This document shows positions 1 to 64,000 of a stretch of DNA of 64,000 nucleotides, one piece after another (positions within the stretch are counted from its first letter, which is position 1; the number at the start of each line of letters is the position of its first letter). The notes below the pieces were generated by a model. The model was not told the origin of the DNA. It did no database searches and was given only the letters and a program-made list of their open reading frames with translations. A program made the translations under genes and the position numbers. This DNA is from Saprospiraceae bacterium (lineage in GTDB: Bacteria > Bacteroidota > Bacteroidia > Chitinophagales > Saprospiraceae): positions 1 to 64,000 of the forward strand of contig JAIPBE010000008.1 in assembly GCA_021738725.1 (NCBI GenBank), given 5' to 3'.

Positions 1-160
1 TGTCACTGGTAAGGTGATGAAAGTAGTGAGCGGCGACTATGCCAAGGGTTACAACGCAGTCACACTGACGCGCGCTGAAATCCAGGGTAACGGTATGCTG
101 TACTATCAGTTGGATACGCCAACCGATAGCGCTACGAAGAGAATGATCACGGTCGAGTAA
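1..160 (+). CDS. C-terminal end of a T9SS type A cargo protein (partial)
   Basis: The window opens inside a reading frame whose last 52 codons are visible and end at TAA 158-160. The peptide ends with the pattern GNGMLYYQLDTPTDSATKRM followed by a short beta strand. This matches the last two strands of the type A sorting domain, in which secreted Bacteroidota proteins end with G-hydrophobic-YYxL and a short basic tail. Such a domain is recognised by the type IX system and removed at the cell surface. Nothing of the functional part of the protein lies in the window, so its role cannot be told. A terminator follows at 225-259. Confidence 0.75.
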   Translation, partial: VTGKVMKVVSGDYAKGYNAVTLTRAEIQGNGMLYYQLDTPTDSATKRMITVE

Positions 161-224
161 TCGCACCATAAACTTCTCGAAGCCAAAGCCGCAAGACTTT
201 TAAGTTAAATCGGTTTTTGGGATG

Positions 225-259
225 GCCTCTCTCCACTTGTGGAGGGGGGCTTTTTTTTT
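225..259 (+). terminator. Rho-independent terminator
   Basis: A 10-bp GC-rich stem with two G-T wobbles (225-234 with 241-250), a 6-nt loop, then nine T residues. It ends the transcript of the upstream T9SS gene and separates it from the lpxC promoter. Confidence 0.8.
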
Positions 260-275
260 ATGGATATTGGAGGCC

Positions 276-304
276 TTGCTCCATAAGGAATTGACGTACC
301 TTTG
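276..304 (+). promoter_or_regulatory. Bacteroidota-type promoter of lpxC/fabZ
   Basis: TTG at 276-278, an 18-nt spacer and TACCTTTG at 297-304 fit the Bacteroidota consensus TTG/TAnnTTTG. The predicted transcript start falls after 304. This rules out an upstream in-frame TTG at 302 as start codon and supports ATG 338. Confidence 0.6.
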
Positions 305-337
305 AGCCTCCCTTTATCAGCCTCTTTATACCTGGTT

Positions 338-1738
338 ATGAAACAACATACCATCGCCCGGGACATTTCGATTTCCGGGATTGGTCTTCACACAGGACGA
401 CAGGTCACCATGACCTTTAAACCTGCCCCGGAAAACCATGGTTTCAAATTCATGCGGACCGATCTGGAAGGTCATCCGGTGATCCCGGCAGACGTTTCCC
501 AAGTGATCTCCACCAATCGCGGAACCACCCTTTCAATAGGAGGGGATGCCCGTGTTTCGACCGTAGAGCATACACTGGCAGCCATGGTCGGGCTCAATCT
601 GGACAATGTATTGATCGAGATAGACGGTCCGGAAGCACCCATCATGGATGGTTCATCCAAGCTGATTACCGATGCTTTGTCTTCAGCCGGTTCAGTCGAA
701 CAAGAGAGTGATCGGGAGTACCTCGAAATAACAGAAACCATCTCCTATAAGGATGATCTGACCGGCTCAGAGTTGATCGCTTTCCCTTCTTCCAAGTTTG
801 AACTGACCGCTCTGATTGATTTCCATTCACCTGTTTTGGGCCAGCAGTTCGCGGCTTTGGAAGATATCAGTCACTTCAAGGAGGATATTGGGCCGGCTCG
901 AACCTTTGTCTTTGTACATGAATTGGAACAACTCATTCATCAAGGCTTGATCAAGGGTGGCGATCTGGATAACGCCATAGTGATCGCGGACAGAGTGATG
1001 GGAGAAGTTGAATTGGAAAGCCTGGCTAAACGACTGGAGAAGCCATCTATCCGGGTAGATCGGGAAGGCATCCTCAATACAACAGACCTGCGGTACAAGA
1101 ATGAACCTGCGCGTCACAAGTTATTGGATGTCATCGGTGATCTGGCTCTTGTCGGGAAACCGATCAAAGGCAAGATCGTGGCGACCAAGCCGGGTCATGC
1201 TGCAAATGTGGAGTTTGCCAAACTGCTGAAGAGTTTTGGCATCGAGCAACGCAAACTCAAACGAGTACCTAAATATGATCTGGATGCCAAGCCGTTGATG
1301 ACGGTTGCGGATATCGAGGCAAAATTGCCGCATCGACATCCTTTTTTACTGGTGGACAAGATCATCGAGATTTCGGATACCCACGTAGTGGGCGTCAAGA
1401 GTGTGACCTATACCGAAGATTTTTTTAGAGGACATTTTCCTGGTAATCCCGTCATGCCTGGAGTATTGCAAATAGAGGCAATGGCACAGACAGGCGGCCT
1501 TTTAGCCTTGCGAAACGTTCCTGAAGGAGAGCAGTGGGATACCTTCTTCCTGAAGATTGATAATGCCCGGTTTAAACAATTTGTCTCTCCGGGTGATACA
1601 CTTGTAATAAAAATGGAGTTGATATCCCCGATCAGGAGAGGAATCGTGCACATGCAGGCAACTGCCTATGTAGGCAACAAGATCGTCTCAGAAGCGGAAT
1701 TGACTGCTCAAATTGTAAAGCGGAGCCATGGATCATAA
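338..1738 (+). CDS. lpxC/fabZ: Bifunctional UDP-3-O-acyl-N-acetylglucosamine deacetylase / 3-hydroxyacyl-ACP dehydratase
   Basis: This 466-residue protein fuses two lipid A and fatty acid enzymes, as is usual in Bacteroidota. Residues 1 to about 300 are LpxC, the zinc deacetylase committing UDP-3-O-acyl-GlcNAc to lipid A; E77-H78, H260 with D264, and H287 occupy the positions of the metal and catalytic residues of the family. Residues about 315-466 are a hot-dog FabZ dehydratase with LPHRHPF at 330-336 and the GHFPGNPVMPG motif. I use ATG 338 because the promoter element overlaps the longer frame. The stop overlaps the lpxA start by 11 bp, so the two are translationally coupled. Both enzymes act in the cytoplasm. 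Confidence 0.95.
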   Translation: MKQHTIARDISISGIGLHTGRQVTMTFKPAPENHGFKFMRTDLEGHPVIPADVSQVISTNRGTTLSIGGDARVSTVEHTLAAMVGLNLDNVLIEIDGPEAPIMDGSSKLITDALSSAGSVEQESDREYLEITETISYKDDLTGSELIAFPSSKFELTALIDFHSPVLGQQFAALEDISHFKEDIGPARTFVFVHELEQLIHQGLIKGGDLDNAIVIADRVMGEVELESLAKRLEKPSIRVDREGILNTTDLRYKNEPARHKLLDVIGDLALVGKPIKGKIVATKPGHAANVEFAKLLKSFGIEQRKLKRVPKYDLDAKPLMTVADIEAKLPHRHPFLLVDKIIEISDTHVVGVKSVTYTEDFFRGHFPGNPVMPGVLQIEAMAQTGGLLALRNVPEGEQWDTFFLKIDNARFKQFVSPGDTLVIKMELISPIRRGIVHMQATAYVGNKIVSEAELTAQIVKRSHGS

Positions 1739-2546
1739 GTTTGAAATGTCTGTCGTACATCCAGATACCAAGCTGGGCGAAAATGTGACGATCAGTCCAT
1801 TTGTCACGATTGAGCAAGATGTGGAGATCGGTGAAGGAACCTGGATCGGGCCTCATGTGTCCATCATGGCAGGAACCCGGATTGGTAAGAATTGCCGGAT
1901 ATTTCCAGGCGCCATTATCGGAGCCGTTCCGCAGGACTTGAAGTACAGAGGAGAATATGCCACCGTTGAGATCGGTGATCAAGTGACCATCAGGGAGTAT
2001 TGTACACTGAATAAAGGCACAGAAGCAAGTGATAAGACCGTCATTGGCGATCGCAGTCTTCTGATGGCCTATGTCCATGTGGCCCATGATTGTAGCGTCG
2101 GTAAAAATGTGATCCTGGCAAATAATGTAAATCTGGCCGGACATATTGATGTGGGCGACTTTGCAGTGCTTGGTGGACTGACAGCAGTGCACCAGTTTGT
2201 CAAGATCGGCACACATGCTATGGTGGGCGGTGGCTCCCTGGTCAGGAAGGATGTTCCACCATATGTGAAAGCGGCACGAGAACCGCTATCCTTTGCCGGG
2301 GTCAACTCGGTTGGCCTACGTCGCCGTGGATTCACCAACGATCAGGTACACGCCATCCAGGACATCTATCGAATTCTGTTTGTGAAGGGGTATAATACAT
2401 CTCAAGCCTTATCCATTATCGAAACAAGCGTACCCATTTCCATAGAGCGCGACCTGATCCTCGACTTCATTCGACAGGCAGACAGAGGGATAATGAGAGG
2501 GTTCCGCCAGATCAACGGGGTGAAGGCTCATGGAAATATTGCTTGA
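1728..2546 (+). CDS. lpxA: Acyl-ACP--UDP-N-acetylglucosamine O-acyltransferase
   Basis: LpxA adds a 3-hydroxyacyl chain to UDP-GlcNAc, the first step of lipid A synthesis, and is a cytoplasmic trimer. The 272-residue protein shows the hexapeptide repeats of a left-handed beta helix throughout residues 10-190, the AYVHVAHDC segment carrying the catalytic histidine, the GGLTAVHQFVKIG stretch and a helical C-terminal third. Length is slightly above the usual 255-265. ATG 1728 overlaps lpxC/fabZ; an internal ATG at 1746 is possible. The gene overlaps the next one by 17 bp, indicating one operon. Confidence 0.95.
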   Translation: MDHKFEMSVVHPDTKLGENVTISPFVTIEQDVEIGEGTWIGPHVSIMAGTRIGKNCRIFPGAIIGAVPQDLKYRGEYATVEIGDQVTIREYCTLNKGTEASDKTVIGDRSLLMAYVHVAHDCSVGKNVILANNVNLAGHIDVGDFAVLGGLTAVHQFVKIGTHAMVGGGSLVRKDVPPYVKAAREPLSFAGVNSVGLRRRGFTNDQVHAIQDIYRILFVKGYNTSQALSIIETSVPISIERDLILDFIRQADRGIMRGFRQINGVKAHGNIA

Positions 2547-3153
2547 TCAGATCGGAAAACGATTTCGTGAGCAATGGGTCTTTCGTCATCTGAACCTCCA
2601 ACTTCAAACCGGTGATACCCTGGCCCTCCTCGGGCCAAATGGGTCTGGCAAATCGACTCTTCTGCAAATCATGGCAGGACTGTTACGTCCTTCAGAAGGG
2701 CAACTCCATATCACAGATCAACAGTCAGGGACCTTGTCCCCTGAGCAATATATAGCGCAAGTCAGCTTCACGGCCCCTTATCTGGAACTGCCAGAAGAGC
2801 TGCCACTCCGAGAGTTGATCAAGCATCATTTTCGATTTCGGAAAGCCAGACCAACAACACAGATAGAGATGCTCCCGACGCAATGGTTGCTAGGTGGTGA
2901 AGAAAACAGGTCCGTCAGCGAATATTCCAGTGGCATGAAGCAAAGAGTCAAGTTGGGATTGGCACTTTGCACCGAATCTGCAGTGGTGCTTCTGGATGAG
3001 CCGCTAACCAATTTGGATGATAAGGGGCGTGACTGGTATTATGATCTGATCAATCAACACCGACGCGACAGGATATTGATCGTAGCTAGTAACCGATCAG
3101 AAGAATATGTGTTTTGTGAAAAGACCCTGACTATGCAGGCCAAATTCAGCTGA
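2530..3153 (+). CDS. ABC transporter ATP-binding protein
   Basis: A single nucleotide-binding domain of 207 residues. Walker A GPNGSGKST lies near residue 35, the signature YSSGMKQR near 135 and Walker B VVLLDEP near 160. The segment where the switch histidine is expected reads IVASNRSEE, so the H-loop histidine appears to be replaced by asparagine. No permease is next to it; the partner must be encoded elsewhere. It overlaps lpxA by 17 bp, which suggests co-expression with lipid A synthesis, but the substrate is unknown. Similar lone ATPases follow lpxA in other Bacteroidota as far as I recall. Confidence 0.85.
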   Translation: MEILLDQIGKRFREQWVFRHLNLQLQTGDTLALLGPNGSGKSTLLQIMAGLLRPSEGQLHITDQQSGTLSPEQYIAQVSFTAPYLELPEELPLRELIKHHFRFRKARPTTQIEMLPTQWLLGGEENRSVSEYSSGMKQRVKLGLALCTESAVVLLDEPLTNLDDKGRDWYYDLINQHRRDRILIVASNRSEEYVFCEKTLTMQAKFS

Positions 3154-3162
3154 AGACGCCCA

Positions 3163-3498
3163 TCAAATGGAGTCTGCCAGATCTTGGAGGCCATTTCGGA
3201 TCTCCTGAAGTTTATGCATGACCTGCTGCTGTTTGCTCAGTCGAGACCCTTGTTCTCTCAATGTCCGTTTCGCGCCTTCTAACGTAAACCCCTGTTCCTT
3301 CACCAGATTGTAGATGATCTGAAACTGTTCGATATTCTGGACCGTAAAGCGACGATCGCCTTTACTGTTTTTATGGGGTTTTAACAGATCGAACTCAGAC
3401 TCCCAATAACGGATCAGCGACTTGGATACACCGAATAATTCGGCGACTTCTCCGATCGCATAGTATCGTTTTGTCAGGGTCTGAAGGTCTATTTGCAT
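3163..3498 (-). CDS. MerR family transcriptional regulator
   Basis: A 111-residue protein with the winged helix-turn-helix of the MerR family at residues 12-80: GEVAELFGVSKSLIRYWE followed by the wing and a dimerisation helix with QGFTLEGAKRTL. There is no C-terminal metal or drug binding domain, so the effector is not evident. It is convergent with the lipid A operon and ends 9 bp from it. Small MerR proteins of this type are common in Bacteroidota next to an M23 peptidase, which is also found a little further on here. Confidence 0.85.
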   Translation of the reverse strand: MQIDLQTLTKRYYAIGEVAELFGVSKSLIRYWESEFDLLKPHKNSKGDRRFTVQNIEQFQIIYNLVKEQGFTLEGAKRTLREQGSRLSKQQQVMHKLQEIRNGLQDLADSI

Positions 3499-3572
3499 GT
3501 TCGGTACAAAAAACAGAAACTAAATCTACCTGTTTTTCATGAATTTCCACAATCTGGTATGAATTGGGCCCA

Positions 3573-4601
3573 TTAGGCAAAGAGTAGAAAGCTGCTGATC
3601 AGCAACAAGGATATCAATGTCACACAGACCAGAAAGTACATGATGTGCAAGATGATGAACTTGCCAAAGGTTCTGGTCCAGGACTGTTGATAGTATCGTT
3701 TCATGGCGATGTATATGTATGCCAATGATAGAACGACAGCGATTGTGGTCCAACCACCGTTGATCAGATAATCACCGATCAGTCCTAGAGAGACCAATAG
3801 AAATGCGGCGACATGATAGTGTAACGCAAACACAAGGTGCTCGACGAAATACCGTTTTTGTCGATAATATAGTCCCGCAAGGATCAAGCCGACGAAAGGA
3901 AGGATCAGAAACATCATCCAGGATAATCGAGCAAACAGGAATGTGCCCAAAGCTTTTGGATCGCGGTATGTCTTGACAAATTGATTTCCGATCAGTTGAT
4001 AATGCCAGGGCTTCTTACTCATCCGTACAGCCAGACTGTCTTTTGGTGCAGCTTCCAGATCGTACAGGGTGAACGCATTGAGCGGATCATCTTCAAACAG
4101 GAAAAAACGGATGGTGTCATTCAACCCATCGTATTTATCCTTCAGATGTGTGTGCAGGCGATCCAGGGCATCACGTTGGGTGATTGAGAGACTATCGTTC
4201 AATAGGATCGTGTCCTGTATGGCTTCGATGGTTGCGATTTGATCGTGCAGTTTTACCAATTCTTTACCAGTGGTACGATCTCTGTCGGAGAAAAAAAAGG
4301 AACCTGTAGAAAAATAGCTGATGACAGCGAGGTGAAGCAGTACAGTGAACAGGTAGAGGCGCGCTGGAGGAATGAATTGTTGGCGGGCTCCGGAAAAGAA
4401 TTGAACTGTCAAAGATGCCGGACGGGCCAACTCACGAATAGATCGTAAAAAACGATTATCCCATGCAAAGACATTCGTAAGGAAATCTGTCACCAACTGA
4501 CGGCTGGTGATGAATAAGGATTCATTTTTTTGCCCACAAACACTACAGAAATTGCTTTCTGGACGTATTTCAGCATGACAATTCGGACATTGATTTTCCA
4601 T
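3573..4601 (-). CDS. DUF3667 family membrane protein with N-terminal zinc ribbon
   Basis: A 342-residue protein. The first 20 residues hold CPNC and CSVC pairs, a zinc ribbon. The rest has about five membrane segments: around residues 95-115 (LYLFTVLLHLAVISYF), one near 225, and three in the last 110 residues, separated by a roughly 110-residue hydrophilic loop. This arrangement matches the DUF3667 family of Bacteroidota, whose function is not known. ATG 4601 is chosen because it begins directly before the zinc ribbon; a longer frame upstream crosses the terminator of the next gene. Confidence 0.8.
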   Translation of the reverse strand: MENQCPNCHAEIRPESNFCSVCGQKNESLFITSRQLVTDFLTNVFAWDNRFLRSIRELARPASLTVQFFSGARQQFIPPARLYLFTVLLHLAVISYFSTGSFFFSDRDRTTGKELVKLHDQIATIEAIQDTILLNDSLSITQRDALDRLHTHLKDKYDGLNDTIRFFLFEDDPLNAFTLYDLEAAPKDSLAVRMSKKPWHYQLIGNQFVKTYRDPKALGTFLFARLSWMMFLILPFVGLILAGLYYRQKRYFVEHLVFALHYHVAAFLLVSLGLIGDYLINGGWTTIAVVLSLAYIYIAMKRYYQQSWTRTFGKFIILHIMYFLVCVTLISLLLISSFLLFA

Positions 4602-4660
4602 GGCAGTATCCAAATTACGATTCCTGTGCTTTAGATGAGTCTGGTACCTAATAAATATAA

Positions 4661-4693
4661 AAGAGGCCCGACAATGTGACTGCCGGGCCTCTT
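4661..4693 (-). terminator. Terminator of the M23 peptidase gene
   Basis: A hairpin with an 8-bp core (gaggcccg and cgggcctc) flanked by A and T runs, 20 bp beyond the M23 peptidase stop codon on the minus strand. Confidence 0.8.
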
Positions 4694-4712
4694 TCAAAAT
4701 CTTTGTAATGGA

Positions 4713-5699
4713 TTAATAGTCGAATGACATATTGGATGCAGATGCTTGTTCGACGAGCTCGGAATATTCCTCCAGACTCAACCCATCGATTACATAGTGG
4801 ATCGGATTGATCTGGTTGCCTTTGTAGATGACTTCATAATGAAGGTGGGGTGCTGTGCTTCTACCCGAACTTCCGATGGAGCCAATATGCTGCCCCCTGA
4901 CCACCTTCTGTCCGCGTTTCACGTCCGCTGATTGGAGGTGGCCATACAATGTCTTGTATCCAAAGCCATGATCTACAAGGATGTGCAGGCCATAGCCACT
5001 GTTGTCCCGTGTGACCTCTACCACTTTGCCATCACCAGTGACCTGCACTGCCGTGCCCCGAGGTGCACCAAAGTCCAGTCCCGTATGCATTTTGCGTACT
5101 TTCAAGATAGGGTGGATGCGCATGCCAAAACCGGACAGAGTCCGCAATTTGCGATTGAGCTTATCTTCCCTGACAGGTTTGATTGCTGGCAATGAAGAAT
5201 GCATTTCCTTCATGCGTTCTGCCATTCGCTGAATGGTATCCAGTGAAAGGGATTGGATGACCAACTGGCGCTCCAGTTGATCCGCTTTTGATAATGTGTT
5301 TACAAGCAGTTCACCTGATTCTTTGAATTTGGCAAGTTCACGGTATTGTTCGTGCCCTCCAACTCCACCATTCCATACGTTCTGGTCGATGGGGTCCATA
5401 CCGAACATCATTCGATGGACAGAGGCATCGCGATCCTGAAGGTTGGTCAATACCTTGGACATCATGTCCAACTGGCCGTTCACCGATTCATATTTAGCCT
5501 TCATTTGAGCTATTTCCCGCAGCAAGGACTTTTCTTTCTGACTTGGAAAGAAAGCATTGGTCACAGTCATGAAAATCATCCCTGTCACGATGACAGCGGA
5601 TGTAAGCCCAAATATTCGAATCAGTCTATTTTTTAGTGTCAGACGGACGCGCTCGTATGAAAGCGTGTGACGGTTGAACACGAATTTTTCCTTTCCCAT
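4713..5699 (-). CDS. M23 family metallopeptidase, membrane anchored
   Basis: A 328-residue envelope protein of the LytM/M23 type that is expected to cut peptidoglycan cross-links or to activate such enzymes. Residues 27-50 form one membrane segment, residues 55-95 a predicted coiled coil, and the C-terminal 130 residues the M23 domain. The zinc ligands are visible as HTGLDFG (HxxxD) and HLHYEV (HxH), with GHL between them, so the site looks complete. The N-terminus faces the cytoplasm and the peptidase the periplasm. It has its own terminator and is divergent from alaS. Confidence 0.9.
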   Translation of the reverse strand: MGKEKFVFNRHTLSYERVRLTLKNRLIRIFGLTSAVIVTGMIFMTVTNAFFPSQKEKSLLREIAQMKAKYESVNGQLDMMSKVLTNLQDRDASVHRMMFGMDPIDQNVWNGGVGGHEQYRELAKFKESGELLVNTLSKADQLERQLVIQSLSLDTIQRMAERMKEMHSSLPAIKPVREDKLNRKLRTLSGFGMRIHPILKVRKMHTGLDFGAPRGTAVQVTGDGKVVEVTRDNSGYGLHILVDHGFGYKTLYGHLQSADVKRGQKVVRGQHIGSIGSSGRSTAPHLHYEVIYKGNQINPIHYVIDGLSLEEYSELVEQASASNMSFDY

Positions 5700-5924
5700 A
5701 AATATGCTGTTGGTGCCAAAGCCCTAACTTTGCAGTGCGAGGCAATGGTGGTTCCCCCCATGTACGTCGCGAAATTAATGAAAGAAGCGCGAATCTCCTA
5801 ACAAAGGTCGACTTTGTACTTGTAATACGCTGTTAACGAAATATTATTGCGGCCTACTATTTGTAGCCAATGATTTCCGAATAAGTGATCAAGAAAAAAC
5901 ACATTAGCAAAATATAATTCTCAT
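5700..5924. other. Intergenic region between M23 peptidase and alaS
   Basis: A 225-bp divergent spacer. A match to TAnnTTTG (TAACTTTG, 5725-5732, plus strand) lies 192 bp before alaS but has no well-spaced TTG, so I do not call it a promoter with confidence. No RNA element is recognisable. Confidence 0.4.
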
Positions 5925-8561
5925 ATGTTGACTGCCAGCGAGATACGAAAGACGTTCCTGCGCTTCTTTGAAGAACGCGGCCACCTGATCGTGCCATCCG
6001 CACCGATCACCAACCGTCAGGACCCCACGCTCATGTTCACCAACGCGGGCATGAACCAGTTCAAAGACTACTTCCTGGGAAACCAGGAACCCGTACGAAC
6101 GCGCATTGCCGATACCCAGAAATGTCTCCGCGTATCTGGTAAACACAACGATCTCGAAGAAGTAGGTGTGGATTCCTATCACCACACCATGTTCGAAATG
6201 CTGGGCAACTGGAGTTTCGGTGATTACTTCAAAGAAGAAGCTATCCAATGGGCCTGGGAACTCCTGACCAAAGAATATAGCCTCGAAAAAGACAGATTGT
6301 ATGTGACCATTTTTGAGGGTGATGTATCCGAAGGACTGGAAGAAGACAGCGAAGCCATTCGACTCTGGACCAAGTGGATTCCGGAGGACCGGATCCTTCG
6401 TGGGAATAAAAAGGACAACTTTTGGGAAATGGGGGAGAGTGGCCCTTGTGGCCCCTGCTCTGAAATCCATGTCGACCTGCGTTCAGAGGGTGAACGCCAG
6501 CTGGTGGACGCTCGAACGCTGGTGAACAATGACCATCCGCAGGTGGTCGAGATCTGGAATCTGGTTTTTATTCAATTCAATCGGAAGGCCGACGGATCTC
6601 TGGAGCAATTGCCCGCTCAGCACGTTGACACCGGAATGGGTTTTGAACGTCTGGTGATGGCATTGCAAGGGAGGCAATCCAATTACGATACGGATGTGTT
6701 CAGCCCACTACTGCAGACCATTTCAGCTTTGGCGGACATCCCCTATACCAATCTATATGGTGAGGAGGCGCCGCGTACAGATATGGCCATGCGTGTGATC
6801 GCCGATCACGTGCGTGCAGTCAGTTTTACCATTGCTGACGGAGAACTGCCAGCGTCCAACGGTGCCGGATATGTCATCCGACGCATCCTGCGGCGCGCTG
6901 TCCGGTATGCCTATTCCTTTCTGGATATCAAGGAGCCTGTGATGTATAAACTGGTCAGTGTACTAGCCAAACAATTGGGAGAAGTCTTTCCAGAATTGGC
7001 GGCTCAGGAAGCATTTGTGACCCGGGTAATTCTGGAAGAGGAGAAATCCTTCCTGCGTACGTTGGAAGGAGGCCTCAAACGATTGGAACAAGTGCCCATC
7101 CAGGATGGTGTCCTGGCAGGGGAGGTCGCTTTTGAACTCTATGATACTTTCGGATTTCCGATCGATCTCACCCGGCTGATCGCGCGCGAAAAAGGATTTC
7201 AGGTAGATGAAAAAGGATTTGAACGATCGCTGGAAGCCCAGAAACAACGTTCGCGCGCTGCTTCGGTCAAAACGACAGGAGACTGGGAAACCGTTATTGC
7301 GGGTTCAACTGATGTGGATTTTGTTGGATATGATGAATTGGAAGTGGATGATGTCCACATCGTGAAATATCGATCTGTCTCCAATCGTCTGGGCGATTTC
7401 TTCCAGGTTGTACTGGATCGCACACCTTTCTACCCTGAGGGTGGGGGCCAGGTGGGGGATACCGGTCTACTGGTATGTGGCGACGGAATGATCCGCGTAG
7501 TGGATACTCTTCGCGAAAATGACCTGATCATCCACATGACTCGTCAAATGCCCGAAGATCCCTCCCATCCATTGCGTGCAGTGGTAGATGAATCCAAGAG
7601 GAGGCTGACCGAAAACAACCACTCTGCCACACACTTGCTACATGCAGCTCTTCGCGAAGTGTTAGGCGATCATGTTCAACAGAAGGGGTCCATGCTGAAT
7701 GAACAGTATTTGCGCTTTGACTTTGCCCATTTTCAAAAGGTGACAGATGCGGAATTGAATCAGATCGAGCGACTGGTCAACAAAAAGATCCGTGAGAATA
7801 TTCGACTTGGTGAAGCCAGACGTCTGCCGATCGAAGAAGCGAAGGCAGCGGGAGCCATGATGTTCTTTGGCGAAAAGTATGGCGATCATGTGCGTATGAT
7901 CACCTTTGATCCTGCGTACAGCCGGGAGTTGTGTGGAGGTTGTCACGTGCTTGAAACCGGCCGCATTGGACTCTTCAAATTGACCTCGGAAACAGCCGTT
8001 GCTGCTGGTGTGCGGAGGATCGAAGCCCTGACGGCCGACGCGGCGGAGTCCTATGTGCATGAAATGGAAGTGGACCTGGTGGAGGCAAAAGGATTATTGA
8101 AGGCACAGGGCACCATTTCAGAATCGGTTCAATCCGTCCTGGATGAAAATCGACTCTTACGCAAGCAGATCGAATCGATGCAAGAGCAGCAGGCACTCGG
8201 CTTGAAATCCGGATTGCGCAGCCAGGCGGTAGAGAAGGATGGTATTCGATATCTTGTGGCACTGCTTCCGATAGAAGATGCCAAATCCGTCAAGAACCTG
8301 GTTTTTCAGCTTGAGCAGGAACTGGCTCCGGCCGTCATTGTCACTGGGAATATTCAGCAGGACAAACCCATGCTGTCCGTCATTATCAGCAAGGGCATTG
8401 CAGATGCAGGTGCCTGGCATGCCGGTCAGCTCATTCGTGAATGGGCCAAAGCCATTCAGGGAGGTGGTGGAGGTCAGCCATTTTATGCGACTGCAGGAGG
8501 AAAGAACCCGGACGGATTGGAAACAGCATTGACCCAAGCCCGGGCACAATTCGGTATCTGA
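5925..8561 (+). CDS. alaS: Alanine--tRNA ligase
   Basis: Charges tRNA-Ala and edits mischarged Ser and Gly. The 878-residue protein has the full domain order: class II catalytic core (residues 1-240, with HHTMFEMLGNWSFGDYF), anticodon-recognition helices, the editing domain with the HSATHLLHAAL zinc histidines and the distal CGGCH cysteine/histidine pair, and a C-terminal DHHA1 domain with GGGGGQP. Length is normal. ATG 5925 is followed directly by the expected LTASEIRKTFLRFFEERGH start. The gene converges on the M14 peptidase with only 2 bp between stop codons and no terminator between them. Confidence 0.97.
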   Translation: MLTASEIRKTFLRFFEERGHLIVPSAPITNRQDPTLMFTNAGMNQFKDYFLGNQEPVRTRIADTQKCLRVSGKHNDLEEVGVDSYHHTMFEMLGNWSFGDYFKEEAIQWAWELLTKEYSLEKDRLYVTIFEGDVSEGLEEDSEAIRLWTKWIPEDRILRGNKKDNFWEMGESGPCGPCSEIHVDLRSEGERQLVDARTLVNNDHPQVVEIWNLVFIQFNRKADGSLEQLPAQHVDTGMGFERLVMALQGRQSNYDTDVFSPLLQTISALADIPYTNLYGEEAPRTDMAMRVIADHVRAVSFTIADGELPASNGAGYVIRRILRRAVRYAYSFLDIKEPVMYKLVSVLAKQLGEVFPELAAQEAFVTRVILEEEKSFLRTLEGGLKRLEQVPIQDGVLAGEVAFELYDTFGFPIDLTRLIAREKGFQVDEKGFERSLEAQKQRSRAASVKTTGDWETVIAGSTDVDFVGYDELEVDDVHIVKYRSVSNRLGDFFQVVLDRTPFYPEGGGQVGDTGLLVCGDGMIRVVDTLRENDLIIHMTRQMPEDPSHPLRAVVDESKRRLTENNHSATHLLHAALREVLGDHVQQKGSMLNEQYLRFDFAHFQKVTDAELNQIERLVNKKIRENIRLGEARRLPIEEAKAAGAMMFFGEKYGDHVRMITFDPAYSRELCGGCHVLETGRIGLFKLTSETAVAAGVRRIEALTADAAESYVHEMEVDLVEAKGLLKAQGTISESVQSVLDENRLLRKQIESMQEQQALGLKSGLRSQAVEKDGIRYLVALLPIEDAKSVKNLVFQLEQELAPAVIVTGNIQQDKPMLSVIISKGIADAGAWHAGQLIREWAKAIQGGGGGQPFYATAGGKNPDGLETALTQARAQFGI

Positions 8562-8563
8562 TG

Positions 8564-11089
8564 TCAGTCAACCGCAGCCTCCAGGCTGTCTCGATCCAGA
8601 ATTGGGCCGAAGAAGATCGCATTGTCCAGCAATCCTTGTGTTCCCACTGTCATGCCCCTGAACAGGATCTGATCGGTGAATCCAATGATCTGCCCTTCAC
8701 CCATTTTCCAGGCCATTATGCCAGCTGAGCCCGGGACGAGGGTTTTGTCTTCACGAGGCAGATATCCACTGATGAGCGGATCGGCTGTACATCTCAATGG
8801 CGTGGCATAAGGGTTTTTCAGCGGGTCGAGGTACAATCCTTGAAGCCTGAACACGGAAAGTGTATCTGTCGTATATCCATATGTCAGAGGGTGCGAAGGG
8901 TCCAGTCGGGCAAATAGGGATACGCCTCTTACTGCCCGGGCCCTCGCATCCGCATCTCGTGATTCATAAGGGCGCCAGGTATCTTGGTGGTCGGTGGGCT
9001 TTCGTGCAGTGAAGGAGACCAGATCGGCACTCTTTGCCCAGGTGAGGGCATCTTGCAACAAGATCAATGTGCCCCCCCTTTGAAGCCAGTTTTTCAGATA
9101 GGCGATTTGTGTCTTCGTCCACGTATAGTTTCCTTGCGGCAAGATCAATGTGTTCATGTCATCTAGGTCATGGTTATTCCAACCCGATTGGTCCAAATGC
9201 GTCACCGGGAGATGTAACCGAGTATTCAGGTAATGCCAGACTTCACCGGCGCCATATGCACTAGTCCGGCCACCCACAACCAGTCCAATGGTCGGGGTCC
9301 TCAGTTTCTTCCAGGTGGGGCTGCCAAGGTCAGGGCCTGGAGGCTGCAATCCACGGTTCACGCCATAAATAGAAATGCCGTGTTCCCGGGCGAGATGCAT
9401 TAAGGTGTCTTGGATCGCAAGCCGATCTGTAGGTTGCTCCGCCAGAACCATGAATGACCCTGGTGCCAGGTTCAACCCACTATCCAGCGTGATCGGGACT
9501 GTGGCTACAGAAACGTTGATGCCTGCCTGCAATAATTCGGATAAAACCAGGTGGCTTCCTTGGTTGACCGCAGGGATTATCCAGGCTAGATCATTTGCGG
9601 ACACCTCAATTATAGTCATGTCGGGGTGTGGCATCCCAACAGATAAGTTGAGCTTCATCCAGGCAGTTCGGCTGACCTCCTTACAGGCAACATGGAAGAA
9701 GGATGGCAGATGCCAAGTTGATATATCATAAAAAAGGCTGTCCCGGAATTCCTTTTGAGGCGTGAATAAGGATTGGATCAGCCTGTAACCGGGTTGGTCA
9801 AGGGGGATAAAAATGTGGGACGGCTCCTCCTGGCGTACCAGGGTGGCGATCCTGTGTTGATGGAAGAAATCCTGCAATCGTTCAGCTTTGTATGGGTCAA
9901 GACCGGGATCGATCTGATAGCCTGCGACAGCATCCAGGCGTGCAGCTTCATGATTGAATGCAAAAAAGTCACGCTGATAGGTATCCAGGTCGCGGCGAAG
10001 GGCTACACCTGCCTCCAGTGATGTTCGGGCAGTCGTCAGTTGATGGAGGATGGCCTGCGGAAAGGTCAGCAGACCATGATCGGTTTCTTGCACATTGCCC
10101 CGTGCGCTGGCTTGCTCGAAGAGAATGCCGATAGTGCCAAGTGCGTCGGGATATGTGGACCCCTTACCAAAATAGAAATCGTCAAAGGTTTCTCGGGTAT
10201 AATAGAGGGTATGTAAAGTATCCAGGGAGGATGCATGAAACGCAGCTATCCTTCCGGCCATCTCCTGATTGGCCAGAGGGATGCGTGGATGTACGCGTGA
10301 TGGGACTCCGGGCTGGAAGAAAAAGGTACCACCGGACCCCATTTCATGATGATCCGTCAGGATATGCGGCTTCCAATCGTGAAAGATGGCCAGCCGGCCT
10401 CTGGTTTCAGGATGGATAGCCGGTAGCCAATCCCTGTTCAGGTCAAACCAGTAATGATTGGTTCTGGCAGAAGGCCACTGTTGATGATGCTGTCGGTCTG
10501 CTGATTGAACGGAATGTGGAGTCCCCTGATGCATATTGGCCCAGGTAGAAAATCGTTGGGTGCCATCCGGATTGAAACAAGGGTCTAACAATACCACTGA
10601 TTTCTCCAGCATCGCGATCAGGTCCGGGTCTCTGCATGCAGCCAGGTAGTACAGGTAGAGCATAGCGGCATTCGCTCCGCTGGCTTCATCGCCGTGAATG
10701 CTGAAGCCCTGGTACAGAATAACCGGAGCATTCCCGGACGTCGTGGTTCGTCCGGAGATTCGCGCCAGATGGTCGAGTCTGATGGTTTCCAACTGGCCCA
10801 GGTTATTCGGGCTGGAAATGGTCAGAAGGATCAAGGGGCGTGCCTCATGACTGGTGGCATATGGGGTCAGAACGACCCGATCAGAAACGGTTGCAACTGC
10901 ACGGGCATACGCCAGGATCTGATCGTGACTGGCGTGCCAGTCGCCCACTTGAAAGCCCAGAATCTTGGAAGGCAGGGGGATGGCTGGATCCATATTCAGC
11001 CCCGGGAGATAATCTGATATGGCCGTGCCCTGTGCTATGACACCGAGCCAGGTCAAAAATAAAAGCGGGAGACAGAATAGAGCTTTCAT
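8564..11089 (-). CDS. Secreted M14 family zinc carboxypeptidase-like protein
   Basis: An 841-residue exported protein. The signal peptide is MKALFCLPLLFLTWLGVIAQ. Residues about 50-330 are an M14 carboxypeptidase domain: HGDEASG supplies the HxxE zinc ligands, a LTDHHEMGSG segment is the likely third ligand, and FEQAS carries a plausible catalytic glutamate. The remaining 450 residues include a glutamine-amidotransferase-like alpha/beta region near the C-terminus. It lacks a T9SS sorting tail, so it probably stays periplasmic. ATG 11089 is preferred over an upstream in-frame ATG (11131) because it starts the signal peptide. It lies 81 bp downstream of the adhesin gene on the same strand. Confidence 0.85.
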   Translation of the reverse strand: MKALFCLPLLFLTWLGVIAQGTAISDYLPGLNMDPAIPLPSKILGFQVGDWHASHDQILAYARAVATVSDRVVLTPYATSHEARPLILLTISSPNNLGQLETIRLDHLARISGRTTTSGNAPVILYQGFSIHGDEASGANAAMLYLYYLAACRDPDLIAMLEKSVVLLDPCFNPDGTQRFSTWANMHQGTPHSVQSADRQHHQQWPSARTNHYWFDLNRDWLPAIHPETRGRLAIFHDWKPHILTDHHEMGSGGTFFFQPGVPSRVHPRIPLANQEMAGRIAAFHASSLDTLHTLYYTRETFDDFYFGKGSTYPDALGTIGILFEQASARGNVQETDHGLLTFPQAILHQLTTARTSLEAGVALRRDLDTYQRDFFAFNHEAARLDAVAGYQIDPGLDPYKAERLQDFFHQHRIATLVRQEEPSHIFIPLDQPGYRLIQSLFTPQKEFRDSLFYDISTWHLPSFFHVACKEVSRTAWMKLNLSVGMPHPDMTIIEVSANDLAWIIPAVNQGSHLVLSELLQAGINVSVATVPITLDSGLNLAPGSFMVLAEQPTDRLAIQDTLMHLAREHGISIYGVNRGLQPPGPDLGSPTWKKLRTPTIGLVVGGRTSAYGAGEVWHYLNTRLHLPVTHLDQSGWNNHDLDDMNTLILPQGNYTWTKTQIAYLKNWLQRGGTLILLQDALTWAKSADLVSFTARKPTDHQDTWRPYESRDADARARAVRGVSLFARLDPSHPLTYGYTTDTLSVFRLQGLYLDPLKNPYATPLRCTADPLISGYLPREDKTLVPGSAGIMAWKMGEGQIIGFTDQILFRGMTVGTQGLLDNAIFFGPILDRDSLEAAVD

Positions 11090-11170
11090 GGTATACATTC
11101 TCTGATCAGGAAGGTAAACCATATTCTCCATTCATACTTCTCCCGCTTTTTCGCCAGGTGAGGCCTGACT

Positions 11171-14100
11171 TTATGGGGTATAGACCATCGATCGATAGTA
11201 AATACCTCTGGGTGTTTTGAGTTTGCAATAATAAATGCCGGCTCCGGGGAGGGATTGATCGGTGATCTCTAGGCGATGATGCCCGGCCGGTAAAAACTGT
11301 CGTTGATGGGTCAGGACATTGCCATTGCTGTGGATGATCGACAGTTCTATTGGCCCATCTGCCGCCAGATCTACCGGGATCCAGGTTCTGTCCCGGAAAG
11401 GGTTTGGTTCGGGATCAAAGAGTGCATCCACAAGGGGTTCCGGCGATTCGCCAGGTTCGCTCCAGCGCAGGATGAGCTTTTGTGCCTTGTCGTCACTGTC
11501 ATAGGATTCGGCAGGATAGCCTGCTTCAGCCAGCCATAACCAATCCTGGTTCTGTACATCCTGTAAAGCCGTGAACGTCAGCGTGAAGAGCGGATCATCG
11601 GAAAGTTCGACCGGGAACAGGATGTTATCCCAGCTGAATCGGATGATCCCGGGGTCTGCTGATGCCACATGTTCCGGTCCGAGATTGTCGAGGGCACCTC
11701 GCTGGAGACCTTCAAATCGAACTTGTTCGGGGTCGTACCCCAAGGCCATTTGAAAGCCTGAGATCGGATCCAGATCGGACAATCGTATGGGCAATCTGAT
11801 CTTGTTACCAGATCGGATCGGCTCATTCGACATGTCGATGTTCATAAATCTGAACTGAGTAGGCGGTGTCCCACCTGTCAAGCTGCTCGACATATCTACA
11901 TCTCCGGCCTTGACGGCTTTGAAATTCAAGTCCAGAAGGCTGCTTTGGATGTTTTCCAAGTGATAGTATCCATCCCAGAATCCGGTAGGCATCCCGTCAA
12001 TACTATCTATTTCTGCGGTCAGGTCGTCTGGCATCATCCGCCAGTAGCCCGCTTTGAATCCGCCGATCTGATGCAGAATTGATTTCCGTAAACTGATCAG
12101 ATCTGCGATGGAGATGGCTTTGGACTGGTTGACATCCGCCGCCAGAATAGATTCCATCACATGCAGTGGTTTGCTCCCCACCAGGTGACCTGCTATCGCC
12201 AGGATATCTGCCGTGGTCAGCCCGTCAAGGCTACCCAGAACAGGGTAGGCTTTTACTTTCAGATTCAATCCTTTAGGATAGATCGGAGATTGATAGTCCC
12301 CCTGTGTGTTCGTCGTCGTCCAGTCGGAGTAAATCCCCAACCTGAACTGGATGGGGACTCCAGCGAGCGGCTGTCCATCCCATCGGACTACTTTTCCGGC
12401 CAGTTGCACGCCTCCATTTCCCAATCCTTTGACACAGACATCACAATTATTCAGGAAGAGAGTGTCTATGCATACAGTCTCGTTTCCGGCAGCATCCGTC
12501 GCTGTAAAAGTGATTGGAATATTCTGCAGGATATCATCACAATCAAAGATGGTTTGCGAGACACTGAGTGTGACACTTGAACAGAGGTCACTCAATGAGT
12601 CGATCATATCGTAAGGGTTCAAATGGTATGTTGAATCCGCACCAATACAATCGACGAGAGAATGACAAGACAGGAAGGGTGGTGTGGTGTCTCGAACGGA
12701 GATGGTCAGATTGCAGAACATATCATTACAAGCATCAGAGATGGTAAACGTCACATCATGGTCACCAATGGGATAGGTCCCACTGGCATCCGCACCCTGT
12801 GCATCCGCAAATGGTGAATCGTGGTTGATAATGATATAATGACCGCATTCATCAAATGCGACGACTGTATCCACAAGCACATAGGCCACGCACATATCAT
12901 TAGCAAAGACTGTGATATCCTCCGGGCAATCGATTGGTACAGGGGGGACGTTGTCTGTCAGAAAAAGCTTCTGGATATACATTGTATCATAATTGCTGCA
13001 CCAGTCTTTAATATGCCAAATGCGATAGAGCGTGTCGCATCCAGGTGTGACGGCGATCGAATCGGTAAATCCTGTTGCGAGAAGAGCGCAGTCGTCAGTG
13101 ACGATCGGCACTCCTACATTGATCGGGTCGATCGGCATGGTACAGTCAGCACTGGTATCCGCAGGCCAGATGATCACCGGCGCGGTGGTGTCGATCAATG
13201 TGATGATCTGTGTGCACTGAACAATATTACCGCCGGCATCCACAGCTGTATAGACCCGGTTGATGGTGCCCCGATGGCAGGGATCCAGGTTCTGGGTATC
13301 AACATAACCCAATGAGTCAAAAGCGCAATTGTCAGTGGCAGTGGCCAGTTGGGTCAGGTCAGGATAATCCTGATAAGCCACACAGGAAAGGATGGTGTCA
13401 TTTGGGCAGATCAATGCAGGCGGAAGGGTATCCAGAACGATCAGAGGCGCCATGCAAAGCGACATGTTTTCCCAACAATCTATCACTCGGAGGATCACCA
13501 TGGTATCGACGTCAATGAATCCACAATCGACCAACAGGCTATCCCGGAAGAGTGAATCCGGTTCGCCCATGAATTTGATCTGCCCCATGACCATCGTACA
13601 ATTATCATAGCTTCCGGCATCGACATCGTCCACATATATCGTGTCAACCCCTGCTCCATTGAGATAGCTGTAAACAGGGAAATGGCAGAGGGCCTTGGGC
13701 GGCACCTGATCCTTGACGACCAGGTCCATCGTGCAGGTACTCGAATTGAGACAGGCATCGATGGCGGTGTAATGAATTTTATAGCCTCCTTCTTTGATAT
13801 TCGGATAGGGGCCATATCCATTGCCCCCCCAGGAGGTGGTGACGATGTAATCGATGGTCGGAGAGCAAGCGTCTATGGCCAGGGCGGAGTCTAACAGGAC
13901 GGTAGCGGTACACACATTATCATCCGTACTAATGGTCTTATCGACAGGGCAAATGAGTACTGGAGGGACATTGTCTACCACTTCGATCGCTTGATTCGCA
14001 GACAGTTGCTCTCCAGTACAACAGTCCAGTGCTGTCCAGGTACGCGTGATCAACATGCCACCGGGACAGGTTGCTGTCGTGTCATCCATATAGGTAAACA

Positions 14101-14854
14101 GGATCTTGCAAAGTGGTTCTGTCGGCGCTCCGAAGACCAATGGCATTCCTGTGATTGCCGGATCAAGACTGACTGAGTCACAGGTCAACGCATTGGGACC
14201 AATCAGGTCGGAGGGGAAGGTCACATTGAAAAATGTGGCCCTTCGAATATTGATGACCTGAACACAACTGGGACTGACATTTCCGCTTTCATCGGTCGCG
14301 ATCCATCGACGTTCAATGGTCTGGATGAACTGATTGGGATGGTTGCAGGGCAGTGGTGTAATGGCCTCGTAGGTCAGTAATAAAGCCGGATCCGGATCGC
14401 AATTATCTGAGATCGTGATCGTACCGGCCTCCTGTTGACCGGAGGGCTCTGTGCAGAGGATGGTTGCCCCGGTACAGGTCAGCACGGGAGGCAACTTGTC
14501 CTGGATGAGAACCTTCCCCCAGCAACTGTTGCCGGTGGGAACATACGTGATACGGAATGTCAGATTCTGTTCCAGATAATCACAATCGACTAGATCTCCA
14601 ATGGATTGATTGGCCGCATTGTAGACGTCACTGGTGTAATCTGGCAGACAGTTGGCCTGTATATTGGCCAGACCTTTATCTGGAGTAAAATGGCCTTGAC
14701 CATTCGGATCCAGTGAGAGTTGTGTCTGTGCCAGACACGTCATCGGACATTGAGCTTGTAAACTTTGCGGTGACCAGCCGGAAAGGATTCCAAGGGCAAT
14801 AGGGGCGATCATGACCCATAGGGGCATCGACCACCGGGAGGAGTGGTGTTTCAT
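11171..14854 (-). CDS. Large T9SS cargo with HYR repeats, dockerin-like and cohesin-like modules
   Basis: A 1227-residue secreted protein with an N-terminal signal peptide ending near SLQAQ. Residues about 100-780 are a row of immunoglobulin-like HYR-type repeats, marked by recurring DxxPPVxxCP and CTxxxxxxDxxGN elements. Near residues 790-950 comes a carboxypeptidase-regulatory-like strand region and two dockerin-like calcium loops (TTADILAIAGHL and ADVNQSKAISIADLISL). Residues about 1010-1130 resemble a cohesin (ISGFQMALGYDPEQVRFEG). The last 80 residues, beginning PEPNPFRDRTWIPVDL, are a type A sorting domain. It is probably a cell-surface adhesin or scaffold. No catalytic domain is seen. 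Confidence 0.85.
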   Translation of the reverse strand: MKHHSSRWSMPLWVMIAPIALGILSGWSPQSLQAQCPMTCLAQTQLSLDPNGQGHFTPDKGLANIQANCLPDYTSDVYNAANQSIGDLVDCDYLEQNLTFRITYVPTGNSCWGKVLIQDKLPPVLTCTGATILCTEPSGQQEAGTITISDNCDPDPALLLTYEAITPLPCNHPNQFIQTIERRWIATDESGNVSPSCVQVINIRRATFFNVTFPSDLIGPNALTCDSVSLDPAITGMPLVFGAPTEPLCKILFTYMDDTTATCPGGMLITRTWTALDCCTGEQLSANQAIEVVDNVPPVLICPVDKTISTDDNVCTATVLLDSALAIDACSPTIDYIVTTSWGGNGYGPYPNIKEGGYKIHYTAIDACLNSSTCTMDLVVKDQVPPKALCHFPVYSYLNGAGVDTIYVDDVDAGSYDNCTMVMGQIKFMGEPDSLFRDSLLVDCGFIDVDTMVILRVIDCWENMSLCMAPLIVLDTLPPALICPNDTILSCVAYQDYPDLTQLATATDNCAFDSLGYVDTQNLDPCHRGTINRVYTAVDAGGNIVQCTQIITLIDTTAPVIIWPADTSADCTMPIDPINVGVPIVTDDCALLATGFTDSIAVTPGCDTLYRIWHIKDWCSNYDTMYIQKLFLTDNVPPVPIDCPEDITVFANDMCVAYVLVDTVVAFDECGHYIIINHDSPFADAQGADASGTYPIGDHDVTFTISDACNDMFCNLTISVRDTTPPFLSCHSLVDCIGADSTYHLNPYDMIDSLSDLCSSVTLSVSQTIFDCDDILQNIPITFTATDAAGNETVCIDTLFLNNCDVCVKGLGNGGVQLAGKVVRWDGQPLAGVPIQFRLGIYSDWTTTNTQGDYQSPIYPKGLNLKVKAYPVLGSLDGLTTADILAIAGHLVGSKPLHVMESILAADVNQSKAISIADLISLRKSILHQIGGFKAGYWRMMPDDLTAEIDSIDGMPTGFWDGYYHLENIQSSLLDLNFKAVKAGDVDMSSSLTGGTPPTQFRFMNIDMSNEPIRSGNKIRLPIRLSDLDPISGFQMALGYDPEQVRFEGLQRGALDNLGPEHVASADPGIIRFSWDNILFPVELSDDPLFTLTFTALQDVQNQDWLWLAEAGYPAESYDSDDKAQKLILRWSEPGESPEPLVDALFDPEPNPFRDRTWIPVDLAADGPIELSIIHSNGNVLTHQRQFLPAGHHRLEITDQSLPGAGIYYCKLKTPRGIYYRSMVYTP

Positions 14855-15027
14855 ACCTCGTACTGTATTATGCAGATCCGGATGCCCTTGGAAAGAAAAG
14901 GGACATGCATAATGGATGATAAATTCTTCTCATATGTTCGATGCAAATTCTTTGCCAATTCCGTTATTCGTAGCAATCAACTCGACAGGATAGGGGTGGT
15001 TTACATGAATCCGTCTATTTTTGCCGG

Positions 15028-15324
15028 ATGTACACCCTCTTAGTGTCTTTGGTGATCGGTCTCTTTGTGGCCATGCTATTTCTGCAGTTTTATTTCCGGA
15101 TAAAGGTGCTCAAAGTCTATCGCGTGTTGGTGCAAAACCGAGTTCAGTTCAATGCGGGGGATCTGTTCCGAAAGGACCGTTTGGCAGAAGTCAAGGAGCA
15201 GTACCCCACGAGGGCTACAGATATTCAGACCTTTGCCGACCACATCAACTATTCAGTGCGAATGGCCTCGGTATTGATCCTGCTGATTACCTTGTTTGGC
15301 GCCATATTGATGTACTTTCGCTAA
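15028..15324 (+). CDS. Small two-helix membrane protein of unknown function
   Basis: A 98-residue protein with hydrophobic segments at residues 3-22 and 75-96 separated by a charged stretch (RKDRLAEVKEQYPTR). I do not recognise the family. It begins the plus-strand cluster that continues with the oxidoreductase, lipoprotein and sugar transferase, 38 bp before the next start. Overlapping frames on the same strand have no plausible composition. Confidence 0.6.
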   Translation: MYTLLVSLVIGLFVAMLFLQFYFRIKVLKVYRVLVQNRVQFNAGDLFRKDRLAEVKEQYPTRATDIQTFADHINYSVRMASVLILLITLFGAILMYFR

Positions 15325-15362
15325 GGGATTTTTGAACACTGTCTGACCCTCAGTCACAGGAA

Positions 15363-16352
15363 ATGCAAGGGACTATGCGATATGGAGTATTCGGTGCCGG
15401 CCATCTCGGCAAGATTCATATAAAATGTATACAGGAATCATCCACTCTGGATTTGGCTGGATTTTATGATCCGGACTCTCAAGCATCGAAATCGGTCGCT
15501 GATGCTCAAGGTGTTAAGGCATATCCTTCTGCTGAAGCATTGATCGCGGATTGCGATATCATTGATATCGTCACACCTACCATTACTCATTTTCGCCTGG
15601 CTTCTATGGCATTGGAAGCTGGAAAGCATGTGTTCATCGAGAAACCGGTCACACACACTGTGGAAGAAGCGACGGCCTTGATCGCCTTGCGTGATCGGAT
15701 GAAGCTTTCTGTGCAGGTTGGCCATGTAGAACGCTTTAACCCCGCCTTTCTGGCGCTGGGCAAAAGAGAGATCAACCCGATGTTTGTGGAGGGACATCGA
15801 CTGGCCACATTCAACCCCAGGGGAACCGATGTTTCCGTAGTCCTCGACCTGATGATCCATGATCTGGATATCCTGCTCACCCTGGTGCCATCACGCGTTT
15901 CTGAGATCAGTGCCAACGGTGTATCTGTCGTCAGCGACACGCCCGACATTTGCAATGCAAGGATCACGTTTGAGAATGGTTGCGTCGCCAACCTGACAGC
16001 CAGTCGGATTTCTTTGAAGCAAATGAGGAAAATGAGGATTTTTCAGCGTGATGCTTACATTTCTCTGGATTTTCTGGAAAGAAATGCCTCCTTACTTCGT
16101 TTATATCATGAAAACCCTGGCCCCGATCTTCCAGCTATGGAACTAGAAACTCCTAAAGGGAATAAATGGATCTCAATGGAAACGCCCCCTATGGAACCAG
16201 TGAATGCGATCCGAATGGAATTGGAGACCTTTGCCGATAGCATCCAACGGTCTGTGCCTTCACCGGTTACTCTGGAAGATGGATTGGAAGCGTTGCGAGT
16301 GGCCTATCAGATCCTGGATCAAATCGAGAAGTCTAGCGCCCATGCCGTATAG
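15363..16352 (+). CDS. Gfo/Idh/MocA family NAD(P)-dependent oxidoreductase
   Basis: A 329-residue protein with a Rossmann fold at the N-terminus (GVFGAGHLGKIH), the EKP motif (HVFIEKPVTHT) around residue 95 and the following HVERFNPAF and MIHDLDILL segments that line the sugar site in this family. These enzymes oxidise or reduce sugars and sugar nucleotides. Company of a sugar-phosphate transferase suggests a part in polysaccharide precursor synthesis, but the exact substrate is not visible. The start could be ATG 15363 or 15375. The 3' end overlaps the next gene by 11 bp. Confidence 0.88.
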   Translation: MQGTMRYGVFGAGHLGKIHIKCIQESSTLDLAGFYDPDSQASKSVADAQGVKAYPSAEALIADCDIIDIVTPTITHFRLASMALEAGKHVFIEKPVTHTVEEATALIALRDRMKLSVQVGHVERFNPAFLALGKREINPMFVEGHRLATFNPRGTDVSVVLDLMIHDLDILLTLVPSRVSEISANGVSVVSDTPDICNARITFENGCVANLTASRISLKQMRKMRIFQRDAYISLDFLERNASLLRLYHENPGPDLPAMELETPKGNKWISMETPPMEPVNAIRMELETFADSIQRSVPSPVTLEDGLEALRVAYQILDQIEKSSAHAV

Positions 16353-17190
16353 TAATCGTTATATAATTCTGTCCTTTTCATTCCTGATCCTGATCCTGTC
16401 TTGTAATAAGGAGGAGCCCGTACCTGCCTGGGTGATCATACCGGAATATCAAGTGATGACCACTCCTGACCAGGGGACAGCTTTGCAAAAGATAACAGAG
16501 GTCTATGCCTATACGACCTCCAGTTTTTTAGGAGTTTTCCCGATCCCGGGGAAAATCCCCATTCTGGAGTTTGGTGAGACACAACTGGATCTGTTTCCCG
16601 GCATTCGTGCAAACGGGATCAAATCCACACCTGACATTTATGCCTTTTTCTCACGGAGCAGACAGACCCTGGACTTACAGCCCGGAAAGTTCGACACCAT
16701 TGTCCCGGTCTATACATATGATCCCCTGGTCAAGATTCGAATGGTGGAGAACTTTGAGAGTTCGATCAAGTGGTTCACGACCCAGACCGCCGGATATCCC
16801 CTGGAGATTACTACGGATAACGAAATCGAAGGGAAAGCAGGTACTTTTTTAGTGGATGAGACCGAGCCGATCTTTGAGGTGGCCACACCGGCATTCACCG
16901 ACATCCCTCTGAATAACACACCGATCTATCTGGAAATGCATTACAAGACGGAGATTCCGTTTCTGATCGGGCTGGAAGGCAGTAGTCCCTTGGTCCCCAA
17001 TGCGAAACAATACATTGCAGGTGTAAATGCCAAGGACGAATGGAACAAGATCTACTTCAGTTTGACAGATGCTTTCAATCTCTCAGATCTTGAAAGTTAT
17101 AAGGTGATCATCCGGGCTGATCTGCCCATAAATGGGTCGGTCGATTCTGGCCGTGTCTGGATTGATAATATCAAATTGATCCATCAATGA
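16342..17190 (+). CDS. Lipoprotein of unknown function
   Basis: A 282-residue protein whose N-terminus is a lipoprotein signal ending ILILSC, with the lipidated cysteine at residue 21. The rest is a beta-rich soluble domain that may be a carbohydrate-binding-type sandwich (the last 120 residues contain PIYLEMHYKTEIPF and SGRVWIDNIKL), but I cannot assign a family. ATG 16342 lies inside the 3' end of the oxidoreductase gene, and the stop overlaps the next start by ATGA, so translation of the three genes is coupled. Probably an outer-membrane or periplasmic lipoprotein. Confidence 0.7.
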   Translation: MPYSNRYIILSFSFLILILSCNKEEPVPAWVIIPEYQVMTTPDQGTALQKITEVYAYTTSSFLGVFPIPGKIPILEFGETQLDLFPGIRANGIKSTPDIYAFFSRSRQTLDLQPGKFDTIVPVYTYDPLVKIRMVENFESSIKWFTTQTAGYPLEITTDNEIEGKAGTFLVDETEPIFEVATPAFTDIPLNNTPIYLEMHYKTEIPFLIGLEGSSPLVPNAKQYIAGVNAKDEWNKIYFSLTDAFNLSDLESYKVIIRADLPINGSVDSGRVWIDNIKLIHQ

Positions 17191-18611
17191 TCCAAAGTCG
17201 GCTCCGGCGACAGGCACTGATTATCTACTTCATTGCTGACCTGATCACAGCCATTATCGGCTGGTTGGGGTTTTACCTGATCCGCAAATGGACGGAAGGA
17301 GGGGGCAGTCCGCATGAGGTCATGCAAGACCCCAATCTATATCTGGGTGTCATTATTGTTCCCGCGGGATGGATCCTGCTCTATGCCATCTTTGATGAAT
17401 ACCGGGATATCTATCGGAAAAGCCGGATGGCGACCCTGACCAAGACATTCTTTTTAACTCTGATCGGATCACTGATCCTCTTTTTCACCCTGATCCTGGA
17501 TGATGTCGTGCGCGATTTCAGGACCTATTACAGCTCCTTTTATACGCTCTTCCTGTTGCACTTTCTGCTTTTTGGTATTGTCAGGATGATCCTGTTGACA
17601 CGCGCCAGTCGCAAATTGAAGGCTGGTCTGGTGACCTTTAACACACTGATCATTGGGGGCAATCAGAATGCTGTAGAACTCTATCAGGAGATCAGCAGTC
17701 GCGAAAAGAGCCTGGGGTATAAATTCATCGGATTCGTCGATACTAATGGTCTCAGTACGAATGACCTGGCGACATTCCTGCCGAAACAGGGGGGGATTGA
17801 GGAATTGTCGGGGATCATCGAACGCGAGAATATCGAAGAGGCGATCGTGGCGATCGAGACATCTGAACACGCCAAGCTGAGTCAGATTCTCAATATCCTC
17901 TTTGATTTTGATGATCGGTTATTGGTCAAGATCATTCCGGATATGTATGATATCATGTTGGGGACGGTCAAAATGAATCACGTATACGGAGCCGTCCTTA
18001 TCGAGATCAAACGGGAGTTGATGCCGCGGTGGCAGAGACTGGTCAAGCGTGTGATGGACCTGGTCGTAGGTGCGGTGATGATGATCCTGTTCTTCCCATT
18101 GATGTTGTATCTCGCCATTCGTGTGCGGTTCTCAAGCCCCGGGCCTATTTTTTTCGCCCAGGAACGCATTGGTCAGAATGGACACCCATTCAATATTCTG
18201 AAGTTTCGGTCCATGTACGTTGATGCAGAGGATGGAGGCCCCCAATTGAGCCGGGAGGGCGACGACCGATGTACCCGCTGGGGTGCGGTCATGCGCAAGT
18301 GGCGATTGGATGAACTTCCACAATTCTGGAATGTCCTCCGTGGCGATATGTCCTTAGTGGGGCCACGTCCGGAGCGGAGGTTCTATATCGATCTGATCAG
18401 CGAACGAGCACCCCACTACAAGCAGCTGCTCAAAGTAAGACCGGGCATTACCAGCTGGGGGCAGGTCAAATACGGATATGCCTCTACTGTTGATGAGATG
18501 CTTCAGCGGCTGAAATTCGATATTCTCTACATCGAAAACATGAGCCTTGCCCTGGATTTCAAGATCCTTTTTTATACCATTCTGGTACTGCTCCAGGGGA
18601 AGGGAAAATAG
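17187..18611 (+). CDS. Exopolysaccharide biosynthesis polyprenyl glycosylphosphotransferase
   Basis: A 474-residue inner-membrane enzyme that starts repeat-unit assembly by moving a sugar phosphate onto undecaprenyl phosphate. Four or five N-terminal membrane helices (residues 10-140) precede a CoA-binding-like Rossmann domain (about 150-265) and a C-terminal bacterial sugar transferase domain with KRVMDLVVGAVMM, the ILKFRSM motif, DELPQFWNVLRGDMSLVGPRP and a final amphipathic region. Length and order match WbaP/WcaJ-type proteins. It overlaps the lipoprotein gene by 4 bp. No glycosyltransferase cluster follows, so this is an isolated initiating enzyme. Confidence 0.92.
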   Translation: MIQSRLRRQALIIYFIADLITAIIGWLGFYLIRKWTEGGGSPHEVMQDPNLYLGVIIVPAGWILLYAIFDEYRDIYRKSRMATLTKTFFLTLIGSLILFFTLILDDVVRDFRTYYSSFYTLFLLHFLLFGIVRMILLTRASRKLKAGLVTFNTLIIGGNQNAVELYQEISSREKSLGYKFIGFVDTNGLSTNDLATFLPKQGGIEELSGIIERENIEEAIVAIETSEHAKLSQILNILFDFDDRLLVKIIPDMYDIMLGTVKMNHVYGAVLIEIKRELMPRWQRLVKRVMDLVVGAVMMILFFPLMLYLAIRVRFSSPGPIFFAQERIGQNGHPFNILKFRSMYVDAEDGGPQLSREGDDRCTRWGAVMRKWRLDELPQFWNVLRGDMSLVGPRPERRFYIDLISERAPHYKQLLKVRPGITSWGQVKYGYASTVDEMLQRLKFDILYIENMSLALDFKILFYTILVLLQGKGK

Positions 18612-19393
18612 GAGAGGAGGTTATGAGGTTATGAGTTTTGAGGGGAGGAGATTGGAGTCGAGGAGGAGTTAAACGCCAAGGCCCGGACGTTTTCAGTCTG
18701 GATCCCGACATGGCCAAAAGGGGCCATCGTCTGGGCACGAAGATTATTAGTCATTTCTGTGAGAGTAGAGGTAGCGCTAGTTCATTGGAAGGCTCCTGTT
18801 TACAACTCATCTTCAAAGAAACTCCAGAGGTAGGTGCAGTCCAACCTATTTGAACCCTGAAGGGGTTCAAGAGTATAGCCCCGGGTGAAACCCGGGGTAA
18901 AGATTCACCCAGGAATCAACCCTGAAGGGGTTGAAGAACTGCCCCATCCCGAATGAAATCTATTTAGGGCACCTCTGTCAACTTCCGAAATATACCAAGG
19001 CTCCATCAATCCAAGCGAGTATTGCCGTAGCCCCCCCTGAGAACTCGGGGTCGAGCTGTCCAGCCCTTCCATATTTGGTAATCAATGTGGCTTGTTGGTT
19101 CGAGTGTCTCACTCGAACCGGCTATTACGCGATGTCCCACCGCATCCTTTAGAAGGGGGTTCATGCTCGGGTTGGGGCTCAAATGGAGCGATCCGTTATC
19201 ATGTTCCGGTGGGGACACCGGCCGATAAAAGGAGCTGGTGAGACACCAGCACCAACAATGGTCCTTCCCCAACCCCGTTTACTCGAGGACCGAATGGCGC
19301 AGCACCAAATAGTTCTCCCATCCTCTTCAAAATAAAGCCCCCCGGGAATCCCCGAGGAGCTTTTTTATGTACAGTATAGAATTTAGACCGCTA
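18612..19393. repeat. Gene-free region with several families of short palindromes
   Basis: No credible gene lies in these 782 bp. It contains two copies of a palindrome around ACCCTGAAGGGGTT (18850-18870 and 18918-18935) flanking a GCCCCGGGTGAAACCCGGGG palindrome (18878-18897). Further on there are perfect hairpins at 19097-19119 (10-bp stem ggttcgagtg, loop tct), 19206-19221 (ccggtg stem) and 19234-19250 (gctggtg stem). They look like dispersed extragenic palindromic repeats. Short frames crossing the region have no protein-like composition. Confidence 0.65.
19330..19366 (-). terminator. Terminator of the thiolase gene
   Basis: Read on the minus strand: agctcctcgggg, loop attc, ccggggggct and a T-rich tail. 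The stem uses G-T wobbles that only work on the minus strand, fitting the thiolase transcript. Confidence 0.75.
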
Positions 19394-20572
19394 CTACAGC
19401 CGTTCAATGATCATGGCAGATGCACCGCCACCGCCATTGCAGATCGCAGCCATTCCATACTTACCCTTTTTCTGATGAAGGACATTATTCAATGTGGCCA
19501 GAATTCGTGCTCCTGACGCGCCGAGGGGGTGACCCAGTGAAACGGCACCACCAAACACATTGACCTTGTTGATGTCGATGCCCATCGCCTGATTAAAGGC
19601 GAGTACGACCACTGAAAAGGCTTCATTGACCTCGAAAAAGTCAATATCATTGAGTGAAAGACCGGCCCGCTTGAGGGCGAGTGGTGCCGCGAGGGCAGGA
19701 GCAGTCGTGAACCAATCTGGATCGTGAGAAGCATCGGCAAAGGAGACGATCCGGCCCACCGGGGTCAGATTGTGGTCCTTCACAGCTTGAGCACTGGCCA
19801 GGACAAGAGATGCAGCACCGTCGTTAATGGTAGAAGCATTTGCAGCCGTGACACTTCCTTCTTTGGTGAATACAGCCCGAAGATTCGGGATCTTGTCAAA
19901 CATCACATTCCGGAATTCCTCATCCTCCGTCATCATGACCGGGTCACCCTTCCGTTGTGGAATAGCGACCGGAATGATCTCGTTCTTGAAAGCTCCGTTT
20001 TCGGTGTGTTGTGCAGAAAGCTGATACGACCGGATCGCATAGGCATCCTGTTCTTCACGGGTGATATTGAATTTGGTTGCCGTCGCATCAGCGCAAGTAC
20101 CCATCGCTGCATGACTGTAGGCATCCTTCAGCCCGTCTCGTTCCAGGCCATCGACAAGTGCTCCACCGCCGTACTTATACCCCCAACGGGCGTTGGGTAC
20201 ATAGTAGGGGATGCTAGACATACTTTCCATACCTCCGGTTACGACGAGATCCTGGTAGCCCAACAGAATGCCCTGGGCTCCTAACATCGTCGCTTTCATT
20301 CCCGAGGCACATACTTTATTGATCAATGTCGTTGGGACAGTATTGGGGATGCCTCCGCCAATAGATGCCTGCTTGGCAGGGGCTTGTCCGAGATTGGCAG
20401 AGATGACATTCCCCATCAAGACTTCCTGAATGGCGGAAGGATCCACACCAGCCTTTTCCAATGCACCGGCAATCGCCTTTGCCCCAAGATCTGTTGCCGA
20501 AAATCCGGCAAGTTTCCCTCCGAAGCTCCCAATGGGCGTTCGGACTGCGGAAACGATAAAAACATCATTCAT
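19394..20572 (-). CDS. Acetyl-CoA C-acetyltransferase (thiolase)
   Basis: A 392-residue thiolase. It condenses two acetyl-CoA or cleaves 3-ketoacyl-CoA. The nucleophile is in KVCASGMKA (Cys near residue 88), the catalytic histidine in LGHPLGASGAR (near 350) and the second cysteine in CNGGGGASAM (near 380). Length is typical. ATG 20572 begins the expected DVFIVSAVRTPIGSF start; a longer frame exists upstream but would cross the promoter. It stands alone between a terminator and recN, so the pathway direction (ketone body, fatty acid or mevalonate) is not shown by context. Confidence 0.93.
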   Translation of the reverse strand: MNDVFIVSAVRTPIGSFGGKLAGFSATDLGAKAIAGALEKAGVDPSAIQEVLMGNVISANLGQAPAKQASIGGGIPNTVPTTLINKVCASGMKATMLGAQGILLGYQDLVVTGGMESMSSIPYYVPNARWGYKYGGGALVDGLERDGLKDAYSHAAMGTCADATATKFNITREEQDAYAIRSYQLSAQHTENGAFKNEIIPVAIPQRKGDPVMMTEDEEFRNVMFDKIPNLRAVFTKEGSVTAANASTINDGAASLVLASAQAVKDHNLTPVGRIVSFADASHDPDWFTTAPALAAPLALKRAGLSLNDIDFFEVNEAFSVVVLAFNQAMGIDINKVNVFGGAVSLGHPLGASGARILATLNNVLHQKKGKYGMAAICNGGGGASAMIIERL

Positions 20573-20610
20573 GTATCGTTGATTTTTATAAGTTCGAAGA
20601 TGATTCGCCG

Positions 20611-20618
20611 CAAAGGTA
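20611..20618 (-). promoter_or_regulatory. Putative -7 promoter element of thiolase
   Basis: TACCTTTG on the minus strand, an exact match to TAnnTTTG, 38 bp before ATG 20572. No clear TTG at -33. It supports the shorter thiolase start. Confidence 0.45.
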
Positions 20619-20692
20619 GTACCGATGATCGTCATTAACGTATTGGCGAATGAACGTCATCATTAACCCGGCATTCGGTAATTTTGTTGTCC

Positions 20693-22351
20693 ATGATAAA
20701 AAGACTCTCCATTCGCAATTATGTCCTGATCGATCAATTGGATCTGGATTTTGATCCGGGACTGACGATCGTCACCGGCGAAACCGGGGCCGGCAAGTCC
20801 ATTCTTTTGGGTGCTTTAGGCCTCATTCTGGGCGAACGAGCCGAAAGCGGCGTCCTCGCGGATGAGGATCAGAAAGCCGTGATCGAAGGCATATTTGCAA
20901 TCCGTGAATATGGGTTGCAGCCGTTTTTCACTGCGCATGATCTGGAATACAATGACGAGCTCATCCTCCGCAGGGAGATCATGCCCCACGGGCGTTCCAG
21001 AGCATTTATCAACGATAGCCCGGCTTCCCTCCAGATCCTTCGCGAACTGGGACGGAAATTGATCGATGTCCACCAACAATTCGATCAGCTGGATGTGTTG
21101 GAAGATGATTTTCAGATCAGTATGCTCGATGCACTGGCTGACCAATCACCTATGGTCGTTGATTACACGCGTAAATTCAAGATCTGGAAGCAGGATCTGG
21201 ACCGTTTGGAAAAGATGCGGGTCGAAGAGGCTACCAGTGAACAGGAACGGTCGTTTTTACAATTTCAAGTAGATGAGCTCCTGGCTGCAGGATTGCTGCC
21301 CGGCGAAAGCGAATCTCTGGAAGAGGAAGCAAAAACGCTTCGGCATGCAACGGAGATCCGGCAGGTGCTGGATGGGGCACATAGCCTTATTCAGGATGCG
21401 GATGGCTCGCCTGCAGATCAACTGGACGCCTTGATCCGATCCTTGCATCCGCTGCGATCCTATCACGCTGGCGTGGCACTATTGGCCGACCGTTTAGAGA
21501 GTGTACGGATCGAATTGGAGGATCTGGCTGGAGAAATGGAATCCCTGGCTGAAAAGATCGAAGCAGATCCTGCCCGGTTAGTTGAGGTGGAAAATCGACT
21601 GAATGCCATTAACAAGTTGCTGCTCAAACATCATGTGACGGATTCTGGCACATTGCTCGAGCGATTGAACGGGTTGGAAGATCAACTGCAAAACCTGGAT
21701 GGCAGACAAGCAGAAATTGATGCATTGCATAAGTCTGTTCAAAAGGAAGAAACTGATTTGAAAGAGATGGCTGCCATACTTTCATTGGCACGGCATGAGG
21801 TGGCCGGAACGTTTGCATCCAACATGATGCAGCGATTGGCCGATCTCGGGATGGGCAGTATGCGGATGGCCTTCCAGGTGGAGGAGACGGAGATTTTGAA
21901 ATGGAATGGAACGGACAAGATCACCTTTATGATGGCACAACAGGAAGGAGCGCGAATGGCGCCAGTCCGTCAGGCCGCCTCCGGTGGTGAGCTATCCAGG
22001 TTGACGCTGGTCATCAAAAGCCTGGTTGCTGCAGCCATTCCTCTACCCAGCCTGGTGTTTGACGAAATCGATGCCGGTGTTTCAGGGGCGGTGTCGATGA
22101 AAATGGGGGACCTGCTCACACGGATGGCGAAAGAACATCAATTGATCGTGATCACACATTCTCCTCAGATCGCCTCCCGCGCGAATTGTCACTATTACGT
22201 CTCCAAAGCCCCGGAAAACGGGGAAGTACGGACCCATGTGACAGTCTTGCAAGGTGAAGACAGGATCAAAGCCATAGCAGTCATGCTGAGTACCGATCCG
22301 CCGAGCAGCTCTGCCTTGGCAAATGCCAGGGAACTGGTAGCTTCAGAATAA
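20693..22351 (+). CDS. recN: DNA repair protein RecN
   Basis: An SMC-like ATPase that acts in recombinational double-strand break repair. The 552-residue protein has Walker A GETGAGKS near residue 30, a long coiled-coil middle (about 155-380), the QAASGGELSRLTLVIK signature and Walker B LVFDEIDAGVSG, then VITHSPQIASRA. All parts of the family are present and the length is normal. ATG 20693 starts the conserved IKRLSIRNYVLID strand; a TTG at 20684 is in frame but less likely. A -7-like TAATTTTG lies at 20679-20686, only 6 bp before ATG. Confidence 0.95.
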   Translation: MIKRLSIRNYVLIDQLDLDFDPGLTIVTGETGAGKSILLGALGLILGERAESGVLADEDQKAVIEGIFAIREYGLQPFFTAHDLEYNDELILRREIMPHGRSRAFINDSPASLQILRELGRKLIDVHQQFDQLDVLEDDFQISMLDALADQSPMVVDYTRKFKIWKQDLDRLEKMRVEEATSEQERSFLQFQVDELLAAGLLPGESESLEEEAKTLRHATEIRQVLDGAHSLIQDADGSPADQLDALIRSLHPLRSYHAGVALLADRLESVRIELEDLAGEMESLAEKIEADPARLVEVENRLNAINKLLLKHHVTDSGTLLERLNGLEDQLQNLDGRQAEIDALHKSVQKEETDLKEMAAILSLARHEVAGTFASNMMQRLADLGMGSMRMAFQVEETEILKWNGTDKITFMMAQQEGARMAPVRQAASGGELSRLTLVIKSLVAAAIPLPSLVFDEIDAGVSGAVSMKMGDLLTRMAKEHQLIVITHSPQIASRANCHYYVSKAPENGEVRTHVTVLQGEDRIKAIAVMLSTDPPSSSALANARELVASE

Positions 22352-22388
22352 AAAAAAGGCCTGCAGAGCATCTCTGCAGGCCTTTTTA
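22352..22388. terminator. Bidirectional terminator between recN and DUF2911 gene
   Basis: A perfect stem, aggcctgcagaga with tctctgcaggcct, flanked by an A run on one side and a T run on the other. It can serve both convergent genes. Confidence 0.9.
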
Positions 22389-22404
22389 ATCAAGCATCTA
22401 ATCC

Positions 22405-23241
22405 TTATTTGCCAGACCATTCAGCGATGGACTTTTCGTTCATACGAACATAGTCCTCATTTTTGGCCTCGGTGGCCATAGCCAGTGATTTCTTGGCGGC
22501 AGCAATGGCATCCTTCTTCTTGCCCATATCGGCCAGGATGAGAGATTCCATACGAAGAGTCCAGAATTTCGGATCCATGCTGTTGGCCTTTTGCACATAT
22601 TCCAGCGCCTTTCCCTTGTCCTTGCCGGATTCAAAGTAGTAGCGACCAGCAGAATAGTAGTCTCCAGCAACAGGACCGTTCATCGTCCGGTTGATCGTCT
22701 TCATGACCAGCTCGTCTGTAGGGACTGTAAGGGTCATAGGAACGATGGTTTTATCCCAGATCAAGGAAAGCTGGGCCTTGTCATTCTCCAGATTGTCGAT
22801 CATAAATGTCATCGATTCGACTGTGACCGGCATGCTGTAGGATTTTACCTTGAAACGAGCTGCTTCCTGATCAGCCTTCCACTCATCAGGAGTGCCCCAA
22901 TGAGAAACATCACTGTACAGGATCACTTCCCAGTCGTTTTCACCTGGAATGGTGTAGATAGCGTACTGTCCGGCTTTGATGGCATTGCCTTCAATACTGA
23001 CATCATCCGAGAAAGAGATCTTGGAAGAGGCATTCGCACCTGTGCGCCACATCGTGCCAAAAGGGACGAGGTCGCCAAAGATGTTACGGCCTTTAATACT
23101 TGGACGACTGAATTCCAGACTGACCTCCGTCAGACCAACCGTTTGGGTGATCTTACACATAGGGCTGGGTGCTGGCGTTTTGATTTGAGCGGTCAGACTT
23201 AAAGTCGCGAACGCAAATAGTAGAGTAAACAGATGTTTCAT
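22405..23241 (-). CDS. Exported DUF2911 domain protein with TPR-like tail
   Basis: A 278-residue protein with a signal peptide (MKHLFTLLFAFATLSLTAQ). Residues 25-170 match the DUF2911 family, with SRPSIKGRNIFGDLVPFG and WRTGAN as typical elements. Residues 185-278 form helical repeats resembling TPR (YYFESGKDKGKALEYVQKA and a second copy). The family is widespread in Bacteroidota and has no known activity. It is probably periplasmic. It is alone on its strand between a terminator and a separate gene. Confidence 0.85.
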   Translation of the reverse strand: MKHLFTLLFAFATLSLTAQIKTPAPSPMCKITQTVGLTEVSLEFSRPSIKGRNIFGDLVPFGTMWRTGANASSKISFSDDVSIEGNAIKAGQYAIYTIPGENDWEVILYSDVSHWGTPDEWKADQEAARFKVKSYSMPVTVESMTFMIDNLENDKAQLSLIWDKTIVPMTLTVPTDELVMKTINRTMNGPVAGDYYSAGRYYFESGKDKGKALEYVQKANSMDPKFWTLRMESLILADMGKKKDAIAAAKKSLAMATEAKNEDYVRMNEKSIAEWSGK

Positions 23242-23284
23242 AGAGGGGAATTTTTTGATGCAAACACAAAGAAAATGGAATTGT

Positions 23285-23974
23285 TCATCCTGTTGTGGCA
23301 GAATTCGAACTGGTATACCATTGGATCACCTGGTTTTCCGTTTTTCGTTGAATGTCGGGAACCTGTGCAGATGGAGCAGGATAACCCACCGGGATCAGTA
23401 AAAATGCGCGCTCATTTTCGGGACGTTGGAGAATGACCTGCAAGAAATTCATAGGGCTGGGCGTATGGGTGAGCGAGACCAGGCCGGCGTGATGGATGGC
23501 TGTGAGGAGGACCCCGCAAGCCAGGCCCACAGATTCATTGACGTAGTAGTTTTTCCGCTTTTGCCCGTCCTGATCCAGATCGTAGGCCTTTTTAAAAACG
23601 ATGATCAGCCAGGGAGCGATCTCCAAAAATGGCTTCTTCCAGTCGGTGGCAAAAGGGCGCAGATCATCCAGCCATTCTTCTGACATTCTGCCGTGGTAGT
23701 TTTCATACTCCTCTTTTTCAGCCGCCTCCCGGATCGCTTTTTTGATCTTGGGATCACTGACTGCACAAAAAGTCCAGGGTTGCTTATGGGCACCGGAAGG
23801 GGCAGTGGATGCCGACATGATCAGGGTTCGGATCAAAGCAGCCGGGACAGGTCGATCACTGAATTCACGAAGGGTGCGTCGACCGTTCACCTCATGGTAA
23901 AACCACTCCGCCCGTTGCTGCATTGCATCCAACGGGTACTCTTCCGGGGTATATGGGATGAACTTATTCGTCAT
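23285..23974 (-). CDS. Nitroreductase family protein
   Basis: A 229-residue flavoprotein of the FMN-dependent nitroreductase fold. It begins near GRRTLREFSDRPVP (FMN phosphate contacts) and has SASTAPSGAHKQPWTFC, the pattern seen in the iodotyrosine deiodinase/BluB-like branch, and SVGLACGVLLTAIHHAGL. Substrate unknown. It is followed on the same strand by an SDR upstream at 14 bp distance (23988), so both may be one transcript, with the SDR first. Confidence 0.85.
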   Translation of the reverse strand: MTNKFIPYTPEEYPLDAMQQRAEWFYHEVNGRRTLREFSDRPVPAALIRTLIMSASTAPSGAHKQPWTFCAVSDPKIKKAIREAAEKEEYENYHGRMSEEWLDDLRPFATDWKKPFLEIAPWLIIVFKKAYDLDQDGQKRKNYYVNESVGLACGVLLTAIHHAGLVSLTHTPSPMNFLQVILQRPENERAFLLIPVGYPAPSAQVPDIQRKTENQVIQWYTSSNSATTG

Positions 23975-23987
23975 GGGTCAAGTCATT

Positions 23988-24704
23988 TTACAGGTCGCCA
24001 AGTTGCGGTCGGATCAGGATCTCCTCTACGACGGCAGCTGATCGGAGGGTATAAGCTGTCCAGACAAGTGATGCCAGATCTTCTGCATTCATCAGACGAT
24101 CCTCGGGCAGGTCCGCATCCGCCCAGGAGGCTGACCATGTGGCACCGGGAATGAGCGCTGTAACCCGAATACCGGAAGACATCAATTCAGCGCGCAACGA
24201 TCGGGAGAAACCCAACATGGCAAATTTAGTGATCGCATAGGTAGACCCTCCTGGATAGGCCTGTAGACTGGCCACGGAGCACAGGTTGAAAATATGGCCC
24301 TCCCCCTTTTTGATCATTCCGGGCAGGAGATCCCGGGTCAGATGGTAGGCACTGAAGAGATTGATCTGCATGGTCTTTTCCAGGATGCCCTGTTCTTCAT
24401 CCAGGATAGATCCGGGTTTGAAGATGCCGGCATTGTTGACCAGGATGGCCGGGGCTTTCGTGACGGAGAGGACAGATTTGCTGAAAGAAGCGACTTCTGC
24501 CGGCTTGTTCAAGTCGGCGACAAATAGATGGACAGGAACATCGGGAAAGGATTCCTGGAGTGTGTTGAAGAATGTATCAAGGTCCTTTTTGTGGCGGGAA
24601 CAGCCGATCAATCCGATCCCTTCTCGGGCAAATCGGAGGGCGATTGCGCGACCGATCCCTTTCGTGATCCCTGTGATGACAGCATAATGTGGTATGGTTG
24701 GCAT
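23988..24704 (-). CDS. Short-chain dehydrogenase/reductase
   Basis: A 238-residue SDR. The nucleotide-binding motif is TGITKGIG, NNAG follows near residue 85, and the catalytic set is Ser in NLCSVAS with YAITK (YxxxK) near residue 155. It resembles FabG-like reductases, but the substrate cannot be told. ATG 24704 places the first beta strand (HYAVITG) right after the start; an upstream in-frame start would add ten residues. It is divergent from the MlaE-like gene, and the spacer between them is short. Confidence 0.88.
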   Translation of the reverse strand: MPTIPHYAVITGITKGIGRAIALRFAREGIGLIGCSRHKKDLDTFFNTLQESFPDVPVHLFVADLNKPAEVASFSKSVLSVTKAPAILVNNAGIFKPGSILDEEQGILEKTMQINLFSAYHLTRDLLPGMIKKGEGHIFNLCSVASLQAYPGGSTYAITKFAMLGFSRSLRAELMSSGIRVTALIPGATWSASWADADLPEDRLMNAEDLASLVWTAYTLRSAAVVEEILIRPQLGDL

Positions 24705-24807
24705 AGGACCTGGTTGATTGACAAAAGTAACCAAATCACGCAGGGAAATGGGATTGATAGCGGAGAGGATTATCTTCGCCCCCAGTTCACATTCTGCCCT
24801 CTGTTCT

Positions 24808-25563
24808 ATGTTCGCAGGTATCGTTCAAATCTTTACAGACTTCGGTCGATGGATTCTCCTGATGCGTCAGGCCTTTCAACGGCCGGAGAAATGGTCGATG
24901 TACTGGAAGGAGACGGTTCGTCAGATGTATGACATCGGGATCGGATCACTGATCATTGTGGCGTTGATCTCCATTTTCATGGGCGCTGTGGCGGCTATCC
25001 AGTTTGCCTACCAACTGAGTGGACAGCTGATTCCCATCTGGTATATCGGGTATATCGTTCGCGATCTGGCTATTCTGGAGTCGGCACCAACGATCACGTG
25101 TCTGGTTCTGGCCGGTAAGGTCGGTTCGAATATGGCTGCCGAACTCGGCGGGATGCGGCAAAAAGAACACATCGATGCCATGGAAATCATGGGGGTCAAT
25201 ACTGCCAGTTATCTGATCATGCCCAAATTGGTAGCGGCCGTTGTGGTGATCCCACTATTGGTCTATGTATCTGCTTTTGTGGCGATGATCGGTGGATTTC
25301 TGGCCAGTGTGCCCACTGGTGTGATGACCGCCTCTGAATATACAAGGGGCTTACTGGCTTTCTACGAGCCTTATAATGTGTTCATTATGTCGGTAAAGTC
25401 GGTGGTCTTTGCATTTATCCTGACTGCTGTCTCCACCTATCAGGGGTATTTTGTCAAGATCGGAAGCATAGAATTGGGAAAGGCCAGTACCCAGGCTGTC
25501 GTGGTGAGCAATATTCTGATACTGCTGGCTGATTACATCATCGCCCTGGTCATGACCGGTTAA
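24808..25563 (+). CDS. MlaE family lipid transport permease
   Basis: A 251-residue integral membrane protein of the MlaE/YrbE family, which in Gram-negative bacteria moves phospholipids between inner and outer membranes. Five to six hydrophobic segments are visible, with the family marks SAPTITCLVLAGKVGSNMAAELG and EHIDAMEIMGV (the coupling region). ATG 24808 is preferred because the usual MlaE N-terminal amphipathic helix (GRWILLMRQAF) follows. A near-match to the -7 element (TATCTTCG, 24771-24778) lies upstream. The ATPase gene follows after 10 bp; an MCE-domain protein is not seen in this window. Confidence 0.92.
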   Translation: MFAGIVQIFTDFGRWILLMRQAFQRPEKWSMYWKETVRQMYDIGIGSLIIVALISIFMGAVAAIQFAYQLSGQLIPIWYIGYIVRDLAILESAPTITCLVLAGKVGSNMAAELGGMRQKEHIDAMEIMGVNTASYLIMPKLVAAVVVIPLLVYVSAFVAMIGGFLASVPTGVMTASEYTRGLLAFYEPYNVFIMSVKSVVFAFILTAVSTYQGYFVKIGSIELGKASTQAVVVSNILILLADYIIALVMTG

Positions 25564-25573
25564 TGAGGAAGCT

Positions 25574-26353
25574 GTGATTGAAGCGAAAAACATACAAATG
25601 GCGTTTGGCCAGACGGAGGTCCTCAAAGGGATCTCTGCCCGATTTGAACGAGGCAAGACCAACTTGATCATTGGTCAGTCGGGTGCGGGCAAGACCGTCT
25701 TTCTCAAAGTTCTGGTTGGTCTGCTGCAGCCGATAGAAGGACAGGTCCTGTATGATGGTAAAGATGTGACCCACCTGACCCATAAAGAGCTGCGTACAGT
25801 ACGCATGGCCGTCGGTATGTTATTTCAAGGGTCGGCCCTGTTCGATTTTATGACAGTGGAAGAGAATATCCGCTTCCCGCTGGATATGTTCACCAACTGG
25901 ACACGAAAGGAAAAGCTCGATCGGGTCAATTATTGTCTGGAACGGGTCAATCTGGAAAATGTGAATGACAAGTTTCCCAGTGAGGTGTCAGGAGGCATGC
26001 AGAAGAGGGTAGGGATCGCCCGTGCCATCGTCCTCAAACCCAAGTTTCTGTTTTGTGATGAACCCAATTCCGGATTGGATCCCAAGACCTCCATGTTGAT
26101 CGATGATCTGATCCTGAGTATCACCCGGGAGAACGATATCACCACGGTCATCAACACGCACGATATGAACTCGGTGATGGAGATCGGCGAGAATATTATT
26201 TTACTGCACAATGGAGAGATCGCCTGGCAGGGCAGTGCCCATGAAGTTTTGGGCAGTAAAAATGACTACCTGCAGGAGTTCATCTTTGCCTCACCCTTCC
26301 TGCAACGGTTGCGGAAAGCTGCATTGGATCAGGGTCTGAGTGACCAGATCTAA
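25574..26353 (+). CDS. MlaF family ABC transporter ATP-binding protein
   Basis: A 259-residue ATPase. Walker A GQSGAGKT, signature EVSGGMQKRVGIARAI, Walker B KFLFCDEPNSGLDP and the H-loop INTHDMNSV are all present, and the phenylalanine-rich C-terminus is as in MlaF. It starts with GTG at 25574, preceded by a purine-rich AATGAGGAAGC ribosome site. It pairs with the MlaE-like permease 10 bp upstream. Together they would power lipid transport for the outer membrane. Confidence 0.93.
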   Translation: MIEAKNIQMAFGQTEVLKGISARFERGKTNLIIGQSGAGKTVFLKVLVGLLQPIEGQVLYDGKDVTHLTHKELRTVRMAVGMLFQGSALFDFMTVEENIRFPLDMFTNWTRKEKLDRVNYCLERVNLENVNDKFPSEVSGGMQKRVGIARAIVLKPKFLFCDEPNSGLDPKTSMLIDDLILSITRENDITTVINTHDMNSVMEIGENIILLHNGEIAWQGSAHEVLGSKNDYLQEFIFASPFLQRLRKAALDQGLSDQI

Positions 26354-26707
26354 GGCCTGGATCCTTCGAGATTGGCTTATAACACGGCGCCCTCTGTGGC
26401 TGTCGTTGCTTTGGCAGGGGCCATAGCAGTGAAATATCCAATTGTCGTAAGAAGTGCGCTGAGAAGTAGAAATGGGGTCATCGGAATCGGTTTGGGTGGT
26501 ATACGAAGACAAAGATATTATGTTTTATTATATATAATGATATTTATAATATAATCATATTGTGTTTTCTGCTTGCATATCAAAGATGAATGATACTGGG
26601 CGTTGACAGGCCTGGCAATGAGGAAACGGTCAGGGTCGATTCCGGAACGGTCGACATTCAGAATGATAGGCCTGATATCACCATTAAAAAAATGCTCTTC
26701 CGAGATA
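26354..26707. other. Intergenic region without a recognisable gene
   Basis: A 350-bp stretch before the tRNA promoter. It holds an AT-only run (about 26518-26560) that could bend or melt easily. A 60-codon frame at 26372 has no family likeness and no ribosome site. No terminator for the mlaEF-like operon is obvious. Confidence 0.4.
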
Positions 26708-26738
26708 TTGCAAGGATTAACAAGAAGAATTACCTTTG
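26708..26738 (+). promoter_or_regulatory. Promoter of tRNA-Leu(CAG)
   Basis: TTG at 26708-26710, 20-nt spacer, TACCTTTG at 26731-26738. This is a full match to the Bacteroidota TTG/TAnnTTTG promoter and leaves an 80-nt 5' leader before the tRNA. Confidence 0.7.
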
Positions 26739-26818
26739 CACCCCGGCGATGATCGAATCTTCCTGAAGAGGAGGAGATGGCCGGATCGGTACCTCCCGAC
26801 AAAGAGGTGAAGTGCCTT

Positions 26819-26902
26819 GCCCGTGTGGCGAAATTGGTAGACGCGCTGGCTTCAGGAGCCAGTGGTAGCAATACTGTGCTGGTTCGAGTCCAGTCGCGGG
26901 CA
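26819..26902 (+). tRNA. tRNA-Leu(CAG)
   Basis: An 84-nt leucine tRNA with a class II variable arm. The acceptor stem pairs GCCCGTG (26819-26825) with CGCGGGC (26895-26901). The anticodon stem is ctggc/gccag with loop ttcagga, giving anticodon CAG at 26853-26855 (codon CUG). The T arm has GGTTCGAGTCC. CCA is not encoded. It is followed directly by the palindrome array that repeats its 3' end. Confidence 0.95.
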
Positions 26903-27022
26903 CATAATAAAGACCTCAGCAGAGAGAAGATCTCAGGCTGGGGTTTTTTCATTTCAAGGAACCATCTCCGCGACTGGACGAGAAGTTTATCCGCCGGCTG
27001 GCGGAAGTCCAGTCGCGGGCAC
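26903..27022 (+). repeat. tRNA-derived palindromic unit 1 with terminator
   Basis: A hairpin terminator (26910-26952, tcagc/gctgg core then six T) is followed by a perfect 12-bp stem, ccgcgactggac (26968-26979) with its complement (27007-27018). The inner part is gagaagtttat, then a small ccgcc/ggcgg hairpin. The right arm plus four bases (27007-27022) is identical to the last 16 nt of the tRNA and one base beyond. Confidence 0.85.
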
Positions 27023-27138
27023 AATGAAGACCTTAGCATGAGTGAATCTCAGGCTAGGGTCTTTTCATTTGTAGAAACGAGCTCTGCGACTGGGCGAGAA
27101 GTTTATCCGCCGGCTGGCGGAAGTCCAGTCGCGGGCAC
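27023..27138 (+). repeat. tRNA-derived palindromic unit 2 with terminator
   Basis: Same plan as the unit before it. The terminator stem is gaccttagc/gctagggtc (27028-27066). The outer stem is gcgactgggc (27086-27095) with gtccagtcgc (27123-27132), one G-T-type mismatch. The inner ccgcc/ggcgg hairpin is unchanged. Confidence 0.85.
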
Positions 27139-27355
27139 ATAATAAAGACCTCAGCAGAGAGAAGATCTCATGCTGGGGTCTTTTCATTTCAAGGAACCAT
27201 CTCCGCGACTGGACGAGAAGTTTATCCCGCCGCTACAAAATGGGACCGACGGAGGAGGGACACATTTTGTGCAAGCGGGGAGTCCAAGTTTATCCCGCCG
27301 CTAGGACTTCATCATGAAGGATGAGTGATTAGAAGTCCTCAGGCGGGACGGGCAC
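27139..27355 (+). repeat. tRNA-derived palindromic unit 3, compound form
   Basis: The terminator (27147-27186) and left arm (27203-27214) match unit 1. The inner hairpin is larger: cccgc and gcggg close an acaaaatg/cattttgt stem around a gaccgacggaggaggga core. A second hairpin (aggactt/aagtcct inside tcccgcc/ggcggga, 27292-27348) is inserted inside the right arm, so the unit ends with only cgggcac of the tRNA-like sequence. Confidence 0.8.
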
Positions 27356-27568
27356 AAAGAAACCCTGGCAGAGATGAACTCTCGAGCTAGGGTTTTTTTA
27401 TTTCAAGAGGAGGGAATGCGACTGGGCGAGAAGTTTATCCCGCCGTAGTGGAATGGTCCTGACGGAGGAAGGGCGCATTCCACATGAGCGGGGAGTCCAG
27501 GTTTATCCCGCTCGAGACGTTTCGCGCCGAGGAAAGAGGCGCAGAAACGACCGAAGCGGGACGGGCAC
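27356..27568 (+). repeat. tRNA-derived palindromic unit 4, compound form
   Basis: Terminator 27361-27399 (accctggc/gctagggt), left arm gcgactgggc at 27418-27427, first inner stem tggaatg/cattcca, second hairpin cgtttcgcgcc/ggcgc-a-gaaacg, right end cgggcac at 27562-27568. The inner sequences differ from unit 3, but the frame of conserved blocks is the same. Confidence 0.8.
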
Positions 27569-27684
27569 AAAGGGAAAACCCATGATGAGGGACAATCTTC
27601 TTACCGGACTTTTTTTTGACGAAGCTTACCGTAGATGCATGGATGTCCAAACGGGTAATGACCCACCGAAAGATGCTCCAGGGG

Positions 27685-27714
27685 TTGAAATTATTCGACA
27701 CTTGACTATCTTTG
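27685..27714 (+). promoter_or_regulatory. Promoter of tRNA-Leu(GAG)
   Basis: TTG 27685-27687, 19-nt spacer, TATCTTTG 27707-27714, a full match to the Bacteroidota promoter. The tRNA starts 38 bp later. It shows that the second tRNA is transcribed on its own rather than through the array. Confidence 0.7.
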
Positions 27715-27752
27715 CGCTCCAGTCCTATTTTCAGGAGGGGTATAGTCACGAA

Positions 27753-27835
27753 GCCCGTGTGGCGAAATTGGCAGACGCGCTACCTTGAGGGGGTAGTGTC
27801 CTACGGATGTGCTGGTTCGAGTCCAGTCGCGGGCA
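27753..27835 (+). tRNA. tRNA-Leu(GAG)
   Basis: An 83-nt leucine tRNA with the same acceptor and T arms as the CAG isoacceptor. The anticodon stem ctacc/ggtag encloses ttgaggg, giving anticodon GAG at 27787-27789 (codons CUC and CUU). The variable arm is different. CCA is not encoded. Palindromic units follow here as well. Confidence 0.95.
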
Positions 27836-28044
27836 CACAAAAACCTTGGCGGAGATTTACTCTCTAGTCAGGGTTTTTTCATTTAGGTCAGTTCGCGACT
27901 GGACGAGAAGTTTATCCCGCTGTATTGGAATAGACCGAGGAACGAGGTCGTCATTCCAAACAAGCGGGAAGTCCAAGTTTATCCCGCCGCTAGGACTTCA
28001 TCATGAAGGATGAGTGATTAGAAGTCCTCTGGCGGGGCGGGCAC
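27836..28044 (+). repeat. tRNA-derived palindromic unit 5, compound form
   Basis: Terminator 27842-27878 (aaccttg/cagggtt, T6). Left arm cgcgactggac 27894-27904. First inner stem ttggaat/attccaa with a gacc/ggtc top. The second hairpin (27974-28037) is almost identical over 60 bp to that of unit 3. It ends with cgggcac. Confidence 0.8.
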
Positions 28045-28200
28045 AATACGTAAACCCTGGATGAGATGATGTCTCTACCAGGGTTTTTCATTTTCAGGAA
28101 CTTGTATGCGATTGGACGAGAAGTTTATCCCGCTGCTACGAAATGGGACCGACGGAGGAGGGACACATTTTATGCGAGCGGGAAGTCCAGTCGCGGGCAC
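28045..28200 (+). repeat. tRNA-derived palindromic unit 6 with terminator
   Basis: Terminator 28052-28087 (aaaccctgg/ccagggttt). Left arm gcgattggac 28109-28118, one change. The inner cgaaatg/cattttat insert is close to that of unit 3. The right arm 28185-28200 is a full 16-nt copy of the tRNA 3' end. Confidence 0.8.
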
Positions 28201-28208
28201 CGAAGATG

Positions 28209-28246
28209 AACCCCGGATGAGAGACAATCTCAGTCCGGGGTTTTTC
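28209..28246 (+). terminator. Last terminator of the tRNA-Leu array
   Basis: Stem aaccccgga with tccggggtt and five T. It closes the array; no further left arm follows. Confidence 0.85.
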
Positions 28247-28348
28247 ATTTCCAGGAAGAAAATGACAAGCATTGTTTTTCTATTCAGATGGTGGATACCT
28301 CCAGGGAGTCCGTTCATACACTCGATCTGCTCCAGGTAGAAGTGCAAC

Positions 28349-28385
28349 AAAAAACCCCACAGATGGCAGCATTTGTGTGGTTTTC
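28349..28385 (-). terminator. Terminator of the SprB-repeat gene
   Basis: On the minus strand: aaccacaca, a 10-nt loop, tgtggggtt and six T, 21 bp past the stop codon of the giant gene. Confidence 0.7.
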
Positions 28386-28405
28386 GAGACCAGGATAACT
28401 CAGGG

Positions 28406-31400
28406 TTATTTTATCAGATTGACCTCCCCCCGATAGATGAGCTGCTGCCCGTCAATAAATGTCGTTTCGATCACATACACATAGACTCCCGGGTCCATTT
28501 GCTTGCCTCGATAACTTCCATCCCATCCCAGCACCGTTCCATCAGCGGAGGGTGGTTGAGCCAGTAATTCATACAGATGATTGCCCCAGCGATCATAGAT
28601 CCGAATCGCGTCGATCTGCTTCACCCCCTGGCCGGTGTATACTGTAAACAAGTCATTGAATCCATCAAAATTCGGACTGAATGCATTCGGCACATAAACG
28701 CGACGAATGGTCCGTACACTGACGGTCACTTCATCTTCAGCAGCACATCCATTGATATCCTCAATTCTCAAGAGGTAGTTGGTAGTCTTGCCTGGCTTGG
28801 CACTGACCTTGGTGCAGATATCACAATCCAATCCTTCGGTTGGGCTCCACAGATAACTGATGATCGTAAAGCCCCCGAGATTATTAATCGGTCCGATCGT
28901 GATACTATCCCCCAGTTCCAAGGTCTGGTCTGGACCGAGATCCAGGGTCAAGGGGGGTGGCTGATTCACGGTGATCAGCGTATCCCAGGAACATCCCAGA
29001 TTGTCAAAAACGATCACCTCAATGGGCTGATCCGCAAACACAGGCACGACACTGTTCAATGCATTTGAACTGCCATTGTCGACCGCAAACGTAAAATCTG
29101 GACCATTGCCCCCACTGGCAGTCGTGACCGTGAGGAAAGTCGCGTCCCCATAGCAGGGAGGTTCGTCCACGTCGGGAATGATAGCAAATATCGGTGGAGG
29201 CGACTGGATGGTATAGGAGATCGTATCCTGACATCCGCGACTGTCCGTCGCAGTGATCGTATACGTCCCGGCAGCCAGGTTGGTCGCCAGAGCAGTGGTG
29301 GATACATTGCCCGTCCAGGAGAAGGCAGGCGTTCCCGGATTGCCGCCGGTCGAGGTGAGTGCAATGGCGCCATCACCGATCCCGGAACATCGTTCGTCTT
29401 TGGTCTTTGTCGCGTCGATCGCAAGAACAAAGGGTAAGGGTTCTTCAAGTTCCACCAGGACACTCTCACCGACACAGCCATACTGATCGACTACCGTCAC
29501 CGTATAAAACCCGGTTCCAAGGCTCGTCTTGGATGCAAGTACTGTCGTGTCTCCAGCTGCCCAGATATACGTAAATCCAGGCGTGCCACCATTCACCGTC
29601 ACATCGATCTGCCCGTCCGTCAATCCAAAGCAGCTGATATCCAGTGGATTTGCAGTGACCAGGATCGGATCGGGAGAAGGGATGAACACGATCGTATCGA
29701 TCGCGCAAAGTCCGTCAGAGATCGTGACATGCTGCTGGCCGGCACAAAGTTGCGTAGCAGTACTACTTGTAACCCCTAAGTCTAACTCAGTGGATGACCA
29801 GCTGAAGTTGAATGTTCCTCCAGTACCATTCGAATACTGAGCTGCTGCAGTTGCGCCACCATCACAAACACCTTGCTGACAGCTGACGGAATCGATCAGC
29901 GAGAACATGGCCTGGATAGACGGTGGGGCGGCCAGAGTCAGATCGAGAATGATCGGTCCGCATCCCTCTGCATCAGTGACCGTGACCGTATACGTTCCGG
30001 AAGAGATCGGAAAGTTCACTGAGTTGGGTGAGGGCGTGCCGACATTCGACCAGGTAAACGAATAAGGTGAAGTGCCGCCGATCACCTGGACACCAAGGGA
30101 TCCATTGGTCGAATTGGGGCAATCCGGCAGATTGAAGAGCGTATCCGAAATAGTGAGGGGGAAGGGGGCATCCACATAGGTGACACTTACATCACTGCAA
30201 CCGTTATCATCGACGACGGTGATAAAATAGTTGCCCGTGCCCAATCCCGTGATCGTTTGTCCGGAAAAGGTGGTGCCATTCGGGCCGGTCCATGAATAGG
30301 TCAGGTTAGATGCACCCGGAGCGGGGGTGACCTGGGCAGTGATCTCCCCATTTGATTTGTTGGCACAACCCGCATTGGTGACCAGCAGTGTATCGATCGT
30401 TGGCGAAGCAGGTGAGGTGATCTCCAACGTCAGGCTCTTTGTGCAATTGTTGTCATCCGAAACGGTGACCGTATAGAAACCGGCGTTCAGATTGATCAGT
30501 GAAGCTCCGGTACCTGCAGGGCCCCAATCATAGGTATAGTTCGAGACAGTCAGGATGGTCCCCCCGCTGGCGACGATAGAAATCGTACCATCATTTCCGC
30601 CATTAGTGCATGTCTCATTCGTCTTTGATAACACTGTGAGTTTCAGGGAATCTGTAAACAGGGTGGTGGAGGCATTGGCACTGCAACCGTTAAAGTCCGT
30701 GACTGTCACCGAATAATTCATGCTGCCCAGGCCGTTGTTGGTGTTGACTCCGGTACCCTGAGGACCATTTGACCATACATAGGAATAGGGAGAGGTTCCT
30801 CCGACAACATCTGCGGCAATGGACCCGTTCAGGTCCCCGTAACACGCCGGATGAACGGCATCCAGATTGATCGCCAAGGGTGCTGGTCCGGGAACCAGTA
30901 TTGATTTGATCTCCTGAGCAGAAGGGTTATTGCTGTCGGTAATGGTTACAGAGTACACACCGGCGATCAGATTGGGGAAAGTGATGTTTGACGGATTGAA
31001 GAGCAGGTTGCCATTGCCCGTATAAGCAGGATTGGTGGCATGCGCCCAGGAGTAGGTATAGGGCTCGACGCCTCCGATCACGTTCATCTTGATCGAACCA
31101 TCTGCTTGACCGGCACAACTGACGCTGTCTGCTGTCAGGTTCAACGTGATGGGTCCTCCAGGTACGATCGTAACGCATCCCGGGTTGAAGTTGACACCCA
31201 AATTGACTCCATTCCCGTTATAGCACTCCAATTGTTGGCCGATGGCTCCTGGAGCCAGCGTAATGGGGCTTGTTTCACCTGCGGCACCAATTGCTTCAAA
31301 ACAGATGGTTCCGAAAAGGCCGCCATCCGGGATGGACTCGCCCGGGAAAGCGAAGTAGCCCATAAAGAAAATGGAGTCGTTCTGCACACCCGAAAAGACA

Positions 31401-32452
31401 GGATCGAAATTGGTCAGAGGAACATTGCTGATCGAAACAAATTTCAACAGTGATGCATCGAAGTGGAAGAAGAATTGGAATGATTCGATGTCCGTAAAAT
31501 TAGTGACATAAATGTCCAGGCAGACGGTGCCTCCCTCTACGACATCCTTGCAATCGATCGTGAAGACAATGCCAGGGACTTTCACTTCAAATTTGCGGCC
31601 ACAACCCGTATCATCTGCGATCTCCACCACATAAGTGCCCGAACTGGGTACTTCAAACGAAACCATACCATTATGTGTCGTGCCACCACTGGTGATCAGT
31701 GCGGTTTGCCCTGGATTTCCTTTTCGATAGATGGAGACTGTATAGTTGCTGCCATCAAATTCAGGAAGTCCACCAGTCAATGTGAAGGAACCTCCACCCG
31801 GGTTGACGCCCGCACCGGTGATCTGTAAGTTGCTATAGGTCAGCTTGTTCAGGTAGACCACTGAAAAGGCAGCATTGATATTGACATCAACACAAGGCCC
31901 CGCCCCGCTGCCCGGAGAGGCTTCTTCATAGCCATTGGTGGCAAAGTCATCAACCGTGATCGGGGCAAACCAGATTTGGACGGGAGAACCTCCATTAAAA
32001 AAGGATTGCAGGCCACCGTCATTCACAAAAGTGACATCGCCGCCCGGATTGGTCCCCGTCGTGATCCAGATCCCGGTGGGAGAGGGAGGCGTATTGTAAA
32101 TACAAGGGTCAGTCAGAATTGTCGCCAGATCCATTCCACCGACCGATGGTGGGCAGCTGTAAAAGCCATATCCAATGCCGGGTGTAGTTCCAGGATTGGG
32201 GTCGCCACTCAGGTCAAAGTCACCGTTGTGATCGATGATCAAGGAATCACCGAAACACAGAAAAAGAGGATCATTGCTCTGGCTGCCACCGGAGAGATTT
32301 TGATTGGTCGTGCCGGCCCCATTGCACGCACCACGGCTGAAAGTAGCCGGTTGAAGAGCACCCTTGAATTGGATGGCTTCAGGTTGTTGACTGAACAATG
32401 GAAAGGAAAAAAGAAAGCACAGTACGAACCAGGGGGATATGCGTAGGATCAT
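28406..32452 (-). CDS. Giant T9SS type B cargo with cohesin-like domain and nine SprB-like repeats
   Basis: A 1348-residue exported protein (signal peptide ends FPLFSQ). A beta-rich N-terminal third is followed, at about residues 295-420, by a cohesin-like domain (ESFQFFFHFDASLLKFVS). Then come nine SprB-like repeats of 80-90 residues, each opening with a cysteine and a DGSI-like turn (for example CAGQADGSIKMNVIGGVEPY) and holding YSWSNG-like and YTVTVTD strands. The last 95 residues, starting VYVPNAFSPNFDGFND, are the gliding-motility-type type B sorting domain. Such proteins move on or coat the cell surface. Cargo role is likely adhesion; gliding itself is not proved. Confidence 0.9.
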   Translation of the reverse strand: MILRISPWFVLCFLFSFPLFSQQPEAIQFKGALQPATFSRGACNGAGTTNQNLSGGSQSNDPLFLCFGDSLIIDHNGDFDLSGDPNPGTTPGIGYGFYSCPPSVGGMDLATILTDPCIYNTPPSPTGIWITTGTNPGGDVTFVNDGGLQSFFNGGSPVQIWFAPITVDDFATNGYEEASPGSGAGPCVDVNINAAFSVVYLNKLTYSNLQITGAGVNPGGGSFTLTGGLPEFDGSNYTVSIYRKGNPGQTALITSGGTTHNGMVSFEVPSSGTYVVEIADDTGCGRKFEVKVPGIVFTIDCKDVVEGGTVCLDIYVTNFTDIESFQFFFHFDASLLKFVSISNVPLTNFDPVFSGVQNDSIFFMGYFAFPGESIPDGGLFGTICFEAIGAAGETSPITLAPGAIGQQLECYNGNGVNLGVNFNPGCVTIVPGGPITLNLTADSVSCAGQADGSIKMNVIGGVEPYTYSWAHATNPAYTGNGNLLFNPSNITFPNLIAGVYSVTITDSNNPSAQEIKSILVPGPAPLAINLDAVHPACYGDLNGSIAADVVGGTSPYSYVWSNGPQGTGVNTNNGLGSMNYSVTVTDFNGCSANASTTLFTDSLKLTVLSKTNETCTNGGNDGTISIVASGGTILTVSNYTYDWGPAGTGASLINLNAGFYTVTVSDDNNCTKSLTLEITSPASPTIDTLLVTNAGCANKSNGEITAQVTPAPGASNLTYSWTGPNGTTFSGQTITGLGTGNYFITVVDDNGCSDVSVTYVDAPFPLTISDTLFNLPDCPNSTNGSLGVQVIGGTSPYSFTWSNVGTPSPNSVNFPISSGTYTVTVTDAEGCGPIILDLTLAAPPSIQAMFSLIDSVSCQQGVCDGGATAAAQYSNGTGGTFNFSWSSTELDLGVTSSTATQLCAGQQHVTISDGLCAIDTIVFIPSPDPILVTANPLDISCFGLTDGQIDVTVNGGTPGFTYIWAAGDTTVLASKTSLGTGFYTVTVVDQYGCVGESVLVELEEPLPFVLAIDATKTKDERCSGIGDGAIALTSTGGNPGTPAFSWTGNVSTTALATNLAAGTYTITATDSRGCQDTISYTIQSPPPIFAIIPDVDEPPCYGDATFLTVTTASGGNGPDFTFAVDNGSSNALNSVVPVFADQPIEVIVFDNLGCSWDTLITVNQPPPLTLDLGPDQTLELGDSITIGPINNLGGFTIISYLWSPTEGLDCDICTKVSAKPGKTTNYLLRIEDINGCAAEDEVTVSVRTIRRVYVPNAFSPNFDGFNDLFTVYTGQGVKQIDAIRIYDRWGNHLYELLAQPPSADGTVLGWDGSYRGKQMDPGVYVYVIETTFIDGQQLIYRGEVNLIK

Positions 32453-32489
32453 TGGAGGGATGTCTGAAACTTATACTGCAAAAACCGGG

Positions 32490-32497
32490 CAAAAGTA
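32490..32497 (-). promoter_or_regulatory. Putative -7 element of the SprB-repeat gene
   Basis: TACTTTTG on the minus strand, an exact TAnnTTTG match 37 bp before ATG 32452. The -33 TTG is not clear. Confidence 0.4.
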
Positions 32498-32609
32498 CCT
32501 TCCCGGGGCCATAGACTGAAAAAAAATTCAGCACATCAACGGTAGGAAGATGAAATTATTTCCGATTTCCATGCGAAGTTGGCTGGTTCCCAGACTTGAG
32601 TCAAGTTTT

Positions 32610-33863
32610 TCATATGAATTCTTTACCGTTGAGGATCCTTTTTTCGATCCAGTCGCTGCCAAAAGCGTAGGGAAGATAGGCCAGGGATGGAATGGGTTGG
32701 GTGAGAAGAAGGTTGGCTCTTTTACCAGGGGCAATACTCCCCAGTTCATTTTCCCATTCCAATGCACAGGCGCCGTTGATCGTGGCGGCATGGATGGCCT
32801 CTTCCGGCAACATCCGCATTTGGGTACAAGCCAGCGCGATGACCAGTGGCATATTGCCCGAGGGACTCGTCCCGGGGTTATAATCTGAGGCCAGGACAAC
32901 GCCCAAACCGGCATCGATCATTTGTCGTGCTGGAGGATAATGGTCCCGGAGAAAGAATGGAGCGGATGGAAGTAAGACCGGGTAGACATTGCTCTCGAGC
33001 AGATCCTCAATATCCTGGTCTGTGGCGACCTCCATATGGTCCACAGAAAGGGCACCTTGCGCAATGGCGGTCTGGATACCTCCGATGCTGTAGAATTGAT
33101 TGGTGTGAACCTTGCCCTTGAGGCCATAGCGAGCGCCCGCTTCCAATATTTGGGCCATTTCCTCCGGTTGGAAAAAGACCTTTTCACAGAAGGTATCGAT
33201 GTAATCTGCCAGTCCTTCATCAGCCACTCTGGGCAGGATTTCATCCACAATTAACCGGATATAGCCAACCCGATCTTCCTTGAACTCTTTGGGCAATGCA
33301 TGTGCTGCGAGTAATGTGGCCCGTATGGGGATCGTACTTTCATCTCGCAGTCGTCGGATGACCCGCAACATCTTTATTTCACTTTCCAGCGTCAATCCAT
33401 AGCCGGATTTGATCTCGATAGCACCGGTTCCTTTTCGGATCACTTCATCCAGTCGCTTTCGGGCTCCTTCCAACAATTCCTCCTCGCTGGTTTCGCGAAG
33501 CCGATAGGCCGAATTGAGGATCCCTCCTCCCTTGTTGGCGATCTCTTCATAACTCATCCCCTCCAGACGGTAGCGAAATTCATCTTCCCGCGTCCTGGCA
33601 AACACAAGATGGGTGTGACTGTCCACCCAACTGGGCAGGATGTCTCCTCCTTTTGCATCCAGGATAGGATGGTGGCCTTCTGGACATGCGTCCATTGTCC
33701 CGATCTCTTGGATGCGATCGCTCTCGCACAGGATCCAGGCATTTTCCAGATGGTTTATTTGCTTCATCTCTTCTCCTGCCTGCCATCCGAGGCTGGCATG
33801 CGGGTCATATTGCCAGATTCGATGGATGTTTTTGATCAGGAGGGAACTGCTAGACATGGTCAT
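32610..33863 (-). CDS. hutI: Imidazolonepropionase
   Basis: The third enzyme of histidine breakdown, a cytoplasmic metal-dependent amidohydrolase that opens imidazolone-5-propionate to N-formimino-glutamate. The 417-residue protein has the metal site DSHTHLVFA near residue 82, the IEIKSGYGLTLESE strand, LLAAHALP, a KVHTNQF histidine and the LASDYNPGTSPS aspartate near 325. Length fits. Start is ATG 33863 or 33857. The other hut genes are not in the window, so it is an isolated pathway member. Confidence 0.93.
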   Translation of the reverse strand: MTMSSSSLLIKNIHRIWQYDPHASLGWQAGEEMKQINHLENAWILCESDRIQEIGTMDACPEGHHPILDAKGGDILPSWVDSHTHLVFARTREDEFRYRLEGMSYEEIANKGGGILNSAYRLRETSEEELLEGARKRLDEVIRKGTGAIEIKSGYGLTLESEIKMLRVIRRLRDESTIPIRATLLAAHALPKEFKEDRVGYIRLIVDEILPRVADEGLADYIDTFCEKVFFQPEEMAQILEAGARYGLKGKVHTNQFYSIGGIQTAIAQGALSVDHMEVATDQDIEDLLESNVYPVLLPSAPFFLRDHYPPARQMIDAGLGVVLASDYNPGTSPSGNMPLVIALACTQMRMLPEEAIHAATINGACALEWENELGSIAPGKRANLLLTQPIPSLAYLPYAFGSDWIEKRILNGKEFI

Positions 33864-33888
33864 ATTGTGTTATTCAACCCCGAAAATA

Positions 33889-33917
33889 GCAAAGCCGGTC
33901 CTGATGGACCGGCTTTA
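33889..33917 (-). terminator. Terminator of the thioredoxin-SPOR gene
   Basis: A perfect 11-bp stem, aaagccggtcc with ggaccggcttt, loop tgat, ending 38 bp past the stop codon on the minus strand. Confidence 0.8.
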
Positions 33918-33954
33918 CACTATCTCAAAAGCCAAAACTCAAATTGCATGGTGT

Positions 33955-34749
33955 TCAGGAGCGAGCCAGGTCTCGGATATATCCGGGGATCCGGGCTTCT
34001 GCCAATCGGGCCCGCCAGGCTTCAGCCTCGGCGCGGGTTTTAAAATGGCCGCTCAATAGTTTGTACACAGTAACTGTGTCGATATCAGATTCTTCCAGAT
34101 GAACAGGTTTCCTGTCGATGGCATTGATCTCCAACGCTTTGGTCAGTACGTTTGGATAAAGGGTATAAACGCCTACCTGAACAGAGTATCCCGTTGCTGG
34201 AGGTGGGGTCATCTCACCCAGGTCTTTCTTTTTTGGAGTCGCAGGAATTGCAGCCACTACATGTGAGGCCGGTTCAGAGACAGTCGGTCGATGAGTCGGT
34301 CCTCGGGAAGGTGTGGCCAAGGGTGTCAGTCCTTTAGCCGTTTTCTTCAGGATGTCGATCAGCTTGTCTCGGCCCAGGGATTCCTCTACCCGAACCAGGC
34401 TCTTACCCGTTGCATCCAGAATGAGCATGGTCGGCAATACCTGCACACTGTGGTCATAGAACAACACAAATCCATCTGCCTGATCAATGTCCGCAGCAAC
34501 TGGAATATAATTGGTTTCAATCTCGTGGATCACAGCCTCATCCTGAAATGTGGTGGCTTCCATCCAACGACAGGGCGTGCACCATTCCGCTTTGAAGACG
34601 ATGAACACATGCTTCCCTTCTGCTGTCGCCCGGTCAAATGCCTGTTGAGCGTTTGTCTCAAAAGCGATCATGCCGTGTTCCGGACCTTGTCCGGCTGTCG
34701 CCGAAAAAGTGCCGATCAGGCAAATGATAAGGAGAGAGAAACGGATCAT
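33955..34749 (-). CDS. Exported thioredoxin-fold protein fused to a SPOR domain
   Basis: A 264-residue protein with a signal peptide (MIRFSLLIICLIGTFSATAG). Residues 28-140 are a thioredoxin fold with the redox motif WCTPC (near residue 55) and the cis-proline turn VLPTMLILD. A Pro/Thr-rich linker leads to a SPOR domain at about 185-260 (GYSVQVGVYTLYPNVLTKAL and KLLSGHFKTRAEAEAW). SPOR domains bind denuded peptidoglycan, usually at division sites. The pair suggests a periplasmic disulfide enzyme held on the cell wall. The target is not known. I do not know of a named protein with this exact pair. Confidence 0.85.
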   Translation of the reverse strand: MIRFSLLIICLIGTFSATAGQGPEHGMIAFETNAQQAFDRATAEGKHVFIVFKAEWCTPCRWMEATTFQDEAVIHEIETNYIPVAADIDQADGFVLFYDHSVQVLPTMLILDATGKSLVRVEESLGRDKLIDILKKTAKGLTPLATPSRGPTHRPTVSEPASHVVAAIPATPKKKDLGEMTPPPATGYSVQVGVYTLYPNVLTKALEINAIDRKPVHLEESDIDTVTVYKLLSGHFKTRAEAEAWRARLAEARIPGYIRDLARS

Positions 34750-34893
34750 TATTGAGTGCGATTGTTTCCAGTTCTACGAGACCGGATTGAATTTGGTTGC
34801 CCATGACAAACGTTTTTTTCAATTCCAGACCGGAGGGATCCTTTCAACAGGTGCTACTGGTGTTGTGATATGAAGCTGGTGAATGGAATTCTG

Positions 34894-34901
34894 TACCTTC
34901 G
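34894..34901 (+). promoter_or_regulatory. Putative -7 element of fabH
   Basis: TACCTTCG, one base from TAnnTTTG, 17 bp before ATG 34919. Its position makes an in-frame ATG at 34883 unlikely as start. Confidence 0.35.
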
Positions 34902-34918
34902 AGCCCCGATTCATAATA

Positions 34919-35914
34919 ATGACAGCTATGACCAAGAGAGCCGCGATCACCGGAGTAGGTGGCTATGTTCCTGATTACATCTTGACCAATGCGGAACTTG
35001 AGACCATGGTGGAAACCACGGATGAATGGATCTTTACCCGGACCGGTATCAAAGAGCGCCGCATACTCAAGGAAGAAGGAAAGGGCTCTTCGGATATGGT
35101 CGTCCGGGCGATGGACCGTTTGTTTGAGCAAACCGGTCTCAAGCCGGAGGAGATAGATCTGTTGATCTGTGCAACCGTTACTGGAGATATGATCTTCCCG
35201 GACACAGCCAACACCATCTGCGATAAGATCGGTGCGGTCAATGCCTATGGCTTTGATATCAATGCGGCATGTTCAGGATTCCTGTATGCCATTACTACTG
35301 GCGCCAAGTTTATCGAATCTGGCACACACAAGAAGGTCGTTGTCGCTGGTGTAGACAAAATGTCCTCGATTCTGGATTATTCCGATCGAACTACCTGTGT
35401 CATTTTTGGCGATGGGGCAGGGGTTGTCCTCCTGGAGCCTGATACAGCTGGATTCGGCATATACGATTCTGTGCTAAAGGCAGACGGAAATGGCCGTCAC
35501 TTTCTCCACATGAAAGCCGGCGGATCAGTCAAGCCACCTACCCTGGAAACTGTTCTGGCCAGAGAGCACTATGTGTATCAGGAGGGGAAGACGGTCTTTA
35601 AATATGCGGTCAAAGGCATGGTAGATGCGGTGCAAAAAGTGCTCGAACGGAATAACCTCACAACGGATGATGTCCGGTGGCTGGTGCCGCACCAGGCCAA
35701 CAAGCGGATCATCTCTTCTGTCGGCGATGCGTTGGGATTCACTGAGGACAGGGTCATGGTCAATATTGAAAAATACGGCAATACCACCGCTGGCACCCTG
35801 CCGCTCTGTCTCTGGGATTATCGCGATCAGTTAAAGCCTGGCGACTGGGTCGTCCTCACTGCTTTTGGCGGAGGGTTTACCTGGGGAGCCGTTTTGATCA
35901 AGTGGAAGGGGTAA
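34919..35914 (+). CDS. fabH: Beta-ketoacyl-ACP synthase III
   Basis: FabH starts fatty acid chains by condensing acetyl-CoA with malonyl-ACP in the cytoplasm. The 331-residue protein has the catalytic triad: Cys in INAACSGFLYA near residue 113, His in VPHQANKRII near 253 and Asn in EKYGNTTAG near 285. GGGFTWGA closes the protein. Length is normal. ATG 34919 or 34928 are both possible; I use the first. It is not part of a fab operon here and converges with a DUF983 gene. Confidence 0.93.
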   Translation: MTAMTKRAAITGVGGYVPDYILTNAELETMVETTDEWIFTRTGIKERRILKEEGKGSSDMVVRAMDRLFEQTGLKPEEIDLLICATVTGDMIFPDTANTICDKIGAVNAYGFDINAACSGFLYAITTGAKFIESGTHKKVVVAGVDKMSSILDYSDRTTCVIFGDGAGVVLLEPDTAGFGIYDSVLKADGNGRHFLHMKAGGSVKPPTLETVLAREHYVYQEGKTVFKYAVKGMVDAVQKVLERNNLTTDDVRWLVPHQANKRIISSVGDALGFTEDRVMVNIEKYGNTTAGTLPLCLWDYRDQLKPGDWVVLTAFGGGFTWGAVLIKWKG

Positions 35915-35945
35915 GACATCCATTCCGCCCCTCCATCCATTCCTG

Positions 35946-36326
35946 CTATTTTATACCATCTGCATGCTGCGGATTGAATTTGACGTTGATATGAATCCAG
36001 ATCGACCTTGAAATGCGGAAGAACCAGACGAAGAGAATGCCGGTCACAGCGAGAAGGATGGCAAAGGAAGGGATCAACCCCAGACCGATCACCCAATGAA
36101 GGATGGCTACAAATGCCAGACAAAACCAACCTGTCAACATATACGACAAAAACATGGCGCCATAATAGAAGCCAGGCCCGGGTGCCAGATCCTGCTGACA
36201 ATGAGGGCAGTGTTCATGCATGGTAAACGGCTCCCGATAGGAGAAACTGCCGGTCGGAAACATTTCTCCCTGACGGCAACGCGGACAGGTCATGGCCAGG
36301 ATACTGGAAACTACATACGATTTCAT
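35946..36326 (-). CDS. DUF983 family membrane protein
   Basis: A 126-residue protein with an N-terminal zinc ribbon formed by CPRCRQG and CPHCQQ and two to three membrane helices (residues about 55-105). This is the usual layout of DUF983, a family without known function that is common in Bacteroidota and Alphaproteobacteria. ATG 36326 is chosen because it gives the conserved short N-terminus; longer in-frame starts would run through the promoter region of efp. Confidence 0.85.
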   Translation of the reverse strand: MKSYVVSSILAMTCPRCRQGEMFPTGSFSYREPFTMHEHCPHCQQDLAPGPGFYYGAMFLSYMLTGWFCLAFVAILHWVIGLGLIPSFAILLAVTGILFVWFFRISRSIWIHINVKFNPQHADGIK

Positions 36327-36330
36327 GATG

Positions 36331-36338
36331 CAAAGGTA
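36331..36338 (-). promoter_or_regulatory. TAnnTTTG element directly before the DUF983 start
   Basis: TACCTTTG on the minus strand with only 4 nt to the ATG. If real, the mRNA would be leaderless or start translation at a later codon (ATG 36293). Confidence 0.35.
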
Positions 36339-36424
36339 AGGCAAAGTAGAGGGACCTTTTTTGTGATGTGGGACACAATAGGAATCAAATCTGGCAAGTA
36401 GTGATAGTTCTGACCTGCACACCC

Positions 36425-36432
36425 TATCTTTG
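36425..36432 (+). promoter_or_regulatory. -7 element of the efp-accBC operon
   Basis: TATCTTTG, an exact match, 23 bp before the efp ATG. The -33 TTG is not clear. Confidence 0.5.
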
Positions 36433-36455
36433 CACCCCGAACGAAAACAAACATT

Positions 36456-37019
36456 ATGGCAAACACGTCTGATATTCGCAACGGCATGTGTATTGAGCTC
36501 AACGGCGACATCTTTGCGGTTGTTGAATTCCAGCATGTCAAACCAGGTAAAGGCAACGCCTTTGTACGTACAAAGATCAAAAGCGTAACCACTGGTAAAG
36601 TACTGGATCACACCATTCCTGCTGGGCATAAAGTAAACGATGTCCGGGTGGAACGTCGCAAATATCAATACCTCTACAAGGATGAGATGGGTTGCCACTT
36701 TATGGACAATGAGACCTTTGAGCAAGTCGCCATCTCAGAGGACCTGATCGACAGTCCCCAGTTTCTCAAGGAGGGAACGGATATAGAAATCATGTTCCAT
36801 GCAGAGACAGAACGGCCTCTGACGGCGGAACTACCACAACACCTGGTCGTTGAAGTGACCTACACCGAACCAGGTGTCAAAGGTGATACTGCAACGAACA
36901 CCTTGAAGCCGGCCACAGTGGAGACAGGGGCTGAAGTACGGGTACCACTTTTTATCGCAACAGGAGAGCGGATCAAAGTAGATACCAAGACCGGTACGTA
37001 TATTGAGCGGGCTAAATAA
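36456..37019 (+). CDS. efp: Elongation factor P
   Basis: EF-P enters stalled ribosomes and helps peptide bond formation at proline runs. The 187-residue protein has the three beta-barrel domains. The loop that carries the modifiable residue reads [14 protein letters not shown], so a lysine is present at the tip. The C-terminal [14 protein letters not shown] is standard. It leads a cluster with accB, accC and an ABC exporter with spacings of 9-20 bp, a pairing of efp and accBC seen in many bacteria. Confidence 0.97.
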
Positions 37020-37028
37020 ACAGGGAAA

Positions 37029-37529
37029 ATGGACACGAAGGAAATCCATGAGCTGATCAAGCTCATTAATAAGAGCAACCTCGCCGAATTCAAATTGAAG
37101 AAGGGCGATTTTGAATTGACCCTCCGTACGGAGTCTTTTTCTAAGGGTCGAATGGAGACGATCGTCCCAGTCTCTTCACCCGCACCAGCCCCACAGGCCT
37201 ACCAACATCCGGCCCCGGCCCCGGCGTCAGCACCAGCCACACCAGCTCCTGCTCCGGCTGAAACCAAAGAAGCCAAGCCGAGTAACTTACTAGAAGTGAA
37301 ATCACCTATGGTCGGGACGTTCTATCGCTCACCATCGCCAGAAAAAGGTCCTTTTGTCCAGGTGGGCGACCACGTCAATAAAGGCGATGTGGTGTGTATC
37401 ATTGAAGCCATGAAGCTCTTCAACGAGATCGAGTCTGAAGTCACAGGAAAGATCGTCAAAATGCTGGTAGACGATGCCACCCCTGTTGAATACGACCAGG
37501 TATTGTTCCTGGTAGATCCCGCTGGATAA
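37029..37529 (+). CDS. accB: Acetyl-CoA carboxylase biotin carboxyl carrier protein
   Basis: Carries CO2 on biotin for malonyl-CoA synthesis. The 166-residue protein has an N-terminal helix region, an Ala/Pro-rich flexible linker (about residues 45-85) and the biotinyl domain with the [11 protein letters not shown] motif, in which the lysine is biotinylated. It starts 9 bp after efp and is followed by accC after 20 bp. Confidence 0.96.
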
Positions 37530-37549
37530 GTTCACTCAATTCCGACCAC

Positions 37550-38893
37550 ATGTTCAAGAAGATATTGATCGCCAACAGGGGCGAGATCGCCCTTCGGATT
37601 ATCCGTACCTGTAAGGAAATGGGTATTAAAACGGTGGCTATCTACAGTACTGCAGACCGCGAAAGCCTGCACGTCCGATTTGCTGATGAAGCAGTTTGTG
37701 TGGGCCCTCCTTCCAGTAAAGACTCTTATCTGAATATTCCCCGGATCATGGCTGCGGTGGAGATCACCAATGCCGATGCGATCCATCCAGGGTATGGTTT
37801 TTTGGCTGAGAATGCAGACTTTGCTGAAGTGTGTTTGGAATACGGGATCAAGTTTATTGGTCCGACACCTGCCCATATCCGAAAGATGGGGGATAAGATC
37901 ACCGCCAAAGAGACCATGATCAAGGCAGGCGTTCCAGTAGTACCTGGTTCTGAAGGACTGATCAAGGATTTGAAACAGGGCTTGAAAACGGCCAAGGACA
38001 TTGGATACCCCGTCATCTTGAAAGCCACGGCCGGAGGAGGTGGAAAAGGGATGCGCGTTGTCTGGAAACCCGAGGATTTTGATAAAGCCTGGTCAAATGC
38101 TCGTAATGAAGCCCAGAGCTCATTCGGAAACGACGGGATGTACGTCGAAAAATTTATCGAAGAGCCACGGCATATCGAGATCCAGATTGTCGGGGATCAG
38201 TTTGGCAATGTCTGTCACCTTTCCGAACGGGAATGTTCCATTCAACGTCGCCATCAGAAGTTGATCGAAGAATCACCTTCGCCATTTGTCGATCAGGAAT
38301 TACGCGAGAAGATGGGCCAGGCAGCTATTGCGGCTGGAAAGTGCATCAATTATGAAGGTGTGGGTACTGTAGAATTTCTGGTCGATAAGTACAAGAATTT
38401 CTACTTTATGGAAATGAATACCCGGATCCAGGTGGAGCATCCGGTCACCGAAGAGGTGATCGATCATGATCTGATCAAAGAGCAGATCAAAGTAGCAGCG
38501 GGGATCAAAATGAGTGGAGAGAATTACTATCCGGTCATGCATGCAATCGAATGCCGGATCAATGCTGAAGATCCTTACAACGATTTTCGTCCATCTCCTG
38601 GCAAGATCACCTCCTTTCATACGGCCAAAGGACATGGCGTTCGCGTGGATACCCATGTGTATGCCGGCTACACCGTACCGCCCTACTATGATAGTATGAT
38701 CGCCAAGTTGATCTGTCGCGCCCAAACCCGCGAAGAATGCATCAAGAAGATGGAACGAGCTCTGGAAGAGTTCGTCGTTGAAGGCATCAAGACCACCATT
38801 CCTTTTCATCGGAAGCTGATGCGCAATGAGGACTTCCAATCCGGAAACTTCCACACCGGATTCCTCAACAATTTCAGCATGGATGCTGATTAA
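37550..38893 (+). CDS. accC: Biotin carboxylase subunit of acetyl-CoA carboxylase
   Basis: Uses ATP and bicarbonate to carboxylate the biotin on AccB. The 447-residue ATP-grasp protein has the [17 protein letters not shown] start, the glycine loop [10 protein letters not shown] near residue 165, the [13 protein letters not shown] catalytic strand and the [15 protein letters not shown] metal and bicarbonate site. Length is normal. It overlaps no other gene and is 18 bp before the ABC exporter gene. Confidence 0.97.
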
Positions 38894-38911
38894 GGCCCTA
38901 ATGGCCAGCTT

Positions 38912-40729
38912 ATGAAAGACTTTCGACGTCTGCTTCGGCATTTGGCACCCTACAAGAAGTATGTCGGGCTGAACATTCTGTTCAATATCCTGATGGCCAT
39001 CTTTACAGTGGTTTCCATCCCGGTATTTATCCCCTTTTTTCGGATCCTCTTTGGCATGGAAACTCCGATTTCTGTGCGCCCTGAAGGCATTCACTCCCTC
39101 GATGATGCCATTAATATGGCCAACTACACATTCAGTCAGGTCATTGCTGAACATGGTGTGTCCCATGCCCTGTTACTGACCTGTATCGTCCTGGTGTCCA
39201 TGTTCTTCCTGAAAAACCTGTTCAGATATCTGTCGATGTACTTCATCGCACCTGTCCGAAACGGGATCGTCCGGGATATCCGACAGGAAATTTTTGATCG
39301 GATGACCATCCTCCCCCTGGGGTATTTTTCAGAAGAACGCAAAGGCGACCTGATGTCTCGGATCGTAGCCGATGTCCAGGAGATCGAATGGAGCATCCTC
39401 AATGTCCTGGAAGCTGTATTTCGGTCACCGGTGATCATCACAGGTGCGATGTTCATTATGATCTATATGAGTCCGGGGCTGACCCTGGTCATATTTGTCC
39501 TGATGATCTTCAGTGGGGTGATCATCGGAGGGATCTCCAGCCGGTTGCGACGACAATCGGGCGAACTGCAAGACATTCTCGGGATGCTGGTATCCACTGT
39601 CGAAGAAACATTGGGCGGATTGCGCGTGATCAAAGCCTTTCGCGCAGAACGATTTCAGCAGGGTCTCTTTCGAAAGATCAATGAGACGTATCGGGACACT
39701 CAGACGCGCATTATTCGTAGGCGTGACCTCTCCTCCCCGCTATCTGAATTTATGGGCATCGGGGTCGTCGCAGTGCTGCTTTGGTTTGGTGCCCAGCGCA
39801 TCTTCGCCGGTGAGATCGGAGCTGAAGCCTTTATGGCTTTCCTCCTGGCATTTTATAATGTCATCGAACCCAGCAAGAGTCTCACCAATGCCTATTACAA
39901 TATCCAGAAAGGGCTGGCTGCTGTGGATCGGGTCGACAAGATTCTGGATGCACCCGGTGGGATGCCCGAGATAGAATCCCCTCAACGCATCCATAAGATC
40001 ACCGAAGGACTTCGCTTCGAAAATGTTTCCTTTACCTATGCCAAGGCAGAACAACCGGCCTTGTCAGGAATTGATTTCTTCCTGCCAAAAGGAAAGACAG
40101 TCGCCCTGGTCGGACTGTCGGGAGCAGGCAAATCTACTATCGCCGATCTCATACCCCGATTCTATGATGTGACCGAAGGCAAGATCACCATTGATGGCGT
40201 TGATCTGCGAGATGTCCAGGTGGCCGATATCCGCGACCTGCTCGGGATCGTCACGCAGGATGCCATCCTCTTTCATGAAACCGTTCGGAATAATATCACG
40301 TTCGGAATGGAGGCAACAGATGAAGCGGTGAAAGAGGCTGCGGGACAAGCTCATGCCGCCGAATTTATCGATCAATTGCCGGATGGGTACGAGTTCAATA
40401 TAGGCGACCGAGGAGGCAAACTGAGTGGCGGTCAGCGCCAGCGCCTCACCATTGCAAGAGCCCTGCTGCGTAATCCGCAACTCCTCATCCTTGATGAGGC
40501 GACCTCAGCACTGGATTCGGAATCAGAACGATTGGTCCAGGAAGCCCTGGATATCCTGCTGGCAGATCGAACGGCCCTGGTCATCGCTCATCGACTGAGT
40601 ACCATCCGCAGGGCTGACGAGATCCTGGTCCTGCGCGAGGGCCGTATCGTTGAACGAGGCACCCATGATGATCTCATCGAAAAAGGAGGTGAATACAGCA
40701 AATTGGTGCAGCTGCAGGGACTGGGGTAG
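38912..40729 (+). CDS. ABC exporter with fused permease and ATPase (MsbA-like)
   Basis: A 605-residue half transporter. Six membrane helices lie in residues 15-330 and the ATPase in 350-605, with Walker A GLSGAGKST, Q-loop GIVTQDAILF, signature LSGGQRQRLTIARALL, Walker B LLILDEATSALDS and H-loop LVIAHRLST. All catalytic parts are intact. It would work as a homodimer in the inner membrane; lipid or lipid-A flipping is the most common job of such proteins, but the sequence alone does not prove MsbA. It is likely co-transcribed with efp-accBC. Confidence 0.9.
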   Translation: MKDFRRLLRHLAPYKKYVGLNILFNILMAIFTVVSIPVFIPFFRILFGMETPISVRPEGIHSLDDAINMANYTFSQVIAEHGVSHALLLTCIVLVSMFFLKNLFRYLSMYFIAPVRNGIVRDIRQEIFDRMTILPLGYFSEERKGDLMSRIVADVQEIEWSILNVLEAVFRSPVIITGAMFIMIYMSPGLTLVIFVLMIFSGVIIGGISSRLRRQSGELQDILGMLVSTVEETLGGLRVIKAFRAERFQQGLFRKINETYRDTQTRIIRRRDLSSPLSEFMGIGVVAVLLWFGAQRIFAGEIGAEAFMAFLLAFYNVIEPSKSLTNAYYNIQKGLAAVDRVDKILDAPGGMPEIESPQRIHKITEGLRFENVSFTYAKAEQPALSGIDFFLPKGKTVALVGLSGAGKSTIADLIPRFYDVTEGKITIDGVDLRDVQVADIRDLLGIVTQDAILFHETVRNNITFGMEATDEAVKEAAGQAHAAEFIDQLPDGYEFNIGDRGGKLSGGQRQRLTIARALLRNPQLLILDEATSALDSESERLVQEALDILLADRTALVIAHRLSTIRRADEILVLREGRIVERGTHDDLIEKGGEYSKLVQLQGLG

Positions 40730-40757
40730 GCGAGGATCCACAATCCCATTCTTCTGC

Positions 40758-40765
40758 TATCTTTG
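40758..40765 (+). promoter_or_regulatory. -7 element that fixes the start of the next T9SS gene
   Basis: TATCTTTG overlaps the TTG and precedes the ATG (40766) of the longest frame, so those codons would not be transcribed. It points to ATG 40787. Confidence 0.45.
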
Positions 40766-40786
40766 ATGGAATCATTTATACCATTC

Positions 40787-41890
40787 ATGAGACCTCTATT
40801 TGCCATTATCTCGTTTTTTCTCTTGAGCACCTCAATGCAAGCTCAAGTGACGGTCACCAACACCACCTTCTTTGCCATTGGCGACACATTGCGGATTGCG
40901 CGTGCAGGCAATCCTGAAGTTGTACAGGCTGGAACGGCTGGTACGAACCAGAACTGGGATTTTACGGCATTGTATAAAGACACTGCGGTCCAGATCGTTG
41001 TCAAAGATGCTGCCTTGGGCAATGCAACAGCAGACTTCCCCAATGCAACCACCTTTCAGGAAGTTGGATTTGGCGAAACGTACTTTAAAATCACCCCTTC
41101 TGCGATCACCAATCTCGGTTTCCTGACCAATGGATTTGCCGGTGTGCCTGTGATGATTGCTCCGAAGTACACCCCTGCCCTGATAGAGAAAAGAGCGCCG
41201 ATAAATTATTTTGATGTGAATACATCCGAGGCCTCCTTCCTCATCACTTTTTCGACAGACATTGTCCCAGATACATTTTTTGCCAGTTTTCCATTCAAGC
41301 CGGATTCTGTGCGGGTCAACCAGATGATCGACCGCCTGGATGTGGTGGATGCCTGGGGCTCATTGACCATTCCAGGAGGAGATTATAACGTCTTGCGCGA
41401 ACGTCGTCGGACCATCACCGAAACGACCATAGAAGTCAAGGTCTTAGGAATATGGTTGGATCTTGCCGCCGTTGGCATCCAATTCCCAGGAGTCGGAAAG
41501 GACACCACTCTTGCTTACCACTACTTTTCAGATGCTGAAAAGGAAACCATTGCCGTTGTCACCGTCAATAAGGATGATGAGACTGAAACGACAGGTATCC
41601 AGTATAAGGACAATGGCATTTCAAGTACCTACCAGCCGCAACCACTGACATCCTCCTTATTTCTGGGGCCTCAGCCTACTTTCGGCTTGCTTCGATTTGA
41701 TCTGTCTCCTTTAACAGCTCCTGCACAGCTTGACATTTTCAATATGCAGGGACAGATTGTTCATGCAGCGTCAGGATTGAGCGGACAACTCATTCTGGTA
41801 ATCGACCAGCTGCAGCAAGGGACATATGTCTATCGCGTATCTGTGGCCGGCCGTTTGGTTGAAAGTGGTACCCTCCTTCTTCAGAAGTAG
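40787..41890 (+). CDS. T9SS type A cargo protein of unknown function
   Basis: A 367-residue secreted protein. ATG 40787 gives a clean signal peptide (MRPLFAIISFFLLSTSMQAQ); earlier in-frame codons overlap the promoter element. The body is beta-rich and unrecognised, with the opening NTTFFAIGDTLRIARAGNP and a central region IPGGDYNVLRERRRTITET. Residues about 290-367 are the sorting domain (PAQLDIFNMQGQIVHAAS, then GTYVYRVSVAGRLVESGTLL). It ends 14 bp before the PLP enzyme gene. Confidence 0.8.
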   Translation: MRPLFAIISFFLLSTSMQAQVTVTNTTFFAIGDTLRIARAGNPEVVQAGTAGTNQNWDFTALYKDTAVQIVVKDAALGNATADFPNATTFQEVGFGETYFKITPSAITNLGFLTNGFAGVPVMIAPKYTPALIEKRAPINYFDVNTSEASFLITFSTDIVPDTFFASFPFKPDSVRVNQMIDRLDVVDAWGSLTIPGGDYNVLRERRRTITETTIEVKVLGIWLDLAAVGIQFPGVGKDTTLAYHYFSDAEKETIAVVTVNKDDETETTGIQYKDNGISSTYQPQPLTSSLFLGPQPTFGLLRFDLSPLTAPAQLDIFNMQGQIVHAASGLSGQLILVIDQLQQGTYVYRVSVAGRLVESGTLLLQK

Positions 41891-41904
41891 GCACAATCCG
41901 TATC

Positions 41905-42822
41905 ATGATGTCTTTGACTTCTTCACCCCTTCAGGTGTGGGAGGACGACTTGTTCCATCAAGCCAACATTCGCGTTTGGGTCAAGCGGGATGATCTGCTA
42001 CATCCCCTGACGGGCGGAAACAAGATCCGGAAGCTCAAAGGACAATTGACGGATGCCGCCCTTGTCGGAAAAAAAGGGGTTGTCACCTTTGGCGGAGCTG
42101 TATCCAATCATCTGGTTGCCACAGCCCTGTTGTGTTATCAGAAGGGGATTCCCATGCGGGCTATGGTTCGTGGGGAGCCAGTTGATAATTTTACGATCCG
42201 GACTCTGGAGAAAACCGGGGTTTTTACAAAATACTTGTCCAGGACTGCATTTGACAAAGCCATGAATGAGGAATACCCGGAATGGTTGACCATTCCCCTG
42301 GGCGGTTCCCACCCGGGCGCATTGATCGGCGTCGGGGAGATCGTGGATGAAGTCCGCCAGGTCCTGCCAGACGGGCCTCTTACTTTGTGTGTGCCCATGG
42401 GCACGGGGGGTACAGCTGCAGGTTTGGCCAACCAGCTGGGCAGTCAGGATACGCTGTTGATTTTTCCCGCTATCAAGGGGCCGGATCTTCCTCAGGAATG
42501 GAAGGGCGTATCTTCTGATCTAGGTGTAAATAGCCCCGCCACCATTGAAGTGATCGAAGACACAGCACGCGGCGGCTTTGCCCGGAAAGATGACCGTTTG
42601 TGGGAACAACTGGTGGAACTTTCCTCCCGAACGGGAATCTGGTGGGATCCGGTTTACAACGGCAAGATGGTCATTCGCTTCCTGGAGCTGGTTCAAACTC
42701 GGGTATGGCCAACAGGCTCCAGAATCATCTTGATCCATACAGGCGGACTGCCTGGGTTGCTCGGGTACCAACACCGTTTTAGTTATCCGTCGATGCCGAA
42801 TTTGCCGGATCTACAGATCTGA
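41905..42822 (+). CDS. PLP-dependent ACC deaminase / D-cysteine desulfhydrase family protein
   Basis: A 305-residue fold type II PLP enzyme. The PLP lysine sits in GGNKIRKLKG near residue 36, TFGGAVSNHLVATA follows near 55 and CVPMGTGGTAAGLA binds the phosphate. The family includes 1-aminocyclopropane-1-carboxylate deaminases and D-cysteine desulfhydrases; the sequence is slightly short for either and the substrate stays open. Start is ATG 41905; a second ATG follows directly. Confidence 0.85.
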   Translation: MMSLTSSPLQVWEDDLFHQANIRVWVKRDDLLHPLTGGNKIRKLKGQLTDAALVGKKGVVTFGGAVSNHLVATALLCYQKGIPMRAMVRGEPVDNFTIRTLEKTGVFTKYLSRTAFDKAMNEEYPEWLTIPLGGSHPGALIGVGEIVDEVRQVLPDGPLTLCVPMGTGGTAAGLANQLGSQDTLLIFPAIKGPDLPQEWKGVSSDLGVNSPATIEVIEDTARGGFARKDDRLWEQLVELSSRTGIWWDPVYNGKMVIRFLELVQTRVWPTGSRIILIHTGGLPGLLGYQHRFSYPSMPNLPDLQI

Positions 42823-42861
42823 ATAAAAAAGGGGCTGATCGCAGATCAGCCCCTTTTCTTT
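42823..42861. terminator. Bidirectional terminator
   Basis: Perfect stem aaggggctgatc with gatcagcccctt, A run on the left and T run on the right. It serves the PLP enzyme gene and the convergent PorE-like gene. Confidence 0.9.
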
Positions 42862-42877
42862 AGGACATGCATGTGGA

Positions 42878-45382
42878 TTACTTCCATCTCCGAAGACGGA
42901 CACCATCCTCATACCGCACGATATACGCTTCGGCAAATCCGGCATCACGAGCTGTTCGCAAGGCGGAAAGTGCCTCCGATTGTGTCTGGATCACACCCAC
43001 GAGGATACGCGTCAGTCCGATCCCGTCCAGCGACTCCGTCTCCAATGATCCCAGAGAAGATACACCAGAATAATGATCGGATGACAGGTTCGGTTTGTCT
43101 GTAGCCTCAAGCTGGATCCGATAGTATACACCGGCATATGCCTTCGTTTCACTTTCGTATTTGCGTTTATCCACGCGATTTCCTTTATACCGTTTATCCA
43201 ACCCACTACCTGTGAAGAGCTCCATAGAAGCCATTACGGTTTCACCTCCTTGAGGAGAAGCAAACATGGGCGCCTCAGGCAGGTCTGGTTTGGCAGATGG
43301 TGTAATCTTGGCTTGTTTGACAGGTTCCGGTTTCTGCGGGGATGGTGCAGCTACGACTTCTTCATCCTCTATCTTTTCCAGAAGTGTTTCCGGCTCCGGG
43401 AAATCAAAATCTTCCAGGACTGGGGCCTCTTCGACCGCCAATGTGGGTTCTTCAGGTTCTTTTATATTGGATGGCATTTCCGTGAGCGGTTCCGCCATCA
43501 CAGGAGCCGGCTCTGTTTCAACATCAGCTATTACAGTTTTCGGTGGAACAGACGCAGATTCCTTAACTGTGGGGAGGGAGGAAGATGTTTTTGCAGGTTT
43601 TTCCTGTTTGGCTGCGGGAAGTGGAGCCTCCATATCCTGCTCATGATTGTCCGCGAGTTCCGTTTCTTTTGCGGTCATGATGGGCTTGTCGGCAGGTTTG
43701 GGTGCCGGCGGGTCACTTTTGACTTGTTTCTTTTTTTCTGAAATAGCCAGATCGATGGCTTCTTCCGGGCGGACGATGTCATTGTCAGAGGCGTTAGCGA
43801 CGGGTCGCTCATCAGGCATGGTCTCTGTAGTCAGAAAGAAATCATGGATGATGGTGTTTCCTTTTGCCTCTTTGTAATTGATCTTATAGCTGGAAGGTTC
43901 GTATTCAAATTTTTCCGCCAGTACATACGCCTCCAGTTCGTTGGGAACAATGAACTGGTACTGGCCATTTTCCGCATGTGTCGAATTGAACATGACCTTT
44001 TCTCCATTTGCGATATGGTATATGTTCACCCGTGCATCGGTCAGGGGCATCTTCGTGATCTTGTCATAGATCTGCCCTTTGACCACATGGTCGATGGCAT
44101 TGGAAGAGATACTGAACAGATCTTCATCCCGGGTATGGACCTTGTTGCCTGTCGAAAGGCGGTTTGACGAGATGAAGCCGGCATCACCGGTTGCATTCAA
44201 CCGAAAATAGAGATCGTCCGCTGGGGAGTTCAATGGTTCACCGGGATGGGTCAGCGTACCCCAGGCATCAGGTGTCCCGTCGAGGATGTAAATATCCTGT
44301 CCACCCAGGGAGATATGCCCGTTGGAAGAAAAATAGAACTTCCCTCTGGTGAGGTCATAAAATGGAGCCAACTCATCTCCCATGGTGTTGACAACAGGAC
44401 CAACGGACTCAGGCAGAGAATAGTCCAGCTGATCACTTTGCCCGTCGCGTGTAGAATACCAGATGTCCATACCACCTTCACCTCCCGGGCGATCCGATGA
44501 AAAGAACAGGTATTCAACGCCATTGATCTGGGCAGCAGTGGGATGGGTCTGGTTGACACCTTCAAGATTGATATAGTCCGGGAGTCGTTTTCCAGTGCTC
44601 CAACCCGATTTACCTCGGGTCATGACAAATATCTCGCACCGTGTTCGCAATTTGTTGCCTTCCGTATTCTGATCACAAACGGTATAATAAAATCGCTGGC
44701 CGTCCGGAGTGAAACTGCCATTGGCAATATGTTTATCCGGACTGGAGGGCAGACTCTCCGGGATGTCGGCTTTCCCCCATTTCCCATCATTCAGGATACT
44801 GCGAAATAATTTGGACATGCCATCGCGTGTGGAAGAAAAGTAAACGACATCATTGCCAAATGGTGCAGGCGAAAAGTCTGTTGCTTTAGAGTTCATCGAC
44901 ATACCGCCATGAAGGACGCGCCAGGGCGTGGGTACTCCTCCTTCGTGAAGAGCTTCATTGCAGCCGGCAATTTCCCGGTCTACCAAGGTCTTCATGGTGG
45001 ACTGGTCATCACCCTTGTAGCTGGTGATAAAAGCTTCGTAAGCAGGAATGGCATCCGCATATTGGCCAGATTGTTTGAGTGCACGACCATATTGCAATCC
45101 ACAGAGCTTGTCCGGGTCGTTCCATTCCGACACGACAGCCAAACACTCCGCAGCATGGGCATAGTCCTTGACCAATCCATAATATGTGCCTGCCTTGTAC
45201 GCCAGTTCAAGCTTGTTGGGTTTGTCCTTCCAGGCTTGATAGTAGTATTCTGCAGCTTCCCAGTAGGCGCCCACTTCGGCATAATCATCACCTTTCTTTT
45301 TAAGGGATGACCAACTTTGACTAAAACCGGGGAGGATGATAAACAGCGCCAGTCCAGCGCTTAGCAACAGTCGTAAATTCAT
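42878..45382 (-). CDS. PorE-like envelope protein: TPR, WD40-like propeller, CRD and SPOR domain
   Basis: An 834-residue exported protein (signal peptide ends ILPGFSQ). Order: TPR-like helices (about 25-150), a PD40/WD40-like beta propeller (170-405, with VYFSSTRDGMSKLF and LFFSSDRPGGEGGMDIWYS), a carboxypeptidase-regulatory-like domain (410-500, KGQIYDKITKMPLTDARVNI), a 220-residue Pro/Glu/Ala-rich linker, and a C-terminal SPOR domain (about 750-834, YYRIQLEATD and EALSALRTARDAGFAEAYIV). TPR-propeller-CRD is the plan of T9SS proteins such as PorE, which end in an OmpA domain; here SPOR could replace it as wall anchor. Its start overlaps the purN stop by 4 bp (ATGA). Confidence 0.8.
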   Translation of the reverse strand: MNLRLLLSAGLALFIILPGFSQSWSSLKKKGDDYAEVGAYWEAAEYYYQAWKDKPNKLELAYKAGTYYGLVKDYAHAAECLAVVSEWNDPDKLCGLQYGRALKQSGQYADAIPAYEAFITSYKGDDQSTMKTLVDREIAGCNEALHEGGVPTPWRVLHGGMSMNSKATDFSPAPFGNDVVYFSSTRDGMSKLFRSILNDGKWGKADIPESLPSSPDKHIANGSFTPDGQRFYYTVCDQNTEGNKLRTRCEIFVMTRGKSGWSTGKRLPDYINLEGVNQTHPTAAQINGVEYLFFSSDRPGGEGGMDIWYSTRDGQSDQLDYSLPESVGPVVNTMGDELAPFYDLTRGKFYFSSNGHISLGGQDIYILDGTPDAWGTLTHPGEPLNSPADDLYFRLNATGDAGFISSNRLSTGNKVHTRDEDLFSISSNAIDHVVKGQIYDKITKMPLTDARVNIYHIANGEKVMFNSTHAENGQYQFIVPNELEAYVLAEKFEYEPSSYKINYKEAKGNTIIHDFFLTTETMPDERPVANASDNDIVRPEEAIDLAISEKKKQVKSDPPAPKPADKPIMTAKETELADNHEQDMEAPLPAAKQEKPAKTSSSLPTVKESASVPPKTVIADVETEPAPVMAEPLTEMPSNIKEPEEPTLAVEEAPVLEDFDFPEPETLLEKIEDEEVVAAPSPQKPEPVKQAKITPSAKPDLPEAPMFASPQGGETVMASMELFTGSGLDKRYKGNRVDKRKYESETKAYAGVYYRIQLEATDKPNLSSDHYSGVSSLGSLETESLDGIGLTRILVGVIQTQSEALSALRTARDAGFAEAYIVRYEDGVRLRRWK

Positions 45383-45969
45383 GATATGTTCGATAGATAA
45401 AGGTCAATGATGAAGGGTAAATGTTGATGCTCCAATTGGTGAATGCGTTCTGCGAGATCTTCGGGCCGGTCTTCTGCATGAACAGGGCATCGGGCTTGAA
45501 AGAGGATGCGACCTTCGTCGTACTCCTCGTTCACCAGGTGAATGGTGATACCAGACTCCTTTTCTTTTGCCTGAAGGATAGCCTCGTGAACACGCATCCC
45601 ATACATTCCTTTTCCGCCATAACGGGGTAAAAGAGCTGGATGCAGATTCATTATCCGATCCGGGAATGCCTGGATCAACAAGTGGGGGATCTTCCATAGA
45701 AAACCCGCTAGAACGATCAGGTCAATGCCACTGTCCAGAAGTTCCTGCACCAGTACCTGAGGATTCAGAAGGTCATCCCTGGTCATGATGCGAACGGGGA
45801 TATGTTGTTCTCCGGCAAAGGTGACAACGGGAGCGCCGGGCTTGTTACTCACCAGTAAAGCAATGTTGACATCCTTGCGTTCCTGGAAATGCTCATGTAT
45901 GCGACGAACATTACTTCCTGCTCCGGATGCAAACAGGGCCAACTTTTTGGCTTGAGTGGATGTACGCAT
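45379..45969 (-). CDS. purN: Phosphoribosylglycinamide formyltransferase
   Basis: PurN moves a formyl group from 10-formyl-THF to GAR in purine synthesis. The 196-residue cytoplasmic protein has the start LALFASGAGSNVRRI, the catalytic NLHPALLPRYGGKGMYG (Asn and His) and the ITIHLVNEEYDEGRIL aspartate region. Length fits. ATG 45969 is used because the Rossmann-like strand follows; a longer frame has no support. Translationally coupled to the PorE-like gene by a 4-bp overlap, an odd pairing of metabolism and secretion. Confidence 0.93.
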   Translation of the reverse strand: MRTSTQAKKLALFASGAGSNVRRIHEHFQERKDVNIALLVSNKPGAPVVTFAGEQHIPVRIMTRDDLLNPQVLVQELLDSGIDLIVLAGFLWKIPHLLIQAFPDRIMNLHPALLPRYGGKGMYGMRVHEAILQAKEKESGITIHLVNEEYDEGRILFQARCPVHAEDRPEDLAERIHQLEHQHLPFIIDLYLSNIS

Positions 45970-46048
45970 TTTGGGCAAAAAGGTTGTATGACGAAAAATC
46001 CTAATAGGAAATCCACCCAAAAATAAACGAAATGTGCAGGGAAATAGT

Positions 46049-47560
46049 CTATTGCTGGACCAGACGTCTCAGAATAGGACGATTGTCGGCAAAAACGGTC
46101 AGAATATAGCGGCCGTCCGGTAGGTCTCGGACATTGACACCTTCGAGATAATTGCCCGCATTTCGGACGAATTCGAAGGACTTGACCGTCTGTCGGCGGG
46201 CATTGGTGAATTCGATCCGGACCGAATGAGTGTCATCCAGCCGATAGGGGATCTGAAGGGAAGACTTGTGGTCGAGCGCAATGATGGGAAAGCGTTCGGC
46301 ATCCCGAATGGCTTCGGCGAGATCTTCTCCCGGACCTTGCAGTACGATATGATCTGACACGCCGATCGCCCAGCAGGCGATGCCATTTGGCAAGGCCCCA
46401 CGGGACAATGTGTTCAGCGGTGTGACCGCCATTGATTTATCTGCCTGGATCACCCGGATCTCCAAACCGTCCGGGCGCACACACAACCAGTTGAATTGAT
46501 GAAAGCTGCCGATCTCTCGTGTCCAGGGCTTGACGTCATTCGCCGGTCTCAGTGGAGCCCCCCAACAACCTTCACCGATATAGACCGTTCCGTCATCGTC
46601 ATCCCGCACAAATCCTTCGAAACTATCGCCCCCGTTGCTCGGTTTGATGGGCCAGGTGATCTTGGCGACATGGGAATCGGATTCCTGAGCCAGCTGCACC
46701 TTGTGTGCATGAAACAACTCTCCCCAGGCATCTACTTGATCCAACCGCTCTTTCTTGCGACGGGTATGCGGTCGCATCGGAAAATGGTACTGGGCAATAC
46801 GCCAGGTGAATGCATGCCCTTGAGTGGAGAGATCGTCCTCCAACCACCGGGTTTGTCGCCCGTGAATGGGTGCCAGGGAGTTGAGCGTATAGATACGAAG
46901 CAGGGACCCACCGAAACCCAGAGCATACCAGGCATCGTGACTGGGAATATCAAACATGTCTTCCAGAATGCTGTTGCTGGTTTCGTGATTCCCTCGGGCA
47001 GCTACGATGGGGACCAGACGGCGGTCCACGGTGATCGTCAATTGCCAGTCATCCAGCCATTCCTGCCATTCCTTTGACGAACACATATCCGTCATGTCTC
47101 CACTGAAGAGGATGGCCAGGGGCTGCATTTGGCCGGCCAGGAGATTCATTCGTTTGCGGGCAGAGCGGTTGTTGCGGCTGTCGCCACCCGCGATGAACGT
47201 CAGCGGAGTATCAGGTGTTGCCGGGGCTGTATGGAACACCATGATCCGGCTGTCACCTTCCGAGTCGCGGATCACGAATTGATAGCGGGTGTCCGGCTCC
47301 AGGCCTTGTAGCCGCGCAAAATAGTTTTTCATCCCCTTGGAAGTAACCATTTTATCAGGGTGGTGTACTCGCCAGGTTGGCGATAGGTCACCCTCGGCCT
47401 GGTATACGATGCGCGATTGACGCCCACTCATCAATTCCTAGCCGATGACCATGGTTGTGGCGGGATCGTCCCGCCACATCGCCCGATATCGGCTGGTATG
47501 TGCTTTGGCGACCCCAGTCACACAAAGAAAGAGGAGGAGTATTGAAAAGCGTTTGGTCAT
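46049..47560 (-). pseudogene. Secreted metallophosphoesterase interrupted by an in-frame amber codon
   Basis: The full frame runs from ATG 47560 to 46049 (503 codons) but has a TAG at 47438-47440, codon 41. Before it are a good signal peptide (MTKRFSILLLFLCVTGVAKA) and RYRAMWRDDPATTMVIG; after it are ELMSGRQSRIVYQAEG, a fibronectin-like domain, and a calcineurin-like phosphoesterase domain (GGDSRNN, FSGDMTD, ARGNHET). In this family the segment reads VIGW, so TGG to TAG is the simplest explanation. A shortened product could start at ATG 47431 or TTG 47434 but would lack the signal peptide. The C-terminal 80 residues resemble a degenerate sorting-domain beta fold. Confidence 0.7.
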
Positions 47561-47642
47561 GGGTACATAAAAAGTCAGCCAGACTTGGGATATTTGTCTA
47601 CGGTCGTCAAATAGGTGACTACCGAGAAGAACTGCGATAATT

Positions 47643-48944
47643 ATGCCTTTTTTTGATTTTATCCAAGCCGATCCTCAAGTCGCCCAACTCCTGGCCAGCG
47701 AATTGGACCGCCAGCGCAGAGGTGTCGAACTCATCGCCTCCGAAAACTTTACCAGCAATGCCGTTATGCGAACCATGGGCACCTGGCTGACCAATAAATA
47801 TGCAGAGGGGTACCCCGGCCGGCGGTATTACGGAGGATGTGAAGTGGTAGACGAGGTGGAGCAATTGGCCATCGATCGCCTCAAAGAACTCTTTGGTGTG
47901 GAGTATGCAAATGTACAACCTCATTCCGGGGCACAGGCCAATGCAGCCGTCTTTTTGGCCGTGTTAAACCCCGGCGATAAGGTCCTAGGCTTTGACCTAA
48001 GTCATGGCGGGCACCTGTCCCACGGTTCACCGGTCAACTTTTCGGGGAAGGTCTACAGGGCTACATTCTACGGAGTGTCCAGAGAAACTGGCCAGATCGA
48101 TATGGATGTAGTGGCGGAGACGGCCCGAAAGGAACGGCCCAAATTGATCGTCTGCGGTGCTTCTGCCTACGCGAGGGATTGGGATTATGCCCGGTTCAGA
48201 GCCATTGCAGATGAGGTCGGAGCGCTGCTCCTGGCAGATATCGCGCATCCGGCCGGGCTGATCGCCGGGAAACATCTCGCCGACCCGGCGCCATGGGTGG
48301 ATATCATCACCTCCACGACGCATAAGACCCTCAGGGGCCCTCGAGGGGGTATCATCATGATGGGCAAAGACAAAGACAATCCCTGGGGGCGGACCACAAA
48401 AAAAGGCGCCCCCATCCAGATGTCCGCAATACTGAACAGCGGCGTTTTTCCAGGCATGCAAGGGGGCCCGTTAGAGCATGTCATTGCGGCCAAGGCTGTA
48501 GCGTTTGGAGAAGCCCTGTTGCCTTCCTTTAGAACATATGGCGCCCAGGTGATGGCCAATGCCCATACCATGGCAGAAGCATTTGTCAACCGTGGATACC
48601 AACTGGTGTCCGGCGGTACAGATAATCACCTGATGTTGATCGATCTGAGCAACAAGAATGTCAATGGGAAAATTGCAGAGAAAGCGCTGGGACAGGCCGA
48701 TATTACCGTCAACAAGAACATGGTCCCCTTTGACACCCAGTCACCCATGGTGACTTCCGGAATTCGGATCGGTACCGCCGCCATCACGACCCGGGGACTG
48801 AAGGAAGCCCAATGTGTGCAGATCGTCGACTGGATCGATGCCTTGATCCAGAAGCCTGAAGACGAACAGGTACAGGCAAGTATTCGGAAAGAGGTCAATG
48901 GTCTTATGTCACAGTTTCCATTGTATCCAAGCATACAGGGATAA
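47643..48944 (+). CDS. glyA: Serine hydroxymethyltransferase
   Basis: Interconverts serine and glycine with THF and supplies one-carbon units. The 433-residue PLP enzyme has [27 protein letters not shown], the cofactor site [11 protein letters not shown] and the PLP lysine in [13 protein letters not shown] (near residue 225). Length is normal. It lies 82 bp from the start of the divergent phosphoesterase. No riboswitch is visible in the leader. Confidence 0.97.
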
Positions 48945-48947
48945 ATG

Positions 48948-49084
48948 AAGAAATCCCAAATCGCAAAAACCAAATAAAACTCAATAACCAAATTCAAAAG
49001 CTCAAAACAGTACCTCGTTTTGGTCATTGGTCTTTCGAATTTGTGATTTATTTGGTTTTTGATTTTTGTGATTTGGTGCTTTTC
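48948..49084. repeat. AT-rich imperfect inverted repeat after glyA
   Basis: The left arm (about 48951-48978, AAATCCCAAATCGCAAAAAC and on) is matched by the complement of 49047-49083, with a central gap of some 8 bases. Motifs built from CAAAT and AAACC recur. It could fold into a long AT-rich hairpin between glyA and the outer-membrane-protein gene. No gene is seen here. Confidence 0.5.
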
Positions 49085-49097
49085 TCCACTTCCTGGA

Positions 49098-49130
49098 TAT
49101 AAAAAGCCCCTTCCACATTGGAAGGGGCCA
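49098..49130 (-). terminator. Terminator of the outer membrane protein gene
   Basis: On the minus strand: gccccttcc, loop, ggaaggggc and TTTTT, 35 bp past the stop codon. Confidence 0.8.
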
Positions 49131-49161
49131 ACCTGATAATGAGTATGAGAAAAAGTACGTC

Positions 49162-50148
49162 TTAGAAGAAGAACTGTATCCCGGCATTGAGCATATTATA
49201 CTCGTAGTTGGGGTTGTCTTCAAAGAGATTGCTGAGTTCATAATCTGCATACAACTGCCACCAGCGCTGTCCAATGGCTGCAGAAACGCCATACATGAGC
49301 ATGTTGGTCTGATAGTCATTCCGAAGGCGCAATTCAGCATCTTCTCCATCCATGGACTTGAACTCCAGGTCTTGGAATGCATACAGGCGCAATCCTCCAT
49401 ATCCGCCGAGCATGACGTTCAAGCTCTTCTTGCTGGATCCGGCAAATCGCAACTGTACCGGAAGGACTAGGGCATGGCGACTGAATTCCGACTTATCCAG
49501 TGAGCTGGCATAAGGAGAGGGCGGCACGTAGTACGGGTTGCCATCTTCGACAACCAGTCGGTGATCACTGCTCACCTCTACATAGGTATACTTCCATAAC
49601 AGGCCATAATTCACATAGGCGATACTGTTCTCTCCGCCAATGCGGGTAGAGAATACCAGTCCGAAATTGCCGCTCCAGGATTTCCATGGCGAGAAATCGG
49701 GCGTTTCTACATTGTCGCTGATGGTGCCTTCCATCATATAGGTCGGACCGAAATTGAGGAGGAAATAGGAATTGGTCCGTTTCTTTTCTTCCTTGTCTCC
49801 AAGGGAGATCTTGACCTTATTCCTGGAGCTGTCTGTTTGGATGGAGACAGAATGATCATCGTCATCGTCATCGTCAAACATATCACCGATGGCTTCTCCG
49901 AGAGTTTCCATCTTGTCTTCAAAGGCGTCGGCAGCCTCTTCCATTGCATCTTCAAATTGTTCTTGGTCTATTTCACCGGATTTTCGTTTCGCCTCAAGTG
50001 ACTTCACAGTCGACTCAAATTCCTTGGTGGCATCTTTCATTTTGGTGATGACGGATTTGCTGGATCCATCTGTTTGTGCCTGGGAGACTCCCATTCCGAA
50101 CAGGAACAGGAAGGACAGCATGCACAGGTGCAAGACATAGCGTTTCAT
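49162..50148 (-). CDS. Outer membrane beta-barrel protein with coiled-coil and poly-Asp linker
   Basis: A 328-residue exported protein (signal peptide MKRYVLHLCMLSFLFLFGMGVSQAQ). Residues 30-90 form a charged helix, then seven aspartates in a row (about 91-97), then a 200-residue domain of alternating beta strands ending in the aromatic GIQFFF typical of outer-membrane barrels. The Asp run could bind calcium. ATG 50148 starts the signal peptide. It is the third gene of a unit with an ECF sigma factor and an anti-sigma-like protein, and the spacing to it is 19 bp. Function unknown. Confidence 0.8.
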   Translation of the reverse strand: MKRYVLHLCMLSFLFLFGMGVSQAQTDGSSKSVITKMKDATKEFESTVKSLEAKRKSGEIDQEQFEDAMEEAADAFEDKMETLGEAIGDMFDDDDDDDHSVSIQTDSSRNKVKISLGDKEEKKRTNSYFLLNFGPTYMMEGTISDNVETPDFSPWKSWSGNFGLVFSTRIGGENSIAYVNYGLLWKYTYVEVSSDHRLVVEDGNPYYVPPSPYASSLDKSEFSRHALVLPVQLRFAGSSKKSLNVMLGGYGGLRLYAFQDLEFKSMDGEDAELRLRNDYQTNMLMYGVSAAIGQRWWQLYADYELSNLFEDNPNYEYNMLNAGIQFFF

Positions 50149-50167
50149 GGTGTAGATTTTAAGTGGG

Positions 50168-50869
50168 TTACCAGTTGATTTCGATTTCAGTACTACGTGC
50201 AGACCCAAAGGCAATGATATCCTTGACGAGTTTGGGGCTGTTTTTTTCGAGGATATTCACCAACCGTGCTGGGCCGGTGAGATCTGTTTGGGTTCGTTTT
50301 ATCGTTTGGGCCGCGGGTGTCGCCGCAACTTCTGTTTGTTCAGTTGCCTGGAGCGGCGCCCAGTACACTTCCGGAAGTGGCAAGGCCACAGGGGCGGAGG
50401 TATGATGGACACGATCGAGTGGCAATCTGTTCAATTGAGGCAAGTCTGCGTATTCTATGTTCACATTCTGCTCAACGGGTTCAACGTCTTTCCCAAAGTG
50501 AGGATGGGAAGGATCCATAGCCACAGCTACGGGTGTGGCTCTTTGAATGTGGGCCTTCTGTTGAACAACCACTTCTGGTTGCAGCGATTCAGCCTCATTC
50601 TGAACGGGGACATCAACAGGTGAAGAAAGTTGTTGTGCCTCATGGTTCATTGGAGTGGTGGTTTCCACAAGAGCTGCTGGTGCTGTTCCTTGTTCGGGCC
50701 AGAGCAATACGCCAGCCAGTATGAGCAGTGCGATGGCGGCTGCAAGACGCATCCAGGGAAACGGTTTGCGCCGGTTCTTTTTCTCCAGGACCTGATCCCA
50801 GAGTCCATCTTCTACCGGTAATGGGTAGTCGGCAAATGCCTCTTGGAACTTCTTTTCAATAGGATCCAT
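50168..50869 (-). CDS. Putative anti-sigma-factor-like single-pass membrane protein
   Basis: A 233-residue protein. Residues 1-38 are a short cytoplasmic part (PIEKKFQEAFADYPLPVEDG with a DGLWDQVLEKK helix), residues 41-58 one membrane helix (RLAAAIALLILAGVLLWP), and the rest a Pro/Val-rich periplasmic tail with a C-terminal EIEINW. The layout and its 14-bp overlap with an ECF sigma gene fit an anti-sigma factor, though the zinc HxxxCxxC motif of ZAS-type anti-sigmas is absent. ATG 50869 is chosen on this layout. Confidence 0.65.
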   Translation of the reverse strand: MDPIEKKFQEAFADYPLPVEDGLWDQVLEKKNRRKPFPWMRLAAAIALLILAGVLLWPEQGTAPAALVETTTPMNHEAQQLSSPVDVPVQNEAESLQPEVVVQQKAHIQRATPVAVAMDPSHPHFGKDVEPVEQNVNIEYADLPQLNRLPLDRVHHTSAPVALPLPEVYWAPLQATEQTEVAATPAAQTIKRTQTDLTGPARLVNILEKNSPKLVKDIIAFGSARSTEIEINW

Positions 50870-51437
50870 AATGCGTTTCTTTTTGCTTGCGTTGCTCCAG
50901 GATATCCCGGATGGCCGCTTTTGCCTTGAAGTATTGTGTCTTGCTGGTGTTCTCCGAAATGCCGAGCATATCCGAGATCTCCTTGTGACCAAAGCCTTCG
51001 ATGGCGAACAGGTTGAAGACAGTGCGATAGCCGGTGGGCAAAGCGTCGATCAGGGTCAACAGATCTTGTGCGTCCAGATTGGAATCTGTGTTGATTCCGG
51101 AACTCACCTGGAGGGTTTCATCAGGTGATTCCTGAAAGGCATATCGCTTTTCTCTTCTCAATGTGTCAATGCACTCTCTGATCAGGATCGACTTGAACCA
51201 TCCTTCAAACTGGCTGGTCTGGCGAAGTTCCTGAAGCCGGTTGAACGCCCGGGCAAATGCGGTGGATACCGCTTCCTGGGCCAGATCAATCCGGTAGAGA
51301 TATCTGCGGGAGACGCCCATCATTTTGGGTGCCAGGTGATCAAAAATCTTCCGCATGGCGCGCTCGTCTCCGCTTCGGGAAGCCTCTACCCACACCTGAA
51401 AAGTAGGCTGGGCATGAATGGTGACGATCTTGCTCAT
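50856..51437 (-). CDS. ECF-type RNA polymerase sigma factor
   Basis: A 193-residue sigma-70 family protein with only regions 2 and 4. Region 2 includes YRIDLAQEAVSTAFARAFNRL near residue 50, and region 4 is a helix-turn-helix (GFGHKEISDMLGISENTSKT) near residue 145. It is expected to direct a small regulon; the two genes downstream on the same transcript are the obvious first targets. It starts at ATG 51437. Confidence 0.92.
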   Translation of the reverse strand: MSKIVTIHAQPTFQVWVEASRSGDERAMRKIFDHLAPKMMGVSRRYLYRIDLAQEAVSTAFARAFNRLQELRQTSQFEGWFKSILIRECIDTLRREKRYAFQESPDETLQVSSGINTDSNLDAQDLLTLIDALPTGYRTVFNLFAIEGFGHKEISDMLGISENTSKTQYFKAKAAIRDILEQRKQKETHYGSY

Positions 51438-51473
51438 TTAGGTGGTTTCAACTCAATGACGGAAGTGAAGATG

Positions 51474-51504
51474 CAAAGGTTGTCTGAGGAGATAAATATT
51501 TCAA
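51474..51504 (-). promoter_or_regulatory. Putative promoter of the sigma factor operon
   Basis: On the minus strand: TTG (51504-51502), 20-nt spacer, AACCTTTG (51481-51474). One base differs from TAnnTTTG. ATG is 36 bp further. Confidence 0.45.
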
Positions 51505-51570
51505 AAGATCGCCTTTTCTCCCGATTCATGCCGCCCTATTCGACAGATCAGTGTTTCCGTTGGACCAATT

Positions 51571-52737
51571 GAGGAGTCCAGGTTCCTGTGTACGTCAAGG
51601 AATCGGGACGCTGTTCAAAGTAAATGGTGGACCCAGTTTGAGATCACGGTAAAGTTTGGCCGTTCAAAGTTCAAAATGGCTGCTGACGCATCCACTGTTC
51701 AACGTTTAAAGTGAAGCACTTTGGACATTGAACAGGAGGCCCCGGCCTCCATTGAACCAGTTGGGCCTACAGGCCCGACTTTGAACGACCAGACGTTTTA
51801 GACGGACCCCAAACCCGGTGACCAACCAGGAACCAGGAACCAGGAACGCAGGAACGCAGGAATCAGGAACCAGGAACACAGGAACACAGGAACCAGGAAT
51901 CTCTTGTCCAACGTTCATAGCATAGCACATTGAACATTGAACAGGAGGCCCCGGCCTCCCTTGAACTGGTTGGGCCTACAGGCCCGACTTTGAACAACCA
52001 GACGTTTTAGACGGACCCCAAACCCGGTGACCAACCAGGAACCAGGAACGCAGGAATCAGGAATCAGGAATCAGGAACCAGGAACCAGAAACGCAGGAAT
52101 CAGGAACCAGGAACCAGGAACACAGGAATCAGGAATCTCTTGTCCAACGTATATGGCATAGGACATTGAACATTGAATAGGAGGACCCGGCCTCCCTTGA
52201 ACTGGTTGGGCCGACAGGCCCGACTTTGAACAACCAGACGTTTTAGACGGACCCCAAACCCGGGGTCCAACCAGGAACCAGAAACGCAGGAATCAGGAAT
52301 CAGGAACCAGGAACCAGAAACGCAGGAATCAGGAACCAGGAACCAGGAACCAGGAACCAGGAACGCAGGAACACAGGAACGCAGGAACGAAGAAAGCAGG
52401 ACCGACGATCGAGGGTCGAGCCCGGACGATCCGCCAGCTGGCGGATGTCCGGATCCAGACTTGGCCCTTAAGGCCAACGTCTGGGGACCGAATATTCCAT
52501 CTAGGTAATTTCACGTTAAACCTTGAACAAGCTGGCCGCCAGGCCACGCCTTAAACTTTGAACGACCAGACGTTTTCGCCGGACTCAAACCCGGGGTCCA
52601 ACCAGGAACAAGGAACACAGGAACCCAGCCTCCGGCTGGCAGGCAGGAACACAGGAACCCAGCCTCCGGCTGGCAGGCAGGAACACAGGAACCAGAAACA
52701 TTTCCCGTCCTTTGTGGTTCTGGTTTTATCACGTCAT
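51571..52737. repeat. Compound minisatellite region: about 220-bp direct repeats carrying a 7-8 bp VNTR
   Basis: At least three long units (about 51705-51905, 51908-52139, 52142-52395) and a diverged fourth (to 52700). Each has a GGAGGCCCCGGCCTCC palindrome, a GGGCCTACAGGCCC palindrome, the block CCAGACGTTTTAGACGGACC, and then a run of 7- or 8-mers of the type CAGGAAC, CAGGAAT, ACAGGAAC, GCAGGAAC. The runs differ in length and order between units. No credible gene lies inside; long frames here have only VNTR-like repetitive composition. The last part contains two GCCTCCGGCTGGCAGGC copies. Confidence 0.8.
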
Positions 52738-53574
52738 ATGGATATCCAACTGCTTCCCGCTTCCGAGATCGATCAACTGAAATGGAACAGCTGTGTCCAC
52801 TATGCTACCCACCCCTCATTTTCAGGTTACACGTGGTACCTGAACGCCTATAGCAAGGATTGGGTCGGACTGGTGGAAGGAGATTATGAGTCGGTCATGC
52901 CCCTCTTCTTCCAAAAGGACTGGCTGGGTCGAACCGTATACAACCAGCCCCGACATATTGCACCTACTGGACCGTTCTCAATCCATGTGATAAGCCGACC
53001 CCGTATCCTCAGCTTTCTCAAATCCATGCCTGACAGGGTCCAAGATGCATTGCTACCCTGGGAAGGCCAGATTGGTTTACCAGAGATAACCGACATCCAG
53101 GAAGAGCGGTATTTACTCCATTTATATGGCCCTTATACCGATCTGGAAAAGGCATTTACATGGAAAGAAGATGCCCCCTACATAGAGTGGAGCATGATCC
53201 AGTTGCAACCGGAAGCCATGGTGGATTTCTGGAAAGAGAACACTCCCAGGTATCGGCAGAAAGGAAAAGACTACCATCGCTACCTCCGGATCATGTATCA
53301 GGCCATGCATCGAGGATTAGGCTTTATGACTGGCATCGGTCGGGATACGGATCAATTGGAAGCTGCTGCGTTTTTTATCTCTTCTGGAGGAGTGCTATAT
53401 CGCCTTCTGTCAGCTTCACTTCCCGGTTCAAAAGGGATGGAAGCCAATCGGGCCATGATCGATCTGATGATCCAGACCCACGCAGGCCGGCCACTCATCC
53501 TGGATTTGAAAAATGATCCACAGGCAGCATCCTTTGGTGCCACCCGCCTCCAATACACCCGGGTGAGCAACTAG
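52738..53574 (+). CDS. GNAT-like acyltransferase of unknown specificity
   Basis: A 278-residue protein. I recognise a FemAB/GNAT-like pattern: a short N-terminal half with a hydrophobic strand (YESVMPLFFQKDWLGRTVYN) and a second half with AAAFFISSGGVLYRLLSA and GMEANRAMIDLMIQ, which resembles the acyl-CoA strand and helix. No catalytic residues can be named with certainty. ATG 52738 is chosen, as upstream in-frame codons are VNTR sequence. Its 3' end overlaps the convergent truA by 4 bp. Confidence 0.6.
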   Translation: MDIQLLPASEIDQLKWNSCVHYATHPSFSGYTWYLNAYSKDWVGLVEGDYESVMPLFFQKDWLGRTVYNQPRHIAPTGPFSIHVISRPRILSFLKSMPDRVQDALLPWEGQIGLPEITDIQEERYLLHLYGPYTDLEKAFTWKEDAPYIEWSMIQLQPEAMVDFWKENTPRYRQKGKDYHRYLRIMYQAMHRGLGFMTGIGRDTDQLEAAAFFISSGGVLYRLLSASLPGSKGMEANRAMIDLMIQTHAGRPLILDLKNDPQAASFGATRLQYTRVSN

Positions 53575-54317
53575 GGGAGATAGGGGTATTTGACCTCATG
53601 CAGGGTCAGTCCATCAGCGGGTACACTCCAGCTGCCTTCCAACAGGGATTGGTCATCCAAGGCTTTCTTTACGTCCTTCACGTCTAGCTTGCCCTCTGAT
53701 ACCCGAAGACACATACCTACGATCAAACGGATCATGCCTCGTAGAAACCGGTCGGAAGTGATCCAATAGGTCAGTTTATTTCCGGACCGGTCAACCACCC
53801 AAAAAGATTCGGAGACCTGACATTTTCGTGTCATAGCATCAGTCCCTGATTTGCAAAAGGGCGCAAACTCACCGTAGTTCAGAAGCAGTTGGGCAGCTTC
53901 GTTCAGTTTGTGGATATCCGGTTGATGACCATAAGGGTAAAACCAGGACTGACCACCAGTCAGCGGGTCTTTGTCCAGATGCAACTGATATCTGTACCGT
54001 CTCTGCCGGGCATCAAATCGGGCATGTGCATCTACATGGACCGGGTGTATACCCTGCACAGCAATGTCGGGCGGTAGAAGTTTGTTCAGCCGGACGTGAA
54101 AATGCTCGGGAAACGCTTCCGGCCAGTCGAAATGAGCAAAAAAGCCAGTGGCATGGACTCCGGCATCCGTCCTTCCGCATCCGACTATCTCCACAGGCTG
54201 GCGAAACAAGGTGTGCAACTGATCCTGGATGACCGCCTGGATGCCGGTTCCATTCGGTTGAGATTGCCAACCGGAATAGGCGGCCCCATTGTAGGATAGT
54301 TGCAGGAAGTAGCGCAT
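53571..54317 (-). CDS. truA: tRNA pseudouridine(38-40) synthase
   Basis: TruA makes pseudouridine at positions 38-40 of the anticodon arm. The 248-residue protein shows RYFLQLSYNGAAYSGWQ at the start, the catalytic aspartate in GCGRTDAGVHATG near residue 50, YRYQLHLDKDP, and the C-terminal RMIRLIVGMCL segment. Length fits. ATG 54317 is chosen because it opens the conserved first strand. Confidence 0.93.
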   Translation of the reverse strand: MRYFLQLSYNGAAYSGWQSQPNGTGIQAVIQDQLHTLFRQPVEIVGCGRTDAGVHATGFFAHFDWPEAFPEHFHVRLNKLLPPDIAVQGIHPVHVDAHARFDARQRRYRYQLHLDKDPLTGGQSWFYPYGHQPDIHKLNEAAQLLLNYGEFAPFCKSGTDAMTRKCQVSESFWVVDRSGNKLTYWITSDRFLRGMIRLIVGMCLRVSEGKLDVKDVKKALDDQSLLEGSWSVPADGLTLHEVKYPYLP

Positions 54318-54360
54318 GGATGCGAAGGTAGGGTGTTCTGTATAGAGGGATGCTGAAATA

Positions 54361-54390
54361 AGAAAAGCCACTCTGAAGAGTGGCTTTTCA
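54361..54390 (-). terminator. Terminator of the DoxX-like gene
   Basis: Perfect stem aaaagccactct with agagtggctttt, loop gaag. It sits between the DoxX-like stop (54412) and truA and could work in both directions. Confidence 0.85.
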
Positions 54391-54411
54391 ATTCATCGTT
54401 GGTCCTGGTGA

Positions 54412-54774
54412 TTAACCGATCACAGCATTGTCTTTGGCAATATGCGCTGCATACAACCAGGAGGCACCAGCCAGCATCAGGTCCTTCAGGACATTCCCGG
54501 TAGCCGCTTGATCGCCGTCCATGGCTCCACCCAGGTGAACAAAAATAACTGTCAGCAATAGGAATACGCCTAAGAGAGTAGTTGCCAGCTTATCCATCTT
54601 CCCAATCAGCATGCTCACACCGGCCAGCAACAGACACAGGCCAGTGAAGTATACCAACAGAGTGCTGCCAAAGGCCATTGGGGCCATCGCTTCAGCTCCC
54701 ATAAAATGGAAAAGGGCAAAGACGATAAAAGGAATCGCAAAGAGATACTTGCCGAGGTTCAAGATTGCATTCAT
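54412..54774 (-). CDS. DoxX-like four-helix membrane protein
   Basis: A 120-residue protein with four hydrophobic helices (about 8-25, 36-55, 62-82, 98-115), the shape of DoxX/DoxD-like proteins. The loop FHFMGAEAMAP after the first helix is typical. These proteins are linked to redox or membrane functions, but no specific role can be given. ATG 54774 starts the first helix. Confidence 0.75.
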   Translation of the reverse strand: MNAILNLGKYLFAIPFIVFALFHFMGAEAMAPMAFGSTLLVYFTGLCLLLAGVSMLIGKMDKLATTLLGVFLLLTVIFVHLGGAMDGDQAATGNVLKDLMLAGASWLYAAHIAKDNAVIG

Positions 54775-55063
54775 AGCATGGTTTGATTTGGTAAAGGTTG
54801 GATTGTCAACTCTGAATATCTGATAATATTCTGACATACCGAAACATCGTTTTTGGCTTTTGCGGATTGGTACCTGCGAAGTGAGTTCACCCAATTTAAA
54901 TGTGGCAAAGACATAAAGATGGCTTTAATTTCGGAATATAATTTTGAATATCAATTGAATTCCTAAGTTGCATATGTTAAATATTTAGAATACTGGTTGA
55001 ATGTATTGACATGTTTGACGAAAAGAAATAAATTCAACCATTGTCCATCAAAAACCTGAAATT
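54775..55063. other. AT-rich intergenic region before the phase-variable gene candidate
   Basis: About 290 bp of clearly higher AT content than the surrounding chromosome. It should hold the promoter of the beta-helix gene, but no exact TAnnTTTG with a spaced TTG is present. The closest match is CATGTTTG near 55010. Nothing else is recognisable. Confidence 0.35.
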
Positions 55064-55115
55064 ATGAAAAAGCCATCCTCTCTGATGCGCAGATTGAATT
55101 TCAACAAATTGTTTG

Positions 55116-55152
<37 letters not shown>

Positions 55153-57684
55153 ATGGCGAGTCCACCTGAACCCTCAATCATTCTGCCTGGATCTGTTGAA
55201 GAGGAAGATTGTGGATGTACAGAATTTATGCATGTCACACAATCTCAAACATGGACAACAGATGTGACAATTGATAAACACATCATTATAGATCCTGGGG
55301 CTGTGTTGACGATTGGAAATGCTACAATTACTTTTTTAAAGAACTGTAAAGTATTGGTGCCAAGAAATGCCCGGTTGAATATTTATGGTGGTGTTCTTGT
55401 AGGGTCTAACCAGTGTCTGCCTGCCGGTGATGAACCTAAGCCCTGGGGCGGAATTCAGGTGTGGGGAACACAGGATCAACCACATCCCACCTATGCAGCA
55501 GTTGCAGGTACAGGAAATGCTGCGTATCTCAATTCGAATCATGGTATTGTCCATTTTACATGGGGGACAATTAAACATGTTAATGACGTCTTTGCAGGTG
55601 CAGGAGCAATCGCTGCAGGACCATCATATCCATTTGATCAATTTTTACCATCCTCAGGTTCTTCTACATGGATCAACCATTTTGGTGGGATTGTTATAAC
55701 GTATGGTGGCATTTTCGAAGAATGCAGAAAGGGGGTTGAACTACAAGCTTATCCTGCCCCAGGACAAACGAATGCTTCAATCTGTCGGTTTACAGATTCC
55801 TATTGGACATCATGTGGAGAAGGAATAATTAATGCAGGTGCTCAAGGTGTATCGGTCTATGCTTGTACATTCGAACAGGATAATCCTGGGGCCACAACAC
55901 GCGGAATAGTTGATTTGAATGCCCGAATGCAAATCGGAGGAAGTTTGTTTAAAAAACTTGGTCATGGTGTAGATGTCCTTTCGCCCACCAGCCTCAATAT
56001 GCAGGTCAAGATCGGCGACCTGACGCACAGCAGCCAGGGCAATCTTTTTGAAACGTGCCAACTGGGAGTTTGGGCCCAGGGCACAGATCAATTGGAAATC
56101 GGGAACAACTACTTTACCAATCCAACCAATATTTCTGGGTATGCAGGCGTCTGGCTGGATGGCCCCAATTCGTACTCCATTGCCAACAATGAGTTTTCAG
56201 ACCTCTGGGAAGGGATTTTAATGTCTAATACCCAACAACCATTTGCTTCTGCTGATCTTTCCTGCAACCTGTATGAGGATACAGAGTTTTCCCTCTTCAG
56301 TTTCGGAAATAATGCCAACCTGGATTTCCAGAGTGAAGATTTCGATGACTCCGGGGAGGATCTGCGGTATGAAGGGAATTCGGTAACAACAGGAGTGATT
56401 CCACATCAGGGATATGGTGGAAATGCCGTGTACAACTATTTTTCGCCCCAGATTCCGTTGGCCAATTTTGTCAGCATGGGGAATACCACCACCTTTAACT
56501 ATTATCACCCAAGTGGTTCTGTTCCCGCTGAATTGATCCCCCATTGTGCCATCAATGATGGCTGCACAACTACCACGTCCAATCATTATAATCTTGATGG
56601 GTCATATGTTGAGTTCAGTTGTCCACACGAGCCTAATGAACAACTCCTCTGCGAGACTGGAGGATGTTTGGATACCCTTCGGATGCAGTTGGATTCCCTG
56701 AGTGCTTTGATTGACGGAGGAGATACAGACGGGTTACTGGGTCTGATCAGTTCCAGTCCGGGTTCTTCGTCCACAGTGACCGCTCTATTGGGAGCCAGTC
56801 CCTATCTCAGTGATGACGTGTTGATCGCGGTCATCGAGGCTGCGGGTATGGCAGAAGCCGACAAGCGGACCATCCTCGTGGCCAACGCCCTGCTTCAAAA
56901 GAAGGTGGTGGAAGCTGCTATCGAAGAGGAGTTGAGTGAAGCCACCCTGGTGGCGATTGATACTGTATCTTCCGCATCAGGCCGGAGTCTGTTGGAGCAG
57001 GAAATCAGGAAGGTCAGTCAGGCGTATTGGGCCGGGTTGCGATCGATGATCCTGGCCAACGGAGTGGATTCAGCCGGATATGCAACTTCTGTGACGTTGG
57101 TCGCTGACCAGGACCATCCTGAAGCGGAGCGACAGTTGTATGAATGGCAGGTCGATCTGGGTAAATGGACGGATGCGCAATCCACTCTGGACAGTTTGCC
57201 AGCCGGGTGGCAAGCCTGGAAGGATTTGCAACAGCTACATCTGGACAAGCTGCAATCCTTTGGAGATACTCTGACACTGGCCCAGGAATCGTTGTTGGAC
57301 AGTATAGCTCTGGAACACTCCGCCAATGGCTCAGTGGCACGCAGTCTTTTGGCTTTGTGGCAATCAGAAATGTTTTACCCGTTTGCCCCTCAATCCTTGC
57401 CGTCTGAAAAGACCATTCGCCCCATCACGGGTGGCTTGACCAATGCCGGCCTGAATGTGTATCCCAATCCGGGAAATGGAGAGTTCATCCTGACCACCCA
57501 TTCAATCAACGGTGATCCTGGTGGATCCATCACCGTTCTTGATCTGGGAGGAACACCAGTCTGGCAGCAGGCAGGCCTTCAGCCAAAGCAGGTGTTGGAT
57601 TTACAAACCCTGCCATCCGGGATGTATTTTGTTCGCATTCTCTCCCGGGATGAGCAGGCAACTCTGAAACTGGTCATCAAGTAA
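55153..57684 (+). CDS. T9SS type A cargo with right-handed beta-helix domain; true start probably ATG 55064
   Basis: An 843-residue frame. Residues 30-430 are a parallel beta-helix with repeated short strands (AVLTIGNATITFLKNCKVLV, GNYFTNPTNISGYAGVWLDG and similar turns), a fold of surface polysaccharide-active or adhesive proteins. A helical region follows at about 490-740, and residues 750-843 are a type A sorting domain (NVYPNPGNGEFILT, then SGMYFVRILSRDEQ). As written it has no signal peptide, which a T9SS cargo needs; the missing signal peptide lies upstream at 55064-55150, out of frame because of the CT tract length. The first 900 bp are more AT-rich than the rest. Confidence 0.8.
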   Translation: MASPPEPSIILPGSVEEEDCGCTEFMHVTQSQTWTTDVTIDKHIIIDPGAVLTIGNATITFLKNCKVLVPRNARLNIYGGVLVGSNQCLPAGDEPKPWGGIQVWGTQDQPHPTYAAVAGTGNAAYLNSNHGIVHFTWGTIKHVNDVFAGAGAIAAGPSYPFDQFLPSSGSSTWINHFGGIVITYGGIFEECRKGVELQAYPAPGQTNASICRFTDSYWTSCGEGIINAGAQGVSVYACTFEQDNPGATTRGIVDLNARMQIGGSLFKKLGHGVDVLSPTSLNMQVKIGDLTHSSQGNLFETCQLGVWAQGTDQLEIGNNYFTNPTNISGYAGVWLDGPNSYSIANNEFSDLWEGILMSNTQQPFASADLSCNLYEDTEFSLFSFGNNANLDFQSEDFDDSGEDLRYEGNSVTTGVIPHQGYGGNAVYNYFSPQIPLANFVSMGNTTTFNYYHPSGSVPAELIPHCAINDGCTTTTSNHYNLDGSYVEFSCPHEPNEQLLCETGGCLDTLRMQLDSLSALIDGGDTDGLLGLISSSPGSSSTVTALLGASPYLSDDVLIAVIEAAGMAEADKRTILVANALLQKKVVEAAIEEELSEATLVAIDTVSSASGRSLLEQEIRKVSQAYWAGLRSMILANGVDSAGYATSVTLVADQDHPEAERQLYEWQVDLGKWTDAQSTLDSLPAGWQAWKDLQQLHLDKLQSFGDTLTLAQESLLDSIALEHSANGSVARSLLALWQSEMFYPFAPQSLPSEKTIRPITGGLTNAGLNVYPNPGNGEFILTTHSINGDPGGSITVLDLGGTPVWQQAGLQPKQVLDLQTLPSGMYFVRILSRDEQATLKLVIK

Positions 57685-57694
57685 ACCTTCTTTC

Positions 57695-57725
57695 GGGCTG
57701 GCATCGTTCGGTGCCAGCCCTTTTT
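57695..57725 (+). terminator. Terminator after the beta-helix gene
   Basis: Stem gggctggc with gccagccc (57695-57702 and 57713-57720), T5 tail. An almost identical copy follows the next gene. Confidence 0.85.
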
Positions 57726-57741
57726 ACCAAAATCGGTACTC

Positions 57742-59277
57742 ATGCTTATTTCTGTCAGCAAGGTGTGGCATGCACTTGTTTTCATTTTATTTTTTACGAA
57801 TGGATTGCTAGCTCAAACGGGTAGCTGGGCCTATGATTATTCATTTTTTGATCAGGGTAGAATGATGGAGATATTGGATGGTAAAGTCCTGTTGAGTGGA
57901 TTTACATATAGCCAGAATCAGAAGAGCATTGGCATTCTTTACAATATGATCGTTGAGCCGAATACTGGAGAAGTCATTTTGGCAAAGGAAATAGAAGAAG
58001 ACTCTATTTTTTTACAAATAGATCGCGGAATTGAACATGTTTCCAATCGGTATTATTGTTCGGGAGGAATGAATAGTTATAAGGTAGAGGACACGAGCAT
58101 ATTTCAAATGATGATATCAGTATTTGATGATGACTTGAATTCGATTCGATTCCTCCCATTTCGTGATAGCACGTTGACAACTTTTAGCAGAGATTTGGCG
58201 ATACTAAATGATGATATTTATTTGTGGGGACAATCAGGAAAGGGATTTACACCTGAGTATTATATTCTGGTATGCATGGATACTATAGGTCAAGTGAAAT
58301 GGTATAAGCGATACAATGAGGATTTCCAGTTTCTTACTGCTGCTTATTTGGACACATCTCATGATGGGCAACTAGTAACAACATCCATGGGGCAACGTTA
58401 CCAGGAGAAAAAAACCATCGTGGTCCGGAAAATCGATACATTGGGAGTCACCATCTGGAAGCGGGATTTGGGATTGAGCAACTCAGATGACAATTCCTGT
58501 CTGGCGAGGATGGGTAGCGACAAGTATCTGGTGACCACATATAAAGACACTGTCTATAATAGTCCTAATGATGAAGTGATTTCCATTCCAAACTGGATCT
58601 TTGTGTTGAACGAAGACGGCCAAATTGTTCGTGACACGATATTGGATGCACCGGCCAGGAGGCGTTACAACAAGGCGATTTCGACTCAGGATGGTGGCGC
58701 CTTGCTGGTTGGATATTTCATCCTGCCCTTCAGCCAGGTGGCCATCATGACCAAATTTGATTCCTTGGGCCATGTCCAGTGGGATCGCTATTACCGGGAT
58801 AATGATTTCAGTCAAGTATCAGGAACAAATGATTATTACTTTGCCGGCGGTTTTTTCGATGCAGAGGTTTTACCAGATGGGCGAATTGCTGCTTGTGGAA
58901 TGGTGACAGATAGTTTTACCAATGGGGCAAACAATATCTGGCTTGTGGTTCTCGATAGTGTGGGTTGTTGGATGCCGGGATGTGCAGATGGCTTGCAGAA
59001 TACCATCATTACTCATGTCACGCAAGGTCAGGAACGATTGCCACTCACCATCTTTCCCAATCCGGGAAATGGCCTCGTGACCATTTCTTCCTCCTTAGAG
59101 GATACAGATCCAAATGGCATGATCGAAGTCTTTGATCAGCAAGGCAGGCTATCCTGGCAAGAAAAGGGCATTAAGCCCAGTCAAACCATTGACCTGACCA
59201 ATTTACACTCCGGCATGTACACGCTTAGATTGATGACTAAAACAGGTTTTGCAGTTGAAAAGATAATAATCGAATAA
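57742..59277 (+). CDS. T9SS type A cargo, tandem paralogue 1
   Basis: A 511-residue secreted protein with signal peptide MLISVSKVWHALVFILFFTN and cleavage near LLAQ. The body looks like a beta propeller: repeats of the type GQVKWYKRY, GVTIWKRDLG, GALLVGYFILPF, GHVQWDRYY. A conserved DSVGCWMPGC segment comes before the sorting domain (IFPNPGNGLVTISSSL, then SGMYTLRLMTKTGFAVEKII). No enzyme motif is visible. Upstream it has only 16 bp after a terminator, so it needs its own promoter. Its neighbour is a paralogue of exactly the same length. Confidence 0.8.
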   Translation: MLISVSKVWHALVFILFFTNGLLAQTGSWAYDYSFFDQGRMMEILDGKVLLSGFTYSQNQKSIGILYNMIVEPNTGEVILAKEIEEDSIFLQIDRGIEHVSNRYYCSGGMNSYKVEDTSIFQMMISVFDDDLNSIRFLPFRDSTLTTFSRDLAILNDDIYLWGQSGKGFTPEYYILVCMDTIGQVKWYKRYNEDFQFLTAAYLDTSHDGQLVTTSMGQRYQEKKTIVVRKIDTLGVTIWKRDLGLSNSDDNSCLARMGSDKYLVTTYKDTVYNSPNDEVISIPNWIFVLNEDGQIVRDTILDAPARRRYNKAISTQDGGALLVGYFILPFSQVAIMTKFDSLGHVQWDRYYRDNDFSQVSGTNDYYFAGGFFDAEVLPDGRIAACGMVTDSFTNGANNIWLVVLDSVGCWMPGCADGLQNTIITHVTQGQERLPLTIFPNPGNGLVTISSSLEDTDPNGMIEVFDQQGRLSWQEKGIKPSQTIDLTNLHSGMYTLRLMTKTGFAVEKIIIE

Positions 59278-59287
59278 TCAATCTTTC

Positions 59288-59318
59288 GGGCTGGCATCGT
59301 TCGGTGCCAGCCCTTTTC
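59288..59318 (+). terminator. Terminator between the tandem paralogues
   Basis: Same stem (gggctggc/gccagccc) and surrounding sequence as the one at 57695-57725, so the terminator was duplicated together with the gene. Confidence 0.85.
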
Positions 59319-59336
59319 ATTATAATCTGTACTCTC

Positions 59337-60872
59337 ATGCTTATTTCTGTCAGCAAGGTGCGGCATGCACTTGTTTTCATGTTATTTTTTACGAATGGCG
59401 TGATAGCCCAAACAGGCAGTTGGGCCTATGATCATACCTATTTTGACAGAGGGATGATGATGGAGATGCAAGGAACTGATATCCTGATCAATGCCCAAAC
59501 ATACAGTATAGAACAGCCTGGTATTTTGATCATTTACAATTTGTTGATCAACCCGGATGATGGAAGTACATCACTAATAAAAGGCATTGAGATTGACTCT
59601 CATTTTTTACAAATAGATCGGGGCCTAGAGTATAGTGATAGTAAATATTACAATTCTGGAGGTATTAATAGTTATAAAACAGCGGATTCGAGTATTTTCA
59701 AAATGATGATTGCTGTTTTTGACGAGAATCTCGATACCGTTCGAATGATCTTATTTCGTGACAGTACATTAACCTCTTTTGGAAGGGATTTGGTTGTGAA
59801 TGACGATAAACTGTATTTATGGGGTAATTCTGGCGTCGGGTTTTCAACTTTATTCAATGTCATGGTATGTATGGATACAACAGGACAGGTTTTGTGGTAC
59901 AAACGTTACAAAGATGATTATCAATTTTTAAATTCCGCATTCATAGAGGAATCCCATGATAGCCAATTAATCACTACTTCCATGGGGTGGCGTTACCAGG
60001 AGAATAAAACCATTGTGGTTCGAAAAATAGATACATTGGGAGCCACCATCTGGAAGAGGGATTTAGGTTTAAGCAACTCTGATGACAACTCTTGTTTGGC
60101 CAGGTTGGGTAGCGACAAGTATCTGGTGACAACATATAAAGACACTGTCTATAATAATCCCAATGACGAAGTGGTTTCCATTCCAAACTGGATTTTTGTA
60201 TTGGATGAAGATGGACAGATTGTTCGTGACACGATATTGGATGCACCTGCCAGGAGGCGTTACAACAAGGCGGTTTCGACTCAGGATGGTGGAGCCTTAC
60301 TGGTTGGATATTTCATTCTGCCGTTCAGCCAGGTGGCCGTCATGACCAAATTTGATTCCTTGGGTCATGTACAGTGGGATCGCTATTACCGGGATAATGA
60401 TTTTAGTCAAATTGTGGGAACTAATGAATATTACTTTGCCGGCGGGTTTTTTGATGCAGAAGTATTGCAGGATGGACGAATTGCTGCTTGTGGAATGGTA
60501 ACAGACAGTTTTACCAGTGGTGCCAATAATATCTGGCTCGTAGTCCTCGACAGTGTGGGTTGCTGGATGCCGGGTTGTGAGGATGGTTTGCAGAATACCA
60601 TCATTACCCATATTACACAAGGTCAAGAACGTTTACCACTTCAGTTATCACCGAATCCCAGCAGCGGAATAGTCAAGATCACCTCGTCCCTTAAGTATCA
60701 GGATCCAACGGGAACAATTGAGGTTTTTGATTTCAGTGGTCACCTTATTTACCATCAAAAGGGTGTTGAGCCAGTGCAAACGCTAAATCTAAGTCACCTA
60801 CCCGCTGGCATGTACATCCTACGTTTGATGACTAAAACAGGGTATGCTGTTGAGCGATTGGTGCTTAAGTGA
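59337..60872 (+). CDS. T9SS type A cargo, tandem paralogue 2
   Basis: A 511-residue protein, the same length as paralogue 1, with the same signal peptide (MLISVSKVRHALVFMLFFTN) and the same fold signs. From residue about 215 (TIVVRKIDTLGATIWKRDLG) to the DSVGCWMPGC segment it is nearly identical to paralogue 1, whereas residues 30-200 differ at about half the positions. The sorting domain is moderately diverged (LSPNPSSGIVKITSSL). ATG 59337 matches the paralogue start; an in-frame ATG at 59304 lies in the terminator. Confidence 0.8.
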   Translation: MLISVSKVRHALVFMLFFTNGVIAQTGSWAYDHTYFDRGMMMEMQGTDILINAQTYSIEQPGILIIYNLLINPDDGSTSLIKGIEIDSHFLQIDRGLEYSDSKYYNSGGINSYKTADSSIFKMMIAVFDENLDTVRMILFRDSTLTSFGRDLVVNDDKLYLWGNSGVGFSTLFNVMVCMDTTGQVLWYKRYKDDYQFLNSAFIEESHDSQLITTSMGWRYQENKTIVVRKIDTLGATIWKRDLGLSNSDDNSCLARLGSDKYLVTTYKDTVYNNPNDEVVSIPNWIFVLDEDGQIVRDTILDAPARRRYNKAVSTQDGGALLVGYFILPFSQVAVMTKFDSLGHVQWDRYYRDNDFSQIVGTNEYYFAGGFFDAEVLQDGRIAACGMVTDSFTSGANNIWLVVLDSVGCWMPGCEDGLQNTIITHITQGQERLPLQLSPNPSSGIVKITSSLKYQDPTGTIEVFDFSGHLIYHQKGVEPVQTLNLSHLPAGMYILRLMTKTGYAVERLVLK

Positions 60873-60894
60873 TGAGCTCAATATATTTGAAATA

Positions 60895-60927
60895 AAAACG
60901 GCCCCTCAGAAAGGAGCCGTTCTTATT
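60895..60927 (-). terminator. Terminator of clpX
   Basis: On the minus strand aacggctcct, loop ttctg, aggggccgtt with a G-T wobble, then TTTTA. The stem works best for the clpX transcript. Confidence 0.7.
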
Positions 60928-60943
60928 TATTTGAATGGAAGGA

Positions 60944-62188
60944 CTACGCAGCCTTCAAAAAACTGATCTTGGACTTGGCCAGTTTCTTCTCGGCATATTC
61001 CTTGGTGATCTCAAAGGTTTTGACATTTTTCTGCGAGGGCAGATCAAACATGGCATCCGTCATCACCGCCTCAAGAATGGAGCGAAGACCCCTGGCCCCC
61101 AATTTGTAGTTGATGGCCAGTTCAGCTATATAATCCAATGCATCATCTTCGAAGGTCAATGCGACATCTTCCAGTTCCATCAGTCGCTGATACTGTTTGA
61201 TGACCGCATTCTTGGGCTCGATCAGAATCCGCTTGAGGGCAACCTTGTCCAGCGGCTCCAACCAGGTTAGGACGGGCATCCGGCCGATCAGTTCTGGGAT
61301 CAGACCAAAGCTCTTCATGTCCTGGTGGTTAATATATCGCAGCAACTGTTCCTGCTCGATCGGACCTTCCGAGTCGTCATTTTTGTAGCCGATCACATGC
61401 GTGTTGATCCGACGGGCGATATGCTTGTCGATCCCGTCAAATGCGCCACCACAGATGAAGAGAATGTTTTGCGTATTTACCGTAATCATCTTTTGCTCCG
61501 GGTGCTTGCGTCCGCCATACGGAGGAACATTCACCGTCGTGCCTTCCAGCATTTTCAACAATGCCTGTTGCACGCCTTCACCGGACACATCCCTGGTGAT
61601 GGATGGATTGTCGCTCTTGCGGGCGATCTTATCGATCTCATCAATGTAGATGATCCCCTTCTCCGCCTGGACTACATTGTAATCACAGACCTGCAAAAGA
61701 CGACTGAGAATACTTTCCACATCCTCACCCACATATCCGGCTTCTGTGAACACGGTGGCATCTACGATAGAAAAAGGAACTTTCAGGAATTTGGCGATCG
61801 ATTTGGCCATCAGTGTCTTGCCTGTACCTGTCGATCCGACAAAAAGGATGTTTGATTTTTCAATCTCTACCTCATCCTTTCCCGTCTCTGCATTCAACCG
61901 CTTGTAGTGGTTGTACACCGCAACAGAAAGCACTTTCTTCGCCTCGTCCTGACCGATCACATAGGTATCGAGATGATCCTTGATCGTCCGGGGGGTGAGG
62001 CTTTTCAGATTGATGCCATCCTTGCCACCGCCCTTCTTCTTTCCAGTGACCTCGGTCTTGACGATATCGTAAGCCTGTTCAGTGCAAGCCTCACAGATAT
62101 GTGCATCGATACCCGCGATCAACATCTGGGTCTCTTCCCGCGATCGCCCACAGAAAGAACATTGCGGGGCGTTTTTTTCCTTTTTCAT
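60944..62188 (-). CDS. clpX: ATP-dependent Clp protease ATP-binding subunit ClpX
   Basis: The AAA+ unfoldase that feeds ClpP. The 414-residue protein starts with the zinc-binding domain (CSFC near residue 10 and CEAC near 33), then Walker [12 protein letters not shown], the pore loop GYVGEDVES, Walker [12 protein letters not shown] and sensor region ELIGRMPVL. Length is normal. It is the last gene of a tig-clpP-clpX unit, 28 bp after clpP. Confidence 0.97.
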
Positions 62189-62216
62189 GAATGCTGTTCA
62201 GGGGGAGTGATGAGGA

Positions 62217-62930
62217 TTAGTCCTCTTTCTTCGATTTTTCTTTGCGCGGATTGTTCCGGGCCAGGACTTCATCCACCAGACCATAATCCTTAGCCTGGTC
62301 TGAGGTCATCCAGTTGTCGCGGTCGCAATCTTTTTCGATAGTCTTATAATCCTTTCCCGTATGATGAACGAGGATGTCATACAGTTGTTTTTGCAGATCC
62401 TTGATCAACTTGTAGGAGATCTCCATATCGGCCACCTGACCTTCCATGCCTCCCATGGGCTGGTGGATCATCACCCGGCTATGATACAGGCAGGAACGCT
62501 TGCCCTTGGTGCCAGCGGCCAGCAGGACAGCACCCATGGATGCCGCCATACCTGTACAGATTGTTCCGACATCAGGAGAGACATATTGCATGGTGTCATA
62601 TATTCCCAGACCGGCGATCACCGAACCACCGGGGCTGTTGATGAACATCTGAATGTCCCGCTTAGGATCTGTGGACTCCAGGAACAGCAATTGCGCCTGG
62701 ATCACATTCGCCACATAGTCATTAACACCTACGCCCATGAAGATGATGCGATCCATCATCAGACGGGAGAAGACATCCATACCGACAATATTCATCTGGC
62801 GCTCCTCGATGACCTGAGGGGTGAATCCATGAATATTGGGAACCGTGGTTTGCATGTATTTTTCTAGATGCATTTCCGACATACCGAGATGACGGGTCGC
62901 ATACTTCTTGAATTCATCCTTTGGGATCAT
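62217..62930 (-). CDS. clpP: ATP-dependent Clp protease proteolytic subunit
   Basis: The serine peptidase of the ClpXP machine. The 237-residue protein has the conserved INSPGGSV loop, the nucleophile in GMAASMGAVLL, the histidine in VMIHQPMGG and the late aspartate (CDRDNWMTS). The N-terminus is about 20-25 residues longer than usual, so a later start (for example ATG 62882) is possible. It sits between tig and clpX. Confidence 0.95.
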   Translation of the reverse strand: MIPKDEFKKYATRHLGMSEMHLEKYMQTTVPNIHGFTPQVIEERQMNIVGMDVFSRLMMDRIIFMGVGVNDYVANVIQAQLLFLESTDPKRDIQMFINSPGGSVIAGLGIYDTMQYVSPDVGTICTGMAASMGAVLLAAGTKGKRSCLYHSRVMIHQPMGGMEGQVADMEISYKLIKDLQKQLYDILVHHTGKDYKTIEKDCDRDNWMTSDQAKDYGLVDEVLARNNPRKEKSKKED

Positions 62931-62975
62931 GAGCTTCGTTTTCTAGATTAAACGTAAAAACTGAAAAAAGTTTGA

Positions 62976-64000
62976 TCAGGCTTCCGGAGTAAAATACGCA
63001 TTGATGGCCGTATAGGCATTTTCCATCCAAGGGCGAAACCCGTCCGGCTTGATCTTTTCTTCCTTGACTTTGACCGTGTCACGATAGACATCGACCACCT
63101 TGGACTGGACGATCTGGTCTGCCAGCTTCTGACGGGTTTCTTCATCCTGAAGTACCCGTTGAGACATTTGATCCAGCAACGCTTCGTCCTGCATCTGCCC
63201 GAAGTATTCGAGCAATTTTGTCCGATAATTGGCAACCAATTCTGCTTCGGTGACATGCAGTTTTTGGTCGCGGATCACCTTGTCCCGGATCAAACTCCAG
63301 CGGAGGTCTTCAAAAAAGAGATGGTATTGTTCACTTGTCCAATCCTTCTTTTCTTCCTGTTCCTTTTCTTGCTCGTTTGAGTCGACCCAACGACGCAAAA
63401 AGGACTCTGGCAACGGGATCCGGTTCGCAGTGAGAAGATCTACCCGCATCTGGTCCTGTATGTATTCCCGGATCTGCTGGTCGTATTGTTCACTGACTTT
63501 TTCTTTCAGGAAGGCGCGCATACCGGCTTCATCCTGGATCTGTCCAGGTCCAAATGCCTTCAGATAGAATTCTTCATTCATTTCCGCAGGCGTCACTCGG
63601 ATAATCTTATCGATCCGAGCCAGGAACTCATGACTCGTAGCCGGTCCGGTCTCCTCCAGATGGAGGATATACTTCCGAATATATGCCTCAGTGGCATCTT
63701 TTTCTGCCGTATAGGGGTCGAAGACAAAGGTGTCCTTGATATGCTTGCCCAGAATCTTCTTGCGGAGATCATCCGACATCCGATCGTTGATCAGAAAGTG
63801 GGTATGTGTATGTACTCCTCCTTCTTTTTTTGCCCCATTCTCCCATTCTTCGAGGTGCAATTCCACATGGTCCATTTCGCCCACAGGTTCACCTTCCATC
63901 TCCTGGCGTTCCCCGTGGCGACGCCGCAAGGCTTCGACTTGCTCATCGACTTCTGCTTCTGTGATTTCGACCGCAGGGACAACCAGCTTGGCATTCTCAT
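62976..64000 (-). CDS. tig: Trigger factor, partial (5' end outside the window)
   Basis: The frame runs to the edge of the window; the first visible residues ENAKLVVPAVEITEAEVDEQ are followed by ALRRRHGE, a typical trigger-factor turn before the PPIase-like domain. About 340 residues are visible, mostly the helical substrate-binding arms, ending KPWMEN-like (RPWMENAYTAINAYFTPEA). The ribosome-binding N-terminus lies beyond 64000. Trigger factor folds nascent chains and, as here, often precedes clpP and clpX. Confidence 0.85.
   Translation of the reverse strand, partial: ENAKLVVPAVEITEAEVDEQVEALRRRHGERQEMEGEPVGEMDHVELHLEEWENGAKKEGGVHTHTHFLINDRMSDDLRKKILGKHIKDTFVFDPYTAEKDATEAYIRKYILHLEETGPATSHEFLARIDKIIRVTPAEMNEEFYLKAFGPGQIQDEAGMRAFLKEKVSEQYDQQIREYIQDQMRVDLLTANRIPLPESFLRRWVDSNEQEKEQEEKKDWTSEQYHLFFEDLRWSLIRDKVIRDQKLHVTEAELVANYRTKLLEYFGQMQDEALLDQMSQRVLQDEETRQKLADQIVQSKVVDVYRDTVKVKEEKIKPDGFRPWMENAYTAINAYFTPEA

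What the first reader, a model, noticed from the sequence alone, without database searches (positions are those of the whole stretch)
26819..28250. Array of tRNA-Leu 3'-end palindromes, each with its own terminator
Seen directly: a 16-nt copy of the tRNA-Leu 3' end plus one base (gtccagtcgcgggcac) occurs at 26888, 27007, 27123, 27821 and 28185, and in split form in three compound units. Each unit has a terminator hairpin, a left arm complementary to this 3' end, the block gagaagtttat and variable inner hairpins. Six units surround two tRNA-Leu genes. The 3' end of tRNA genes is a common target of integrating elements. Inference: this may be a tiny tRNA-targeting palindromic element that duplicates its target on each insertion, or a set of structured RNAs released by the terminators. 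I know of no named element with this design.
Basis: partly seen in the sequence, partly recalled or inferred. Interest (0 to 1): 0.75.

Follow-up and report, generated by a model that had tools for sequence, protein, structure and literature searches.

The report
Hairpin repeats that copy neighbouring tRNA
Behind two leucine-tRNA genes lie six short DNA hairpins whose arms copy the end of the tRNA; the same hairpin core sits behind other tRNA genes in distant bacteria with its arms changed to match each tRNA, which points to an unnamed, tRNA-targeting mobile repeat.

Summary
In detail: six GAGAAGTTTATCC cores, five exact 16-nt tRNA-Leu tails and three compound units lie at the stated places. 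The core occurs in other Bacteroidota, and in contigs labelled as other phyla, just 3' of Leu, Arg, Lys, Thr, Met, Asn, Asp, Pro, Gln and Gly tRNA genes, on the tRNA's strand. The left arm changes with the tRNA: it is complementary to nt 59 to about 68 of the cognate tRNA (209 of 312 positions; shuffled 151.8 +/- 6.7, 0 of 10,000), in one register only. Terminators are copied tRNA flank, not element parts. Best reading: a non-autonomous palindromic mobile repeat that breaks tRNA copies at A58/G59, duplicates tail plus flank, and takes its arms from its target. Mobility is inferred, not shown. The same genome carries small GIY-YIG nuclease genes beside tRNAs, with degenerate tRNA copies that hold palindromes; they are the candidate mobiliser (inference). 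No RAYT link, Rfam match or published description was found in the searches made. The structured-RNA reading is not supported.

The parts
26819..26903 (+). tRNA-Leu(cag), intact; its nt 59 onward (GTCCAGTCGCGGGCAC, 26888-26903) is the repeated tail
   Evidence: ARAGORN; Rfam RF00005 55.3 bits
26912..26949 (+). terminator hairpin of tRNA-Leu(cag), original of the copies
   Evidence: read; 26904-26962 folds with z -3.9
26968..27022 (+). unit 1: left arm CCGCGACTGGAC, core GAGAAGTTTA, inner palindrome TCCGCC..GGCGGA, tail copy 27007-27022
   Evidence: 12 of 12 arm positions pair with tRNA nt 59-70; fold z -5.6
27084..27138 (+). unit 2: arm CTGCGACTGGGC, same inner palindrome, tail copy 27123-27138
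   Evidence: 10 of 12 arm positions; fold z -3.2
27203..27355 (+). unit 3, compound: core at 27215, long inner hairpin, tail split by a second AGTTTATCCCGC hairpin that starts within 27282-27299, ends GCGGGACGGGCAC
   Evidence: first 148 nt fold with z -5.0
27416..27568 (+). unit 4, compound: core at 27428, second hairpin from 27495
   Evidence: not folded
27753..27836 (+). tRNA-Leu(gag), intact; tail 27821-27836
27893..28044 (+). unit 5, compound: core at 27905, inner loop GAGGAACGA, second hairpin from 27971
   Evidence: 11 of 12 arm positions; 27893-28040 folds with z -5.0
28106..28200 (+). unit 6: arm ATGCGATTGGAC, core at 28118, long inner hairpin, tail copy 28185-28200
   Evidence: 9 of 12 arm positions; fold z -3.1
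27026..27070 (+). copied terminator after unit 1 (compensated stem: CCTTAGC/GCTAGGG against CCTCAGC/GCTGGGG); further terminators about 27147-27190, 27361-27400, 27842-27879 (of tRNA-Leu(gag)), 28053-28089, 28210-28246; degenerate about 27571-27620
   Evidence: read by eye
26731..26738 (+). TAnnTTTG promoter-like box 80 nt before tRNA-Leu(cag); a second at 27707-27714, 38 nt before tRNA-Leu(gag); none inside the array (one more on the minus strand at 26510)
   Evidence: motif itself recalled

Best explanation
The array is a local amplification of a short, non-autonomous palindromic repeat that lives at the 3' ends of tRNA genes. Shown: one unit is a hairpin made of (i) an outer helix whose 3' strand is the tRNA sequence from nt 59 and whose 5' strand is complementary to nt 59 to about 68 of that same tRNA, (ii) a conserved one-sided bulge GAGAAGTTTA, (iii) a variable inner palindrome that mostly begins TCC and ends GGGA, often with a loop like GCGNAGCG or GAGGNACGA, and (iv) an A in the place of A58. 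Shown: the arms differ with the tRNA, the tRNA stays intact, and cores are followed by a copy of the tRNA tail and its 3' flank. Inferred: the repeat enters by breaking a tRNA copy between A58 and G59, duplicating tail plus flank, and taking its left arm from the target strand (for example by fold-back synthesis from the broken end); tandem copies then arise by break repair between the repeats. Inferred and less sure: the breaks come from the small tRNA-linked GIY-YIG nucleases of the same genomes, whose degenerate tRNA copies carry palindromes near the same T-loop point and at other loop positions.
For: Arm follows tRNA: 26 distinct tRNA/tail pairs, 209 of 312 arm positions complementary, shuffled 151.8 +/- 6.7, 0 of 10,000; enriched at nt 59, 60 and 63-68 (62 weakly, p 0.08; 61 uninformative), at chance at 69-70. 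One register only: 195 of 260 at offset 0, 34-86 at offsets -3 to +3. In 13 pairs found without choosing the arm: 97 of 130 against 63.7 +/- 5.0, 0 of 10,000. Sixteen tRNA types by isotype and anticodon. Of 25 sites outside the own genome in the 60 genomes (own included), 16 have an intact same-strand tRNA upstream, 2 a tail without intact tRNA, 7 neither; the reversed control pattern gave 9 matches, so the 7 are what chance gives. Core number differs between congeners: 4+2 after Leu(cag)+Leu(gag) here, 1+2 and 1+2 in two others, 1 after Leu(cag) in a third. In GIY-YIG loci 15 of 33 tail copies lose identity to the tRNA within 3 nt upstream of nt 59; by eye 8 of the 15 have a palindrome directly upstream, the others are point changes or unclear. 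GIY-YIG link to tRNAs: same-strand tRNA within 100 bp at 40 of 80 loci, opposite strand 0 of 80. Nearest solved relatives are UPF0213 proteins and SLX1 structure-specific nucleases. Precedent: phage SegB, a free-standing GIY-YIG nuclease, drives tandem amplification of a tRNA segment (PMC13096335, passages read).
Against: No empty/filled allele pair was found and no movement was seen. No tRNA-linked GIY-YIG among the 80 loci has GAGAAGTYTA within 1 kb on its strand; L185 and L199 have one 1.2-1.4 kb away that was not inspected; the nearest is L232, where the GIY-YIG is not tRNA-linked. Unit-bearing Flavobacteriaceae have more GIY-YIG hits (mean 3.4 against 1.9) but not clearly (permutation p 0.06, 5 of 60 genomes). 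One copy sits away from tRNAs (L243). Some units pair poorly: L008 3 of 12, L246 4, L032 and L244 5. Arm complementarity could be kept by gene conversion within a hairpin rather than made at insertion. Loci of different searches overlap (L033/L060, L034/L030, L056/L016, L048/L027, L046/L063 look like the same contigs), so site counts of different calls must not be added.
Confidence: 0.6

Rival explanations
1. No transposition: an old palindrome behind a tRNA gene was multiplied by tandem duplication and hairpin-templated gene conversion, and vertical descent plus occasional lateral transfer of whole tRNA regions spread it.
For: Units are tandem and share flank copies; units 1-2 and units 3 and 6 share inner hairpins; the same inner hairpin recurs in a congener (L016). 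Inverted repeats can correct each other (general knowledge).
Against: The same 13-nt core stands behind sixteen tRNA types in many genera with matching arms; vertical descent of one site does not give that.
Confidence: 0.2
2. The units are transcribed structured RNAs, for instance tRNA-like minihelices (T-stem plus acceptor strand) or spare terminators, kept for a cellular function.
For: Stable folds; copied terminators with compensated stems (read by eye); the tail would form the 3' strand of an acceptor/T-arm minihelix.
Against: No TAnnTTTG box in the array; units lie beyond a terminator; pairing stops at about nt 68, so no full acceptor stem is kept; no Rfam match; few genomes have it (10 of 395 match a 16-nt core, own genome and chance sites included).
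Confidence: 0.1
3. REP/BIME-type palindromes moved by a RAYT (Y1, HUH) transposase.
For: Small hairpins with a conserved single-stranded tag; two Y1_Tnp matches exist in the genome.
Against: No tRNA and no GAGAAGTTTA in the 2.1-3.3 kb fetched around each of the 12 Y1_Tnp matches of the genus; no GTAG or CGTC tag by inspection; only six exact copies, all at one locus, where REPs usually exceed 100 per genome (PMC2817692, start of abstract in listing).
Confidence: 0.05
4. Ordinary att-site debris of phages or integrative elements that use the 3' end of tRNA-Leu.
For: Partial copies of a tRNA are the usual scar of integrating elements (PMC9897764, passages).
Against: Inverted arms and a conserved core are not part of such scars as I know them; the 20 phage and plasmid records listed match only the tRNA-Leu(gag) stretch (10 of 155 and 10 of 31 records shown); no integrase was recognised by eye among the ORFs, which were not searched by profile.
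Confidence: 0.05

Closest known systems
Free-standing GIY-YIG homing endonucleases beside tRNAs, phage T4/T6 SegB (PMC13096335, passages read)
   Same: GIY-YIG gene next to tRNA; DNA break followed by tandem amplification of a tRNA segment
   Different: Phage, not bacterial chromosome; no palindromic repeats or target-derived arms in the passages read; the window's own array has no nuclease gene
REP/RAYT repeats and MITEs (PMC2817692 listing only; PMC3733652 passages read)
   Same: Short, non-coding hairpins with a conserved tag, presumably moved in trans
   Different: GTAG/CGTC tags and high copy number; here arms change with the tRNA target and the tag is an internal bulge
tRNA-targeting integrative elements (ICEs, prophages, islands; PMC9897764, passages read)
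   Same: Use a tRNA gene and leave a complete and a partial copy
   Different: Carry kilobases and an integrase; here about 55-150 nt with inverted arms
Yeast mitochondrial GC clusters (PMC4478555, passages read)
   Same: Tiny palindromic elements that merge and shuffle
   Different: Organelle, AG or ACT direct repeats at the ends, no tRNA-matched arms mentioned
Rickettsia/Wolbachia palindromic elements (recalled; search listing only)
   Same: Short palindromes that insert in functional genes
   Different: Recalled as fixed sequences; not compared here

Membership tests
REP/RAYT (REPtron) | GTAG or CGTC tag at one end of the hairpin | tested here: not met
   By inspection of the unit sequences: the conserved part is the internal bulge GAGAAGTTTA
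REP/RAYT (REPtron) | linked Y1 transposase gene | tested here: not met
   12 Y1_Tnp loci in 5 genomes of the genus, none with the core or a tRNA in the stretch fetched
MITE of a known IS | terminal inverted repeats fixed and shared with an autonomous element | tested here: inconclusive
   Outer inverted repeats vary with the tRNA, which speaks against it; no IS database was searched
Integrase-type tRNA island | integrase gene inside direct repeats of the tRNA 3' end | tested here: inconclusive
   Tail copies within one array are 116-213 nt apart core to core, too short for an integrase gene; ORFs listed were not searched by profile
Free-standing GIY-YIG homing element | GIY-YIG gene inside the unit | tested here: not met
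   The seven PF01541 matches of the genome lie on other contigs than the window's C50
Free-standing GIY-YIG homing element | nuclease cuts the target tRNA gene | not testable with these tools
   Needs a biochemical assay
Rfam RNA family | score over a family's gathering cut-off | tested here: not met
   Only RF00005 at the two tRNAs; at E up to 1 two further matches, both far below their cut-offs

The most novel reading that the evidence does not exclude
A new kind of mobile DNA whose terminal inverted repeats are not its own but are copied from the target at each insertion: a hairpin core enters a tRNA gene at A58/G59, the broken target strand primes fold-back synthesis so that the element acquires target-matched arms, and tRNA-resident GIY-YIG nucleases supply the break. 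The same nucleases drive a wider tRNA-parasitic system in Bacteroidota in which displaced tRNA copies carry palindromes at their loops.
Probability: 0.3. Interest if true: 0.88.

Novelty: new variant of a known kind. Interest (0 to 1): 0.72.

Why it matters
Terminal repeats are normally the fixed signature by which a mobile element is recognised. A repeat whose arms match whichever tRNA it lies behind, in many genera, would need a mechanism in which the target templates the element's ends. It would also help explain the degenerate tRNA copies and palindromes beside Bacteroidota tRNA genes and give a role to small GIY-YIG genes that Pfam knows only by their domain and NCBIfam only by a match to a group I intron endonuclease model, below its cut-off in the row shown. 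It makes a direct test possible: does a tRNA-linked GIY-YIG nuclease cut at the T-loop?

Tried and rejected
GIY-YIG inside the GAGAAGTTTA units: tblastn with one protein (L077) against the loci fetched by then found, among unit loci, only L053 (beside another tRNA about 600 bp away) and the chance site L052; the A1 profile was run on the unit loci L241-L246 and L248 only and hit L243 alone. One query protein is a weak test.

PF01541 as a whole as the tRNA-linked family: rejected. The 30 loci returned for the class (L131-L160) are mostly other subfamilies; my scan found one beside a tRNA (L159) and failed to place the ORF in 8 loci; three of those (L152, L154, L156) were then seen by eye behind a tRNA with a CAT anticodon. 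The tRNA link belongs to the subfamily of alignment A1 and weakens with E-value: of 100 hits, 22 of 33 below 1e-24, 12 of 23, 6 of 17, and 3 of 27 above 1e-17 have a same-strand tRNA within 100 bp. A1 was built from ten proteins, nearly all picked because they lie beside tRNAs, and one of them (L077 = L161) is among the 80 loci counted. The 80 loci are those the tool returned (L161-L190, L211-L240) plus 20 that I took from the upper part of the list (L191-L210).

Left arm as a mere copy of the T-stem 5' strand: not sufficient, because complementarity goes on into acceptor positions 66-68 (18, 12 and 15 of 26, shuffled 9.1, 7.0 and 7.6).

Autonomous long versions: L042 and L039 have a core and arm but no second tail with up to 2 mismatches; read as relics.

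The loose 'closing arm' criterion (39 of 71 sites) lets chance sites through and was not used for any count. The loop regex (22 of 41 inner segments, mononucleotide shuffles 0.9) was written after seeing the sequences; segments whose right border it could not find were dropped and some run past the true border.

Rows dropped: sites with no same-strand ARAGORN tRNA within 400 nt upstream or no TTCRA T-loop; then the first row per tRNA/tail pair was kept, 40 rows to 26.

The weaker T-loop and GIY-YIG statements moved the confidence of the best explanation from 0.62 to 0.60 and that of the first rival from 0.18 to 0.20.
Full report
WHAT IS THERE. The window locus holds tRNA-Leu(cag) at 26819-26903 and tRNA-Leu(gag) at 27753-27836. 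Behind the first lie four, behind the second two, copies of a hairpin unit with the exact core GAGAAGTTTATCC (26980, 27096, 27215, 27428, 27905, 28118). These are the only exact copies in the held genome. Units 3, 4 and 5 are compound: their tail is split by a second, shorter (A/G)GTTTATCCCGC hairpin, so units nest in one another. The five units folded (of six) are more stable than shuffled sequence.

ANATOMY OF A UNIT. From 5' to 3': a left arm complementary to the tRNA from nt 59; the one-sided bulge GAGAAGTTTA; an inner palindrome that mostly begins TCC and ends GGGA; an A in the place of A58; then the tRNA tail in direct orientation, followed by the tRNA's own 3' flank. In the window that flank includes the terminator, so 'each with its own terminator' is a consequence of copying the flank. 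At several other tRNAs the core follows only 14-37 nt behind the tRNA. The copied terminators here have diverged with compensated stem changes (read by eye). Of 41 distinct inner segments, 22 hold a loop such as GCGNAGCG, GAGCGNAG or GAGGNACGA against 0.9 in mononucleotide shuffles, but that pattern was written after looking.

They do. In the 60 genomes (own included) the 13-nt core has 25 sites outside the own genome. Of these, 16 have an intact tRNA upstream on the same strand, 2 have a tail without an intact tRNA, and 7 have neither; the reversed control pattern has 9 matches in the same search, so the 7 are what chance gives. A scan of genome contigs for CTGGACGAGAAGTTTATCC gave 26 loci: 13 with a tRNA upstream, 5 with a closing tail but no intact tRNA in view (two of them at contig starts), 8 with no tail seen. 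In 395 genomes of the phylum, 11 sites outside the own genome: 5 behind tRNAs, 3 hairpin-forming without a detected tRNA, 3 neither. In 60 Flavobacteriaceae, 8 sites in 5 genomes: 5 behind an intact tRNA in the fetched stretch (Thr twice, Gln, Gly twice), 2 with a Leu-like or Gly tail but no intact tRNA in view, 1 (L243) beside a GIY-YIG gene away from any detected tRNA. One search lists tRNAs on both strands for L001-L057, and every hairpin-forming site there with a tRNA close by is on the tRNA's strand; the scripts looked at same-strand tRNAs only. Some record titles name Patescibacteria, Acidobacteria and Neomarinimicrobiota; these are metagenome bins and may be misassigned. Two sites lie in G571, a genome of 2 contigs, so short-read misassembly is an unlikely explanation there.

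For 26 distinct tRNA/tail pairs, 209 of 312 arm positions are complementary to the cognate tRNA; shuffling tails among units gives 151.8 +/- 6.7 and never reaches 209 in 10,000 trials; enrichment runs from nt 59 to 68 (61 is uninformative, 62 weak) and stops at 69-70. Only one register works: 195 of 260 pairs at offset 0, 34 to 86 at offsets of 1 to 3. In the 13 pairs found without selecting the arm, 97 of 130 against 63.7 +/- 5.0, 0 of 10,000. tRNA-Gly units show the logic well: this tRNA has ACCC at nt 59-62 and the arm ends GGGT. Poor cases exist: L008 pairs at 3 of 12, L246 at 4, L032 and L244 at 5. Complementarity into the acceptor strand (66-68) says the arm is an inverted copy of the tail, not just the T-stem.

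Within the genus (5 genomes), 22 matches with up to one mismatch to AGAAGTTTATCCCG: 13 at tRNA-Leu genes, including a remnant in G003, and 9 elsewhere with no hairpin seen and no tRNA in the locus, against 15 of the reversed control (L254 is the site seen as L013). Core numbers behind Leu(cag)+Leu(gag) are 4+2 here and 1+2 and 1+2 in two congeners; a third has one after Leu(cag). So the array differs within a genus.

THE WIDER SETTING. The same genome holds seven GIY-YIG matches. A 648-aa protein (UvrC by its length, recalled) and a 490-aa protein are two. Of five small ORFs, three lie near an intact tRNA on its strand (Arg directly adjacent, Met about 120 bp, Asn about 500 bp with degenerate copies between) and two beside tRNA-like remnants seen by eye; one of the five has an in-frame stop. 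In congeners small GIY-YIG ORFs follow tRNA-Asp, Ala, Phe and Ser; 4 of the 13 loci looked at there have no ARAGORN tRNA. Typical order: intact tRNA, terminator, GIY-YIG, a degenerate copy of the same tRNA, terminator copy; a second arrangement has the ORF just before the tRNA. With a profile of ten such proteins (A1), 40 of 80 loci examined in the order and in Flavobacteriaceae (17 of 30, 14 of 20, 9 of 30) have a same-strand tRNA within 100 bp and none of 80 an opposite-strand one. In 27 tRNA entries printed from 90 loci (L161 repeats L077; a few, such as L199, are weak) the degenerate copy holds an inverted repeat with a stem of 5 bp or more, such as TCCCGA..TCGGGA or TCCGCC..GGCGGA, for example after nt 12, 22, 30, 38 or 56. 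Of 33 tail copies in these loci, 15 lose identity to the tRNA within 3 nt upstream of nt 59, near the point where the window's units break; by eye 8 of the 15 have a palindrome directly upstream (L162, L167, L180, L188, L196, L197, L210, L220), the rest are point changes or unclear; 12 keep 12 nt or more. In the own genome 11 of 36 tRNA genes, the two of the window included, have a partial copy of 12 nt or more within 700 bp on the same strand. Behind tRNA-Leu(caa) lies a hairpin with tail-matched arms but without the GAGAAGTTTA bulge (L105, about 1608-1645). The A1 family has invariant Tyr, Arg and Glu positions, matches PF01541 in 10 of 10 rows and is nearest, among solved structures, to UPF0213 proteins and to SLX1 structure-specific nucleases.

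HOW IT MOST LIKELY WORKS. Shown: conserved core, tRNA-matched arms, one register, direct copies of tail and flank, variable numbers. Inferred: a mobile, non-autonomous repeat that breaks tRNA copies between A58 and G59 and duplicates tail plus flank. How the left arm is made is open. A simple idea is that a nick at that place leaves a 3' end on the bottom strand that reads exactly like the left arm; extension from it into the core, followed by fold-back at the inner palindrome, would yield arm, core and tail in the observed order. Less sure: the break is made by the tRNA-linked GIY-YIG nucleases. For: a shared break region, shared palindrome type, same genomes, SLX1-like relatives, and the SegB precedent in which a GIY-YIG nuclease amplifies a tRNA segment in tandem (PMC13096335, passages read). 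Against: no tRNA-linked GIY-YIG among the 80 loci has GAGAAGTYTA within 1 kb on its strand (two have one 1.2-1.4 kb away, not inspected), the co-occurrence across 60 genomes is weak (p 0.06), and the one GIY-YIG found close to such a core is not tRNA-linked.

AGAINST AN RNA FUNCTION. TAnnTTTG boxes stand before each tRNA but not inside the array, the units lie beyond terminators, pairing stops before a full acceptor stem, and no Rfam family matches. RNA data are not available here.

WHAT IS KNOWN. Nine answered literature searches listed no paper that, by title and abstract start, is on tRNA-matched palindromes or on chromosomal tRNA-linked GIY-YIG genes in Bacteroidota. The library is open-access PMC only and most searches listed only the first 8-20 papers, so this is weak evidence of absence. 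Passages were read in five papers: the 2006 GIY-YIG survey (PMC1564403, no occurrence of 'bacteroid' or 'palindrom', three of 'tRNA'), PMC9897764, PMC3733652, PMC4478555 and PMC13096335. The phage and plasmid records listed match the array only in its tRNA-Leu(gag) stretch (10 of 155 and 10 of 31 records shown). A viral-contig scan gave 3 matches, none with a hairpin or tRNA.

VERDICT. The element reading is supported by a test that could have failed; mobility and mechanism remain inferred. I file it as a new variant of a known kind (short palindromic mobile DNA). Target-derived arms, if shown to be made at insertion, would lift it out of every kind I know.

Noticed in passing
G000 contigs C100:32623-32865, C19:18635-18877, C108:113885-114127 (loci L077, L078, L076): Small GIY-YIG genes near intact tRNA-Arg, Met and Asn with degenerate copies of the same tRNA; the Asn locus has a run of about five degenerate copies.
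   Followed up: partly
L161-L240: A subfamily of small GIY-YIG genes lies beside tRNA genes of many types, on the tRNA's strand, in the order and in Flavobacteriaceae (40 of 80 loci within 100 bp, 0 on the opposite strand).
   Followed up: partly
L174, L218: Degenerate tRNA-Arg copies with a palindrome between nt 22 and 23 of the D-loop and no base lost.
   Followed up: no
L232 about 1371-1490 and 1851-1990: GIY-YIG of another subfamily flanked by GAGAAGTTTATACTGAGCGAAG and related palindromes without a detected tRNA; may be the wider family of the core.
   Followed up: no
L105 about 1608-1645: Hairpin behind tRNA-Leu(caa) of the own genome with tail-matched arms but no GAGAAGTTTA bulge.
   Followed up: no
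window 57695-57720 and 59288-59313; 51735-51750 and 51944-51959: Two pairs of identical hairpins in the window, away from the tRNA array.
   Followed up: no
window 52429-52446: Palindrome ATCCGCCAGCTGGCGGAT of the same type as the inner palindromes, away from the tRNA array.
   Followed up: no
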